A program made the position numbers and the translations under genes. From positions 186,001 through 250,000 of the forward strand of contig JAIWWG010000026.1 of the NCBI GenBank assembly GCA_025435555.1: 64,000 nt of DNA, in the 5' to 3' direction. Source of the DNA: Chytriomyces cf. hyalinus JEL632 (lineage: Eukaryota; Chytridiomycota; Chytridiomycetes; Chytridiales; Chytriomycetaceae). The notes under the pieces are model-generated. The model worked only from the letters and a program-made list of their open reading frames with translations. It had not been told where the DNA came from and made no database searches. Of the stretch, positions 1-64,000 are shown piece by piece. The first letter of the stretch is position 1, and every line of letters begins with the position of its first letter.

Positions 1-413
1 AAAAGAGAGGTGGGTCCTCTCCTCCCAATCCGCCATCTTGTCCCTTTCCCTTGCCTGCAAGCGCGTTTGCATGACACGACTTGTTCCTTCGCCTTCCTCT
101 TCAACTCCTCTCCCACTGCTAAAGTTCCCCAGCCCCACAATTTCCTGCGTCTGTTGTCCGTCCATGCTGATCCGTCACTTGTGTCTTATCAACAGCATCT
201 TGATCATACGAGAACACAACTTGATAAACGACGACAACAGTAAGTAACTCAACTCTCTTTCCATTTCATTCTCCGCCTCTCTTCTTCAGTTTCTTCCAAA
301 TGCGCTGATCCACATGACAAGATATCTCTGCTGAACTTCCGTGTATCAATCCACCAATTGTTTCCATACACTATCTCTGCTGTACTAACAAGTACGTTTG
401 CAACCAGAATTTG
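1..413 (+). repeat. 5' module of the kinase-relic family (copy 1)
   Basis: This pyrimidine-rich stretch upstream of the first kinase relic recurs twice elsewhere. Positions about 25-175 match 27,340-27,480 on the plus strand and, inverted, 61,870-61,690. Shared landmarks are a 'ttgcctgcaa(g/a)cgcgtt' block, a run of 'ccttcctc' and 'ttgtcc(g/a)tccatgctga'. The part from about 270 to 413 matches plus-strand 61,240-61,390, with 'tgctgcactaacaagta' against 'tgctgtactaacaagta' as the best anchor. Short ORFs through it are not conserved in frame between copies, so I read it as a repeated 5' untranslated or promoter segment rather than coding DNA. The stretch may continue left of the window. Confidence 0.55.
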
Positions 414-1660
414 ATGTACAAGATGAACAACTGCATTCAAATCCTGGCCATCATTGCTGAGCAGGCCAAGACTTCCAAAGAGTTGGCTGAGAAACTGGCC
501 CAGCTGTCAAACACCTCACAAGCCTTGGCGGAGTTGGACCAGCAACTCAAGACGCTCGTTTTGAAGGTAAGCAAAGAAAACAATCGTCGTTGCCAGCGAC
601 ACTAATATTACTTGACCACAGCGCGTTTCTTCCGGTGAGCCGCACCAAGTTAAAAAATTCACCGACGAGCCGGGATCCCAGGCCAAGGATGGCACAAACC
701 AAGTCGCTGCTTCCATCCCTGTGATGGCCCAAGCCCAACGCGTTCCACCAGCTTTTCCGTTGGACGACGAAATTCAAGAAACTGAGGAAGAGCTGCTCAA
801 ACGCAAGACCTTCGCAGAAAAGTTTTATATGTGGCGAGCAAGCGCCGGCGACTGTTTAACCGCCTTCCTCCAGCCTCGCTCCAACAATAGTGAAAGCATC
901 CACCACATTATCAAAGGCAACACCGGTAATGTGACTGTTGAAGCCAATGTACCTCAAGAACCGCAGTCTCGCAAGACTGTGATCAATGCCCTCAACAAAT
1001 GTGGAACCACTTCGGTCGATCGTGCTACACCAGAAAGGCCCAGTTCGGATGTCAGGCCCATGGCGCCAACGCCCGCGCCAAAGCTTGCTCATCACATGTT
1101 CAAAAGGAAAGTCCCAGAGGTGGTCATTCCCAAAACTCAGCGCGAGTTCTTTAAACAATGTCAGGGAACGGCACGCTACACAAGCCCAAACATTGTGCGA
1201 AAGGAATCATATGCCCATCAGGAGGCCGCATAAGGTGAGTGTTTTTTGTTGTGTACCTTGTCAATTGGAAAATGGACTCATGCACAAAAACCCAAAAAGG
1301 GCGTAGGGTGCCATTCTTTACGCGATGGTCGTTGGAGACAACCCGTTCCACAAACAAGCCGAAATTTTGGACGGTACCGTGAGAATGCCTCACGGATATC
1401 CGACAAGCATTATCACGGAGGTAAAATCCAATCCGTGACCAACCAAATGCTGCACGCAAATTAATCTCGCATTTTTACACATGAGGTTGTAGAGTTTTAT
1501 CCAGATTCAAGTTTAACCAATGACAAGGTTACTCTTTGATCAATTACCGTGTGGGGATTCTCAAATATTTTGTCGAGACAGCTTCTGGAGCATTTCTTGG
1601 TTTAAAAGTGAGGCAGACTCCTACCAACGTTCATATCATTCCTCAAAAACCGCCGTGTGA
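414..1660 (+). pseudogene. decayed PASK/CAMK-like protein kinase relic (copy K0)
   Basis: Exon 414-566 joins exon 622-1233 in phase 0 (donor GTAAGC, acceptor CACAG) and stays open for about 254 codons. It starts with a helical heptad-like region (NNCIQILAIIAEQ.., KELAEKLAQL), followed by a linker with one copy of the NKCG repeat that is tandem in the copy at 60.5-60.9 kb. Near residue 220 it enters a kinase activation segment (IPKTQREFF, then GTARYTSPNIVRKESY), but nothing of the ATP-binding lobe, HRD loop or DFG motif precedes it. The frame meets TAA at 1231, just before a GTGAGT donor, where sister copies have an EMW codon run. Beyond it are recognisable C-lobe pieces: GAILYAMVVGDNPFHKQAEI near 1,307-1,366, EFYPDSSLTNDK near 1,494, and a C-terminal block ending near 1,660 with indels. 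I read this as a pseudogene. A short truncated protein of 254 residues remains possible. Confidence 0.6.
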
Positions 1661-2017
1661 AGTGTGGTCAGGCAATGGTAACATTTTCCCATTCATTCAA
1701 ACAAATCGCGCTTACTTTCTCGTTTATTTTAATAAATGGAGTGTGGATTGTTTGTTATCATTCAGCCTGCCGCTGTCGAGTAACATTGAGATCAATAAGA
1801 AACAGCCGTTGCAGACAACTTTTTGTTGGTTTATCGTTCAAACTCGGCTTTAATACACCGCACGTTCTTATCTTGCTTGTGCAATATCCAACATTTTTAT
1901 TAAGAGACAAGTCCAACAAAACGAAAACACCGTCCAAAGAGTCCCTTTCAAACCAAACCCGCACAAGACGGGTCCTTTTGAGTATCAATTTTTGCGTATC
2001 CATCCCGGAACTCAAAA
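1661..2017. other. intergenic gap between convergent kinase relic and UDP-glucose epimerase
   Basis: No gene is visible. The stretch lies between the 3' ends of two converging loci. Short overlapping ORFs here have no recognisable domain and look like chance. Confidence 0.5.
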
Positions 2018-3976
<1,959 letters not shown>

Positions 3977-6900
3977 TCAACGTTTCGAACCGCCAAGGCT
4001 CCAAACAGGCTTTTTAGTTTTTACAGTATTCGATCCAGCTGTACCACTTAATGCAAGCGGGTCCGATGCAGCTCCGCCGGAACCTCTCCGCCGAGAAACT
4101 CCTGAAGGGTCCAAGGCACTTGGACCCGATCCAGATTGCAAAGACATTTGATAAAATGCTGCATCATTCGATTGCTTCCCCATAGACGCGTCAGTCATTT
4201 GAGGTGTCAACGGTCGTCCGGATGCACTGGGCGTCAAGTCCGTCTCCGTTTCTATCATGGCCGTAGAAACATTGCTGCCAGCTGCAGATTCGTTCACAGA
4301 CATGGATGCTCCCATGGAAATGGAACGAGATAACCTGTTCGATTGGCCAGAGCTTGTTACATTCGTTGAGAGCGTGTTTGCACGGCGTTTCGAAGATGTC
4401 ACAGAATTGGACCTGGCACCTGAAGTTTTTTGAGTTTTTTGAGCATTCCTCGATTAATGCGAATCAATGGATTTACCAGTTCTTCGACTACGCTCATGTC
4501 GATTCTGAACATTTCGAAAATGCACGAGCAGCTCCGACCATTTCAATCCTAACGGCTCAGATTGAGGTTTCAACCTGGAAGCAAATATCAGTATGAGGGA
4601 TACCACAGATAGCAAAGTCATCCAATTATACTTTTTCGCGCTTCCCGGAAGAGGCGCAGCACCCCCAATCCCACTTCCAACACCCGCACCTACAGCCCCC
4701 GGAGCCAGTCCATACAACATGACCATATTCCCTACACTATTCAACCGATTCCTCAACGTTGCAAACGCCGAGCTTTGCGGCAACAACATTAAAATCCCGT
4801 ACAGCGTCTTATACAGGAACGGATACCGCTCCGGTTCAAGCAGCTGTAACCGCAGATATGTAAACACGGGGCTTTCAATCAGTTGCACGAGTTTGTCGAC
4901 TTGAATGAGGAATTGGACCGTGATTTCGAGGTCGGCAAATGTTTGGAGGAGAGTGGAGGCATGTTCGTATGCTTGGGAGAGGAGGCAGAGACAGAATGTT
5001 GAGACTGGATTGTGGCACCAGCTCCGATAGAGCACGGCAAAGAGCAGTAAGCCGTCCTAATGCGTTTCTCGAGTTAATCGCGAGGTTTTTGCAATCTAGC
5101 AATTCCAGGTTACCCTCGAATCCAGATTTTTAAGACGCCGCCGCAGATCCGACAGTTCAGGAGCAGTCACGAGAATAATATTCAATGTTTGGATCATTAA
5201 ACTGGCAAACTCCAAATCCTAGTGCAAAAAACGATCAGCATCTCTTCAACGAAACAGACGCGTTTGCAAGCTATTACCTCCTCCCTTTCCAAAATTTCAG
5301 CAAATACACGAAACATGCGTTCTGGATTCAATGACAAGCACAAATGCCGAATAATAAGAGACCCGCGAGACTCAAGAAGCCGCTTGTTGGATGCAAACAG
5401 GTCCAACAAGTTGAGAAGGAATCGTGTGAAATAGTCGTCATCTGAAGTCATTGATATCTGGGCAAGTAATTGCAAGTCCTTTTTGACAACCTGGGTTTGA
5501 ATGATGACAGGTCAATCAATCGTACAAGTGACATGCAATCATGGGTTCATACTTCTTCAGAAGTGTCAGACAATAAGCGCAACAGCGCTTGAAAAGTAAC
5601 GTCATCTGAATCAATCACCTTCGAAAAAAAAAAAAAGAGGAAAAACACAAACATCATTCAGCACCCATGACATACAATACGATTCTAAATAAATAGTGAC
5701 TCACTTTTTTGGGCGCCTTTTTATGCAACATTGCAAGCCATTCCATACTCGCTACCCTCGTCTCCTCACTCTCATCTTGAAACTGTTTCGTCAAAGCATC
5801 CACCGCACTCTTGACCTCAAAACCGCCCCCTACATCAACTCCAGGACTCCCGCCAGCACCAGCACCAGCACCACCCCCCTCAGAACCCAAATACAACACA
5901 CCCGCACTACCATACCCAAGAACCACACCAAACTCTGCAACAAGTTTAAACAACGCTGCATTCGCTTCAACAGCAATATTTCGAATCGGAGTGACATGAT
6001 GTGCCAGACACGGTAAAATTGATGCAACAAGTTCCGGTGTGAATGGAATCATGACGCGTTGAACGAGGGCGAGGAGTTGATGGATCCATCGTAACGCTGT
6101 TGCCTGAGTTTCCTCGTCTGAAGAAGAAACGTGCGGGGTCAAGATGAACACGATTTTACCAATGTCCAAGACAACATTGGCGCCATTTTGGTAGGAGGGG
6201 GGTTGGAAGGGTGGTGGGGCTGCTGTGGATGTGGATGATTTCATTGGGTACTGTGTATGAGTTTTGGTGTTGGGAGATTGCTTGTTGCTCATGATGGACG
6301 ATGTGGATGTTGATTGCGTGAGAACGGCGGTTGCATTGGATTTCGATGGCTTTGAAGTAGTGTCGACAAAGAAGCTGCTTGCAAGGGAAAGTGTGCTTGC
6401 AGGTCGACGCATCGCATCGTCATCGTGCTCTTGAGAAGCGAGTTGGTACGGGTGAGGAGGTGGGTTGAGCACGCCTGCAGTGGGTGCACTGATAACGGAT
6501 GCGGTTTTCCTTTGCGCGCTGGTTTCGTCTTCATCACCACTATGTTTTGAGGCTGACGATATGGAAGAATTGCTACTCGAACTGCTGTTTGCACGATTTC
6601 GAGTGTTCAAATCGACGATTCCTGAAAAGCTGGGAGTTGAGCTGATGGATCGCTTTCCAATTACATTCAAAACGCCTTGCTCCTTTTGAACTTGAACGAC
6701 ATCATGAATTTCCTTCAAGAATTCTCCGAGCAAATTGAGAGCCGCCGTGCGAACATCCAAATTTGGGTCACTGAGATAATTGAAAAGCCCGTCGAGAAAT
6801 TCGGGTAAATACGCAACAAGTTCCAAATACGGAATCGAATCCAAAGTCGTGATCCATTGTATCAGGTACATGCGCGTGAATGGGTTCAGTGTTTTAATTC

Positions 6901-7755
6901 TCTCAGAGAGTAATGGAATGAATCTGGGGAAATTGAACGTTGTTGGAAGCATTTCTGGGAGGAGAGATAGTGATCCAGGTGCTGCGGGGAATGCAGGCTC
7001 AGAGGGTGGGCGTGAATTTTGGGATGAGGGAAGCTGCTGCTGCTGATCCAAGTGTTGCTGAGAATAGTAACTGGCATACTCGCACACGATATCCTTGACA
7101 AGTCTGTCGAGTAGCTCGGCGCCATTTTTCACGGAAGGATCTGTATCTGCGACAAGCTGATTGATGTTGATGAGGAAATTGCGAAACACATTCAAAGGGG
7201 AACCAAGGGAATTACCCGCGACAGCGCATCCAAGATCTCGTTGAAAAAGCGTAGAATATGCCGCCTCGCAACTTTTCCGACATTGTACATGGACTCACAC
7301 GCGTAATATCGCACACGTGTGTCTGGGTCTGAGAAGCACGACAGAATGGGCGGCACAAGCACATCCAGACGAAGCGCAAGTTCATCGACACCAAGGGCAA
7401 TAGCGACGGCTTCAGAGAGTGATAGGAGAAGAAGTTGATAGAAGATGAATAGAAGAGTGAGATGAAGCAGAGTGAACTCACCCGCAAGGGCAATCAGCCC
7501 CCCGTTTCTGGCATTGGGCAGGGTCGAGTATGCAAAATCGCCTACAATTGCTTGTATGATGCGGTCAACTTTGGTCGTGTTGTTGACCACGAGCGCCTCT
7601 CTCACGAGTCTGGTTCGAGTTCAAGGTAAATTTCACACGTCCAACACCGGCGAATAGTTCAGGTACCGCTCGATCTCGAGGGCTGCTGTCTTGCGCTTGT
7701 CGTAAAGCTTCTCCTGCAGTTGCCGGCTGAGAGCGACGCCAAGCACTTCACTCAT
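3977..7755 (-). CDS. VAC14: Vac14-like scaffold of the PIKfyve/Fab1 kinase complex
   Basis: HEAT-repeat scaffold that, with Fab1/PIKfyve and Fig4, makes PI(3,5)P2 on vacuolar/endosomal membranes. The start at 7755 reads [20 protein letters not shown], then [10 protein letters not shown] and [17 protein letters not shown], matching the Vac14 N terminus. A long exon follows (5654-7195) with [20 protein letters not shown]-type HEAT repeats and [21 protein letters not shown] Ser/Thr/Asn-rich insertion sits in the middle (about 6,230-6,660). Further on come [20 protein letters not shown] and the Fig4-binding domain ([57 protein letters not shown]). A Ser/Gly-rich tail of about 140 residues (3,977-4,402) extends beyond the usual end. 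The product is about 1,050 residues, longer than yeast (about 880) or human (about 780) because of the insertion and tail. Internal exon borders are approximate. Confidence 0.93.
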
Positions 7756-7931
7756 TTACAGGCGACTGTTTTTTTCAAGGAAACACAAGTCACTTCGCGT
7801 GCGAACAGTTCGAAAAACAGAGATGATGGGATAAGAGCAGGACAAACTGGCCGCCTTTTATTTATCGAGCCTGAATTGCATTCACTACCACCCGAAACGA
7901 GGTGGGGAGTAACGCACAGCGATCAAACAGA

Positions 7932-8407
7932 TCAGTCAAAGAGACCGAAGCCCATGTCATCGTCAGACTCTTCCTTCTCTTCCTTCTTCTCCTCCTTCTT
8001 TCCGGCAGCAGCGGCAGCTGGGGCAGCCTCGGTGGCAGCAGCAACTGGGCCAGCGGCGGCACCTCCAGAGCCGGATCCGACGGCAAAGAGGAAGGAACCA
8101 ACGTCCTTTCCTTCGAGGGCCTTGGCAAAGAGAGATGGCCAGATGGACTCGATTTCGATTCCAGCGGAAGCGATCAGAGTGTTAAGCTTGTCGGCCTGGG
8201 GAATTCGAAGTTCGAGGTTTAGTGACCGAGATTTCGACATGTCCGTTTATATTGCAAGTGTCCATCCCCATGCGGCCGCCATCGACAGACACGATCCGTC
8301 CAGCTCATTCGATATACGCAGCAGATACTCACAGTGATTTCGAGGCCGTCATCGTGCAGGATGAGTGCAGAGTAGACCATTGCGGCCTCAGAGGTGGTGA
8401 GAGACAT
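7932..8407 (-). CDS. 60S acidic ribosomal stalk protein P1
   Basis: Component of the ribosomal stalk that recruits translational GTPases, acting as P1/P2 dimers on P0. Exon 8333-8407 encodes [20 protein letters not shown] to LEIT. A GTGAGT..CCCAG intron follows. Exon 7932-8195 encodes [20 protein letters not shown], then [20 protein letters not shown], an Ala/Gly hinge, a charged [11 protein letters not shown] run and the C-terminal [11 protein letters not shown] tail that binds elongation factors. The product is 112 residues, the family's usual size. An intron also ends 13 bases before the ATG (TTCTTCAG|AATTT), so the 5' leader is probably spliced. The reading frame is open upstream through that intron, but splicing it would break the frame, so the start is this ATG. 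Confidence 0.96.
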
Positions 8408-8477
8408 TTTGCAATTAAATTCTGAAGAACAATATCGATATGATGATCGAAACAAGCAAGTCAAACGTACTGCCACA

Positions 8478-8967
8478 TGCATGTCTGTCAAATACGCATG
8501 GGTAGGATCGACGAGGAATCGAAGTCTTCTTTCTTGATCTTCAGTCGGACCTGCCTTGATGAGTGTGTGTGTGATCCCAATCGAGGATATATGATGCGCA
8601 TCCGACACATTTTTGATTGTCCAACCCGAACTTGGCTGGCTGAGTTGCCGCATCATAAGGGGGGTGGGGTCGGCACTATTGCAGCTGTAACAGTCAGAGT
8701 GGAAGACAGCCTGCGCGCTCTTTTTAGAACGAAAAACAAGGCATGTCTTGCGTTTGCTTACGGATCCCATATGAATCTGTTGATCTGTTGACGGGCTTCT
8801 TGCGCATTGGTTTCCTTTGCATGCATTGGGATCTGAAACAAAACATCAAAAAGTTTCAGCATAAAAGAGACTCAGGCGTATCCTGACTTGACAAGGTTGG
8901 GCGACAGCACAATTTTTTGATACCAGAACAAAGTAAAATTTTCACAAAATACCCAAAACTGTGGCAT
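8478..8967 (-). CDS. small unrecognised spliced protein upstream of ribosomal P1
   Basis: I do not recognise this product. Three segments join in one frame on the minus strand. The first, from ATG 8967, reads MPQFWVFCENFTLFWYQKIV and SPNL. The second, after a TTTCAG acceptor, reads IPMHAKETNAQEARQQINRF and IWDP. The third, after a GTAAGC..TTACAG intron, reads CNSADPTPLMMRQLSQPSSG, TIKNVSDAHHIS and LRFLVDPTHAYLTDMHVA. In-frame joining across two introns argues for coding. The first donor (GTCAAG) is weak, and the start could instead be MHAKETN. The last segment runs into a GTACGT donor whose acceptor lies just before the P1 start codon. The chain may therefore be the spliced 5' leader or an upstream ORF of the P1 transcript rather than a separate gene. 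Confidence 0.3.
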
Positions 8968-10202
8968 TTGCCGACCATTCCATTCCATTTCCACGAGAAC
9001 GGGGGACGGTTTGGGGCTAAAGATCCAAATTCGCTCCTTTTATTCGTACTACAATCCTGGCATCAGCAAGATCATCAGTGCGAGTGTTGAACCTTGCCCG
9101 TTCCCGCAAAAGCCTGCACGAAACTACACAAGCTCGTCAGTGGGAACTATCGGGTGTTGAACCGTGCGTGTCCCGAAAAACATGAAACTAAGCAGTGTTT
9201 TTCTGCTCCCCAAACAATGGACTTGAATCCGACTAAGACGCTGCCGTTAAACACATCACCAATGATTCTCAAGGACAATGCCCTTGTTCGACAATGTGGC
9301 AAAATTGCATCTTCTCATGTGCTCATTAAACTTCAGGGTCCCTTCCCACTCCCAACATGCAATCTCCTATAAAAAGCTGATGCATCTCTGAGATGAACTC
9401 AGGTCTTTTAACAGCATCAGCACTCATTCAACCCCAGAGTAACCCCATCAGAGCCATCTTGCAAGGCCCATCACAAACAAAGGCAGCTCCAAATGTTTGC
9501 AAAAGACCAAAGTACAAGGAGCCAAAAGATACAGACCAATCAGATTATGGGAACATCCGCCGACGCGTATTCATTCATCTTCAAAAAAAAGTGCGTTACT
9601 CATCAACAATTCTATCCTACTTTCTTAATGTGAACCTCAATTTGATTCTATTTATATATTGGTAGATTGTATCACAATGCCAAAAACAACATGCAACAAA
9701 CATAATGGAGGGGAGTGAGGGCGTATTGTTAACAAAAGATCAATGTATCGACTTGATCATCTCAGTGGCTTTGGATGGTCGAGTTGTTGATGGATGCTGT
9801 GCTACTCAAAGCATGGCAGAATGCGAAAGGATGGTAACGTGAGATTGGAGGCTGAAGAAGGCGCGACTTGTGAGCACTGTGGTGTTTCGGTTATTTTGAA
9901 AGCTTGTCAGGACAGTCAGGTGATAGACGATATATATTAGCAGCTTTAATGTGTGGAACTTTTTTTTTTCCAAATAGGGATCTGTGGATAGGCTGAAGGA
10001 TGGAGGGCATTTTGCGGATGGAACAAGTAGCAGTGTGTAGTTGTCTCTTTTGCCAGAAGTGCTTCTCTTTGGTTTTGTTAACCTTTTCTAACAGTGACTG
10101 TAGAATTTTCAACAAGCTTTCCAACACAGAATGCATCAATTTAGTCAACTCGTTTCTCTCTTTTACTTTGGAATGGTTGCTGTTGTTCATGAAATAATAT
10201 TT
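8968..10202. other. 1.2 kb gap with no convincing gene
   Basis: The longest ORFs (90-99 codons on both strands) have no domain, overlap each other and are A/T-rich. An imperfect direct repeat, '(g/c)gtgttgaacc' followed by 'cccg(c/a)aaaa', occurs near 9,080 and 9,152. The minus-strand ORF at 9,891-10,190 lies where the HSP20 3' untranslated region should be. Confidence 0.4.
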
Positions 10203-10816
10203 TTATTCAATTTGGACGCGCTTTCCTTCAAACTCGCGTTTCCCGACATCCACTCGCAACACTCCGTTCTCCAGCTTGGCTTTCAAATCTGTCAAATCCG
10301 CATTTTTGGGCAGAGCAATACGTGTATCTACGCTTCTTTCCCGCTTTCCGCGTGTACCGTCTCCGTCCAACTTTCCTTTCAAAATAACAACGCTTTCGTG
10401 TTCATTGACACTGAGAAGTACATCTTCCTTGTTGAAGCCTGGTACATCGATTTCCAGACTCACGCGCCCGTTTTCAAGGTTTGTGGACGTGACATCAGGC
10501 GTGTTGTTTAAGCTTTCGAAACGGTTGCGGCGGTTTTCCTTGCGACGTTGGCAGGCATCGTGTAGCCATCTTCGAACTTTCGGAGTTGCTTCTTCGGCAG
10601 AATTGATGACGCTGCTGTTGGTTTCGAAATTTTGTTGGTGATTAGATTTCAATTTGGGGATCAAATTTCAGGATCTTCATACCTTGCCGTATCCTCAATG
10701 GACATGTGCTTGTAATGGTTGAAAAAATTGGACTGGCCGCCGTGGTACGTCTTGTGAACCCAATCGATTGCGTAGGCGGTGATTCCGACCTTGACCATGA
10801 AACTGAAGAGACCCAT
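10203..10816 (-). CDS. small heat-shock protein (Hsp20/alpha-crystallin)
   Basis: ATP-independent holdase chaperone. Exon 1 (10683-10816) begins MGLFSFMVKVGITAYAIDWV. This short hydrophobic start could serve as a membrane or organelle signal, which is unusual for the family. A GTATGA..CAACAG intron follows. Exon 2 (10203-10614) carries a charged linker and an alpha-crystallin domain: SLEIDVPGFNKEDVLLSV near the first strands and the signature LKAKLENGVLRVDVGK in place of the usual ENGVL motif, ending KREFEGKRVQIE. There is no classic IXI tail, though VQI is close. The product is about 180 residues. It stands alone, with a 430-base upstream gap. Confidence 0.9.
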
Positions 10817-11250
10817 TTTCTTTGTGTTTTGGTAGTTTGCTTGATTTGCTTGGTTGTTTTGATGCTGGTTGTGGTGCTGACAAGGGTCCCTTTTATGGAC
10901 TTTGGGGTTATTGGTCCATACGTGGTTAATTTTTAACGTGGGTTCAAAATGAACGAAATGTCACTTTCCATCGACGACGTGGCTCTGACGTAAATCAGCG
11001 CCATGTCACAACTCGTGATATCACTTCCCCCAATCTCTGAATACTCGATTGCTCAGCCAACGCCATGCATCGATACCACGATCGAAGCAAGCAAGTGTCA
11101 GACTCAGGAATTCGCATGCAAACATTGCCTTGTCAGACGATCCTTGCGCATTCTCATTTGCAACCACAAATCTTAACAGTCACTTTTACTTTTTTCATAC
11201 TTCGGATTCCAACGGATATCCCTTCCAAAAAAATACAAAAAATAGTGTTC
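10817..11250. other. HSP20 upstream region
   Basis: This gap is the HSP20 promoter and the 3' flank of the carboxypeptidase gene. Near 10,945-10,965, read on the minus strand, GAA/TTC pentamer-like units occur (AAAGTGACATTTCGTTC, then TTTTGAAC). They are compatible with a loose heat-shock element but not perfectly spaced. No gene is seen. Confidence 0.3.
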
Positions 11251-13236
11251 TCACTCCATCTCATCGAAATTGCGAATCAATTCGTGGAAAAAGGTGATGG
11301 CAGTCATGTACCCTCTGATTGAGGCGCGTTCATTGACGGTGTGATATCCTTGTCCACCTGGTGCAGGTGCTGTTTGCAAAAACTCGGGTCAGTAAAGAAC
11401 CTTTCGAAAACAACAACACAACAAACCAAATCGCAAAATGTTTTTTGACATTTTCCAGAAATACCGCGTATCCGTATTCCCCGCCATCAACCCAGGAGCA
11501 ACTGTAAAGTTTCTCACTTGCCCCTTCTCAACGGCTCCCTCCCGCTCATACACATGATGAATCGTTCCTTCAACAAGTTTCCACTCTTTACTCGCTGTAG
11601 AACTGATGGGACTTGGTTCTAGTGGAGAATCGGTTGGTTTCGCAAACACGCGTAAAGTTCCAACAGCTGATTCTGAGGTTCGCGTGTGTGTTTTGTTTGC
11701 GTCCAAGAAATCAGTAAATGTAAAGTTGAGATTGAACTGGTTTGCGACGGGTGAAATTGAGCGCAAAATCTGTGCTTGGAATTCTGTGATGGAAGAATCG
11801 ATGGAGATGCGGTTGTTGAGATCGACGGTCACGAGTTCTGGAAGCGCGTTGACCTGGTTCGAGTACCAAATCAGAAAAACATGGGTATCGAGTTGATTCA
11901 TTACCTTTAGTCCTCCCGAAATAATATCGATCGCCTGCGATGAAGCCATTCGATAACGATCCTTCAAAGACTGTGCAGCCAAATACGTCGCAAGCGCCTC
12001 TGAATTCCTCCCAAAATTCTGCAACAATTTACGCACATGTGGGTCGGCATTCGGCGAATGCTCAGCGGTACACGACACTGTTCCAAGATACGGATTCGTG
12101 TCAGTCAACAACACTTTGTACGGATTCGCTTCGAGCGCGTTAATGACTTGGCTCATGAGCCCGATTCCAGTGTGCAATGGTGGGATGGATGAATGGCCGC
12201 CGGGAGTTTCAAGCGTGATGTGGTAATCCATGTATCCCTTTTCTGCGGTGGAGACGACAGCCAGATTGAATCTGTTTTCGGTTGTGAGTGAGTCGAGTCC
12301 TTCGTCGACAACGAGACCCACTTTTCCAGTGAGGCCAAGCGTTTCTTCCATGTACTTTGCAACGAATTGCGCGCCCTGTTTTTGTGGAGAGATTCAGCAA
12401 CCTAAAACTTGCCCACAAAGCTCCAAAGCAACAAAGTTAAATACCTCCGTCCCAGAAATCTCTTCATCGTACCCAAACGCAAGGTACACCGTCTTCCGCG
12501 GCACAAACCCATTCCCAATCAAAACCTCGATCGCCTCCATCGAACCCACAAGCGATGGCTTCGTATCGACAGACCCACGACCCCAAATGGCGTCATTCTC
12601 TTCATCCACAAGTCCAGAAAAGGGTTCATGAATCCACTGCGACAGCGTGTCCGGGAGTACTGGGACAGTGTCCTGGTGCGCCATGAGCACTAACGGCTCG
12701 AGGGATGGGTCTGAGCCTTGCCAGATGTATAAAAGGGCGTATCTTTGGATAATTACTCGTTCAAGGGTTGTATGCAGGAGGGGGAAGGTGGTTTGTAGGT
12801 ATGCATGTAGTTTGGGGAAGCCGTCGTGGATTGGGTCTGGAGAGCCCTCCGGTGGTGGTGGGACTCCACGAGTAGTGTCGAAGGATACTGTAGGGATGCG
12901 AACAGCTCCAGCCAGACGCTGAGTACGAGGTTATCCAAAGTAAATAAAAGTGAATCGACAAACGATCAGTTGAACAGTTACCTCCGCCGCAGCCAACATA
13001 TAAGTTCGATTCTTTGAGAACAAATCAATCCAGTTCGGGTTTCCTGTTAAAGGAACGATGGGACCATTCTGAGTGCACTGGGGTACTTTCGCCGATGGAC
13101 TGTTGGAGTAGTTGGCGGCGACAGACAAGAGAGCAAGAATTGAAGCGCCAATGAAAACAAGCTTCAACTTGTTGTTTCGACTGTTACGCTGTGCGTTGTT
13201 GGGTCCGCCCAGAAGCGAGGCGTTCTCGTCGTCCAT
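11251..13236 (-). CDS. vacuolar carboxypeptidase S-like M20 metallopeptidase
   Basis: Zinc exopeptidase of the M20 family that removes C-terminal residues from peptides in the vacuole lumen. The start MDDENASLLGG at 13236 gives a short cytosolic tail and a signal anchor (KLKLVFIGASILALLSVAAN), the type II topology of yeast Cps1. Zinc and catalytic motifs appear in order: LMAHQDTVPV (H-x-D), WGRGSVDTKPSLVGSMEA (D), YDEEISGTE (EE general base and ligand). The dimerisation-lid motif GGHSSIPP follows. The C terminus reads APGGQGYHTVNERASIRGYM (ligand His in YHTVNE) and FFHELIRNFDEME. There are about five introns. The product is about 560 residues, normal for the family. Confidence 0.93.
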
Positions 13237-13362
13237 TTTCAAATATTTGTAATGAGATCTCGCCTTTCAGAAAGTGATGCATGGAGGCGAAATATCACAG
13301 CAAAGAGAACATTCTAATATCAGCCCATTCTTATATACAGGTTTATCATCTAGTGTTTTATT

Positions 13363-16117
13363 TCACTTTTTCCGTTCCTCCAACGCCAGCGCCCGATAAT
13401 GCTGAATCATTTTGGTGCTCACCGATCCAACACCTCTCTTTGGAATTTTGCCACCGCCACTCACCTTCCCAGTACTCCCAGACCCGACAATCGAAGAACC
13501 CCACCTCCTCAACGGGTCATTCTGAATATGTAAGCCACCAGGCGCTCTTCCCGCCACACTACTCCTTCCACCAAGATCTCCGTCATCCTCCGAGTCATCA
13601 TGCCCATCCTCACTCCCACGCCGGGACACACTACCCCCAACTTGCAGCACAGACGCAGCACTGCCACTCCCACCACCCCCACCAGAATCGCCCAACAGAT
13701 TCACGCGCGGCTTAAAACAAATATCCATCAACTTGTGCGCGTCAATCATGCGCGACGGGATTTCTTTGATTAATCGCCACGCGTCTGTTGTGTCGTTGCA
13801 TGCGAGGACTTCGTCTTCGTGGATTTTGAGGAGCGTTAACGTCACTCGCATTAGCACTTTTTCGCCTTGGTATGTGAAACTGTCCCAAACTCGGAGAACT
13901 GTTTCGATTGGGAGAACATTGATGAAAACGGTCATGAACCACGATCTGTTTCAAGAAAACAGATTTGAGATTTGAAAGGGGAGAAACCCGGCAACCAGCA
14001 ACTCACGTCGTCACCATACTCAGTGGTGGCATCCCACTATTCCCACCGCCACCTCCCCCGCGGTTTCCCCTCCGACTACGACTCCTTCTCAAAGAGATCC
14101 CATTCCCAGTATCCCCACCCTGTTCCATGGTATCCACCCACTTCGCAACTTTCCCAACCCCAAACTTCCCACCCTTCTCTCCAAGCAACCACGTCCAAAG
14201 TACCTCCTGTGCCACTTGCGCACCCTCCAAACTGGCGCCATACATTTCTGCGGGCAGTAAGTTTTCTACAACAGCCACAAGCATCCAGAACGCTTTCTCT
14301 TCCAGGACTTCAATTTCTCGATCGTCGAGGCGCAGTGAGAGGTCGATTGCTGCGGGAGTTGCTGATGATGAGTTTGAATGGGTTTCGGGTGAGGTTGGTG
14401 CGGATGTTGGTTGACGCGGTTCGTTTGGATTCGGGAAAAAGACGAGTAAAATGAGGCCGGCTACGAAATTTAGGGATTGGCAGTATCCAATAGGATCTAA
14501 TAAATACATGGACAGCTTAGTTCAGCAAGTCGAAAAATTTGTTTCGCAACTGATTTTTACATGAGCATTGCCTCGGTGGATTCCGAGATTCATCAGGATG
14601 TGGCCACGAATAATATGCAAATGCGACCAAGATGTTTCGAAGCGATTTGACATGCGGCGTTTGGATAAGCGGCGCAGGAGAAAGAGGGGATTGCGGGGAT
14701 TTATTTTCTGCGTCCCCATTACTGTTCTGGGGTACTTCTTTCGGCATGCCTGACCGTGCATTGAAGAGGTTGTTTTCAGGAAATGTTCGATGCAGGTCTG
14801 GTGAAAAAATGGTAAGACACAGGTTCAAGAATCATTTCAAATGCGCGCCGAAAAAAAAAACATGCCTCGTTCAAGAACATCAATGAATTCGAGAACTTTG
14901 TTATTTTCTTTAGTGTATCCCAGCTGTCTGTCTTTGGCTTCGCGCAAGGAAAGCATGCTGTATAGTCCCGAGTTTTCAGTCAGCAGTTTCTCGCCTCCCT
15001 GAAATATTTCCAGAGTCAGCATGATGTCGCGGTTGTCATGAATTTGTCAGTGTACCGAATAGCGAAACCAGCACGATTGACGAAGATGCCGTGGAATGCC
15101 TTTCCGAATATATCTCTTCACTATAAAAAAAAGAAAGTGGCATGTAAACATCGCAATCTTCTGCGCAAGAACAACCAAAAAAATGAAGTTCTCACGTTTG
15201 TCTGATTTGACTGGAAAATTTCCGCCGGATCGCCTTAACAGCATATCCCACTTTGCCGCACGACGATCAGACAAGGCAGAATAATATTTATCAAACGCGA
15301 TGTAATCTTGCCGCGAAAAATACTGAAATGAGCGCAAGAAGCCGTTTTGGTCTCTGAAAGTGGACGAGGGAGTGAGTGAAATACGACAGAGAAACGAAAA
15401 TGATACCCTCACCTCATTGGAGTTTCCACCGGCGCATCTGTCGCTGGACTAAGTGTCTGCTTCATTGAACTCGTTCTCGGTGGCGGCGAAGCAAGCACAT
15501 GACTGCTGGCACTCCGCGACAATTTCGTGTTTGATGAGTCGCCCCTAGATCGCGATGCATGGGTTGTGATATCAAGGTCTTCGAGATGTGAAGAGTCGGC
15601 GGTGATGATTCTGAGTGAAGTTGCGCTGGCGGCTAATTTCATTTGATGCGATGTTGTTGTTGAGTGCAACTGCGTGTCAGAGTTCGAATTGAACGCGGAC
15701 ACCGAGATTGAAATGGTCGGTTCGAAGATTGATAGGGGACGAATGGTTGCTTGGTTGGAAGGAAGGGCGTCGTTGATGCTGTCCAGAAGGAAGGATGTTG
15801 ATGGTGAAATGAGGTCGGTATCTGTGGGGACTGAAATTGAGTGAGATGTTTGTTTCATCCTGACACCCTCAAAACGTTCACCTCCTCTTTCCCTCTCTCT
15901 TTCTGTCTCCCTTCGTCTCTCGGCCTGGCCGTGTTGCGCAATGTCAATGTCTGCATCGCTCTCTGAGGCCGATTCGTTGGCATTGACTGTGATCTGGGTC
16001 GCATTCAGAGCGTTACCCACCACCGTCCATTCATTTGAGTTTAGCTAAGGACAGTACCTGCGCTGCCCTCTTCTCGATCACGAGTGCGTGTTTGACGCGA
16101 GAGTCGGTTGCGTCCAT
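13363..16117 (-). CDS. TBC-domain Rab GTPase-activating protein
   Basis: GAP for Rab GTPases in membrane traffic. Exon 1 starts MDATDSRVKHALVIEKRAAQ at 16117. A Ser/Arg/Glu-rich region (15,410-16,023) follows, then GIPRHLRQSCWF-type TBC motif A. The dual catalytic fingers are both present: PDLHRTFPENNLF (arginine finger, IxxDxxR motif) near 14,790 and GYCQSLNFVAGLILLVF (glutamine finger, YxQ motif) near 14,480. The end of the domain reads EEKAFWMLVAVVENLLPAEM and LPIETVLRVWDSFTYQGEKV. The fold is interrupted by a Ser/Pro insertion after the arginine finger and a Gly-rich one. A Ser/Gly tail ends in LEERKK at 13363. Rab specificity cannot be read from the sequence. The gene lies 127 bases upstream of the carboxypeptidase gene on the same strand and is divergent from TIP41. 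Confidence 0.9.
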
Positions 16118-16165
16118 TTTTAAATATTGATTAGTAAATATTTAAATATTTAAACACAGTAAAAT

Positions 16166-17468
16166 ATGCTGAGTCACCACCAATACAAAGAAACCAGCAA
16201 GACCGGCATCCTCGTCACGACCCAAAGCGCAACGATCCGGCTATGGACCATCAAAGCGCCGATTCTTTCTGCTCCTCAGATGGACGCTCTCAAAGCCGCT
16301 GCGAATCTCGGTCTGCCATTCCCAGAAATGTTCTTTGGCTTCAACGCGCTTTGCTTGGAGGTGGAGGACAGGACCGCCACTGCTGCTTCTTCAGATTCGA
16401 ATTCTGCTGCGTTTCGGTTTTCGTTCAGTGCGGCTGATGCGCTGGGTTCTGTCGATTGCTCGGAGGAGGCCATGGACGCCGTCAAGGTGGCGTACGCAAA
16501 GGAATGGACAGAGAAGAGGTTCTAATGTCTCCCTCTTTGCTGACTCCATGGCATGCACGCTGATTTCGCCCGCAGCGAGAAATTACACGGCACAATCAAA
16601 CAGATTCCGCGTCCATATGATTGGACATACACCCCGAAAGAATATCACGGTTCCTTGTCTGGCGCTGACGCAGCAGCAGCCGCGATTCCCGCCTTCAAAA
16701 CAACAACTTCGAAAATCGACATTGAGCTGTTGAAACGGAGCGAGCCTATTCTGTTTTACGATGAGATTGTTCTGTACGAAGACGAACTGGGCGACAATGG
16801 AGCGTGCATGCTGACAGCGCGAGTGGTAACAAGCCCTTTTTGAAGTGATTGATTTTTTCGTTGTCTTTCTCGTCTACCTCTGTTTCTCTCTCTCAAACAA
16901 CAAACTCAATAACCTTCAATATATCTCAACAAAGCGAGTTATGAAATCCTGCTTTTTGATGCTTCTCCGGTTCTTTTTGCGGGTTGACGGAGTACTGTTC
17001 CGTATTCACGACACGCGCGTGTTCCATGCGTTTGATTCGCGCACTGTTCTTCGTGAGTCGAGTCGCCGCGAATGCAGCTACGACCGTGTGCTTGGAAAGA
17101 TTTCTGGTGGCGCCTTTAATGTTGTGTCGACTGTGTCTACTGCAACTACTGCTGCAACAACATCAACGATATCAACTACATCAACTTCAATGCCACCACC
17201 TAACATGCTTGTGTCCGATGGCTTAACAATGCGCGGCGCACGACGCACAGGCAGTCTGCACACGCTTGACCGTGCAAGTGCAGGTGCAACTGCCACTCCC
17301 GGCGCCACTGCTGCAAGCGCATCCGCTGGTGTTGATTTGTCTGTTCTAAACAAGGCGGATTGGGTTGCAGCGGGTATGGTGGACCCTTTGACGATTGAGG
17401 CAACGACTGAAGGTGTTGTTGTGGACGGTGTGCATGTGACGGTTGTGCGCGACGAGTTTAACTTTTGA
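16166..17468 (+). CDS. TIP41: TIP41-like regulator of PP2A/TOR signalling
   Basis: TIP41/TIPRL proteins bind type 2A phosphatase catalytic subunits or Tap42 and act in TORC1 signalling. Exon 1 starts MLSHHQYKETSKTGILVTTQ and includes the edge of the domain (LSAPQMDALKAAANLGLPFP, EMFFGFNALCLE). After an intron ending CCCGCAG come SEKLHGTIKQIPRPYDWTYT and the family signature IDIELLKRSEPILFYDEIVL, then YEDELGDNGACML. The last exon (from about 16,940) has KSCFLMLLRFFLRVDGVLFR and IHDTRVFHAFDSRTVLRE, the hallmark C-terminal half. A Thr/Ser/Ala-rich insertion follows, then VHVTVVRDEFNF before the stop at 17468. The donor after codon 119 (GTTCTA) is atypical, so that border is tentative. The promoter is shared with the TBC gene, with starts 49 bases apart. 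Confidence 0.92.
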
Positions 17469-17943
17469 TGCATAAACATTATGATGCATCGATTTGGGTG
17501 TCGGTTCTCCTGTTTGTGCCAATGTGTGTTGCTGATACACAACATTTAGAGTGGACTCTAAAATGGCCACTCTAAAAGTCAACCAATCACATCACTTGAA
17601 TCAGAGAAATACACTCCATGTTTGCTCATTCAAAGACCACAAATATGGGGCTAACCAGCCAACATTATTGTATGCAACAGCCTCAGTGACTGTGCATGCG
17701 GCTGTCTGGGTGACACTGCCAGGAATGCACACCGGAGTTAGTGGAAGCAACAGGACGCTTTGCTCCAGTGAGACACGCTCAACATGCACACACACGGGCG
17801 CAGTGTCGGGAACGAACGAGTGGCAACCCCACCAGTGTGGCGCATTCAACCGTAAACAATAAACTTTAATTTCTGTCATTATTTTATAGTCTTGGGTAAA
17901 AAGGACAACCTTCAAAGATCCAACTGCTCGAACTCTTTCAGCC
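17469..17943. other. intergenic region before the TPR gene
   Basis: The region contains the TPR gene promoter. A 103-codon plus ORF and a 177-codon minus ORF cross it, but neither shows a domain. The minus ORF runs on as a shadow of TPR exon 1. Neither is accepted. Confidence 0.4.
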
Positions 17944-20900
17944 ATGGACGAAGAGTCGGGGATATACTCCATCCAGGTCCCGCAGCGAACAACATCCATC
18001 CGCACAACAACGCCCGCGAAACCCAATCTGAGGCTCAAAGTAGACCAAACCAGCAGCAACACCGACGGCACAAAGAGTGGCGACGGTGGCGCAAAGGGGT
18101 CAGTATCCCAGAACGGCAGCGGCTTTGAGTACACGACGGATGCCTTTGCGGCTTCTCCGCCAGACTCACCGAGCCAACGGGAACAGAGAGAGCAAGGGCA
18201 CTCACGGGAGGCGAGTCCCCGCGTCCTGTCTCCGCCTCCGGACGAGGACTGGTTCCTGGACTATTATGCAAGCACACCGAGCACAGCACCGCCTGTGCTG
18301 AGAGTACCGCTGCCAGCCAGCCATTCGTCTTCCTATTCTTCTGCAACTTCTTCTTCTTTCTCTTCCTCTGTCCCGCACTCGTCAATGTCCAGTTCTCTCA
18401 TGCACTCAAATACAGTCTCATCCTTCCCACAAGGTTTGCACTTCAAAAAGGGTTACACACTGTGAAAAGTAATTGAAAATTATCATTCCACAGGAGGCGG
18501 CCTTCGACGCACAAACACGGTCTCGGTTCTGCTGGGCAGCAAGTCGAAGCTGAGCGAAAAGGACGTGCATATTCCCACGAGGCAATCTTCGCGAAACACG
18601 GCGTTTCCATTTGGGGCGAGGGGTTTAACCAGCTCACCTGTCCAGGTTCCAGCTGTTTTGGCCGACGCAAAGTAATTCTGTCATGCCAATCATAGGCAAT
18701 GGTTCCCTCTCTCTAATTTGCCCTCCTTTCTCCAGGTCAACATCGCGCAAGCACGAAAACTCAAGCCCACCACCAACTTTCAAACCACTTCCAACCCCTG
18801 AATCGAACGCACCAATCAATTCAAATCACCGCGTCCAAATCGAAAGCCTCCTCGAAAGTGGCGCGCGCGCCTTGGCACTCCTCAACATCAACGATGCTCT
18901 ATCGCTTTGGAAACAAGCCGCGTCAGGCGCCGCAGAAGGAAGTCTTCTCAGCTTGCGCGCATTGAGCAACTTGTGTGTGGCCTACCGGCGACAAGGCGAT
19001 GTCGCGAAATCGTATGAATCGGCGCTGGACGCGTGGAAAATATTGGAGCGCCATCTTTGGATCGAAGCAAATCCTGTGGCAGCGAAAAGTGCCCCCGCAT
19101 CTATTGTTTCTGGGTCTGGAAGGAGTTTGATGTCACATGGGACTGTGACTTCCCTTAGCAATTCATCGAAAGAGGTTGGGAATCTTGGTGCAAACACGGA
19201 CACGGTAGTGAATCTGCTGGTTGGTGTTGGGTTGATTGGTTTTGATGAAGGGTTTGCGCTGGGAACGGATGATTCGTTGACTGGTTTGACTGGAAGGAAG
19301 GGAACCATTGGAAAAGGGATTGGCAGGAAAGCCAGTGTAGCGCCTTCTATTTTGGGTCACGGATCACACCAGCAACAACAGCAACAACAACAGCAGCAAC
19401 AGCAGGCGCTTCAGCAAAAGCAATTGCAGCAAGAGCAAGAACGTCAACGCGAAGAAGAAGATTCAAAAATCGACGACGCATTAATCAAATGCATGCGCGC
19501 AGTCATCAAAGTGACCAAAACTTGGCTCGAACGGCGTCGGCGAACTGAAACGCCAGAAGCAGCAAAGCAAACTGCCCCGTCTTTTCTGCACAAACAATCA
19601 TCATTTGCACATTCGCATTCTTCGAAAATCACCCGAATGGCTAGTCTGGATTCCTTTTCTTCGTCATCATCGGCTGAAAGTTCAAGCAGCAGCTCGACTG
19701 GCACGCCAGCGGTGTCTCAGATCCCTATCGATCCTGTCCTTCTCGTTTCCATTCTCAACCTTGCCACCAACACGGGCAATCTGTACTTTACAACCCATCA
19801 CTACCAACTTGCAACTATTCTACATGAAGCCGCACTGGACCTATCGCAGGATATCCTCACCACCTTCCCACTCCCTGCAAAAACAGCACCCACATCCACA
19901 ACATCCACAAGCAGCATCAAACTATCCTACATCCACGCACACACACTCATGACCAAAAACCGGAGTATGAGTCACCTGAGTCTGTGTTTAGGCGCCAGCG
20001 GTGACGTGCACCGCGCAGTACGGTTTGGGCAGATGGCGCAGAGCGGTAGTACGAGTGTTGCAGGGCCGCAGCCGGCAGACCGCGCGGGATCGCATGCGCG
20101 GCAGTGGCGATTCACGCGGGCGGGTATTGCGGGGAACTTGGCGCGTGCGCAGTTTGCTGTCGGACGGTATGTGGAGGGAATGCGCGGGTGTGTGGCTGCC
20201 GTGGATTTGTATGCAAGGACTGAGACTTTTACGGACGAGAAAGATGAACACAAGGATGAAGACAAGGCTGCTTCCCAGGCAGATAGGGCAGGGTTACTCA
20301 GAGCATTGGCAAATGTTGGTGCTTGCTGGGTCGAAGCAGGGAGACTTGGTTGTACTGTCCATGTATGGGTCGGAGACCCTACAGGTGCCGGGTTGAGAAG
20401 AGGAGCGGGTCCGAATGGAGATTCCATGCCAGATTTCTCATTTTACGACAGCCATTTCGCGATACCCCGACCGAATCTATCCGTTCCCAGTGTGTCCATT
20501 CCGCAAAGAATGCATAGCTCGTTGCGCAGGGATTTTGTTGGGACGGACGTGAATTTGGGCATTTTGGATCAAGTGCCCATTGCGTTTGCCAGAAAGAATG
20601 CGCCGTTATGGTTTGCTGATGTGTTGACGGGCATCCGGTTGTTGCAAAGAGTTATTAGTGAGGCTGGCAAGTATAAATATTTGGAGTGCATTGGAGTTGC
20701 TCGTTTTAATATTGGTGAGTGCGCTCCTGGTTCATGCACAATCATTTGTGCAGTCAATTTACCCTTTTCATTATTTTCTTCATGCAAAACAGCATCTGCT
20801 TGTATTATTATCCAAAAACCATACCTCGCCGCGCAAATGCTGACCGAGGCTCCATACACATGGAATGACATTATGAAACAAGTTTCCCACTCAACCAACA

Positions 20901-22179
20901 GCAGCAACACAAATACCCCAAACAACAGCACCCCACCCGTCAAAAATATACCCGCGCTTGACCCAAGCCATCTGTTTTCAAACCAGATTGTTGGTTCAAA
21001 GGCACTGTTCAATTTCACGCAGCTGTTGTTTATCATTGGGAGTAACCGTCTGATACGCGCATCGACGCTTGCGAAACCGACAGAATCTGAAGCGGTTGCT
21101 GTGGATAAGGTTTCGAAACTTGTTTTGGCGACGGTGAAGGATTTTGGGCCGACCGAGTCGCAGAGTCTGGGAGCAAGTGATCCGATTAATCAGGCGCGCT
21201 CTGTTAATACGCCTGGCGATGAAAATGAAAACAGCATTGTGAAGCTGATTGACGGCGTCGTTGATCCAGCTCTGCATGTTGTTAGTCTGAAGCTGGTGAG
21301 TTTGTTTTTTTTGGTTTTGACAGAACAACGTCTGACATTTGGGTTTCATTTAAAAAGTGCTTGCGCCTGTTTGACGGATCATCACAAGGCCCTCATTCAA
21401 CACCACTTTCGAAAATCAAGTCTGTCGAAGGCCTCCCATTAAGCCCACAAAAGTCTTTTTTTTCAAACGATCACGACGACGCTCACAGCACCGACAACTC
21501 AACCATAACCAACAATTCCAACACAAGACAACAACCGTACTTGGTTCTCCCGGAAACGCCGAAACCAGCCGGATCGCCAACGTCATACACGACGCGCATC
21601 TGCCTCGCACTTGCGAGGTCGCTTTTGACTATGCACGCGCCGTCGCTGGATCTACGCGGCGAGTCTTGTGTTTCACAGCGACAGCAAGCTCGGCGATGGT
21701 GTAGCGCAGAGGCGACAGCGGGTGTCGAGAATGCTGCGATTGCGAGCGGTGCTTCAAGCAGCAGTAGCAGTAGTAGCACGCAGGACAAGACAATGAGAGA
21801 TAAAGAAGCGATTGGAACTGGGCTTGTAGCAAAAAGAAGCAACGAACTTAAACGGCGGAGTATGGTTGTCAAAGGCTCCGCGCTTGAAGGGCTCCTTGTC
21901 TCAGCCTTATCAGGCACCGGCGAAGTCCATGGAAACTTGGCCATGGAAGTTGGATCGATCGCACTTGAAGTTGAAATGCTCGAATCCAAGAATTGGGTGC
22001 TTGATGATTTGTTGGAGGATAAGCTTGCAAATTCATCTCCTGTGACTGCGTATCAAGATGGGATTGTGCATAGACTTGTGCGGCTCGCGTCGAGGAGGGT
22101 GCGAGATGGAGTGATTGGGCCGATGCGGTTTGAAGAAGCCGCGTTGGAAGAGGCCATTCGATCATTCATTATTTCATGA
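17944..22179 (+). CDS. large TPR-like repeat protein of unknown function
   Basis: I cannot name a specific orthologue. Exon 1 starts MDEESGIYSIQVPQRTTSIR and is disordered (Ser/Pro/Thr-rich). Short exons lead to a long exon (18,738-20,713). That exon has TPR-like helices (LLESGARALALLNINDALSL, RALSNLCVAYRRQGDVAKSY, ALDAWKILER), a polyglutamine tract (19,369-19,440), a Ser stretch, and further helical pairs (LNLATNTGNLYFTTHHYQLA, LHEAALDLSQDIL). After a GTGAGT intron at 20,715 come SACIIIQKPYLAAQMLTEAP and more helices. The last exon (from about 21,359) ends EEAALEEAIRSFIIS. TPR proteins with A-B helix pairs act as protein-binding scaffolds, so a scaffold role is inferred. The acceptor before the last exon (AAAAAG) is unusual but keeps the frame. 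Total length is about 1,300 residues. Confidence 0.75.
19369..19440 (+). repeat. CAG/CAA polyglutamine-coding tract
   Basis: Mixed CAA/CAG codons encode an almost pure glutamine run (with A, L, K, E interruptions) inside the TPR protein. The interruptions suggest a fairly stable tract. Confidence 0.85.
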
Positions 22180-22440
22180 TAGTTTTCTTTCTATAATAAT
22201 ATGGACTTTTGTATTTGTGGGGTCTCTCAGTTGTATGTGCGTTTGGATCTCGGCATCTCATATTTATTTGGTTTCCTATTTTTAGTAACAAGATTGTTTT
22301 ACACCAATAACTTATATTGTTTGGCACTAGTTGCATCTGGTCGATCGATCCAGGTTCTAATGGTACTAAACCTATTGGGTTACCCTGATGAATCTCATGT
22401 ATAACTGCCTTTTTTTTTTTTTTTTAACAAGCAACAACTC

Positions 22441-23154
22441 ATGAATCAGCATCTCCTTCTCTTCTCTCACAGCATCAGCGCTGCCTCACCGTCTCTCTCA
22501 CGGCACTACTCTCAGCTATCCTTCGACGACCGCTCCAACACCGCCAAACGCCGAACATGCAGCGTATGCTTCTCTCTCTTCCAACACGGCTCAAACTGCA
22601 CCGCAACCATCACCCACCGCTCCACTTCAACACACCATCAATCAACCACTCCCTCCCAGCAACGACAACGAATCATATACCAGAAACTAAACAAGATTGC
22701 GAACCTTGCTCCAAGCACAAAGGATTCAAACTCGGTCGTTTACCATTGCCATGAATGTAATTCAAAGACTGTCATGAAAGGTGTGAGAAAGCGGGATCGT
22801 GATGCTGTGGTGGGTGGGTCAAAGAAGTGGCGGAGGAGTCAAGCGAGTGTTGCGAACCCTGTGAAAGTTGTTGAAACGCTTGTGGAGAAGAAAATTGGAA
22901 AGGAGGTTGTATCGGAGCCATCAAAGGGCGTGTCGATCAATCAGCGGCATGCTGTTGCTCAAAAGCCCGTTTCTGAACGATTGCCGGCCAAATCAGAAGC
23001 GCCGAAACCAGTCATCAAAAATACCAAATCCGTGCCCAAACCGCAGAGCAAACTGTCGAAGCTTCAAAGTCTCGTTCAAAAGAAAAAGAAAGTGGACGAA
23101 GAAAAGAACAGCAACAGCAGTGGAGGATTCAACTTGAATGATTTCTTGTTGTAA
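22441..23154 (+). CDS. Rpr2/Snm1-like zinc-ribbon protein, probable RNase P/MRP-type subunit
   Basis: Single exon, 237 residues. The N terminus reads LLLFSHSISAASPSLSRHYS, the helix seen at the start of Rpr2/Rpp21/Snm1 proteins (hydrophobic helix, then a P.LSRHY motif). Two cysteine pairs follow at the spacing of a zinc ribbon: CSVCFSLFQHGSNC and YHCHECNSKT. Proteins of this family are RNase P/MRP subunits that contact the RNA. The C-terminal 120 residues are basic and disordered (KKWRRSQ, QKKKKVDEEK) and end in FNLNDFLL. Vertebrate UPF0711 (C18orf21-like) proteins share the same fold, so RNase P membership is an inference. A T-rich tract (22,410-22,427) lies just upstream. Confidence 0.6.
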   Translation: MNQHLLLFSHSISAASPSLSRHYSQLSFDDRSNTAKRRTCSVCFSLFQHGSNCTATITHRSTSTHHQSTTPSQQRQRIIYQKLNKIANLAPSTKDSNSVVYHCHECNSKTVMKGVRKRDRDAVVGGSKKWRRSQASVANPVKVVETLVEKKIGKEVVSEPSKGVSINQRHAVAQKPVSERLPAKSEAPKPVIKNTKSVPKPQSKLSKLQSLVQKKKKVDEEKNSNSSGGFNLNDFLL

Positions 23155-23209
23155 CTTGTTAAGAGTCAAAATAGACGCGTTTTTGATGACGCCCATGAAT
23201 CATTTAATA

Positions 23210-24192
23210 CTAAACTACACGCGTTTGAAAACTGTCGTGACACGTTTCGATGCTTGCAACGCCGCTGTCGACGCCCAGTCCCAATGCCAAACCCAGCAAA
23301 GCATCCGCTTCCGCCCCCGCAACAACCAAACAGCACACAATCAAGCCGCTCAATGCTCCACAAACACCGCCAAACACGGCCTTAATCCAGAAGGCAGTCA
23401 CGCGTTCATAGTACCCCACACCCAGCCATGAATAAATCACAGTCACCGACAGCATCACATACACCAACACGCTCCATAGCGCACTCTGAAACGCGAGCGA
23501 AAGTGTGCGCCTGAAGTGGGATCGGCGTTTTTCCGTCGATATGCTTCGTTGAAACACGTCTGTTTCTGATTGTAACGGTGTCCATTTGAGCAATACTCGG
23601 TTCGACAGCGTCAGCGGGTTCGTTTGCGAGGACTGATGCATTGTAAACACGCGTTTAACTAAGTTGGGTGTTGCGCTGAGCGGAACGGCGATTCCTGAAA
23701 ACGTCCTGCGAGTTATCAAGCATGCAGTACGCACCGACATGCCAACCATACCTGATCGAAAGTCTGCATACACTGACGCACTTGTAATCAGCCAAACCAG
23801 CACCCCTTGCACGACTGCTGTGATGAAGAGATCTCCGACAATCGTGGACGGGAACAAGAACGCATGCGGTCGTGCATTGGGCGCCGAATACATCAAAAAC
23901 GCGATCCCGTAGTTTATACCTGTAAGCATAGTTAGACAAGAGTGTCGTAGTTGAAAGATTCAAGACTGTACGCACCACCGCTGACAATTCCAGTTGCGAG
24001 TGATCGGATGGAAACGTACATGGCCATGTACACTCGCTTCTGGGCGTCGGTTGCTGGTGACGACTTTGATGAGGGCATCTTGGATGATTTAGTTGCAGAT
24101 TGGATGCTGGTTGGATGTGGCAGATGTTCGTGTTTTGCGACCCGCCCAGGTTGAAACGATTTCCCGCCATATTCAAAAAAATTGATGCTCAT
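23210..24192 (-). CDS. predicted four-span membrane protein, fungal unknown
   Basis: I do not recognise the family with certainty; it resembles uncharacterised fungal multi-pass proteins. The start MSINFFEYGGKSFQPGRVAK precedes a soluble Ser/Lys-rich head, then VYMAMYVSIRSLATGIVSGG. After an intron (GTGCGT..TTACAG) come the membrane segments: INYGIAFLMYSAP, IVGDLFITAVVQGVLVWLIT, LWSVLVYVMLSVTVIYSWLG and VFGGVCGALSGLIVCCLVVA. A basic loop (EKRRSHFRRTL) sits between spans 2 and 3. The product is about 300 residues. A second possible GTATGG..CGCAG intron near 23,710-23,756 would break the frame and is not used here. Convergent with the Rpr2-like gene, 3' ends 55 bases apart. Confidence 0.7.
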
Positions 24193-24386
24193 TGGAAACT
24201 GATATTGATGGCATCGATTGAGGTTGCGTGCAGCGGCAAAGAAAATAAAAAGAAACTGATTGTATCAACTTGAGCTGGCGGTTTCCTCCAACCCTTCTTC
24301 TCAAGTCGGTTTATATTTGCTGGTGTTCAAGAGATGGGAAGAAAAGCGCCAACATTTTTCACTCGAAAGTAAAGCCATTGCTATAT

Positions 24387-26965
24387 TCAGGCTGCCATTT
24401 CGAGTGAACGATATTTGCTCCTGTAATTTTCTACCGCGTTTTTCAACCACGCGTGGTCTAACACCTGATTGACAAAACAAACTTGAGGATCCACGCATGC
24501 AGGCAAATAAAACCAAAAACCAACCTCGCTGATTGTTAAGCGCGACTCAGGGTCGTACTCGAGCATTCTCTGGATTCGTTTGCAACAACCTGCAAGGATA
24601 AACGCGGGATTAATTGCGTGCGTCATTTAGTTAGTCTCGACAAATTTACTCACGTGATAATCCTGGTCAGCATCCAAATGAAGCCAAGAGGCATCCTCAA
24701 AGTGCCTTTGGCAATTGGGACTCGTTGTGCAGGACTCGTTGTGGAACGGGATGTCCCAACGACCATTGTGTGCAGAGGTACACACTTTAATTTTTGTGTG
24801 AGTGAGAAAACACAACGATGGACCCTCACTGAACCAAATTTCGGCCTCTGGACCACGGTACGATTCCTTCCGCACGATTTCTGGACTTGCGTAAAGTGCT
24901 GTTCCGTAAAATACTGGGAGATTATTATAACGAAAATTTGGTGTGGCTTGACAATATTTTCATCTTTTATTTTTCGATGGACTATTCCGTTGACTTGCAT
25001 GTGCTTGACGGCCAGTGCAATTTGCGCAAAGATTTTTGGAGCAGCTGGTTCAGGAAGATGATGGTCTGTTGAACATTGGTATGCTCAGTAATCTGTTTGT
25101 AGGGTGCACTGTTAAACTGCTCTCACGTGTATCTGTTGTTCAAGGTTTGGTGGAAGATTAGCAGTGCAGCAAGGGAGGAAAAAGATCTGAAATAGCATTA
25201 CCGATGCACTCGAATAGGTCAATCGATGTGCGCTGATCGCCACCATCTTCTTCAAACACGGTGGAGCTACTGCCTGGCCCGACTGAATGCTGCTCATGTT
25301 GCCCTTCGCTGCCATGGAGTGCAGTGATGAGCAATGCGTATTTCGGGTCCAGAATGTGATCAACATAACGGATGATGATGGGGTGACATAATTGAAGAAG
25401 CAAGGTTTCGTGTTCAGTCTTTTTCAAAATGTCATCCTCGACTGCCAGAATAGGACGCTCGATCTGCTTCCATTTACATTGTATAAAACAGGGCAATTGC
25501 ACTGAAGCAACGTTTCGCGCATATTCTTGACGCGGCTGACACGGTTCTGTATGGCTTACTTGACCGCAAGATCGCAATTGCCTCCTCTGATGCAACTCTT
25601 CTCCTCTCGAGAAACTCCCAGACCTGATCGTTGGAAGACCGTCCATCCGCGGGAGTATATTGTGAACATTGAAACGCAAGTCCGAGCATCTGCAGCTGTT
25701 GAGGCACTTGTCATTTGAGCAAAAACATGACAAAGAGAACCTGACATGACTGACCAGCACTTTCATGCATCAAGCGCAGGTCAAAGGTGGATGAAGATGA
25801 GCCGCCATCATTGCGGAATCGCGTGACATGTGACTTGACATCGGGAATGCTGACGCCTTCGAAAACAAAAACATCGCGCAGTACCGAGATATCATCGTTG
25901 CAGAGCGGTGTGACGTGTGACTTGATATTGGGAATGCCGTCGTATCGAAAACGAAACCGTCGTCAGGCAATGTGATTCCCTGCTTTGCAGCTTTGCAGCC
26001 AAGTTCCAGTGACATATTTGCCGTGTGTTGGTGCCCAGGAGTCCCGCAGTTTTCCAAGAAATTATTCATTGTGGGCCAAACAATCAAAACTTGACTCAAA
26101 AACTGCCACCGAACGGATCCCGGTCCATCAACGTGACATCAGATCCCGTTCGATTTTCCAAGGTCCCTGTTCTTCTCATTTAGCAATTGGATCCCAACCA
26201 GCAGTGGTCATCGAACTTTACGACCGCATCGACGAGACGGATACCCTTGCAGATTCCATATCCCAGCTCGAATATACGCGGAAGAATTGTCATCAATGCC
26301 CATGATTCACCATTGAGAGCGGACGAAGCATATTTGTAATCACCACCAAATTGCGTGAACAACTGCCCATCAATCCGCATCTGCAAAAAAACAGTCATCA
26401 TCAATATCCGTATCCTCCGATGAGTGAGTGAGCGAAACAGCACTGATAATTACGGATCACCGGAGGGTCATCCAGACAGCAGCCTCCCCGAATCCTGCCG
26501 GATAAATCTCGCAGCGAACAATGAACTCCCCTCTCTGTTCCGATGCTGTCTCGCAGCCACCAATTGAGAAGAACGGCGACCTTTTGAGACCTTGAAAGAA
26601 CGGAGGGGATGTTTTTTTTGTATCGAGCGCGTTTGGAGTGTGATTTTTTCTTTGAAGGCGCGTGCATATTCAGGACTGTCAAACGCAGCCACAACCAAAA
26701 GCAAGGCCTAGTCCGTATCTTGCCTTGAGAAGACTAAGATAGCGCACTTATACTCTGGGTCCTGATGTACGGCGCGAACTCCAAAGAGTGCTGTTCTACT
26801 GAGAGGGTTGATGGTGACCGGATGTTCTTTCGACAGCGCCACATGCTCTTTACTTTTCTCATGGGCTGAGAGCCGCGATGGACTATGTCGTGTCGTCGAA
26901 GGGAGATGTAATAGGTGTGAAGGGTTGAGCGACTGCTGGATTTGTTTTCGGGTTCTGTCTCTCAT
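24387..26965 (-). pseudogene. decayed PASK/CAMK-like kinase relic (copy K1)
   Basis: The 5' part (26,468-26,965) is one reading frame interrupted by a single TAG near 26,705. On either side it reads ALFGVRAVHQDPEYKCAILV and LLLVVAAFDSPEYARAFKEK, which I think may be a PH-like fold. Next is a degenerate two-copy repeat (IPDVKSHVTRFRNDG, 87-base spacing, 25,800-25,960). Kinase pieces follow in order: AVK, HPIIIRYVDHILDPKYALLI (hinge), FAQIALAVKHMQVNGIVHRK, then IKDEN. The catalytic HRD aspartate is K (HRK). The DFG strand is missing: only about 40 bases separate ENIV from GTALYASPEIVRKESYRGPE. The C-lobe pieces LEYDPESRLTISEV and FVNQVLDHAWLKNAVENYRS end in a stop at 24387, the best-kept C terminus of the four copies. 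A catalytically dead product is certain if it is expressed; a pseudogene is more likely. Confidence 0.6.
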
Positions 26966-27480
26966 TCAAAATTCGGACTTGCTGCAGGCTTCGCTGCATC
27001 AGATCAGTGCATTGCAGCTGACAGAGAAAAGAAGAGTTTGATTTCGGTGACTCGCTTCATGTCCGTCCGAATGTCGTTTGCTCACCTTGCCTTCGATCGA
27101 ATCAACTCATACTCTGGCATCCAACAGCATCCATCCAACATCATCATCGTATCACCACTCGCGTCTCTCAGCGTCCGAATCTCGTCTCGCGCATCCGAAA
27201 AATGATTTTCATTTCACTTTGTTTTTCAAAGTGCATTTTCGTTGTTGTCGTTCACAAAATCGAATCTTTCAAAAGTGTCGTCAACGGATCTACACGTCAC
27301 AAAATTGTCGAGGTGATTGTCCGCCGTCCCAACCCACCACCGCACCCGTCTCTCTTGCCTGCAAACGCGTTTTATACGACGCGACTTGTTCCTCCGCCTT
27401 CCTCTATGCTTCCTCTTCCCACTGCTGAAACTCCCCAACTCCCCAACTTGCTGGATCTATTGTCCATCCATGCTGACAGC
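26400..27480. repeat. divergent 1.1 kb module, copy A1 (inverted copy at 61.7-62.8 kb)
   Basis: Three blocks are collinear but inverted relative to 61,690-62,760. Block one, 26,525-26,650 against 62,565-62,700, includes 'cgatacaaaaaaaacatccc' against 'cgatataaaaagaatatccc'. Block two is 26,860-27,210 against 62,330-62,000, with 'ggcatccaacagcatccatc' against 'ggcaaccaacagcatccaac' read in the same sense. Block three is 27,340-27,480 against 61,870-61,690. The module spans the 5' exons of relic K1 on the minus strand and the presumed promoter and leader of the plus-strand gene at 27.5 kb. A bidirectional promoter was therefore copied as a unit. Confidence 0.6.
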
Positions 27481-27522
27481 ACTGAACGAAATTTCACAGA
27501 ACTCAAGCAAGAAACTTTCGCA

Positions 27523-30500
27523 ATGTGCATGATCACTCAAGCTCACGCAGGCGACATCCCGAGCAAAGGAAACTGTGTCTTGACGCTTGCGGCAGAACCT
27601 GATTCGGTTTGATGATTTCCCTCGCCCGGTTGCCACAAGACTCACCCCAGAATGGCGTTTATATTTTCAGGTCCATCACAGCTCCCGAAGCAGTCTTTCT
27701 GCTTCATTTTCCCAAGTTTTTCAGTCCGGTCTGATGATTATGAAAAAAGCATCAACTGGAATCTTAGGAGTGAGTTTGAGGCAAAGCATTTCAACCATGG
27801 TTAAACTTGGAACCTTGTGAACAGCTGCGCAAGTTTGGAAAGCGTGACAAGGGCGCACAAACCATTGATCACGTCCTTTCAAACCGCTACGTACGCGTTA
27901 GCTCTACACTCCTGACTCGCGTCCAGTGTGCTTACTGTTCGTTTTTTTACCTCGACAATCACAAAGGCAAAATCGTCAGAGATTGGTCCAATGGAAATTT
28001 TAAAACAGACTGAGCAAGTCTTTCAGGCCGATATGGCTTCATTTGTGAAGGTATGATGTAATTTGTTGGAGTCTCATTTCTGGTATTCTGAACACTTGAC
28101 CACACAGATAATCAAGGAGCACTGCCTGCAAACTGAAAATGTGATGAATTTGCTTGAACTTGTAGCATCCATGCAGCAAACCTCTGGGGTGATAACTGAG
28201 GTACCTTCACATGAAAATTCTCGTCAGTTGTCTGTGTTGTTAATTAAAACTCCTCACTTCTTTTGACACCAGAGCCATTCCAACATCAAGAGCGAATGGC
28301 CTTGGAAAGTTAGTTTATGTACCAAGGATGATTTACAAGTGTGAAACTCACCCAGTATTTATTGCCAGAATACCACCGCCACCTATAACAGATTCTTTGG
28401 ACTCATGACTGCATTCACAAAGCCTGAGTCCGACGTGTTCTTTAGATCCAAAAAGGCGGGCCTGAGACTGGAAGCGGCTCTCCTGCAGGTGTGTGTTCTG
28501 TCCCTGTCAAGTTGCTGCTGCTGATGTCTAAACTGCCCAAACACGTGTCCCTCCCAGCGTATGAATGACTATTTGTACAAGATCCTTGAGCGGCCGATCT
28601 GGTTGCGTTTTTTCCTTTACGTACGTAAATCAGCTGTCTGTTGTCTTATTCCGCCGGTTTACTTAAAAGCACAATTGAACAGACTGCATCCCAGAGCACT
28701 GCCTGCAAAGATTCAGAATATTTGGAATATGCTCTGGTTAGCTAACTGTCTTCTCTTTGGCCAGCCTCCCACTGACATCAATGCGCTTGTAAATGCTACA
28801 GACTCAAATGTCCGCTTTGGTGTCGCGTGCACTTGAACTTGCCGGCGTTGATTCTTCGTTTGATGGATACAACGATATGGTGTCTTTAGAGAAGAAGATG
28901 GATTCTTCCAAATGCCTGGGACTGGAGACGGACCCTTACGCCAAGGTAATTGTCAGAAAAATTCTGACAATTTCACAAAGCAACACCTACACAGCGCTAA
29001 CACACACACACATACACATACTTAGCCACGTAATTTCAATGCCCGCTTGCTCCTTTCAGTTCCTTCGCGCGCATTGGGTGCAAGTCCGCCTCTCTTGCTT
29101 CCCGCCAAATTGAAGTATACCATCGCCTGTCGCCAGGTCATACTCGACAAACAACATCAGGGAAAAAAGCGCGGTGGGCGTGCCGCGCTAGGCGACCCGC
29201 TGACAATTTTTTGTGCGGGAGACTTTATCCTCATTGGAAGAGAGGAGGAGGACGCTGCACGGGGTAACGGCGGCGTCTTCCGCTTACGTTACATTCCTGT
29301 GGCTTTAAAATCTGTCATTGCAAGGCAGTACGATATTTATGGTGAGGATACTTATTTGTTTCGAACATTTTTTTTTCTTTTGGTTTCGGGCATTCTTTTT
29401 TTTTTTTTTTTATTGGGTGTCGTTGTGAGTGCTAATTTCTTTGTTGGATAGGATCACTCGAAAATGTGATCGAAATGAACTTGTGCAATTCAGTTCTAAT
29501 TGCGGTTCAGACTCATGGCGCTGAGGACAGAGAATTGCTGGCACACTTCCTCAACAGCGGTTGGTTCATTTACTCTCGCCGCCCCACCCCCCCCCCCCCC
29601 CCCCCCCCCGCCATTCTGACGCCACAACACGCTACTAAACACAACCCGTGATCTCAGCAGCAAAGCCGCAAAACATAGCACCCAGCACGCCTAACTTCTG
29701 GTTGGTAGACAAGCCACCAGTTGAAACTGGGGCCGTCCTCCACGTGGAACCAGCTCAAACACAAGTTACCAAGCCGCACATTGACGTGTTTCAATGCTTG
29801 TGTTACCCACACATTTCCAAAGATGGAAGTTGGGAGAAGCTGGCAAAGTGTGAATTCCTTATTGTTACCGAAGGGGACGGAACCAACCCACAAATTGTTG
29901 TATCTCTTGACGGCACAAAGAGACAGATTGCGGTCATGGCTTTGCACGTGGATATGGATATACGACTGTCCGGAACCAGAGGTGTCACTCTGTTGATGAA
30001 GGTATTTTGTGCAATTTATCTTCTGCCCCATCCCTGAGGCACACAACACACAACACCTTAACATCTTGCTTCAGGTCCTCAGCACAGGCAGACTCGGTCC
30101 TTACATGATCAACGTCAAGGATTCTAAAATGCGCGACAAGTTGATCCAATCGGTTGACAACATCAAGTTCAACCTCGCGGCATCCAATTTTAACGCAATG
30201 ACCGACAAGCTGATGTTAAAGAATATCCCTGACTACATCCAGCTATGCCCAGATCTGGAAGCCACGACGCTCTGGTTCGAGTGCAATGTCAATGTTAAAA
30301 TCACAACGGAAGGCGGCTCCAAAATCCACCAACTGGGTCTCAGCAAGTTGTGCCTGAAAACACTTCAGTCGCCAGTTGGAATTTTCAAGATTGCCACTCT
30401 CTTTTCAAAATCCGACGCGAACCACGTATGCCTCGACAGCATCATCACTTCGGACATGCTGGTCCAAGACTGCCGAACCCAATCCTGTGCTCTCATCAAG

Positions 30501-31499
30501 ATTGTCTTTGCGTCCAAGCCAGGCGTTGAGTACAATCTTGAGTTTGTTTCAGACAAGCCAAAAATATCAGTCTTCTCCAGACCTACTCCAACAACCACAA
30601 AAAACAAAGTCGCGCTGCATACGATCGTGTCTGAAATGATTCTTTCCACCCTGCGCAATGATATTCCCGTGCACGAAAGTGTGTTTCGCACACCGGAACC
30701 TGTACCTTCCAATCCACCAATTATCCACACGACCCCGTTGGACACATCAGAGACCGCCGCAGACACACGCTGCCCATTACCAACCAAGACGCAAAGCACG
30801 TCCCAAAACACAAGCACAGTGACAGCCAAGGAGGCGGGCCCGCGCGTCGGCGGACTGGTTGCCTCGCAGGTACGCTTCTTCAACGACCTGGCTCAGCGCT
30901 CCGTCACGCCGGCTGCTTCTGATTCTACGGATGTTAAAGCTAAAGCGCCGAAAAAGAAATTTTATTCGAGTGCGAAGAGTTCTTCCAACTTTTCGTTACA
31001 GGAAGCGGCACTCCCATCGCCTTCTGCACCAGCACCAGCATCAGTACCAGCGTCACCGTCAGCATCATCATCACCATTACCACTGTCAGGACCATCATCA
31101 GCATCATCATCAGTGCAATTATCAGCATCAGCATCAGCGTCAGTATCAGCACCTGCAGTGATGACTTCTTCGATCAAATCTACTGTGCGGGAAGCAGAGA
31201 AGTGGGTTAAGCACTTCTCTGGGCATCAAAGCGCGGAGAAGGACAACGGAAAAATCATTCTTCCACCTACCGGAAGTCCTGCAGAGCTGCTTTCATGCTG
31301 GCTCTTTCTTCCTCGTGTGGCCAAGAAAATTATCACCTCTGCTGGGGGTCCATACAACGAGGTTCGTTGCTCTTGAAACTCTAACTGTGTACTTTCCTAA
31401 TGTCGCTTTGCACTCTGACAGATACTGTTCTTTGTAGCTGTTGCCTTTTTGGAAATTGATTCCCAGCAGAACTTGAACCTGGCCGGAGATGCCTTCTGA
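27523..31499 (+). CDS. large many-exon protein of unknown function with possible PH-like region
   Basis: I do not recognise this gene. At least 12 exons join in frame at good GT-AG sites. Landmarks are LRKFGKRDKGAQTIDHVLSN, then ILKQTEQVFQADMASFVKII and NRFFGLMTAFTKPESDVFFR (all-helical N-terminal half), LALGDPLTIFCAGDFILIG-like strands near 29,190, and RQIAVMALHVDMDIRLSGTR with GVTLLMKVLSTGRLGPYMIN near 29,920-30,110 (beta-rich, PH-like guess). Next come TLWFECNVNVKITTEGGSKI, a Ser/Ala/Pro simple-repeat linker (31,015-31,165), and SPAELLSCWLFLPRVAKKII. The last exon after a GTTCGT intron ends FLEIDSQQNLNLAGDAF at 31499. An intron near 29,572-29,657 holds a run of 23 C. The start is uncertain: ATG 27523 needs a weak donor (GTTTGA), and upstream starts are possible. 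The product is about 860 residues. The 5' end lies in repeated module A1. Confidence 0.6.
29587..29609 (+). repeat. poly(C) tract, 23 bases, in an intron
   Basis: A run of 23 C in the presumed intron between the LLAHFLNS and AAKPQNIAPS exons. The length is probably variable and sequencing-error prone. It does not alter the reading frame if it is intronic. Confidence 0.9.
31015..31165 (+). repeat. Ser/Ala/Pro-coding simple repeat
   Basis: Degenerate 'tcagcatcatca' and 'tcagca(c/t)ca' units encode an S/A/P-rich linker inside the large unknown gene. The frame stays open on both strands across it, which explains the ORFs on the opposite strand. Confidence 0.8.
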
Positions 31500-31699
31500 G
31501 CCGCCTTAATAATTTTTAAAAAAATATCAACCGCGCACATAAATAAAGAAACACATGAAGGATGGCTCACAAATTACTGCCTCCGGGTATGAACCGGTGC
31601 CTCTTGATGGCTTCCAGTTGCTGCCTTTCTTGAATTATATGAATGGACATCAAAATATCCCTTTTGTGAAACTTGGTCCCGGCGGATGCAAGAACCTCG

Positions 31700-31947
31700 A
31701 TAACTCAGCTCTGCCCTCATCTTTAACAACGCGCACCATTTTCGCCGGCCGAATCCACGCCAACTCATCCCCACCTTCAAAATTATCCATCCGATTCACC
31801 GTGTAATCCACACATTGCTCAATCTTGGCACAAAAATCCTCCGAACGGCAAATCTCTTGCATCCACCCCAAACAACTGCTCAATCACTTTCGCAATCACC
31901 ATAATCCCTGAAAATAACAACGCATTGATGGCAGTAACAGGAATCAT
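31700..31947 (-). pseudogene. orphan C-terminal fragment of a bestrophin-like channel, frameshifted
   Basis: Reading from 31947: VTAINALLFSGIMVIAKVIE then QLFGVDARDLP. This matches the C-terminal membrane segment and following motif of the intact paralogue at 46,961-48,191 (GMLAIADEIEQPFGMDARDL). Around 31,841-31,848 the frame shifts by one base. The match then continues as EDFCAKIEQCVDYTVNR and ELAWIRPAKM against VEGVLEMIVDR and LDWVRPSKL. The N-terminal two thirds of the protein are absent. It is therefore a partial, broken copy, most likely left by duplication. If the extra T is a sequencing error the frame would heal, but the gene would still lack most of its body. Confidence 0.75.
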
Positions 31948-33052
31948 GAGCCACCGGCACGAGCTGACCGGAGAAAGTTGGGCTGGTGGCTACGACGCTG
32001 AGTGCGTCGGATTTGGATATTTATTTTTTCAGCGGTAGCAATCCCTCCTCAGTTTATTTCTGAATCCTTTTTTGAGGCGCACTCAAAAGATTTGAAGAAA
32101 GATGCGAACAGAAACAAGAACGGAAGTGTCCACTGTTGCTCAGAAATCTGAACAGACTATTTGATTCTGAGCTGCAAACCAATGGCATTTGATTGGCAAG
32201 CGTGGATCGGAAAATCAATCAAATGGCAAACCTGATGAACTAGTGCATTAATGAGAGCGGCATTGCGAGAAGAAGTATGAATTTTGGGAAGAAAGAAAGT
32301 TCATTTCCTTGTTTACCTTTTGGAGAGCTTCTCCTGTTTGGCCATGGTGCAAGATAGCTAGTTAGTTAGATACGATATGGGTATGGGGGAGATTGATGGT
32401 TTGACCGTCAGTTGGTGGGTTTGGAGGGAGATCATCTGTTTGGTCTTTGACATGGAGCAAAGCAGAGTACTCTTGAAATACCATTTTTAACATTAGGTGT
32501 GGGAACAGCTGGCATCTCACATAGCATCCAAAACAAAATTATCCATTCTGAATACTCACAGACAAGATCAGTAAGATCAAGATTTGGTTTTGTGCATTTC
32601 ACAATCAGCAACTGCCAAATTTCCAGGTGTTGCGGGATTCAACCACGCAAAGATTTGACCCCATTCCATACAGTCGCTGGAATCCATTGCAACTATTCAA
32701 ATTATGATCCTATCTGATGGCTAGCTATCGACTGTGTCAGTCTTAAATATACACGCGTTTGACGCGTTCCCAATGGCTTTGTATTTGATGGTACTCTGAT
32801 GGTACTCTGAAAATGATAACGAAACCCCGTTTTAAAGAAATGTGGTAAACCCAGGAGGAAAGAAGAGTCCGCAATAACAATCAAGTCCGAAACAAGCATG
32901 TGAGCCTCAACTGCTTCGCATGTGATTGTGGCGCCCTTAAAAACCAACGCCGGGAGAAAGAAGGAATTATTTAATTACGAGCACAGAAAGGCCCTCCATC
33001 TAACCAGCTCAAAGTTAAACACACAGTCAAAAAAAGGCGCGCGCAAATAAAA
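31948..33052. other. 1.1 kb repeat-bearing gap
   Basis: No gene is recognised. ORFs of 70-80 codons on both strands lack domains. The gap contains the dispersed repeat at 32,380-32,515, followed by a direct 'gatggtactctga' duplication near 32,788-32,812. Confidence 0.4.
32380..32515 (+). repeat. dispersed repeat, copy 1 (copy 2 at 57,960-58,125)
   Basis: Both copies share 'ggtttggaggga', 'gcaaa' and 'cagagtactcttgaaata' continuing into 'ccattttt', then 'gtgtgggaacagc' and intermediate matches. The second copy has extra bases between 'ccattttt' and 'gtgtggg'. I recognise no coding potential. The origin is unknown: a mobile-element remnant or the shared flank of duplicated genes. Confidence 0.6.
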
Positions 33053-36000
33053 TCAGCGTCTCGCTCCCTTCTTTCCCTTGATTGTCTTTCCACTCGCAGC
33101 CTGTGGGTCGTACACGCCTGACTTGTCTCCACGAACGCCGGCTGCCAATCCAGCCGCAGTTCCAGCCGCAGCGTCAAACTTGCGTTTCTTGGTTGAATTC
33201 TCGTTCTTGACTTGCAATGATCCGCGTGCCGTTGCGTTCTTAGTGCCTTTGACGGCGCTTCCAAATTCTTCATCTCCAGCGGCGATTGCAAACCTATCAG
33301 CACAACGCGTTAGAAGTTGACTGGCAAACAATATAGAACAATAAAATACTCAACTGGCTCAAGTTTAAGCCGTCAATCATTTCCCTTTGTTTCGCCTTCA
33401 ACCTCTCCATCACTTCATCCCCAGCCTCTTCAAGATCTTCTTCAAGACCCATCTTGACTGGATCCCATGCCTCATCGTCCCCAGCATCGCGTGTCAATTC
33501 ATTCACATCTTCTTCCTCCTCCTTATTGTCTTCATCCATCTCCTCAATCTTGGCCCGCTTCTTTCCTGTTCCCTTCTTCTTTGTCTCTGGTTCAGCAGCC
33601 CCAATTTCTTCAACAACTTCAAAGTAATTGGCACACTTTTTGACAACTTTTCCAAACAAAGCCATCACCTGGCTCACAGCAATCCCAAGCTCAGGTGCAG
33701 CATCGTCAAGAGTCTTGTGCTGTAATCCAACAGCAACGAGAATGGCGCTTTGCACAGGGCTCAGGTGGACAGGTTTCAGTGCCGCGTTAGATGCGCTGGA
33801 TGCTTCAGGTGGAGTCAAGTAGCCGAGAAAGTAGAGTGCTGATAGGCGTGGGATGAGATCGAGGATGACGTGGTAGTCGAGGAGATTTTGGGTGTACGAG
33901 GCTAATCGCTTCAAGTCGAAGGGTGTAAAGTGGCGAAGGAGTTCAGATCGATTATCAAGGAATTCTGTTTGAACGCAAATTCGTTGAGCTAGCCTTTCAG
34001 TATAAAGTCCCGATTCTGACTGATGAACTTACCCAGATCAGATGGACGACCAGCAGCAGATGCTTCGAGAATACTCAAAACAAGAAGCGGCGAAAACTTT
34101 TTAAACTGGTATCCAAGCAGCTCAATAAACCGCCTCCGAAAGTCCCAGCTGAAGGCAGTCACCCACTTGTTGTCAGCTGAAACCACTTCCGTCTTGACCA
34201 ATGCGCTCTGCTCCTTTCTCAGTGGCTTAAGCATGATCGCCGTGTGCTCACCCGTCAAGTCATTTTGAGTTTGACGAACGTAGACAGGAACGAAGCCGCT
34301 CTTTTTCCAAAATTTTTGCAACTGTGGAGTCAATCCGAACGAAACACCGATCCAGTGCAAGTTCTCTTTTGGCGGACGTTCATGCAAGCGCAGCAGAAGG
34401 GGTGGCATACTGGCTGGGTCGCGAACGCCAATCTTGTCCTTTGCGAGCGACGCATTCTCAAGCTCTTCATCAGTCACGCGTTTCACTTCCATGTCAGCAA
34501 CTGTATCGTCTTCATCCAAACTGGCTCCTTTCACGTTCCCGCTGTAATACTCTTCCAGTTTTTTGATGGCATGCAGACCGTATCCCATTCCGACAAAGTC
34601 CGGGTGCGTTGCAATGCGCACAACACGAGCACCGCTCAGACTGGAAAAGTCGTCGTCCTGGAATTGGGTTGCCATAACCCATGGAATCAAGTCACCATTT
34701 GTTCGTCCAGATCCGCGCGCGAGAGCTGCTGCTGCACTTCCGGCAGCAATGTTTCCTTCCAATGCTATCTGAATGACGACAAGGGGCTCTGGGAGCGTAG
34801 TTGCCGCTCCTGTAGCGTTGTTGATTGGAGGCAAGAGAACAAAGAGGTGGTGCGCCGGTGCGTCACTGTTCCAAAAAATGTCAATTATTTGCTGGGCGCT
34901 GGTTTCATTGTCATCAAAAAAAAAAAAAAAAAAAACCTCATCAATTGCAAATCGTTGGGACTGTTCTTGTAGTGACTTGCAACATAGAGCGACATCATCC
35001 TTTGCAGGAACGCTTCACTCACTTTATGATAGCTGAAAAGAGTGTCTCTGTTGACGTAAAACAGTTCACACTGACTTGGGTGTGGGCATCCACGCGTGCT
35101 CAGCATGGAAGCAGTTGGGCTGGGCGTGCAAGCATCCAAGCAAAGCAAGTTCGTGAGCCAGGTTTCGACTGGATCGTTTGCATTGTATCTGATGGGATCG
35201 CTGAGTTTGATTTCGCGCAATGTTCGCAAGCTTGGTGGTGGTGCGGCTGTAGATACGTTCACTTCGGGCGCTGATCCCGTTTTTCGCTCCTTTCCGTCAC
35301 GGTTGATGACAACTCCACTTGCATTGTCTTCACTGAACTTTGATCCAGTGACACTTTGTTCACGAAGTTGAGAGATGAGTTTCAAAGAGAGGGAACGACC
35401 GGTTCCTTCGTAACCATTGATGGTGGATGACATGAAAACGAGGTAAGGCCCGAGAAGGGCTTTGACGACTGGGAGAGGGATTGCAGCAGCTTCATCGATA
35501 ACAAGTAATTCAGCTTGCGCAAGGACGGAGGCATCCGACGGTTGAATATACTGTTCCAGTAGAGTGATTAACACGTTGAGGGCATAGTAATATTATGGAT
35601 ATAAATACCTGAATAGTTTGCCTATGCTGCTTAAATACGTTGACTCTGACGACGGCCTTTGCAAAATCCGGGTTGGTACTCTGGATGATATCATAGTCCA
35701 GATGCTCTTCATATCCAAGCCCATCAAATCCTTTGAACAAGAATTCAAAAACAGTCTTCAAGTTTTCCGGCGACGGCGAAGTAATGAAAATGTTGCTGTA
35801 TCCGTACGCGATTGCGGCGGCCATTGCGATTCCGAGCGATGCAGACTTTCCTCGTCCACGCGATGCGGTCAAGCAAACAGTGCTCCGCAACGTCTTTTCG
35901 GCGATTGCTTCGGTGAAAGTGAGAACTGCGCGCGCTTGGTCCAAAGTTTTTGCGGTTGCAACAAGCGAAGCCAAGGGCTGAGTGTCGGCGAGAGATGCTT

Positions 36001-36926
36001 TTAAATCGTGCAGTTCTTGTTGAGATGGCGAGAGTTTGTCGTCCTTTTGTTTGTTTTCATTTAGTCGCACGCACGAATGGATGCAAATTAGCATCTTCAT
36101 TTCTCACATCGATTCTAGACATTGGTTTAACGTGTTTTCCTGCACTCAAGGGGAGAACGTTCAGTTCATCGTCGACCACCAAACACGTTTCGCATCCGCC
36201 GAGTGACAGCAAAAATCGCTCATTGAATCTCGCAACAGTGTCATGATGGGCTTCGGTTCTGTAACGCGCATGAACATCCTGAAAATCAAACAGGACATCT
36301 GTTACAACTTGATTTCGAAACTTAATTCGCAAAAACAATCACCATCGTCATGGTGTACAACTGCTTAAGCGAATCCATCGTCTTGAGCAGGATACAGATA
36401 ATACCCCCACCCTCTACAGTCTCAATCGTACGCGCAAGAAGATTCGGCGTCAGCGCTTCAAAGTCCTGCAACACGCACATGCCAAACGTGGTTCCGAGAA
36501 TGTTTTCAGTCTCCTTGTAGTAAGTGTATCGAATGCTTGTGCTGGAGACAAACAATTCAAATGGATCGTCTTCATCGACTTCTCTCTGCCCGCGAGCAAT
36601 CTGCTTTTTGATTTGGTTGATGCGCTTCTTGCGATGGCTGCAACACACGATCTTGTTAGCTATTCGCATGGGCCAATCAGAAATCAGACAACATACGATG
36701 AGAAACCAAGATCCTTCTTATAGCACCATAGTACTGACGGCCGTGCAGACACGCGAGCCTTGGACAGGAGGTAGTGCAAAGTGACGACCTGGTCTCGCCC
36801 ACGGTCACCAACAATGACGAAAAGAGAACGGTGTCTGCTTGCAACGCCGTTGCTGATGAGGGATGGGATGCGGCTGTCGAGCTTCTTGCGCTTCATCTGC
36901 GGCGCTTGCGGTTGCTGCGTGTCCAT
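33053..36926 (-). CDS. RNA cytidine acetyltransferase (Kre33/NAT10 family)
   Basis: Nucleolar enzyme that makes N4-acetylcytidine in 18S rRNA and tRNA, needed for 40S subunit assembly. The N terminus reads MKRKKLDSRIPSLISNGVAS, RHRSLFVIVGDRGRDQVVTL and WCYKKDLGFSS, the Tcs-like first domain. The helicase domain has the Walker A loop TASRGRGKSASLGIAMAAAI and the Walker B-like ELLVIDEAAAIPLPVV, followed by LVFMSSTINGYEGTGRSLSL. The GNAT acetyltransferase domain follows: RVVRIATHPDFVGMGYGLHA and LHWIGVSFGLTPQLQKFWKK, then SGFVPVYVRQTQNDLTGEHT. The C-terminal tRNA-binding region is Glu/Lys-rich and ends KKGARR at 33053. A 21-base A run (34,916-34,936) is the polypyrimidine part of an intron on the coding strand. 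About 1,050-1,100 residues, close to the usual 1,025. Confidence 0.96.
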
Positions 36927-37003
36927 TTTGGGTGTGTTCTGACTTTACGAAAAAAAGAAAGAAAGCTCTAATATTTATTTATCATCGATTTATTTTTATT
37001 GGT

Positions 37004-39956
37004 TCATATTGAGCGTTCACTTGAGGACGACGGCACATTTGCCATGCTCGCTAACGACGATCGTTTAAATAACCCACTCTTCTTCTTCTTGCCAGCTTCC
37101 TCCATCTCACGTTGCTGACGATGCTCAAACGCCCGCAAGCTCGCGTTAAACTCCAAAATACGTCTCTGCTGGTCAATCATAAGCTCATCCTGCTTCTGCA
37201 CAAACTCTTCTAAACGCGCCATTCTTTTCCTTTGCGCTTCAATGATGCTCAGGCTTTCAAGCCGGTCCCGCTTTAACTGATCCACTGTCAGTTCAAGCGT
37301 TTCTAGTCGCTGCTGCAACCACGCCATCGTTTCACGCGCTGCTTCGTCGACTGCATCACTTTTACTCCGAGTGCTCCCCAACGGATAAGCAGCCGGGTTG
37401 AAATGCGAGGAGTCAAATCCCACAGAGACTGGACGACTGTTCCAGTGCGAGCTCGACGGTTGCGATCCGATAAAAGGCTGATACGGCGTCGCTTGATTTT
37501 GTGCAGCAAAGTGCTGCATGCTGAAATGATTGAGCGAGTTTCGCGCATTGATCACGTCCGATTCGGTAATGGAAGCGTCATTCTCATGCGCGCCCGGCAG
37601 GATCGGAGAATTTCGAGCCATGCTTTGTCGATCCATTTGTTGTTGCGCCTTTTGATTCGCTAAATGAGATAATATCCCACCCGACGGCTGTTGTTGCTGC
37701 TGTGTTGGCGCATTCAGAATCTGGGTAGACGCAGCAGCACCATCCACAACAAACGACCCGCCCGGCTCCGCCACCATCCTCTTTAACGTCAAAATGCGCC
37801 GTGGAACTTCACCCACTGTCTCATACCCATCTCCCATCGTCTGCAACGAATCCACAATCCGCTCAACAGCGTCCAACAATGCCCGCCCCCCCTCTCTCGA
37901 ACACAGAGGATCCCCTACGACGATTTCGAGAATATGCTCTTCCGGAGCTACAAGCTCCGGGTGCCAAGTGGCTATCCGGTTCAATGTTTCGAGAATCACC
38001 AGCAGCAGATTGACTGCTCTTTTGGTATCAGCTTCACTCGCATCCCTTGCATGACTCCTTAAGATCAGTTCCATCGTGGCAAACAACAAAGGCGTGCACA
38101 AATAACACCCTTCATCACTCGAAGTCGCGAGAACGTTGTAAATCGAAACAACACTATCACTCACAGCCGTCCCTGCCATTGACGAACCATTTCCATTTTC
38201 TACTTTACACTTGGGACTGAGGAAAGCAGCCACGATTGGGTTCAGCGCGAATGCGTTCGAGTAAAGTGTTGGTTGGCGAGAAATGACGTCAATGATGATG
38301 GTGGAGACTGTGTTGGCGACTTGGCCGTTTTCCAAAAGACGCAGCAGTTGCGGCACGCGATCTTGGAATAGCGCGGGTTCTTGGCAAAATGCAACGATGA
38401 AACTTACGAGGATTGCATGGGACTGATGATATCAGTGAGGTTAACAAAAATGAAAGAGCGCCCAGAAAAACAAAAACACAAACTCACAGAAATGTCAAAC
38501 AACTCATCCAGACACGATCTGAAAGCGCTTTTGTCCTCAGTGCTCATCAATCCCACGAGCATAATACCAACATGCGAATTTCCCGCTTTCGCCAGCTGTA
38601 ATAACGGACCCAAATGCTTCACAGCGGCTTTTCGCGCTCCAGCTGAAGAAATGGAAAAGCAGCTTGAAACATATTGAATTGATGTCACGTCCAGTTTGGA
38701 AAACACGGCAAACAACGAGTCAAAAATATCAAAGTCGCGGTCCGGCGAGTATTTCATGGAGTCTTGGATCATGAGAACGAGAATGATGGGGCCAAGCACA
38801 GTTTCTAATGCACTTCGGTCGTATTTTTTGAATTTGTGGGTGAGAAGAATGAGCGTGTTTGCGATCCAGCTGCAGTCGGGAAGAGTGGTAAGCCCAGGGG
38901 ATGAAAGAAATGTGTGAATTTCTTGCACAAGGTCCACAAAAAGGTCAAGCATGAATGAGAATTCCTGAAAAGCGGCAGTGAAGTTTCAACGTGGGCACAA
39001 TTCGAAAACACATGTATAAACAAGAGTACCTTTGATATCACCAATTCTGATGATATCGCCCCAAACGCATTGATTTCATGGACAGCTTTAATAAACGCGG
39101 GATCACGACCACCTGCTGCAGAATCAGGCCCAGACAGCGCCGCAGCTTTGATTATTTCAAGACATTGAATTAAAGCGCGTCTTCGATGCTGAGGGGGAGA
39201 TGTTTCATCAATTGCAGTTGAAACCGAGGTGCGCATGGATTGGAACACACTTCGCCGCTCGTCAGCGTCGTAAACACTTTCGAGCTCCAGCACCATTTCC
39301 CATTCATCAACCTTTTCATCGAGACCAATGTGCATTGCGAGTTGCACGAGCGACATGCCGATATTGAAGCGCAGAGTCTATGAGATTGTTGTGAGGGAGT
39401 AGTGGGGACAGATGAATGTAATGTACGGGTGTAGACTTACAAGTGGACCCCAGATCTGCAAGATGTCCCATGCCTCTTTTTGTTTAAAATGCCGAACAAG
39501 ATCAGGAGCGTCAAACAGCAACCGTGCAATGAGAGCAAACTCCGTCACGAGATCAAAGTTGAGGGCCTCATCTTCAAGGCAGAAAACGCGGCGGTAGAGT
39601 ACATCCAGAAGGCGGAGCAGCGATTCAGTTGAAATTGTTGAAGAGTTGGAAGTCGGGGTTGAGTGGGGAATGCTGTCGGTTGATGACGAGGTGTGGTCTA
39701 CAATTGACGTGAGCAGGGCCCGAAGAGGATATGCGACAGCGTCGAGCAGCCACGGAGACGAAGGCGAGTCCATCAAATCCATCAAGGAAGAGAGAGCAGC
39801 TATTTCGTCCGAGAGGCTGTTGCCAGAAGAAGAGTTGGCAGTCTCAGGATGAACGGCATTCACGGCTCGCTGGGACACGCTCTGGCCGAGACCTCCGAGG
39901 GCTATCCGGCAGCTCACGGTGCTTCCCATGCGCATGCTCTCCAGATACGGATCCAT
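37004..39956 (-). CDS. armadillo/HEAT-like helical protein with C-terminal coiled coil
   Basis: I do not recognise a named family. The start MDPYLESMRMGSTVSCRIAL at 39956 opens an all-helical N-terminal two thirds with repeated pairs of amphipathic helices: LLRLLDVLYRRVFCLEDEAL, FALIARLLFDAPDLVRHFKQ, MSLVQLAMHIGLDEKVDEWE, RDFDIFDSLFAVFSKLDVTS, GARKAAVKHLGPLLQLAKAG and VNLLLVILETLNRIATWHPE. This is typical of ARM/HEAT solenoids. A Gln/Ser-rich linker (about 37,400-37,700) follows. The C terminus is a coiled coil: MAWLQQRLETLELTVDQLKR, then LSIIEAQRKRMARLEEFVQK and RALEHRQQREMEEAGKKKKS-type charged repeats, ending SSSSERSI at 37004. About 890 residues with about four introns. A scaffold role is inferred from architecture only. 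Confidence 0.75.
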
Positions 39957-40413
39957 TGTTGGTGAAGACTTTTTTTTTTGTTGTCTGCAGTTGTGAATGT
40001 TCAAAATGGATCCGTTGTTCAACAAAAGCGGTTGTGAGAGAGCGGGCGCACGTAACGTCCCATCTGTCACTACATCTACTCTCTCGTGCTATCCGCTCTC
40101 CCTCTAATTCCTCCACGTCCTGCACCGTGTCCACCCCACTCTCTCCATGCCATGTCTCATCCCACCCGCCCCTCCGTCTTCACATCCATATAACCTCCCT
40201 TACTATACATCCCTCTCTCATCCGCCGTGGTGCTTTCTACCAACCATGTTGCCGTTAGTCAACAAGCGTGTGTACAGTCGCCAGCAAACTTTAAAAATTG
40301 CACGCGGACCAAGCAAACAACGTTGAGCTTGCCCCAAGCGGTCAAGCCACATCTCCATCTGTATTTCCAAAGATAAAAAGGCTCAATCGAGCAACTCTGT
40401 TGTTCAGATAATT

Positions 40414-41118
40414 ATGGAGCCTGAGACTACAGAGGACCAGGCCTGGCAGGAGCTGAACACGCTACCAACACCCCAGCACTTCAACTTGGATATGGCTGAA
40501 TACGGCTTCACACCCCTCTCCCACCCACATCCCTATTTTTTCCTACCAGAGCAGCACGCTTCCTCAACTACAACGAACAAGGACGACCCAGCACTGGATG
40601 CCCTTCTCAACGCGCTCAATCTACCGCCCCACCCCGACCCAACAACAGCAATAAATCCGAGGCATGACAAGATAGTAGAGCCTTCCATTTCAAATCCTTA
40701 TTCATCCTCACGTGACGAGACAGAGGCTCTCCCGTTTCCAACTCAAACTCAATGGCACTTTCCGGGTTCATTTTCGGCAACGGCTCTTCCTCCCCCCCCA
40801 AGCTGCTATTCGCCCGCTTCTTCAACTCTCATTTTTCCACTGGCTTCGCCCTCATCGCGTATGGCTCCTCCCAAAGTCGTTGTCCGCGTGACCTCTCCTC
40901 CCAAACACGAAAATCTGCCACAAGGAAAATTTATGGATGGCAGCATCCTCGTAAACACTCGAAAGCATTCAACTTCTTCTTCTCCGTACCCGTCTCCAAG
41001 GATACCTGCTACATCCAAACGGCCTAAAGCTCCTGAAGCGCAACCTATAACTGACGCAGTTCGGACCAGGCGGCCAACCCCGTCGTCGTCGTCGTCTGAT
41101 TCCATCGCAAGAAATTGA
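40414..41118 (+). CDS. low-complexity Pro/Ser-rich hypothetical protein
   Basis: Single-exon ORF of 234 codons starting MEPETTEDQAWQELNTLPTP. The composition is Pro, Ser and Thr rich throughout, with a short acidic head and a basic tail (SKRPKAPEAQ, VRTRRPTPSSSSS). No domain, signal peptide or membrane span is seen. A TATA-like 'gataaaaag' lies 40 bases before the ATG, and the ORF follows a divergent intergenic region. It could be a disordered regulatory protein. Nothing in the sequence gives a function, and a chance ORF in Pro-rich DNA is not excluded. Confidence 0.5.
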   Translation: MEPETTEDQAWQELNTLPTPQHFNLDMAEYGFTPLSHPHPYFFLPEQHASSTTTNKDDPALDALLNALNLPPHPDPTTAINPRHDKIVEPSISNPYSSSRDETEALPFPTQTQWHFPGSFSATALPPPPSCYSPASSTLIFPLASPSSRMAPPKVVVRVTSPPKHENLPQGKFMDGSILVNTRKHSTSSSPYPSPRIPATSKRPKAPEAQPITDAVRTRRPTPSSSSSDSIARN

Positions 41119-41371
41119 TAATACCCCTGATTCTTGGATAACTCCCCACACCTTTTTCCTCATATTCTTGGATGCCTTCTCGTATATTTGGAGCTTTGTT
41201 TTTCGGCTTTTGAATTCGCAGTAATAAATCTAATGAGCACACTTCTTTCTTCATGGGATGTCATGTGCAATATAGCGCTTTCTTCCAGCCTCAACTCGAC
41301 AGCAGGAGGGTCAGAAAATATCATTGCAGAAACGAGAGTGGTCGCAAGGAAACGGGCCTACAAAAAGAAAC

Positions 41372-41443
41372 TGCAGTAGCCGGGATTCGAACCCGGGTCG
41401 CATGCTTGGAAGGCAGGCATAATAACCACTATACAACTACTGC
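41372..41443 (-). tRNA. tRNA-Gly (anticodon UCC)
   Basis: Read on the minus strand: 7-bp acceptor stem GCAGTAG/CTACTGC with discriminator A, A box 'GTATAGTGGTTA', anticodon loop CTTCCAA with anticodon TCC, T arm CCGGGTTCGAATCCCGG with the B box GGTTCGAATCC. It is 72 bases long and has no intron. One mismatch appears in the anticodon stem (C opposite T). It matches the general eukaryotic tRNA-Gly(UCC) layout. Confidence 0.95.
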
Positions 41444-41645
41444 TTGTCAACTTTCATCGGCAGAAGTATTATGTTTTAAATATATGCTTAGTTGCACACA
41501 GTTTGAGTCTTTTTCGCGACTTGGCTCAGTAAATACATGTCCTCTGTGGGATCAGGCTCATTTACGACAACATGGACGACTTAAGCTTTCTTTATCCAAA
41601 GTTGAAATAACAATTCCAACGCAAAAGATCTGCACCCCAAACAAA

Positions 41646-41879
41646 ATGATGCTCCTCGCAGTAGCAGCCCCATTTCTCGCCGTCCTCATTCTGCCATGCG
41701 TGTCCATGCCCTTCACGGCGCCGAACATTGAAGAACACGACCCGTTCTCATTCGCGGAGACACTGCAATCCCAGCAGCGCGTTCACGAATCACATTCAAA
41801 CCAATGTTTCCCGCACAAACACGCGCGTTCTCGCGAGTTGCAGGGACGTGCGATTGATCCAACACACTGTAGAAAATGA
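41646..41879 (+). CDS. small secreted-protein candidate
   Basis: Single-exon ORF of 77 codons. The start MMLLAVAAPFLAVLILPCVS forms a clear signal peptide (hydrophobic core, then S-M-P and a likely cleavage site near residue 20-22). The short mature part is polar with two cysteines (NQCFPHK and THCRK), so one disulphide is possible. No family is recognised. Small secreted proteins are common in fungi, so a signal-peptide start alone gives moderate support. Confidence 0.45.
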   Translation: MMLLAVAAPFLAVLILPCVSMPFTAPNIEEHDPFSFAETLQSQQRVHESHSNQCFPHKHARSRELQGRAIDPTHCRK

Positions 41880-42878
41880 GGGTTTTTCTAAAAGGGATTG
41901 ATCTTGTGAAGCTACCTTCTCAACCTCCACCACTACGTCCACCACCGTACTGTCACCACCTGCTCAACTTCCACGTCCTCAATCTCCACCACTTCTTCCA
42001 CCACCAGTAATGTCGCAACTACTGCTGCCACCACCACCACTACTGGGACGACTACAACTCTACTTCAACTACTAACACTGCCGCTACTACCACTGCTGCT
42101 ACCACTGCTAATTGGTGCTGCGTTCACTTTGCTTTTGACTTTTGTTGTTGTCGTGGTTGTAGTGGTGATGGCAGCAGCAGTTGTAGTAGTAGCGGTGGTA
42201 GTATTAGTTGAAAGTGGCAGAGGTAGTAGTAGCCGTAGTATTAGTGTATACAACACCCCTGAGTCGAAAGCTTCCTACCATCACTTTGAAAAAGTGATCC
42301 AAAATTCCGTTGTGTACTCGTGACACGTTCGAGGACCCAACAGACCAGATGGATCAAATCGGTGCAGACTACAGCCGTGCACTCACGAGGAGTTTGAAGT
42401 TCACGCATTCAAGGCGCATGTTGCTCAAGCGAAGGGTTGCATGAACAAGTTTTAAAAAAATGGTTCTGCGGCACCCGTGTATTTTGTTTTGTTTTGTTTT
42501 GGATTGGATTCTGGGGGTATGGGTGGGTGACTTTGTCTTTAATTGAATGGGCATTGGCAGTAAACCAGTTTTTGTACACATGAAGATGGCCACCATGTCA
42601 CTGCTTGCTCTCTCTCATCTTTTTGTTTTACGCGTTTGTGTGCTGCTATTTTGCTGACAAAATTCATGCCGCCATCGGAGCAGATTCTGTTCCTGCAACT
42701 GAAACTCCAATTCAACTAGTTGTCAGGAAAATCAGATGAACGTCATTGTCCATGATGGGGCACGCGTAATCCAGCTCAAGTTTCCCTTTTTTGCCGAAGA
42801 GGGTGTGTGATTTTTGGCGTGGATAATAGGCTCACACATGCGTTTACTCACAAAACTCACACTGCCCAATCCTTCCAT
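41880..42878. other. gene-poor gap with trinucleotide-rich DNA
   Basis: From about 41,930 to 42,250 the DNA is built of degenerate trinucleotides: 'accaccact', 'ctaccactgctg' on the plus strand, then 'gtagtggtg', 'gtagtagcggtggtag'. The switch from pyrimidine-rich (CCA/CTA/CTG) to its complement (GTA/GTG) makes an imperfect inverted arrangement around 42,110. ORFs through it (63-64 codons of Thr/Ala/Val) follow from the repeat. Nothing else is recognised out to the F-box gene. Confidence 0.6.
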
Positions 42879-43973
42879 TCATGCATGGCGGTGAACAAAA
42901 CACACTTTCTCATCATCACCATGGATTTCCTTGTGCCAACCGTTTTTGAGAAAGTCAGATGAGAGTGTTTCCAGTCCTTCTGGGTCCCATCTAAACCCCT
43001 GTGTCGACAACCCCGTGCACCACACTTTTTGAATACGGGAACCCTCGATCCGCCGCAATATGCATCCTACTGGATCCTCAGAGTCTTCAAGTAGCAGCTG
43101 GGTGAATGAAATCTCTTTCAAAGTCAAGCACCGAGAAAGAATGTTTTCGCAAATGTCTGTTGCAATGTTCAATTCAAGGTAAGCGAGTCCTGGAATGAAT
43201 GGAAGCGCTTCCTGAATCTCCTCTGGGAGAATGTATTCAGTGTCCCAAACAAGTGACTGTATTTCCAGTCGCGTAAGTTGGTGGGCAGCTTCAACCCAAC
43301 AGCTGTACTCTGACTTTACTTCGAATGTGCAAGATCGGATTCGCTTGTTTGTGTCTGTGAGCCCACGCAGAAATTCGGCCCATCCTGAACCGGAGAAGTC
43401 ACCACCAGAATGGACAGACAGCACATCAGGAAAAGCGCCAAGGTACGTCAGCACATTCTTGGAACAAGGCACATTGACATTCCCACCGTGCTTTGAAACA
43501 ATGCGAGAATACACTCCAGCGGCGTGCAAGTGTTGGATTGGGAACTCAGTTGTTTTCGAATAGATGTTTGTAACTATGGGGAAACACATGTCTGGCCAAA
43601 GTTTATACGGTGTGTAATGCTCATTTGGAAATCGATGGGCAAAGTCGAACATGGCTGTGGATATATATTTACAGTACGGGAATGAATGGCACAGTGGCAG
43701 TATAGAATCGGCAGCAACAAACTGGACGATGCGATCAAGGATCTCAGGAGGCATTGTTTCAAGAGCAGCAGAATGGGTGGTGGATCGCAAGCGTGAGGCT
43801 CGTTGGATGTCGGCATTGTCTGTGGATGAATCGAATGCATCCATGGTGGTCAAGGGATCCAATTGGAGGAGTTTGCGGTAGAAATTGAGCTCTTTGAGCG
43901 CTTCTTGTTTCAGCGAATGGATGTGGACAGCGCGCTTTTGACAGCAGGTGCACTGTGGGGAGCACGGTGTCAT
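42879..43973 (-). CDS. F-box-like protein
   Basis: Single exon, 364 residues. An N-terminal CxxC-type segment (CSPQCTCCQKR) and a helical leader come first. Near residues 75-110 is an F-box-like motif, ALETMPPEILDRIVQFVAAD, with the P-x-E-(I/L)-L core. The rest has leucine-rich strand-helix units (LTRLEIQSLVW, LPFIPGLAYLELNIATDICE, LTLKEISFTQLLLED) typical of the C-terminal half of fungal F-box proteins. Such proteins pick substrates for SCF ubiquitin ligases. The substrate is unknown. The lack of introns differs from most neighbours. Confidence 0.7.
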   Translation of the reverse strand: MTPCSPQCTCCQKRAVHIHSLKQEALKELNFYRKLLQLDPLTTMDAFDSSTDNADIQRASRLRSTTHSAALETMPPEILDRIVQFVAADSILPLCHSFPYCKYISTAMFDFAHRFPNEHYTPYKLWPDMCFPIVTNIYSKTTEFPIQHLHAAGVYSRIVSKHGGNVNVPCSKNVLTYLGAFPDVLSVHSGGDFSGSGWAEFLRGLTDTNKRIRSCTFEVKSEYSCWVEAAHQLTRLEIQSLVWDTEYILPEEIQEALPFIPGLAYLELNIATDICENILSRCLTLKEISFTQLLLEDSEDPVGCILRRIEGSRIQKVWCTGLSTQGFRWDPEGLETLSSDFLKNGWHKEIHGDDEKVCFVHRHA

Positions 43974-44173
43974 GCTTTTTTTTTTTTCACATCACGAGTC
44001 GCCGAATTTGACATTTGCAACTCCAACGCGCAGATACACCATCTTAGCGCTTATTATTATCGTCGATTATCAGTCCGAATATTTTCAGTCTTTGCGCTCT
44101 AGTTTTGTAAAGTCTGAGAGCTGTCTCTCTCTAATTTTTGCTTTTTTTAAGCGCTTCAACACATGCAAAAACT

Positions 44174-45672
44174 CTATTTCGACGTCAATTTCAATCCCAA
44201 AAACTCGACAATTTTGACCATCAGCTGCGACTGCTTCGCCGCCTTCCGCTCCGCTTCCGCCATCTGATCCCTCATTCTCTTTTGCTCCAGCACAAGACCC
44301 CGCACAATCTCCTTCAATCGATCCGATTCAGCCGTCTTGGCCTCCAACGCGGCAATGCTACGTCGAAGCAGGTTCTGTTCTTGCAACTGAAACTCCATTT
44401 CAACCATACGTTCTTTGATCACTTCTTGCTCGTTGGCGATAATTTGTTGTCCCGTGTGGAGCAGGTGCGTGGTGCTGGGGTGGGAGGGTATCGACGGGGA
44501 AACGAGAAAGTCTAACGCGCTGCTGGTTCGGTCGCTCCCGGCGTCTCCCATGTACTCAATACTGCTGCGGAAAAGGAGGCTTGGGGATTGTGAAGGGTAT
44601 GTGGTTGCGTCATTGTTTAACGAGTGCTCCAAGTCGTTGAGGTATTCGTCCAGTGCGCGTGCGAGGGGTGCCTGCACTGCTGCCGATGGGTAGAGAGGCT
44701 GGGTATTCATGTTTGAGGAATTGGAAGCGATGGGTGGAGTGCTGCCGCGGTTGATGTACGTGAGGTTACTCATCCCAGGAACGGTTGGGCTCAGGCCCGG
44801 GGGAGCGCCGAACGGGTTTTCTTCGTCATCTTCGTCATCTTCGTCATCTTCAACGTCGACATCATCGGCATACTCCGCATCAATTGAACAACTTTCAAGG
44901 CTTTCTTCGACAGTAACGACATCTTCGAGCGTCTCCACCTCATATACACGGGTGTTATCTGCTGATTCAGCGCGCTTCTTGAGCACAGAAGCAAGTTCGC
45001 TCGCAAGCACGTCCATGACATCCTCCCATGCATCCGAGTCGCCAATATGTCTTCTGTTGATGCAGATGGACTCGTGCCCAAAAGTGTCCGTCAACGGACG
45101 CGTCCATGTCCAAGGGCCTTCGTCCAAGAACACTGGAATCACAGGCTTCGGAGTCAAAAGGGAAGCACCAAAGGCCAGTTCGTGCCGGCATTTGTGACAC
45201 TCCTTTTTATGGAGTATTTGTCAGCTTTTTGCGCAATTTGGAATGAATTGAAAACGAGCACCTCGTACGCACGCAGCACAAGCGGGATTGTCACACGGGT
45301 TTTCAGCACTCTGGACACGATGCGCTCGTACACTTGTGTTCCGTTGAACTTGTCCAGATCCAGAAGAACGCTGAAGCCTCTCTCGGCGAGACTGCCGTGC
45401 ATGCGGATGGCTACACCCACTTGGTCAACGCTACGGGCGGACTGCGTCAGGTATGGAGTGCATACATCCAGCTGTCCTCCTCACCTGTAACTCAACATGC
45501 AGTCGTAGGTCTCTGTAGTTTCCGGGCTCAGCTTTAGGGTGGCCAGACGGTCCAAAAACTTGTCGTCTGGATCCGAGAGGCCCTTGGAGGGAAGGACTTG
45601 CAGTAGCCGGTCCTTGACAGAGACAGGCGCTGAGGCTGCTGCTGTCGCCGTTGTTGGCGGATCTTGGGTCAT
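44174..45672 (-). CDS. TIR-domain protein with acidic linker and coiled coil
   Basis: The start MTQDPPTTATAAASAPVSVK at 45672 precedes a TIR-like domain over residues about 45-190. Strand A is YDCMLSY, ending at a donor. After the acceptor CCCGTAG the frame resumes VDQVGVAIRMHGSLAERGFS and VLLDLDKFNGTQVYERIVSR, then TIPLVLRAYE. After a second in-frame intron comes ECHKCRHELAFGASLLTPKP, VIPVFLDEGPW and SICINRRHIGDSDAWEDVMD. The glutamate of RHELAF (codon 45,179-45,181) sits where TIR NADases such as SARM1 have the catalytic Glu (HKEIVTAL). A linker with an acidic run (DDEDDEDDEE) and disorder follows, then a coiled coil (RMVEMEFQLQEQNLLRRSIA, LKEIVRGLVLEQKRMRDQMA) to the stop. About 460 residues. 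TIR domains either cleave NAD+ or mediate self-association, and which applies here is not decided by the sequence. Confidence 0.75.
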
Positions 45673-45801
45673 TGGAGCAGTGACTTTTGACAGCAAAACT
45701 TATTTAAAATTTTCAACTTTGGATCCACAAATTGGAATTGTTTTATATTATTGGAATGCCAGCCGATCATCCACGACATCTTGGCCCACAGATGATAACA
45801 C

Positions 45802-46905
45802 TTACAACAGACTCTTGACATCCCCAAAGCGGCCGATACAGGCATTCACAGTGTCCACGATGCTCTCCTCCAGCCCAATATACTCTCCCATACCCAGCAC
45901 GCGCTTACTCTTGAGATTCAACTCTGGCACAGGAACAGCTGCCATCTCACCTGTTGCATATGATCTTCCAGGGAACCGTTTCTGCAGAACTTGTCGAACA
46001 AGCGTTTGCGTGTATGGACCCGAAGAAGTAATGAAACGTTGGCCGCCGGCCTCAGGATTCGAAAGAGCCAGTGCATGCGCGCGCGCCACGTCTCTCACAT
46101 CCACACATCCAGCAGCTAACACAGGATTGACTTCCTTGATGGCACCAATGTACATGTCCCAGATGAGCTTCACAGATGTGTTGAGGTTCTCTGGTGCAGA
46201 GCAAGGATGGATGGGCGGGCCAAAGACAAAAGGTGGGTTGATGGTGACAAGGTCGAAAGCGCATTTGTTTTCTTGGAGAAAGTCCCATGCTGCTTTTTCA
46301 GCGAGTGTTTTGGAGGCTGAGTACGCGATTCCAGCTGGTGTTTCGGCGCCCATTTCGTTGAACGTTTTGATGGCTGCATTGTTCCAGTCCAGTTCAGAGA
46401 GACCGTCTGGGTTTGCCGTTGGTGTGTTTCTGGGGTTGTGTTGTGAGTGAGGATGAGCAATTCGAAATCAAAAAAGTGAGGTGCACAGATAGAAAAACCT
46501 GATAGCGGCCATCGATGAAGTCACGACAATGCGCTTGACGCTCTGTCCATGCTTGAGCACAGACTTGAGCACTCCCGTTGTTCCATTCACTGCGGGGTCG
46601 ATCAGATCTCGCTGCGGGTCTTGGATCGCGTAAGTGAACGGCGAGGCCGTGTGCACTACAAACTCAAAGCCACCGTCCCTCACGGCACTGTCGAATGCAC
46701 CCTCGACAGCAATGTCGTCGACAATGGCAATCGACAAGTTCTCGCGCTGAGCCGGCTGCAGCAGACCAGCGAGACTTTCGCGCACTTGCTCGGCCTTTGC
46801 CGCCGAGCGCACAGTGCCCGTCACTCTGTACCCGAGCGAGAGAAGATGCTGGGTTACGTGGCAGCCAATGTATCCGCTTACTCCAGTCACGAGCACTTTC
46901 GCCAT
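45802..46905 (-). CDS. NAD(P)-dependent aldehyde/ketone reductase, Gre2/dihydroflavonol-reductase family
   Basis: Extended short-chain dehydrogenase. The start MAKVLVTGVSGYIGCHVTQH carries the GxxGxxG nucleotide loop, followed by VTGTVRSAAKAEQV (the basic residue after strand 2 favours NADPH). Then VVHTASPF and VNGTTGVLKSVLKHGQSVKR, a short intron, and the active-site YSASKTLAEKAAWDFL (Y-x-x-x-K). The family signature FDLVTINPPFVFGPPIHP follows, then VDVRDVARAHALAL. About 340 residues, normal for yeast Gre2-like methylglyoxal/isovaleraldehyde reductases. The substrate cannot be read from sequence. It ends 130 bases from the TIR gene start on the same strand. Confidence 0.92.
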
Positions 46906-46960
46906 TCTTCTTGTTTTTTTTTATTTCGGATTTCCCAAACGCGATCATTTTTTTACACCA

Positions 46961-48191
46961 TCATTTACAATTCGTCACATTCTTCTGCGCCACATCCACA
47001 TCCAACTTACTTGGCCGCACCCAATCCAACCTCCCCTCGCGCAACCCACTCTCACGATCAACAATCATCTCAAGCACACCCTCAACCTCCCCACAATACT
47101 TTTCAAGCGGCAAATCCCTCGCATCCATCCCAAACGGTTGTTCAATCTCATCCGCAATCGCCAACATTCCCAAAAACACAAACGAAACAATCGCGCACGG
47201 CAACACAGTCAACCACTGTAGTGCATTCACGAGCGCGAATGGGATCCCGAGGAGGTACAGCATTGTTGCCTGGTATAAATGGATTGTGTATGCTGGAGGT
47301 GCCGGGGTGGTTTTGATGCGTTCTAGGTGGGTTGTTTGATCGACAAGTGTGGATATGCTTGCGTAAAAGACTGAAGGGGTTGGTTTTTGGGAGAATGGGC
47401 GTGATAGGATGTATCGTTGGAGTTTGTTGAGGATTTCAAGAGGGTCTGTGGATGTCGTGCTTGAGAAATCTTCTTGTTCTCCTTCGTTGGGTATTGTTTC
47501 ATTCCGAAGCAAGTCTTTGACGGACGCTGGAAACTGTGCAAGTAGCCTCAAAGCAGATTCTTTTGCCAAAGCATCTTCTGGCAGTTGGACCACATCGTAC
47601 ACGGCCATAAATCTCGCGAGATTGACAGTATTGTAAAACAACTGCGACCAAAGTTTGCGTCCTTCCCAGTACCGATCACTATAAACAACGCAACGAAGGT
47701 CAGGGGGCCCGCGTTTCCTCAAATATCAGCAGAACCAAAAAACTCAACTATGCAGTTGTTGTTCTGAACGCCATGAGTAAATTAATGGTCATGCTGACGA
47801 TCACCAGATACGTCGTGCTAGATGGAAGTACAATCAACGCTGGCGTGGGAACCAGTACCACGCACGACACAGCAACAGCCCACACAGACAATCCAAGCAC
47901 AGGTATCAGGACAACTGGAGCAATGGAGAGAGACGGTTTGAAGAGGTCTTCCCAGTGCTCTTCAGATTGGTTGCCTGAATGGCGAGCTGTTTCTTCGCGC
48001 AAGGTTGCGTTTCGTTCCAATGCTGCTGTGGAGTCCCATGTGGATTTCGCTTTGAGGGTAGTTTGTGAACTGGATGGGGCGGGGGTGAATTCGCGGAAGG
48101 AGACTGTGGAGGAGGTGCGTGGGGTATCTCTGTCTTCGATGATCTCTGCAGGGGCCGTGGATGTGATGGTGGTTGTTGCAGTTGTTGGCAT
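46961..48191 (-). CDS. bestrophin-like anion channel, paralogue 1
   Basis: Bestrophin/UPF0187-family membrane protein, a probable chloride/anion channel. The start is ATG 48191 (MPTTATTTITSTAPAEIIED). A disordered Thr/Ser head is followed by EEHWEDLFKPSLSIAPVVLI, VWAVAVSCVVLVPTPALIVL and YLVIVSMTINLLMAFRTTTA (spans 1-2). An intron ends before SDRYWEGRKLWSQLFYNTVN, the conserved family motif after span 2. Further spans are IHLYQATMLYLLGIPFALVN and LPCAIVSFVFLGMLAIADEI, then EQPFGMDARDLPLEKYCGEV. This EQPFG-D-DLPL segment is the bestrophin C-terminal signature. About 390 residues. It is tandem with paralogue 2, which starts just upstream. Confidence 0.88.
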
Positions 48192-48276
48192 GGGGATGTC
48201 GGCCAATGAATGACCAAGTTTCGAAATGATTTTTTTGTGTCATGAAGGGACAATTTTTGTCGCGTTTGCTTGTCGT

Positions 48277-49727
48277 TTATTTTGCTAAAGAGGCTTTGAC
48301 GCCCGCTCGATTTGCAAGGCCTTTCCAATGTGGCGACCAGTGGAAGTCGTATTCCATCGATCGACTGAGCATAAACACTTCATCGCATCCATCACGCGTG
48401 TCCCCCCACCGTCCATCCTCCATAGAGTCCGTACGTGCCAGCATCGCCTCCACATTGTCGCGTATACTGTCGCAGTAGCTGTCAATGTCCAAGTCTTGCT
48501 GATCGTATCCAAAAGGATTTTCAATCCGGTTGCCAACCTGTCTCAACAAAAGAAGTTACACAAAACACTCACCCAAAAACTCACAAGTAAGACTCACATC
48601 AGTGATGCCAACCAATAAGAACGCCGTCATCAGCGACACGACAGGAGTCAACCAACCCACCTGCTGAATCACCACAAACGGAATGCCGTACAAATAAATA
48701 AAAACACAATGTGCCAAATGAATCTTGACGGGCGATGGAACCGGCGTACTCTGAATCCGATCCATCTGACAATGCACCTCCTGTAGCCCCGAAATTGCCG
48801 CCAAAATCTGATAACTCGGCAACCTCTCCGACCGCATCGCAGCGTACGACAAGTAATACTGCAAACACGTGATAATATCCAGCGGGACATTATGCGTGGT
48901 TGAGTTGAAATTTGGTGGAACAGCAACGTGTTCAATGTATTGCGCGAGATCATGGTATTTTGCACCCTTTTCAGTGCGGAGTTGGTGTTTGACGGCGATC
49001 GCGAAGCCAATCAAAAGTTTTAGAGTTTTGCGGCGGTTTAGCCGGTCTTCCTCGGTTTGTGAGCTGAAGTAGATTGTAATGAGGCGGGCTAGGTTGAGGA
49101 CTTGCGATTGAAGCGTGCCCCATAGTTTGACTCCGTCCCAGTATCGATCACTGCCGGAGGACAGTTTCAGTGGGAGCGAAACAATTGGGTTGAGACTCAA
49201 CTATTGGTTGTTTAGGCAGAAGGACACGAGCAGACCGAGAGGCTGCGTCGTCACCACCACGAAAGTCATGGCCGACGACGGCAGATACGCCGCTGTTCCT
49301 GGTATGCCAAGGAATACGACGCATACAAGAAAAGACCACCAAGTCAAGAAGGCAATCTTCCCCTGCAATGTTGTTTCAATTTGTTACACAGCAATTCCGA
49401 CTTGGCACTGAAAATGGAACGAACCTGAATGAACGGCACGATCGACATCCTTATATTGAACAGATCATCCCAATGCTCGGAAAAGAGGTTTCCCTCTCGA
49501 TTGCGCTTGCGACTGGCTGTAACTTTCTTGCGGGCCGAGAGAAGGGATGCGTTGTCGCCATCGGTGCTGCGTCGACAGGTCTCGAGCAGGAACAGTGACG
49601 AGGACGTGAGTGTGGTGCTGAGCATTGTGTATGTTGATGTCTGCGTGTCTGGGCGGGATGGACCATCCTGGATCGGGAGTTGATCGGTTGAGATGTCGAG
49701 AAATGGATCGACTTCTCGCTGGTTCAT
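48277..49727 (-). CDS. bestrophin-like anion channel, paralogue 2
   Basis: Same family as the preceding gene. The start MNQREVDPFLDISTDQLPIQ is followed by a polar head, SEHWDDLFNIRMSIVPFIQ and an intron, then ITWWSFLVC-type span 1 and AYLPSSAMTFVVVTTQPLGL. After another intron comes SDRYWDGVKLWGTLQSQVLN, matching SDRYWEGRKLWSQLF in paralogue 1. Later spans are IHLAHCVFIYLYGIPFVVIQ and LTPVVSLMTAFLLVGITD. After an intron comes VGNRIENPFGYDQQDLDIDS, the C-terminal signature (ENPFG-D-QDLD). The C-terminal tail (HWSPHWKGLANRAG) is longer than in paralogue 1 and has no match there. About 430 residues. The two genes share exon order, which supports tandem duplication with strong later divergence. 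Confidence 0.88.
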
Positions 49728-49809
49728 AGCAGAAGAGTTTTTTTTTTATTGAGTGATTCCCCCGCCGACTTGACACAAAGTGTCGTTATTTATTCCTCAG
49801 AAGGCGGCT

Positions 49810-50330
49810 TCACTCCCAAAAAGTTTGCAATCGCTTTTGTTGAGAAAGATTCTTTTCGAGACGCTCAATTTCTTGCGCCCGTTTCTCTTGAAGTTTTCTT
49901 TCAAGGTCCTCAATGCGTGCTTGGAGCTGCGAAACTATTGCAGCGTCGACGACTGATTCTGGGGCGCCGTGCGAGATGGGAGCTGATGCTGGAATTGCGA
50001 CAAACAACTGCGGTAAATCGGGTTGGTTCCAAATTCTTGAATGACTTCTGTCTTTGACTGCGAGAAGAGTTTGGCGTGCTTAATGTTTCTGTGGCTGCCT
50101 TGACAACTTTGAGGGAAGTACGTCCGGCTTGAGGGGGTGCCAGTTCATCCACGCATACCAAGGGGAAAGTTTGCTGCAGACTTTTTTTTGAGTGGAAGCG
50201 AAACTTTCTGGTTGACGTTTCAAGGGACCTGGAATGTCCAGCGGGGTTTCCAAGTCACACAAGATGTAGAGAAGTTTCTCCCCAATTTCGAAACGCGGAC
50301 AACCGTTTTTCGATCAACCCAGGCTCAATA
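49810..50330 (-). CDS. short coiled-coil hypothetical protein
   Basis: Not recognised. Minus-strand segments read KLLYILCDLETPLDIPGPLK then ASTQKKVCSKLSPWYAWMNW (50,080-50,290). A 3' segment, QLFVAIPASAPISHGAPESV, then VSQLQARIEDLERKLQEKRA and QEIERLEKNLSQQKRLQTF, ends at 49810. The last 45 residues are a strong coiled coil. The join between the two parts is unclear because no single GT-AG choice gave one clean frame, so the model is only a span. It lies upstream of bestrophin paralogue 2 on the same strand. Confidence 0.35.
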
Positions 50331-50543
50331 ACGCGCCTCGGAACAATCAGATCCACTCGCCTCCGGTACACTTTGTTTAAAAAAATGACTGAATCAGTGT
50401 GAACTTCGACGGGCTTTACTCTCAAATACCCATAACCGTGAACCCATACAATGGTTGTAATTCTGATTCAACCGACAAAAGCATAACTGTCAATTCTCCC
50501 AAAACACAGAAAAAAACCCAACCACTTGGACAACAAACAGAAA

Positions 50544-51406
50544 ATGTTTGACACAAATGAAGACTCATTCACCACTCTTGAGCACACTTTCGTGCTGGAC
50601 TCTCTCTCGTGCTGGCGAGCCATCTACCCATCCCATATTGCCTTTGCCTACATCACCGGCATCAGCGGGATTATATGCATGATCACGCGCCTGCATGCGC
50701 GGCTTTACTTTCTGCATTCTTGGTTTGGGAAAGTGTACATTATAGCGATGCTGTGGGCTACGGGCACTTCTCTCGTGATTCATACAAAGGGGTTGCCGAC
50801 GGGTGTCATTTACTCGTTCATTTGGGTGTTGGTTGGGTTGACGCTTGGATGGTTTGCCATCACGCTGCACATGAAGCGGGTTTTTAAACGGGGAAAGTGG
50901 TATAATGGACGTAACAGGTTTTTAAATGCTTGCAGTGATATGTGTACATTGAAGGCGTTCCATGGCTGTATCATGTTTGTGTCGTGGATCAATATTGCTG
51001 GTGTGCTCATTTTTGTTTTACAATCTTGGAATCTTAAATGGACGCGTTTTCTGTTTATTATCAAACAGGCCGGATTTTCGTGACTCCGTTGACAAACGAC
51101 TTTGAATGCAGCACGTACCCTGTGTACAAAAACGTCAAGTCCAAGATCTTTGACTACAAAAATGGGACTGGGATCCAGTTAGTGCACACGCACGATCCAA
51201 ACTACGGCAGAGCGCCATGGGCGAATGGTGAGCAGAGATGGGCTGCGATCATGTCGATTGGGCCTTACGTTGGAGCATTTTTGGTGCGTGTGATGCTATG
51301 CTTTGAAGACATGGACTAACAGTTTACACAGGTAGGTCTTTTGTTCTGCTGCGTGTCGAGTGGAAACAAACCCGTTAAGGCAGAGCCAGAGCTTCTTAAA
51401 GAATAA
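50544..51406 (+). CDS. multi-span membrane protein, tandem paralogue 1
   Basis: I do not recognise a named family; the layout resembles small fungal integral membrane proteins of the DUF2306 type, offered only as a guess. The start MFDTNEDSFTTLEHTFVLDS is followed by hydrophobic helices IAFAYITGISGIICMITRL, FGKVYIIAMLWATGTSLVIH, GVIYSFIWVLVGLTLGWFAI and FHGCIMFVSWINIAG. An intron (GTGTGCTC..AACAG) leads to RIFVTPLTNDFECSTYPVYK, a soluble loop with PNYGRAPWANGEQRWAAIMS, and IGPYVGAFLV. After a second intron comes VGLLFCCVSSGNKPVKAEPE and the stop at 51406. About 250 residues, 4-5 spans. The next gene downstream is a clear paralogue. Confidence 0.8.
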
Positions 51407-51640
51407 AGCACATTGGGAGAAGTGATTTCAAATGAAGCATTTGGCTCGATCGATCCAAGTTTAACATTTTTAAGTTTGTTTGAAACCCTGAACAGCGTGT
51501 TTGCGACTGATTACTAACTGGACAGGTTAAAAAGCGGCGCCCGGTGAAATGGCAACCTCCCTGAAAAGCTACAGCAACCTACATCCAACTACCCACCGTA
51601 CACGAGTATCCAACCAACCACCTTGTATCAGACCATCCAA

Positions 51641-52563
51641 ATGTTTGAAGCTGATTCAAGTCTCACGCTCGAATACACCTTTGTCCACGACTCCCTCTCC
51701 TGCTCACGCGACTTTTACTGGTGGCATATCGTATTTGCATACATCACTGCCATTTCAGGCTTCCTATGCATGATCACCCGTATTCATCCACGCACTCGAT
51801 TCCTGCACTCCTGGCTCGGAAAGCTGTACATTATCGCCATGCTTTGGGCAACGGCCACATCCATCGTTATTCACAACAAGGGACTGCCTACCGGTGTCAT
51901 TTACTCGTTCTTGTGGGTGATGCTGGGGTTGACTGCCGGATGGGTTGCAATCACCCTGCATATGAAGGGTGTATTTAAGCGGAGGCAGGCTGCCTATCAA
52001 GGATCAAACTCATTCATGAAAGCTCTACGCGAGATGTTGACGTTGAAAGCGTTCCACGGCTGTGTGATGTTTGTTTCGTGGATCAACATTGCTGGTAACG
52101 AATCTATATCTTTTGTTCACGCAGTTTCAATTGAATTTCCTCACACCTCCAAGGCCGCATTTTTGTGACACCCCCGAGAAACGACTTTGAATGCTACAGT
52201 CAACCGGCTTTCAAACGTATCCCCTCGAAACATTACAACTACACTGCCGGGTCTCCTATTGAATTTGTGCCTGCACGTGATCCCAACTATCTCAGGGCTC
52301 CATGGGCCAACAGTGAGCAGCGGTGGGCTACGCTCTTGTCTGCGGGACCGCTGGTCGCTGCGTTTGTGGTGAGTTTTTCATTATCTGGGCGTTTGAGCAT
52401 TGATGCACAACTAAACCATCTAATGCAGTTTGGACTTGTGTACCTCTGGGTGTCTCAAAGTAGAGGAGAGGGAAAAAAGGAAATCGAGTTGGAGGTGGAT
52501 GGGCGTGTGGCTGACGTTGAGGATCCAAACTTTATCGTGTCTACCCCATCCAGATCGGCATAG
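51641..52563 (+). CDS. multi-span membrane protein, tandem paralogue 2
   Basis: Paralogue of the preceding gene with the same exon pattern. The start MFEADSSLTLEYTFVHDSLS aligns with MFDTNEDSFTTLEHTFVLDS. The spans correspond: IVFAYITAISGFLCMITRI, LGKLYIIAMLWATATSIVIH, GVIYSFLWVMLGLTAGWVAI and FHGCVMFVSWINIAG. After the shared intron comes RIFVTPPRNDFECYSQPAFK and PNYLRAPWANSEQRWATLLS. The last exon, FGLVYLWVSQSRGEGKKEIE, carries an acidic/basic tail longer than that of paralogue 1. About 270 residues. Conservation across introns but divergent tails indicates an old tandem duplication with both copies still open. Confidence 0.82.
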
Positions 52564-52716
52564 CTTTGTATGTATGTGTGCCAATTACGGTATCAATAAA
52601 AAGAAAGTCTCATCACAGCTGAAGGATACGTCCGTTGATTCTCTTGTGTCCTTGTGGGGACTGCTGGAAGCCGTAAATATTTACTTAAAAATTCTGAAGT
52701 CCAAATATTTACAAAA

Positions 52717-55700
52717 ATGGACTCGGCCGTGGCATCAGTGGACGACATGTTAACCTCGGAGCAGGGCATCAACGTAACCCCCCCCCCCCCCATTTGTATT
52801 CAAATCTGTGCGTATAGATCACCAATGACTCAAAATGCCGCAACCTTGTGTCCCCTAGGATGTCCCCGAGATAAGTGTCAACAGCAAGCAGTGGGAACAC
52901 ACCCTCACGCGCATCATTCCTGCCATTGTATCCATTAAAATGATTGTCGTGCGCTCATTTGGTATGTTTTCAACGCTATTGTGTTGTCTTTTCCTGTCCT
53001 TTATGAAACCTCTTTTTTTTTGACAGATACGGACTCGCAAAAGTCTTCACAAGCAAGCGGATTCGTTGTCGACAAGAAGCGAGGTCTTATTCTATCAAAC
53101 AGACATGTTGTGCATCCGGGTCCGATTCTGGCGGAGGGCATCTTCAACACTTCGAAAGAGGAGATCAAGCTCACTCCCGTGTATAGGTGAAAGCATTTTC
53201 CTAAAGAATGAAAATGACCAAAAACAGTTCGCGCGTCATTTGTTTTGCGGCTGGTGCTGAATGCAATTTCTGCCTTCAGAGACCCTGTTCATGACTTTGG
53301 ATTCTTTCAATTTAACCCAAACGACATCAAGTACATGGATTTGGTTGAAATTCCTCTTGTCGTGTCTCCAGAAAAAGTGCGCATTGGTGTCGATATTCGA
53401 GTGGTGCGTTCTTCTGTGATGGGAAATATCATCCCCACATCGCGTTTTTTTTAAAGGCTCAAACTTTTTTTGATAAAGGTTGGAAATGACAGCGGAGAAA
53501 GGCTGAGCATATTGAGTGGAACACTGGCACGACTGGACCGGAAAGCTCCATTCTATGGGATGGGCAAGTATAACGACTGGAACACGTTTTATTACCAAGC
53601 TGCATCCATGACGTCTGGAGGGAGTTCCGGGTCGCCAGTGATTAACGTTGATGGAGAAGCGATTGCCTTGAATGCAGGTCTGATTCAATGAGGACCTCTG
53701 TTTTGGTTTTTTGTAAAACTTATGTTATGGGGGCGTTTTCAGGTGGATCCACTTCAGCCGCATCTTCATTCTTTCTACCTCTGGATCGCGTTGTTCGAGT
53801 GCTCGAGTTTTTGAAAAATGGAGTGACGCAAATTCCGCGAGGAACGCTTCAAACAATTTTTAAATTTTCGCCGTATGATGAAGTGAAGCGTCTTGGATTG
53901 AGATCCGAAGTTGAAGCAGAAATTCGGACGGAATTCCCTGAAGGAACTGGAATGCTTGTTGTGAGGTATGGAGGGGAGCGTTCTTTCAAAATCTCTGCTT
54001 TTGAAAAAAGAGGCATCTGAAATCATTTTGGCTGGTTTTTTTTTTGAACAGTCAAGTCATTCCAAAGGGACCCGCTGACGGCGTAATAGAAACGGGAGAC
54101 ATTATTATTCGCATCAACAATAAGCTTTTGACGAAATTTGTCCCGCTCGAAGATGTGTTTGACTCGTCTGTTGGAGAAACTGTTCAATTTACAGTGCAAC
54201 GGTAAAAATCTGCCCACGAAAAATCAAACTCAATTCGATATTTTCGCGAATTGTGCGGCTTTTGGAACCAATTGGTAAAATTGAACATTAAATTAGGGGC
54301 GTCGACATCAAAGAATACACTGTCACGGTTCAGGATCTTCATTCAATCACGCCGGATCGTTATGTCGAAATTGGCGGTGGTATCTTAAATACTGTTTCGT
54401 ATCAAATGGCGCAAAGTTATATGGTTCCAGCAGGTTTGTTTTTTCTTCCTCCCCATCCGTTATCCAACCATATTTACACTCGATATTCTCCCAGCTGGTG
54501 TTTTTGTTGCATCTGCTGGATACATGCTTGGAATGGCGGGTGTATCCAAAAAAAGCTGCATCATGGAGCTGAATAACGTGCCAGTTCCCACGCTCGAAAA
54601 ATTTGTCGAAGTAATGGAAACACTGCGGGATCGTGAACGCGTTCCAATGCGGTTCTATCACTTGTCTGATATCAATAAGGAGCGCGTTTCACTAGTCCAA
54701 GTGGATCGGAGGTGGCATGGGTTTAATATGGCGCGGCGTGATGGTTTGTTTGTGTTTTTGTAATGACTTCTGGTTTCTCTTGTGTTGACATTTCTGCGAC
54801 TAGATGAAACTGGACTTTGGAACTATTCGAAAATGACGCCGTGTGTTGGACCTGCTATTTATGAGAAACATACTGCTTCACATTTGGCGTTGGATGAAAA
54901 CCTGGGACCTGGAAAAGCTGTTATTCCATCTCTGATTCATATCGAATTTCATGTAATGCTGTCGCACCTTTGTTTTTTTTTGGACGAAAACGAGTAACAT
55001 TTCAAATTGAATCAGATGCCCTTCTACATTGATGGAATCGCTCACTCTGTTAGCGCGGGCGTCGGAGTGGTTGTAGATGCTGAACTCGGTCTCGTGTTGG
55101 GAGACCGACACACAATTCCAATCACGTTGGGAGACGTCTTGCTCACGTTTTGTAACAGCATCATCATCCCGGGAAAAATCCTGTTTATTCATCAAGTGTA
55201 CAACTTTGTTCTTTTGAAATACGATGTCGAGCTGCTGGGGGATACGTTTGTGAAGAGCGCGACTATTTCTCCCAAAGATTTGAGTCAAGGGGATTCTGGT
55301 GAGTGTATCAAAGAAAAGTTGACTGGGGTTTTGATGTTTCTTTTCGCGTTTCTCTTTGTTCAGTTCATATGGTCTGTCTTTCAAAAGCCTATCAGGCGCT
55401 TGTGCGAAAAACGGTCGTCACAAACATTCGCCAATTTTTCGTGTCGGAACCCATGCCGCCATGTTTCCGCTCAATCAATGTCGAAGGCATCGAACTTGAA
55501 AACCCCCTCGGAACCGGTGGAGTCCTCACAGACGACTCTGGCCAAGTGCAAGCACTATTCGCAGCACACTCAAAATACTCGTCCAAAGGAAAAAGCGAAT
55601 TCTTTATGGGCATGCCCATGAGCCTCATCACACCCACACTAGATCTCGTGCGTAAACTCGTTCTATCCAGCAAAAACGGCGGCAAAACCGACTTTGCACT

Positions 55701-56539
55701 GACGAACCACACTGTATCGAATTACACGCTTGAAGCGGAGTTGACGTATGCGCAAATTGCACATGCACGCGTTTTGGGGCTTTCCGATGCGTGGGTGAAA
55801 AAGATTGAGGAGTCTCATTCGAGTAGACGGAATGTATTGGTTGTGCGGCGGATTGCGTCGGGTGCGGAGGCGTCGGGGTTGTTGAAGGAAGGGGATATGA
55901 TTTTGGCGGTGGATCAGGAAGCCGCAACGAATTATTTGGACATTATGAGGCGTACGGATATGAAGGAGTTGAATTTGGTAAGGGTCCCCTTTTTTTCTGG
56001 TTCTTGTTTTACCTGGATGTCTGATTTTTGCCTTTGCCAGACTGTCATTCGTGACAAGAAAGAAACTCAAGTCATCGTGCCTGCATCGTTGATGGAAATC
56101 AACACGTCTGAGCGAATCGTTGGATGGTCAGGAGCAGTTTTCCAAAGTAAGGATACTTTTCAAATGTTCCAACTTAACGCTCAACTAACACGTCATGTTT
56201 CCTCCAGTGCCCCACAAAGCAGTTTACCAGCAACTCAAGGCCGTCCCTGAAGGAGTCCTCTGCTCCGTAGTGTACGAAGGCAGCCCAGCGCAAATGTACC
56301 AACTGCACCCGCTCTCATTCGTGACTGAAATCAACGGTCAAAAGATTGTAAACCTCGACGACTTTGTCGCAGCCGTGAGCAAAATTGCGTCAGATTCATT
56401 TGCGCGCATCAAAACAGTCAACTTTCAGCGCTTTGTACGTGTTATTGCGATTCGCACAAATAGTCATTACTTCGGGACGTGGCAGATTCGACGGGAGACG
56501 GGAGATTGGGTGTTGGAAACGATTGAGGTTGCCAAGTAG
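52717..56539 (+). CDS. NMA111: nuclear HtrA-type serine protease with PDZ repeats (Nma111/Ynm3)
   Basis: Pro-apoptotic-type nuclear serine protease of the HtrA family. Exon 1 ([19 protein letters not shown]) ends at a GTAACC donor followed by 14 C. The next exon reads [20 protein letters not shown], then [14 protein letters not shown]. The catalytic triad is visible: H in [15 protein letters not shown] in [16 protein letters not shown] in [23 protein letters not shown]-like repeats follow ([32 protein letters not shown]-type). The degenerate second protease half begins with [20 protein letters not shown] and has [20 protein letters not shown] without the triad, as in other Nma111 proteins. 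The last exon ends [20 protein letters not shown] and IEVAK at 56539. About 13 introns. Length is close to the family's roughly 1,000 residues. Its 3' end is duplicated at 58.4-58.9 kb. Confidence 0.94.
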
Positions 56540-56618
56540 TGGTTGTGTAGGTAGTTGGCAAAAGAAAATAAATGAAGAAAAAGATTGTAAAACTGGGGTT
56601 GGAGGGGTTGCGCAACCT

Positions 56619-56682
56619 CCTTCGCAGATATATTTTCTTTTTGATGGTTTCCTTCGCAGATATATTTTATTTTTGATGGTTT
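56619..56682 (+). repeat. two tandem 32-base units after NMA111
   Basis: The unit 'ccttcgcagatatattttct' continuing into 'ttttgatggttt' occurs twice in a row with one c/a difference. A diverged single copy follows the duplicated NMA111 3' end near 58,948. The units lie in the short convergent gap between NMA111 and relic K2. Confidence 0.8.
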
Positions 56683-56699
56683 TTTTTAAGATATCGTCT

Positions 56700-57692
56700 T
56701 CACTGCGTTCCGTGCGCCGAACGATATTCGTTCCTGTAAAAATCCACTTCGGTTTTCAACCACGGGTGGTTCCAATACCTGGTCGGCAAAGTAAGCTTGA
56801 GGACCCAAGTCAACAGCCAAAACCACTATCCTCCTCAATTAGTCCGGCAATCTTCGAATCAAATTCCGGCATCCTACATGTGTGAAGCGCGAGATTAATA
56901 TGCTGTACAATGTGTGGGTTGGTCATGATGGATTCACCAGGTTGGCTTTGCCAGTCTGAGTCCAAGCGGCATCCGAGTGGTATCTTTCGAGGGTATGCAA
57001 GTGAGAAAATATATGTCAATATTCAGAAGATAAAACTCACCCGATCTCTGCCTGTGGCGCGTGGCAGGGCGTACCATGCAACACCTCAGGACTTGCAAAT
57101 GGATATTGGCCTTGACTTTTGGGAATGCACTCCGCGCATCCAAAGTCAATCAGCTTGATATTGTAGACAGGGTCGATGACAATATTCACATCCTTGATAT
57201 CGCGGTAAACGATTCCGTTGGCATGTAGGTGCTGGACGGCCAGAGCGACTTGAGCGAAAACTTTCCACGCCACAGGTTCCGAAAGATGGTGCTCTGTTGA
57301 GTTGTGATATGTAAGTAATTTGAGCGTAGGATGCAGCTTTAAACTGTACTCGCGTGTCCCTCTTGGGTACAAATTGAGACAAAAAAGTCAAGGGAGGAAG
57401 AAATTTTGAAATAACATTACTTATGCACTCGAACAGGTCAAACGGTGTACTCCCGTCTCCAAGCAGAGTGCTGCTGCTGCTGCTAGGTCCAACAGAAGTC
57501 TGAGGCATGCAACTCCGTGATGAGCAGAGTATAGGGTCTGGATTCCACCAAATGGTCGATGTACTGAATGACATCGGGGTGTCGCTGCACCATCATCTGC
57601 AACCCGATCACCTTTTTGTGACAATTTCGTGCTGTGAAGAATCGTTGAAGAATTTCTCCAAGATTTTCATGTCCAAACAACTTGACTGGTAA
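56700..57692 (-). pseudogene. decayed PASK/CAMK-like kinase relic (copy K2), N-lobe truncated
   Basis: The relic begins inside the N-lobe. GLQMMVQRHPDVIQYIDHLV and YTLLITELHAS (strand 4 to hinge) are readable, but the glycine loop and VAVK strand are gone. A frameshift follows, because GPSSSSSTLLGDGSTPFDLF continues in another frame. The catalytic loop reads IVYRDIKDVNIVID (HRD as YRD, Asp kept) and KLIDFGCAECIP (DFG kept). The segment then runs into PFASPEVLHGTPCHAPQAEI, lacking the usual CGT-T step. Near 56,790 one extra C shifts the frame, breaking the C-terminal block that matches LDHAWLKN in K1. Some key residues are intact, but the open frame is lost at least twice. It lies convergent to NMA111. 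Confidence 0.7.
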
Positions 57693-58212
57693 TCACATCC
57701 AATTTCATCTTGAACCAGAACACGAGAGCCTGCAAACAAATTCGCTGGATTCTTGAATGCAAGCTATGTGATCAAGTTCTTTTATAGCATTGCCAATGCA
57801 GAATATTTTCCTTCTGTTACCGTTTGGATCACCTGTCTCAGCTTGAAAGCCAACTGCTCAGCTTGCAATGTAAAGAGCTTGACCTGTTTGAACATGGACA
57901 GCTGGAGTTGGAATTTGGTGGCAGTCTGAAAGGCCATTTTGCAAAGCTGCCATGGTACCGTAAGTGATGTGGGTACAAGGGGGCTGGTTTGGAGGGATCA
58001 CCTCTTCAGGACAAATGTGGTGTGGGTTATGTTGATTCTTTGAGGCAAAGAGCAAACCAGAGTACTCTTGAAATACCATTTTTTTAATTGTGGGACGATA
58101 TATCCACTGTGGTGTGGGAACAGCACGTGGAAATTGACAGCAATAAGAGAATTAGGCAGAAATGAAGTATATCCCAAACTTTCTTATTTGCTCTTTTAGC
58201 TACAATGCGTGG
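57693..58212. other. gap between relic K2 and the duplicated block
   Basis: No gene is recognised. The gap holds the second copy of the dispersed repeat (57,960-58,125). A 73-codon minus ORF overlapping that repeat has no domain and is not conserved in the other copy. Confidence 0.45.
57960..58125 (+). repeat. dispersed repeat, copy 2 (copy 1 at 32,380-32,515)
   Basis: Matches copy 1 over 'ggtttggaggga', 'cagagtactcttgaaata' and 'gtgtgggaacagc', in the same orientation, with an insertion of about 20 bases between the last two blocks. It directly precedes the fragment of the armadillo-like gene, so the joint between them may mark a rearrangement point. Confidence 0.6.
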
Positions 58213-58345
58213 AGTTTTGAGAGATCCGCGGAGCATTTTTGAAGTAAATGGGTTGCCGCCTCGCTGCCATTGTCTTTGTTGAGTTTGGTGACGCTTTGGT
58301 GATTTTATCCTAGAAAGCACCGCAACACCGATCAACCGACTCAAA
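58213..58345 (-). pseudogene. fragment of the armadillo-like gene at 62,986-64,000
   Basis: The plus-strand blocks 'agtaaatgggttgc', 'gcctcg(c/g)tgcc' and 'tctttgttgagtt(t/c)ggtgacgctttg' match 63,436-63,570. There they encode the SVTELNKDDGTEAATHLLEK region in the same orientation. Here the frame carries substitutions and the flanks on both sides are unrelated, so only about 130 bases were copied. Confidence 0.75.
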
Positions 58346-58389
58346 AACATTGTTCTTCAAAGGAAAAAAGTTCTTTGTTGGACTTGATG

Positions 58390-58855
58390 ACTGACTGTAT
58401 GACAAGAAAGAAACTCAACCTGCATCGTTTGTGGAAATCAATACGTCCAAGCGAATTTTTGGATGGTCAGGAGCTGTGTTCCAAAGTTCAGTTACTTTTC
58501 AAATATTCCAACTTCACCTACAACTAATACGACGCGTTTCCTTCAGTCTCCGACAAGGCAGTTTATCAGCAACTCAAGGCCGTCCCTGAAGGAGTCTTCT
58601 GCTCCGCAGAAAACGAAGGCAATGTACCAACTATACCCGCTCTCACTCGTAACTGAAATCAACGGACAAATGGTGGCAAATCTCGACGGCTTCCTGGCTG
58701 CCGTGAGCAAAATCGCTTCAGACTCGTTTGCGCGCATCAAGACGGTCACCTTTCAGCGATATAGTCGTGTTACTGCGATTCGTACAAATAGTCACTACTT
58801 TGGTACGTGGCAGATTCGAAAGGAGACGGGCGATTGGGTGCTGAAAACTATTTAG
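58390..58855 (+). pseudogene. broken copy of the NMA111 3' end
   Basis: Matches NMA111 from about 56,050 to 56,530. The first exon part (DKKETQ, then [18 protein letters not shown] in the parent) is shortened by deletions here. The intron is kept ('caactcaaggccgtccctga' follows in both). The C-terminal block reads YPLSLVTEINGQMVANLDGF, then [20 protein letters not shown] and WQIRKETGDWVLKTI with an earlier stop (ATT TAG), where the parent has ETIEVAK. No protease domain precedes it. Together with the kinase relic that follows convergently, it duplicates the arrangement at 56.0-57.7 kb. Confidence 0.9.
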
Positions 58856-59003
58856 GTTGCAAAGAAGTAGTGTAAAGTAGTTGGCAAAGGTAGATGAATA
58901 AAAGAAAGTGATTGGAAAAACTTGGGCTGGAGGTGTTGCGCAACCTCCTTCGCAAATCTGTTTTATTTTTGATGGTGTTTTATTTTACGCGTCTTCACTG
59001 CAT

Positions 59004-61176
59004 TCAGGCCGCCGAAAGATTCTTGTTTCGATAAAAATCTACTTCGCCTTTTACCCACGGGTGCTCCAAAAGCTACTCGACAAAGAAAACCTTGAGGACT
59101 CACGTACACAACAACAGGCAAAAGCAGAAAACCAACCTCCTCTACTGTCATCCTATCTTCTGGAGAATAGTCTAGCAGGCGTCGGATCACGTGACGACAC
59201 CCTATAAGTGCAAAACGCGAGATTAATGTGCTGCATCAAGTGTGGGTTGGTAAGGATGGATTCACCAGGTTGGGTTTGCCAGCCAGAATCCAAGCGGAAT
59301 GCGTGCGGTATTTCCAAGTAACTTTTGAGAGTCTCAGCTGTTGTGGGAAGACCACCTAGCCCTTTTATTTTTTTATTTTTATTTTTTTTGCTGTGTGAGT
59401 GAGAAAATAGAGTTCAAAATTTAGAGGTTACACTCACCACATTTCGGCCTCGGGACCGCGGTACGGTGCATTCTGCAACAGCATGTGTAATCGTTCCGCA
59501 AAAGTACTTGAAGAGTTCTTTCTGACTTTTGGGAATTGAAGCAGCACTCACAAAGTCAATCAACTTGATTTTATACATCGAGTCGATGACGATGTTCACG
59601 TCTTTGATATCGCGGTGAACGATTCCCTGAGCTTGCAAATATTGTACCGCCAGAGCAATTTGTGCAAGATTTTTCCGCGCCACTGGTTCTGAAAGGTGGT
59701 GTTCTGTTGTGTTTGGATATGTAAGTAATGTGTGTGTAAAGGATGTGGCTTTAAACTGTACTCACGTGTCCCTGTTGTTCAGAAGTTGGTGCAAATTAAG
59801 ACAAAAGGTAAATTGAATGGCGAAGGTGGCAGAAAATTCTGAAATGACATTACATTGCACTCGTATAAATCAACCGGCGTCTGCGTCTCCACACCATCGT
59901 CTGAAATCAATGTGGCGCTGCTTCTACTGGGTCCGATAGAATGCTGGGAAGGTTTCCATTCACTTCCATGTAGCTCCGTAATCAACAGAGTGTACCACGT
60001 GATCAACGTTTCGGATGACATTGGGATGGTGCAGTTGTTGGAGAACAGCAACCTCGGGAGGAACTAAGTCTCCGTTTGGATTACGTGGATCTGGAAGCCA
60101 CATGGTGCGCGAAATTTTCTCGGTTTCGATGACTTTGACAGCGACCTGGATGCCAAATCTCATTTCAATTGGAAGAGCGCCTATAGCAAATAAAAGGTCG
60201 GTTACCTGTTTGCTGTCACTCAGGCGCGTCACCATCAAAACAACACCAAACCCGCCTTGAGCAATCGCCTTTTCAAGCTTGTAGCGCTCCGAGAATTTGG
60301 GCGGCAGTGGCTTTGAACCATTGAAAAAGGCGGTTATGTCCTTTTCGCGGTTGTTTGGCGCATTCTTCTTCCGGAACAGCTTCAATACAGCGCCAAACCA
60401 CTTGAAGCCCTTGACGATCTTCTTGCGTGGCAATGGTGCTTGTGATGCATGACTTCGCCCCCGGTGCTTTCAACTGTCGAGAGGTGGATACCTGTACCGT
60501 CGTTGGCGTCGCGTTCAAACCATGGAGCTTCAACCTTGCTCGTTGCCCGGAGCACGTTCTTGGGTGACTTTTGCTCTTGAGGAGCGCCATCTTCAACAAC
60601 TTCGCCGCCGGTGCTGTCAACAGTTGGGAACTGGATGCCATTACCATTGTTGGTGTTGCGCTTGATCCACGTGGCTCCACAATTGTTCATGGTATCGATG
60701 ACATTCTTGCGGTTCTTCTGGAATAACGTCCTCCACAACTTCACCGCCGGTGCTGTCGTCTGATTGACCGAGGACGCTGGCACAATTGTTGACGTCGTGC
60801 TTGGGCCAGGCAACTCCACATTTGTTCATTGCACACAGCACGCTCTTGTTGGGCTTGTGTTCTTGGAGCAGGCAGTCTTCACCTGCTTTACCGCCGGTGC
60901 GTTCATCAGCTTAGTGGGGGATACTGGCACTGCCGGTGCTGTCGAATCCCGTGGGGTGGATGCTGGTAGTGTCGTTCGGGCCGCGGTGCACGATGCGGTT
61001 GAAAAAGCCTCTGGCGCCTGCGCCACGCCTGAATCTTTTCAACTGGGCTTGCGCGTTTTGGGCGCACAACCCTCACTTCTACGCGGGATGGTTCTTGCAA
61101 CGGAAGCTCGTGCATTGAATTTTTCAGCGGGTTGGGCGAGAGTTTGGCTGGTGGCTGAACAGTTTCTGCTGTCCAT
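59004..61176 (-). pseudogene. decayed PASK/CAMK-like kinase relic (copy K3), fullest domain
   Basis: The best-preserved N-lobe is here. ERYKLEKAIAQGGFGVVLMV contains a glycine loop. After an intron (GTAACC..ATCCAG) comes VAVKVIETEKISRTMWLPDP, including the VAVK lysine, then PPEVAVLQQLHHPNVIRNVD. Lesions follow. A deletion shifts the frame between NVDHV and YTLLITELHG near 59,995. The catalytic loop GIVHRDIKDVNIVID is intact, but DFG is DFV (KLIDFVSAASIP). A deletion near 59,480 shifts the frame in the APE motif (CGTITHA, then NAPYRGPEAEMW in the next frame). TAG interrupts the C-terminal block (FFVE, stop, LLEHPWVKGEVDFYR). Upstream of the kinase start (MPRKKIVKGFKWFGAVLKLF, 60,433) are tandem NKCG-type repeats back to about 61,176. 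K3 resembles PAS kinases in its WxxDP insert and KDVN catalytic loop. Confidence 0.75.
60464..60935 (-). repeat. tandem 139-147-base repeat in kinase relic K3
   Basis: Units start at 60,464, 60,610, 60,749 and 60,896, each beginning 'ggtgc(t/g)' after 'cgcc' on the plus strand. A truncated step begins at 60,935. On the minus strand each unit reads roughly STGGEV, P(Q/E)E, then (M/N)NKCG or its variants and a polar stretch. Unit lengths (146, 139, 147) are not all multiples of three, so the reading frame changes between units. One unit is present in relic K0 near 925-1,050. Confidence 0.8.
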
Positions 61177-61229
61177 CCGTGTTAATCTCTCACTCGTCTC
61201 TTCCAGAATCATACACACACTTGCACCCA

Positions 61230-61450
61230 AGTTATAACTTCTCGAACCGTAAGTGGCGCAGCTACCTTTCTTACCTCTCTCCTTCTGTTCTTCCCAACGC
61301 GCTGCTCCACATGAAGCATGTCCCTTGCATACCTTTGCGTGACCGTTTGCCTGCTGCACTAACAAGTAACCTATTGCAACTCAGAATATGATTTTCCAAT
61401 ACGTATACGACATCCAGATCACATATCTCCTGGCCAAGCGCGAAGATCGT
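61230..61450 (+). repeat. copy of the relic K0 5' region
   Basis: Matches 250-480 in the same orientation: 'tgctccacatga' against 'tgatccacatga', 'ctgctgcactaacaagta' against 'ctgctgtactaacaagta', 'cagaatatgat' against 'cagaatttgatg', and 'ctcctggccaagcgcgaaga'. The reading frame that starts MYKMNNC in K0 becomes MIFQYVYDIQITYLLAKRED here and soon stops. A further short spliced ORF (MVFANASSSSSPVISATSNT, 61,574 on) follows on the plus strand, but it runs into the inverted module and is not accepted as a gene. Confidence 0.6.
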
Positions 61451-61689
61451 TCTGATTTTTTTTATTGAGGAAATGTATCGCCTGATGCACAGCGTCGAAC
61501 AAGTAGCTGAAATCTTTTTTCATTGCATCTGCTCACTATTCTTAACGCTTTTTCATTTTAGGCCACGCCAGACATGGTGTTTGCCAATGCAAGCAGTTCG
61601 TCTTCTCCCGTGATTTCTGCCACCAGCAACACGGAAATCACGGTACCTCTTCATTTTATTCGTTCACGGGATGAAACTTTGTTTACCAA

Positions 61690-62760
61690 TTTTGTTTCAG
61701 CATTCCTTGCCTGTAAACGCGACAAGTCCGTCCATTGTTGCGACGGCCCAAGAGGACTATCCAGCAAGTTGGGGAGTTGGGGGGTTTAGCCGTGGGCACA
61801 GGAGGTAACGAGAAGGCTGAGAAAGAAGGCGCTGTATATAACGCGCTCGCAAGCAAGGAAGAAGGGCAAGATGGTGGGTTTGTTCACCTTTTCCCGACAA
61901 TTCTGTAATGTGGGGATCCGTGCAAGAATGTTCTGAAGATTTGTTTTTTGAAAGATTAATCGAAAACAACGACCCTGAAAAACAGTGCGAAACGAACATC
62001 ATTTTTCAGATGCGCGAGACGAGATTCGGATGATGAGAGACACGAGCGGTGGTGCGATGACGGTGTTGGATGCTGTTGGTTGCCAGAGAATGAGTCGTTC
62101 GATTGCGACGACGAGGTGAGCAAACGACGACATTCGGACAAACATGGAGCGAGCCATGAACTCAAGTACTTCTTTCTCGACCAGATGCAGTATACGGAGC
62201 TGACGCAGTAAAGACTCGCAGCGAGTCCGAATATTGGACGAGACACCGAAAGCGAAAACAAGGCCAGCATTCGCTCAGTCCATCACGGCTCAAACACCTC
62301 AATTTGAAGGCAACATGAACCTCCCTTCCGTCTCGCGTTCCATTTAGACGGCAGTAAGGAGCATGTGACACTGACAAAGAGGGGCATTCGGACACCATGC
62401 AGCTCGCTCAGCAGAAAAGCGCTTTGAAAGTTCCTGCTTGATTACAATCCTAAGAGCTAAACTTCAATATGCCTCTATTCGCAAGCCAAGATTCGGACTC
62501 GGTTTCGTGTTTTTCAGTTGTGGGTGCATCCCGAATGTCCACACGCGCCCAACCGCAAAAAAATTCACATAACGCGCGTTCGATATAAAAAGAATATCCC
62601 CGTCGTCTTTTCAAGCTCTCAAAAAGGTGAAATTGGTGGGCTCCAGAGAACACCGGAATTGAGGGCAGGTGTTCTTCGTCGTTGCTTGCTGGGAGATTTT
62701 ATCGAAGTGAACTGGCTAACCAGATGTATGTACGACCTGCGGCGATTCGGAATTTTCAAT
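61690..62760. repeat. divergent module, copy A2 (inverted relative to 26,400-27,480)
   Basis: All three blocks of A1 occur in reverse order and orientation. The plus-strand part (about 62,520-62,700) corresponds to the 5' exon of relic K1. Where K1 reads TRSIQKKHPLRSFKVSK, this copy reads ARSI, stop, KEYPRRLFKLSK. It is therefore a fifth, 5'-only trace of the kinase family with a stop codon at the Q position. No kinase domain follows it before the armadillo-like gene. Confidence 0.6.
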
Positions 62761-62985
62761 GTTGTTTCGTTCGCTCTCTCGTTTAATGCTGAGTTGAAGT
62801 GGTGAAGATAAGGAGCGTGTCCGAATTTCGGACAAGACACGAAAAGGGGTAAGCGGCATGAAAGAGGACACCCTTCTTCACCCAGCAGTGCCAATGAATG
62901 ATGGCTGAAAGAAAGAACAAGAGAATATATTTTTATTTTTGTGGTGTTTCATTTCTATTCCGTTTCCTCCGCCTTTGCACAAAAT

Positions 62986-64000
62986 CTATCGCAGAGCACG
63001 AAGAGCTTTCGCCACTTCTTCAGAAGAACCTTGAGGTGGATTCTTCAAATCAATCAGCTCAAACTTGCCGTAGGAGGTGAGATCCACTTCTGCAATAATT
63101 GTGGATACGAGGTGGTTAGAACAAAAGAAAACATGCCATCTTTAACACATGAAGAACATACCTTTGATGGCCTCATCCGAGTCCTCAATCTCAGACAAAA
63201 TGAAAGAGTACACCTCCATGACATCATCTCTTCGCTCCTCGTAAAACGCAAGCTTCCGCAACAGCGTTTTAAACGTTCCGCTGGACTTTGGACTGCGTTG
63301 CGCCAACGACCAAAACACTTGAATCATTTTCAAACTCGTGCGGCTGTACGCTGACTCTTCCGACTGAATAAAGAAGGAGCAGAAATCGGCTGCATTTGTG
63401 ATGTAATCGGGAAAGTAGACTTGAGAGAGATTTGCGGTGCATTTTTCGAGTAAATGGGTTGCGGCCTCGGTGCCGTCGTCTTTGTTGAGTTCGGTGACGC
63501 TTTGCAGTGATTTTATGATCCCGGCAAATTCCAATGCTCCTTGTTTAGTTAGGAGCAGCTGCAACTGCCGAGCAACTGACTTTAAAACATCATTCTGGAA
63601 GGAAGAATAGCAGGATCAATAAAAATACACCCGCGAGTGGAAAAACCCAATTCCGCAAACCTCAATGGCCTTCTCAAACTCCTCCAGTGTAGCAAAAATC
63701 CATAGAATACAATACAGGGATGTGTAGAACAGGCCGGTGGGTGCAGAATCAACGACATCATTTGGAAGAGTCAACCACGACAGAACCAGCACTTCAAACG
63801 ACATTTCTTGAATCTTTGTGTCTGCGTTAAACAGGCCTTGGAGGAGAACTGCCTGTATACCCCCAACGATATTTCTGATGGGTTCGAAGTGGTTGTGCAG
63901 TTGCCCGCCTTCCACGTGTTGGTACATCTTGAGAAACTTGAGGCAGTTTTCCAAGCAAAGCGCCCAAATGTCAGGAGTTGATTTGAACGGCATTTTCAGG
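62986..64000 (-). CDS. 3' part of an armadillo/HEAT-like protein, 5' end outside the window
   Basis: Not named. The minus-strand frame is open to the window edge. It reads IWALCLENCLKFLKMYQHVE, IRNIVGGIQAVLLQGLFNAD, QEMSFEVLVLSWLTLPNDVV and LYCILWIFATLEEFEKAIE. After an intron come VARQLQLLLTKQGALEFAGI, then KSLQSVTELNKDDGTEAATH, KMIQVFWSLAQRSPKSSGTF, and YEERRDDVMEVYSFILSEIE, EDSDEAIK. The last exon, after GTATGT..ATTGCAG, is EVDLTSYGKFELIDLKNPPQ, then EVAKALRALR and stop at 62986. Repeated amphipathic helix pairs suggest an ARM/HEAT solenoid. ATG 63993 is probably internal. A fragment of this gene was copied to 58,213-58,345. Confidence 0.7.

Follow-up and report, generated by a model that had tools for sequence, protein, structure and literature searches.

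Three features lie on the minus strand of the window, the whole 64,000-nucleotide stretch analysed here (C162:186001-250000 of the organism's own assembly, 37.8 Mb in 242 contigs, which was also searched): a predicted gene for a TIR domain joined to a C-terminal coiled coil (44174..45672; three exons, 461 aa), a gene for a helical region followed by a coiled-coil-like stretch (37004..39956; four exons, 919 aa), and, by similarity to contig C46, the remnant of a fused helical-TIR-TIR-coiled-coil gene (49834..50301). Between the TIR-coiled-coil gene and the remnant there is a Bestrophin_2 match (46964-47725; 151.7 bits, the scan covering this first stretch) and, by eye, a second Bestrophin_2-related stretch (48280-49200).

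The TIR-coiled-coil gene starts with an ATG at 45672 and ends with a TAG at 44176-44174. Exon 1 (45485..45672) encodes the N-terminal 55 residues followed by YDCMLSY, which is TIR box 1; exon 2 (45262..45430) encodes the middle of the domain, including Asp87 in LLDLDKF; and exon 3 (44174..45202) encodes the remaining TIR sequence, an acidic linker and the coiled coil, through to the stop. The exons are separated by intron 1 (45431..45484; 54 nt, phase 2, GTGAGG...TAG) and intron 2 (45203..45261; 59 nt, phase 0, GTGCTC...AAG). Enumeration yielded 64 donor/acceptor combinations that keep the frame open, so the three-exon model draws on further evidence. We chose this splicing because a branch-point-like CTGAC lies shortly 5′ of the acceptor in both introns, because the same sites are kept in a diverged copy on C46 although the intron sequences differ, and because paralogues have homologous introns. 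Start and stop coincide exactly with the coordinates given in an earlier note on this DNA, which likewise proposed three exons, and the motifs quoted there are all present: YDCMLSY at residues 56-62, RGFSVLLDLD with Asp87, RHELAF with Glu127, and VIPVFLDEGPW from residue 140.

The predicted protein is laid out as residues 1-55, the TIR domain (~56-196), an acidic run (~232-247; 44819..44866), a low-confidence stretch, and a coiled-coil-like helix of 93 residues (361-453; 44201..44479). For this helix AlphaFold, given exon 3 alone as a single sequence without an alignment, returned pLDDT values in 10-residue blocks of 63, then 90-97 in at least seven blocks, then 78, and a rough coil score supports a coil at residues 410-452. 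The TIR half of exon 3 yielded nothing reliable in the same run (blocks of 26-53), which is to be expected of half a domain modelled from a single sequence. The acidic run and the helix both support the acidic linker and C-terminal coiled coil that had been proposed from the letters alone. The acidic run is three residues shorter in the C46 copy; a function was looked for in the linker and none was found.

The second copy and selection

A second copy of the TIR-coiled-coil gene is located at C46:492319-493808, in a segment that is mostly 85-91% identical to 44-57 kb of the window. In the protein alignment 441 of 458 residues (96%) agree, and over the whole protein we obtained a dN of 0.0177 with a dS of 0.253 (NG86) or 0.197 (YN00; dN again 0.0177). 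The whole-protein dN/dS of 0.07 argues that the protein has been maintained, and the ratio is lowest in the TIR part (residues 57-200; dN 0.015, dS 0.33, dN/dS ~0.05), the other two of the three parts giving 0.11 and 0.08. Purifying selection on this gene is clear. That we are dealing instead with chance open frames or a degraded paralogue, and thus with a false or decaying gene, is very improbable: the related fused gene in the same segment is indeed a remnant, and the intron 2 donor is non-consensus (GTGCTC in the window gene, GTGGTC in the C46 copy), but frame, splice sites and stop have all been kept in two copies separated by a dS of 0.25 and a dN of 0.018.

Elsewhere in the window, positions 4001-10000 have a partner on contig C133 at 87% identity. 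Given the partner segments on C133 and C46, the assembly seems to comprise two diverged sequence sets that differ in spacing.

The TIR domain and its glutamate

Residues 59-149 match the Pfam family TIR_2 (PF13676) with 29.1 bits against a curated cut-off of 28 (E 1.6e-6), and the TIR identity that the earlier note had read from motifs is thereby borne out by profile search. The domain resembles the family in the order of its core motifs and in its Glu column, and differs in scoring barely over the cut-off and in carrying a Lys four positions before the Glu. TIR_2 is the only Pfam family found in the protein at E<=1; SAM, NACHT, NB-ARC and HET had no match at this threshold. Searches with the window TIR gave no match in NCBIfam at E<=0.1 or in PADLOC at E<=0.01; the first TIR of the fused C46 protein had two weak Aga_TIR matches in PADLOC (best E 6e-4).

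We aligned six TIR domains (alignment A1), namely those of the window gene and its copy, both TIRs of the fused C46 gene (TIR1 and TIR2), one TIR from contig C187 and the TIR from contig C166. Columns of Glu, Asp, Ser-Tyr and Cys are invariant in all six rows, two of which are near-identical copies. Against the PDB the A1 profile matched 46 sequences at E<=0.01, headed by Cat1 (1.3e-8), RPS4 (2.9e-6) and 7xoz, an 'ADP-ribosyl cyclase' (1.8e-5), with RPP1, Roq1, MyD88, TLR1 and SARM1 lower in the list. Cat1 and plant TIRs are thus the highest-scoring solved relatives; SARM1 appears from 3e-4 and is outscored by the MyD88 and TLR chains, which are scaffold-type TIRs. The fungal Glu column, represented in the window by the Glu127 codon within CRHEL (45179..45181), meets the CxxEL Glu in five printed profile alignments, which cover three distinct proteins (Cat1, RPS4 and 7xoz) whose Glu we take to be catalytic. 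Searching with the window protein alone (phmmer) returned SARM1 chains only (seven sequences, E 0.15-0.26, not significant), and in that alignment the program did not pair Glu127 with the SARM1 Glu. The correspondence drawn by eye between this Glu and that of TIR NADases thus stands by profile for Cat1, RPS4 and 7xoz, and is not reproduced for SARM1 in the single-sequence alignment.

The residue four before Glu127 is Lys123 in the window gene, likewise Lys in the C46 copy, and Asn in the four paralogue rows of A1. In Cat1, RPS4 and 7xoz, as printed, a Trp stands there (WCxxE), at what we presume to be a functionally relevant position of TIR NADases, and the window protein has Lys in its place. 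Further core departures of the window TIR from its relatives in A1 are VWLD to VLLD, LS to LR and SYNW to SYSV. According to PMC7075850, over 70% of TIRs have the Glu itself, as do over 90% of those in the TLR1/2/6/10 subgroup, and its presence does not necessarily go with activity. Since most TIRs carry this Glu, and since Lys precedes it by four positions here, Glu alone is weak evidence for an NADase; of the step from Glu to NADase taken in the earlier note, the conserved column stands and the enzymatic conclusion is weakened. As a sequence feature, Glu127 would allow catalysis without demonstrating it.

The main rival to an enzymatic role, which we regard as possible although on balance doubtful, is a non-enzymatic adaptor, whose TIR would, after losing catalysis, serve as a scaffold for, or a brake on, an enzymatic fused protein or TIR-NACHT receptors, docking by TIR-TIR and coiled-coil contacts. 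Such a role would suit the gene-specific changes around the Glu (Lys four positions ahead of it) and elsewhere in the core (VLLD, LR for LS), and a paralogue with two TIRs and a coiled coil does lie 4 kb from the second copy. Both Glu127 and Asp87 have, however, been kept in the two copies, and of the three parts compared it is the TIR whose dN/dS is lowest (~0.05 against 0.11 and 0.08), which speaks against an adaptor, though a scaffold would also be constrained.

TIR relatives in the genome

Outside the window gene and its copy, we found 15 TIR_2 matches in the genome at E<=0.1, of which 11 exceed the cut-off and two lie in one C46 gene; the figure is a lower bound because exons were scored separately, so that split TIRs escape. 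The rarity of fungal TIR domains asserted in the earlier note is in line with the literature, but in this genome they are not rare. A 2026 preprint atlas (PMC13142454) lists fungal TIRs from one species only, Rhizoclosmatium globosum, in a database with few fungi, and gives no fungal TIR in the InterPro clan and very few reported earlier. Dyrka et al. (2014; PMC4986451) reported no NLR matches in chytrids, and Wojciechowski et al. (2022; PMC9815663) mention a TIR in Chytridiomycota NLRs and, in Pezizomycotina, domains that are TIR-like. The HET domain of Dikarya is described as remote TIR kin with the Glu kept (PMC4986451, PMC9815663, PMC9153377); the window protein differs in having no HET match at E<=1.

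Four of the 15 matches belong to TIR-NACHT genes, of which C187 has three units in tandem and C166 a single one. In all four the TIR precedes a NACHT-type domain (for the two scanned, NPHP3_N at 85.7 and 82.6 bits, with NACHT over its cut-off in both), and these relatives look like immune receptors. The window gene shares with them a related TIR domain and intron sites, and differs in that its protein lacks NACHT and has the acidic linker and coiled coil instead. Specifically, intron 2 has one and the same place and phase (0) in the window gene and its copy, in the C166 gene and the C187 units at 88.8 and 94.1 kb, and in C46 TIR1 and TIR2, in both of which it is the second-ranked splice candidate. 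Intron 1 has one place and phase (2) in the window gene and its copy, in C46 TIR1, and in the 88.8 kb unit and the C166 gene; in C46 TIR2 this intron requires a low-scoring site, and the 94.1 kb unit gave no resolved intron 1. The TIR-NACHT genes examined therefore share the intron 2 site in three of three cases and the intron 1 site in two of three, with splice choices that were guided by homology and a frame change between pieces that is independent of that guidance. By comparison, TIRs of a second type, found on C184 and in one of the C123 genes, read through both intron points unbroken. This kinship with TIR-NACHT genes would strengthen a defence or cell-death role for the window TIR.

In a tree of ten TIR rows, the window TIR groups with its copy (100/99) and the C46 TIRs are the nearest other rows by path; with four of the seven inner branches open and long branches joining one another, we draw no order of descent from it. 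Scans for a bacterial or viral origin, which detect close relatives only, gave three pattern matches and no confirmed one in viral contigs (with A1), and 17 pattern matches, again none confirmed, in genome contigs (with A2, a two-row alignment of the C46 TIRs). The DNA of the TIR-coiled-coil gene had no match in plasmid records.

Several other TIR genes were seen in passing. The C187 units (C187:82579-94331) are spaced ~5.2-5.3 kb apart, and in the frames read the 83.6 kb unit does not differ from the 88.8 kb one. Within the second TIR type, the other C123 gene and the C68 gene have a frame change inside the TIR, and the flanks of the genes of this type (C123, C184, C68) appear membrane-spanning by eye. 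Three TIR_2-matching copies with identical frames (C46:6235, C37:67998 and C204:209549) each lie ~6 kb from a contig end, and are therefore perhaps subtelomeric. A Gln/Ser-rich stretch is located upstream of the C90 match, and the frame downstream of the C211 match is ankyrin-like by eye.

Fused and separate genes, and a candidate effector

The fused gene, 4 kb from the second copy of the TIR-coiled-coil gene, has a spliced, open model of 1,048 aa (C46:484526-488144), although two introns in it are uncertain, the first of the gene and the first of TIR2; the protein runs from ~640 residues without a Pfam match through TIR and TIR to a coiled coil, with TIR_2 at 121.6 bits over two stretches. 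Just ahead of its first TIR, the fused protein resembles the N-terminus of the window protein (KGLSDPDDKFLD and LGINPDDPFFD in A1). In the window only 50301-50016 and ~50001-49834 match the fused gene, and what is missing comprises the part with exon 1 and ~2.5 kb with both TIR domains. Over 540 columns the 919-aa product of the helical gene, whose second intron is uncertain among equal candidates, shares 24% identity with the fused protein's N-terminal region; comparing just these two sequences gives E 3e-24, and in the genome search the best single piece has E 1.8e-5. It ends in a stretch judged by eye to be coiled-coil-like, and has no Pfam match, TIR included, at E<=1. Its C46 copy is open over the part fetched and 92% identical (dN 0.037, dS 0.26, dN/dS 0.14 over 873 codons, with the first 43 codons left out). 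The locus thus holds both parts of the fused protein as separate open genes, and the fused form occurs on one segment only.

It is conceivable, although rather unlikely, that the TIR-coiled-coil and helical-coiled-coil proteins are separated halves of the fused protein that form one complex, in which the helical part would sense or restrain while execution falls to the TIR part; this reading overlaps with that of a TIR effector. The fused protein contains both parts; the two genes are 4.2 kb apart on one strand of the window and open in two copies (dN/dS 0.07 and 0.14); and both proteins end in coiled-coil-like helices. On C46, however, the genes are ~21 kb apart, so tight linkage has not been kept, and the helical region has no Pfam match (E<=1), nor a PDB match better than E 0.085, to mark it as a sensor. 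In addition, residues 201-461 of the window protein had no BLAST match to the C-terminal end of the fused one, so a common origin of the two coiled coils cannot be claimed.

A useful comparison is SARM1 / TIR-1, the animal NAD+ hydrolase with the architecture ARM-SAM-SAM-TIR. In both SARM1 and the window protein a TIR is joined to a part that may oligomerise, and the fused relative is like SARM1 in its long, apparently helical N-terminal region before the TIRs. The window protein differs in having only 55 residues before an N-terminal TIR and no SAM match, no ARM can be recognised in the helical region of its relatives, and with A1 SARM1 has a weaker E-value than Cat1, plant TIRs, MyD88 and TLR1 have. 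The candidate identity of the helical region as a SARM1 ARM is not supported by Pfam, PDB or Foldseek searches, and we therefore use the neutral name 'helical region'. Pfam yielded no match to ARM/HEAT for the N-terminal region of the fused protein at E<=0.1; in the PDB the best single-sequence match of the helical region was an unrelated enzyme (E 1.1), and the best match of a two-row profile was Exportin-5 (E 0.085). A single-sequence model of 213 residues from exon 4 of the helical gene is all helical but of low confidence (pLDDT 54), and none of its 735 Foldseek matches reached E<=0.001.

The reading that we prefer, and consider about evenly poised between right and wrong, is that the TIR-coiled-coil gene encodes a TIR effector that would oligomerise and probably consume NAD+, and that would act in defence or in regulated cell death. 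We base it on the TIR_2 match, the Glu column, the helix, the dN/dS and the intron sites in common with TIR-NACHT genes; counted against it are the commonness of the Glu, the Lys four before it, the core departures, the higher scores of scaffold TIRs than of SARM1, and the single-sequence E-value of 0.15 for SARM1. In such an effector, damage, parasites or non-self would be the trigger, and the C-terminal coiled coil would gather several copies of the protein, so that their TIR domains could stack. A composite site around Glu127 and Asp87 would then most likely process NAD+, by hydrolysis or to a cyclic ADP-ribose product, and the outcome might be metabolic arrest, cell death or a second-messenger signal. 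A broader suggestion, improbable though not negligible, is that SARM1-like logic evolved separately in this fungus, as a fused protein and a split, coiled-coil-joined pair, fed by or parallel to TIR-NACHT receptors.

TIR is an immunity and cell-suicide module of plants, animals and bacteria that has hardly been studied in fungi, and a SARM1-like fungal system, if real, would amount to TIR-driven regulated cell death in a zoosporic fungus. The more novel element is the setting, with intron sites in common with TIR-NACHT genes, a fused helical-TIR-TIR-coiled-coil relative, and split genes. A conserved candidate effector gene together with TIR-NACHT paralogues and a split or fused partner makes the question of fungal TIR cell death directly testable. 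Regulated cell death in fungi has been studied via HET, HeLo and gasdermin proteins and NLRs (PMC10197012), and no fungal TIR-coiled-coil or helical-TIR-TIR protein was found among the titles and abstract openings listed from the open-licence PMC literature. Comparable too are the TirBCD proteins of Dictyostelium, which are likewise free-standing eukaryotic TIRs outside animals and plants; they are reported to be close to bacterial TIR-STING, and TirC to be a toxic, oligomerising NADase (PMC13142454).

As to the organism itself, the genome contains 18 matches to Chitin_synth_1 (best 2e-71) and 12 to Radial_spoke (best 1.1e-40); neither is specific alone, and together the chitin synthase and radial-spoke genes fit a flagellated fungus of the zoosporic, chytrid type.
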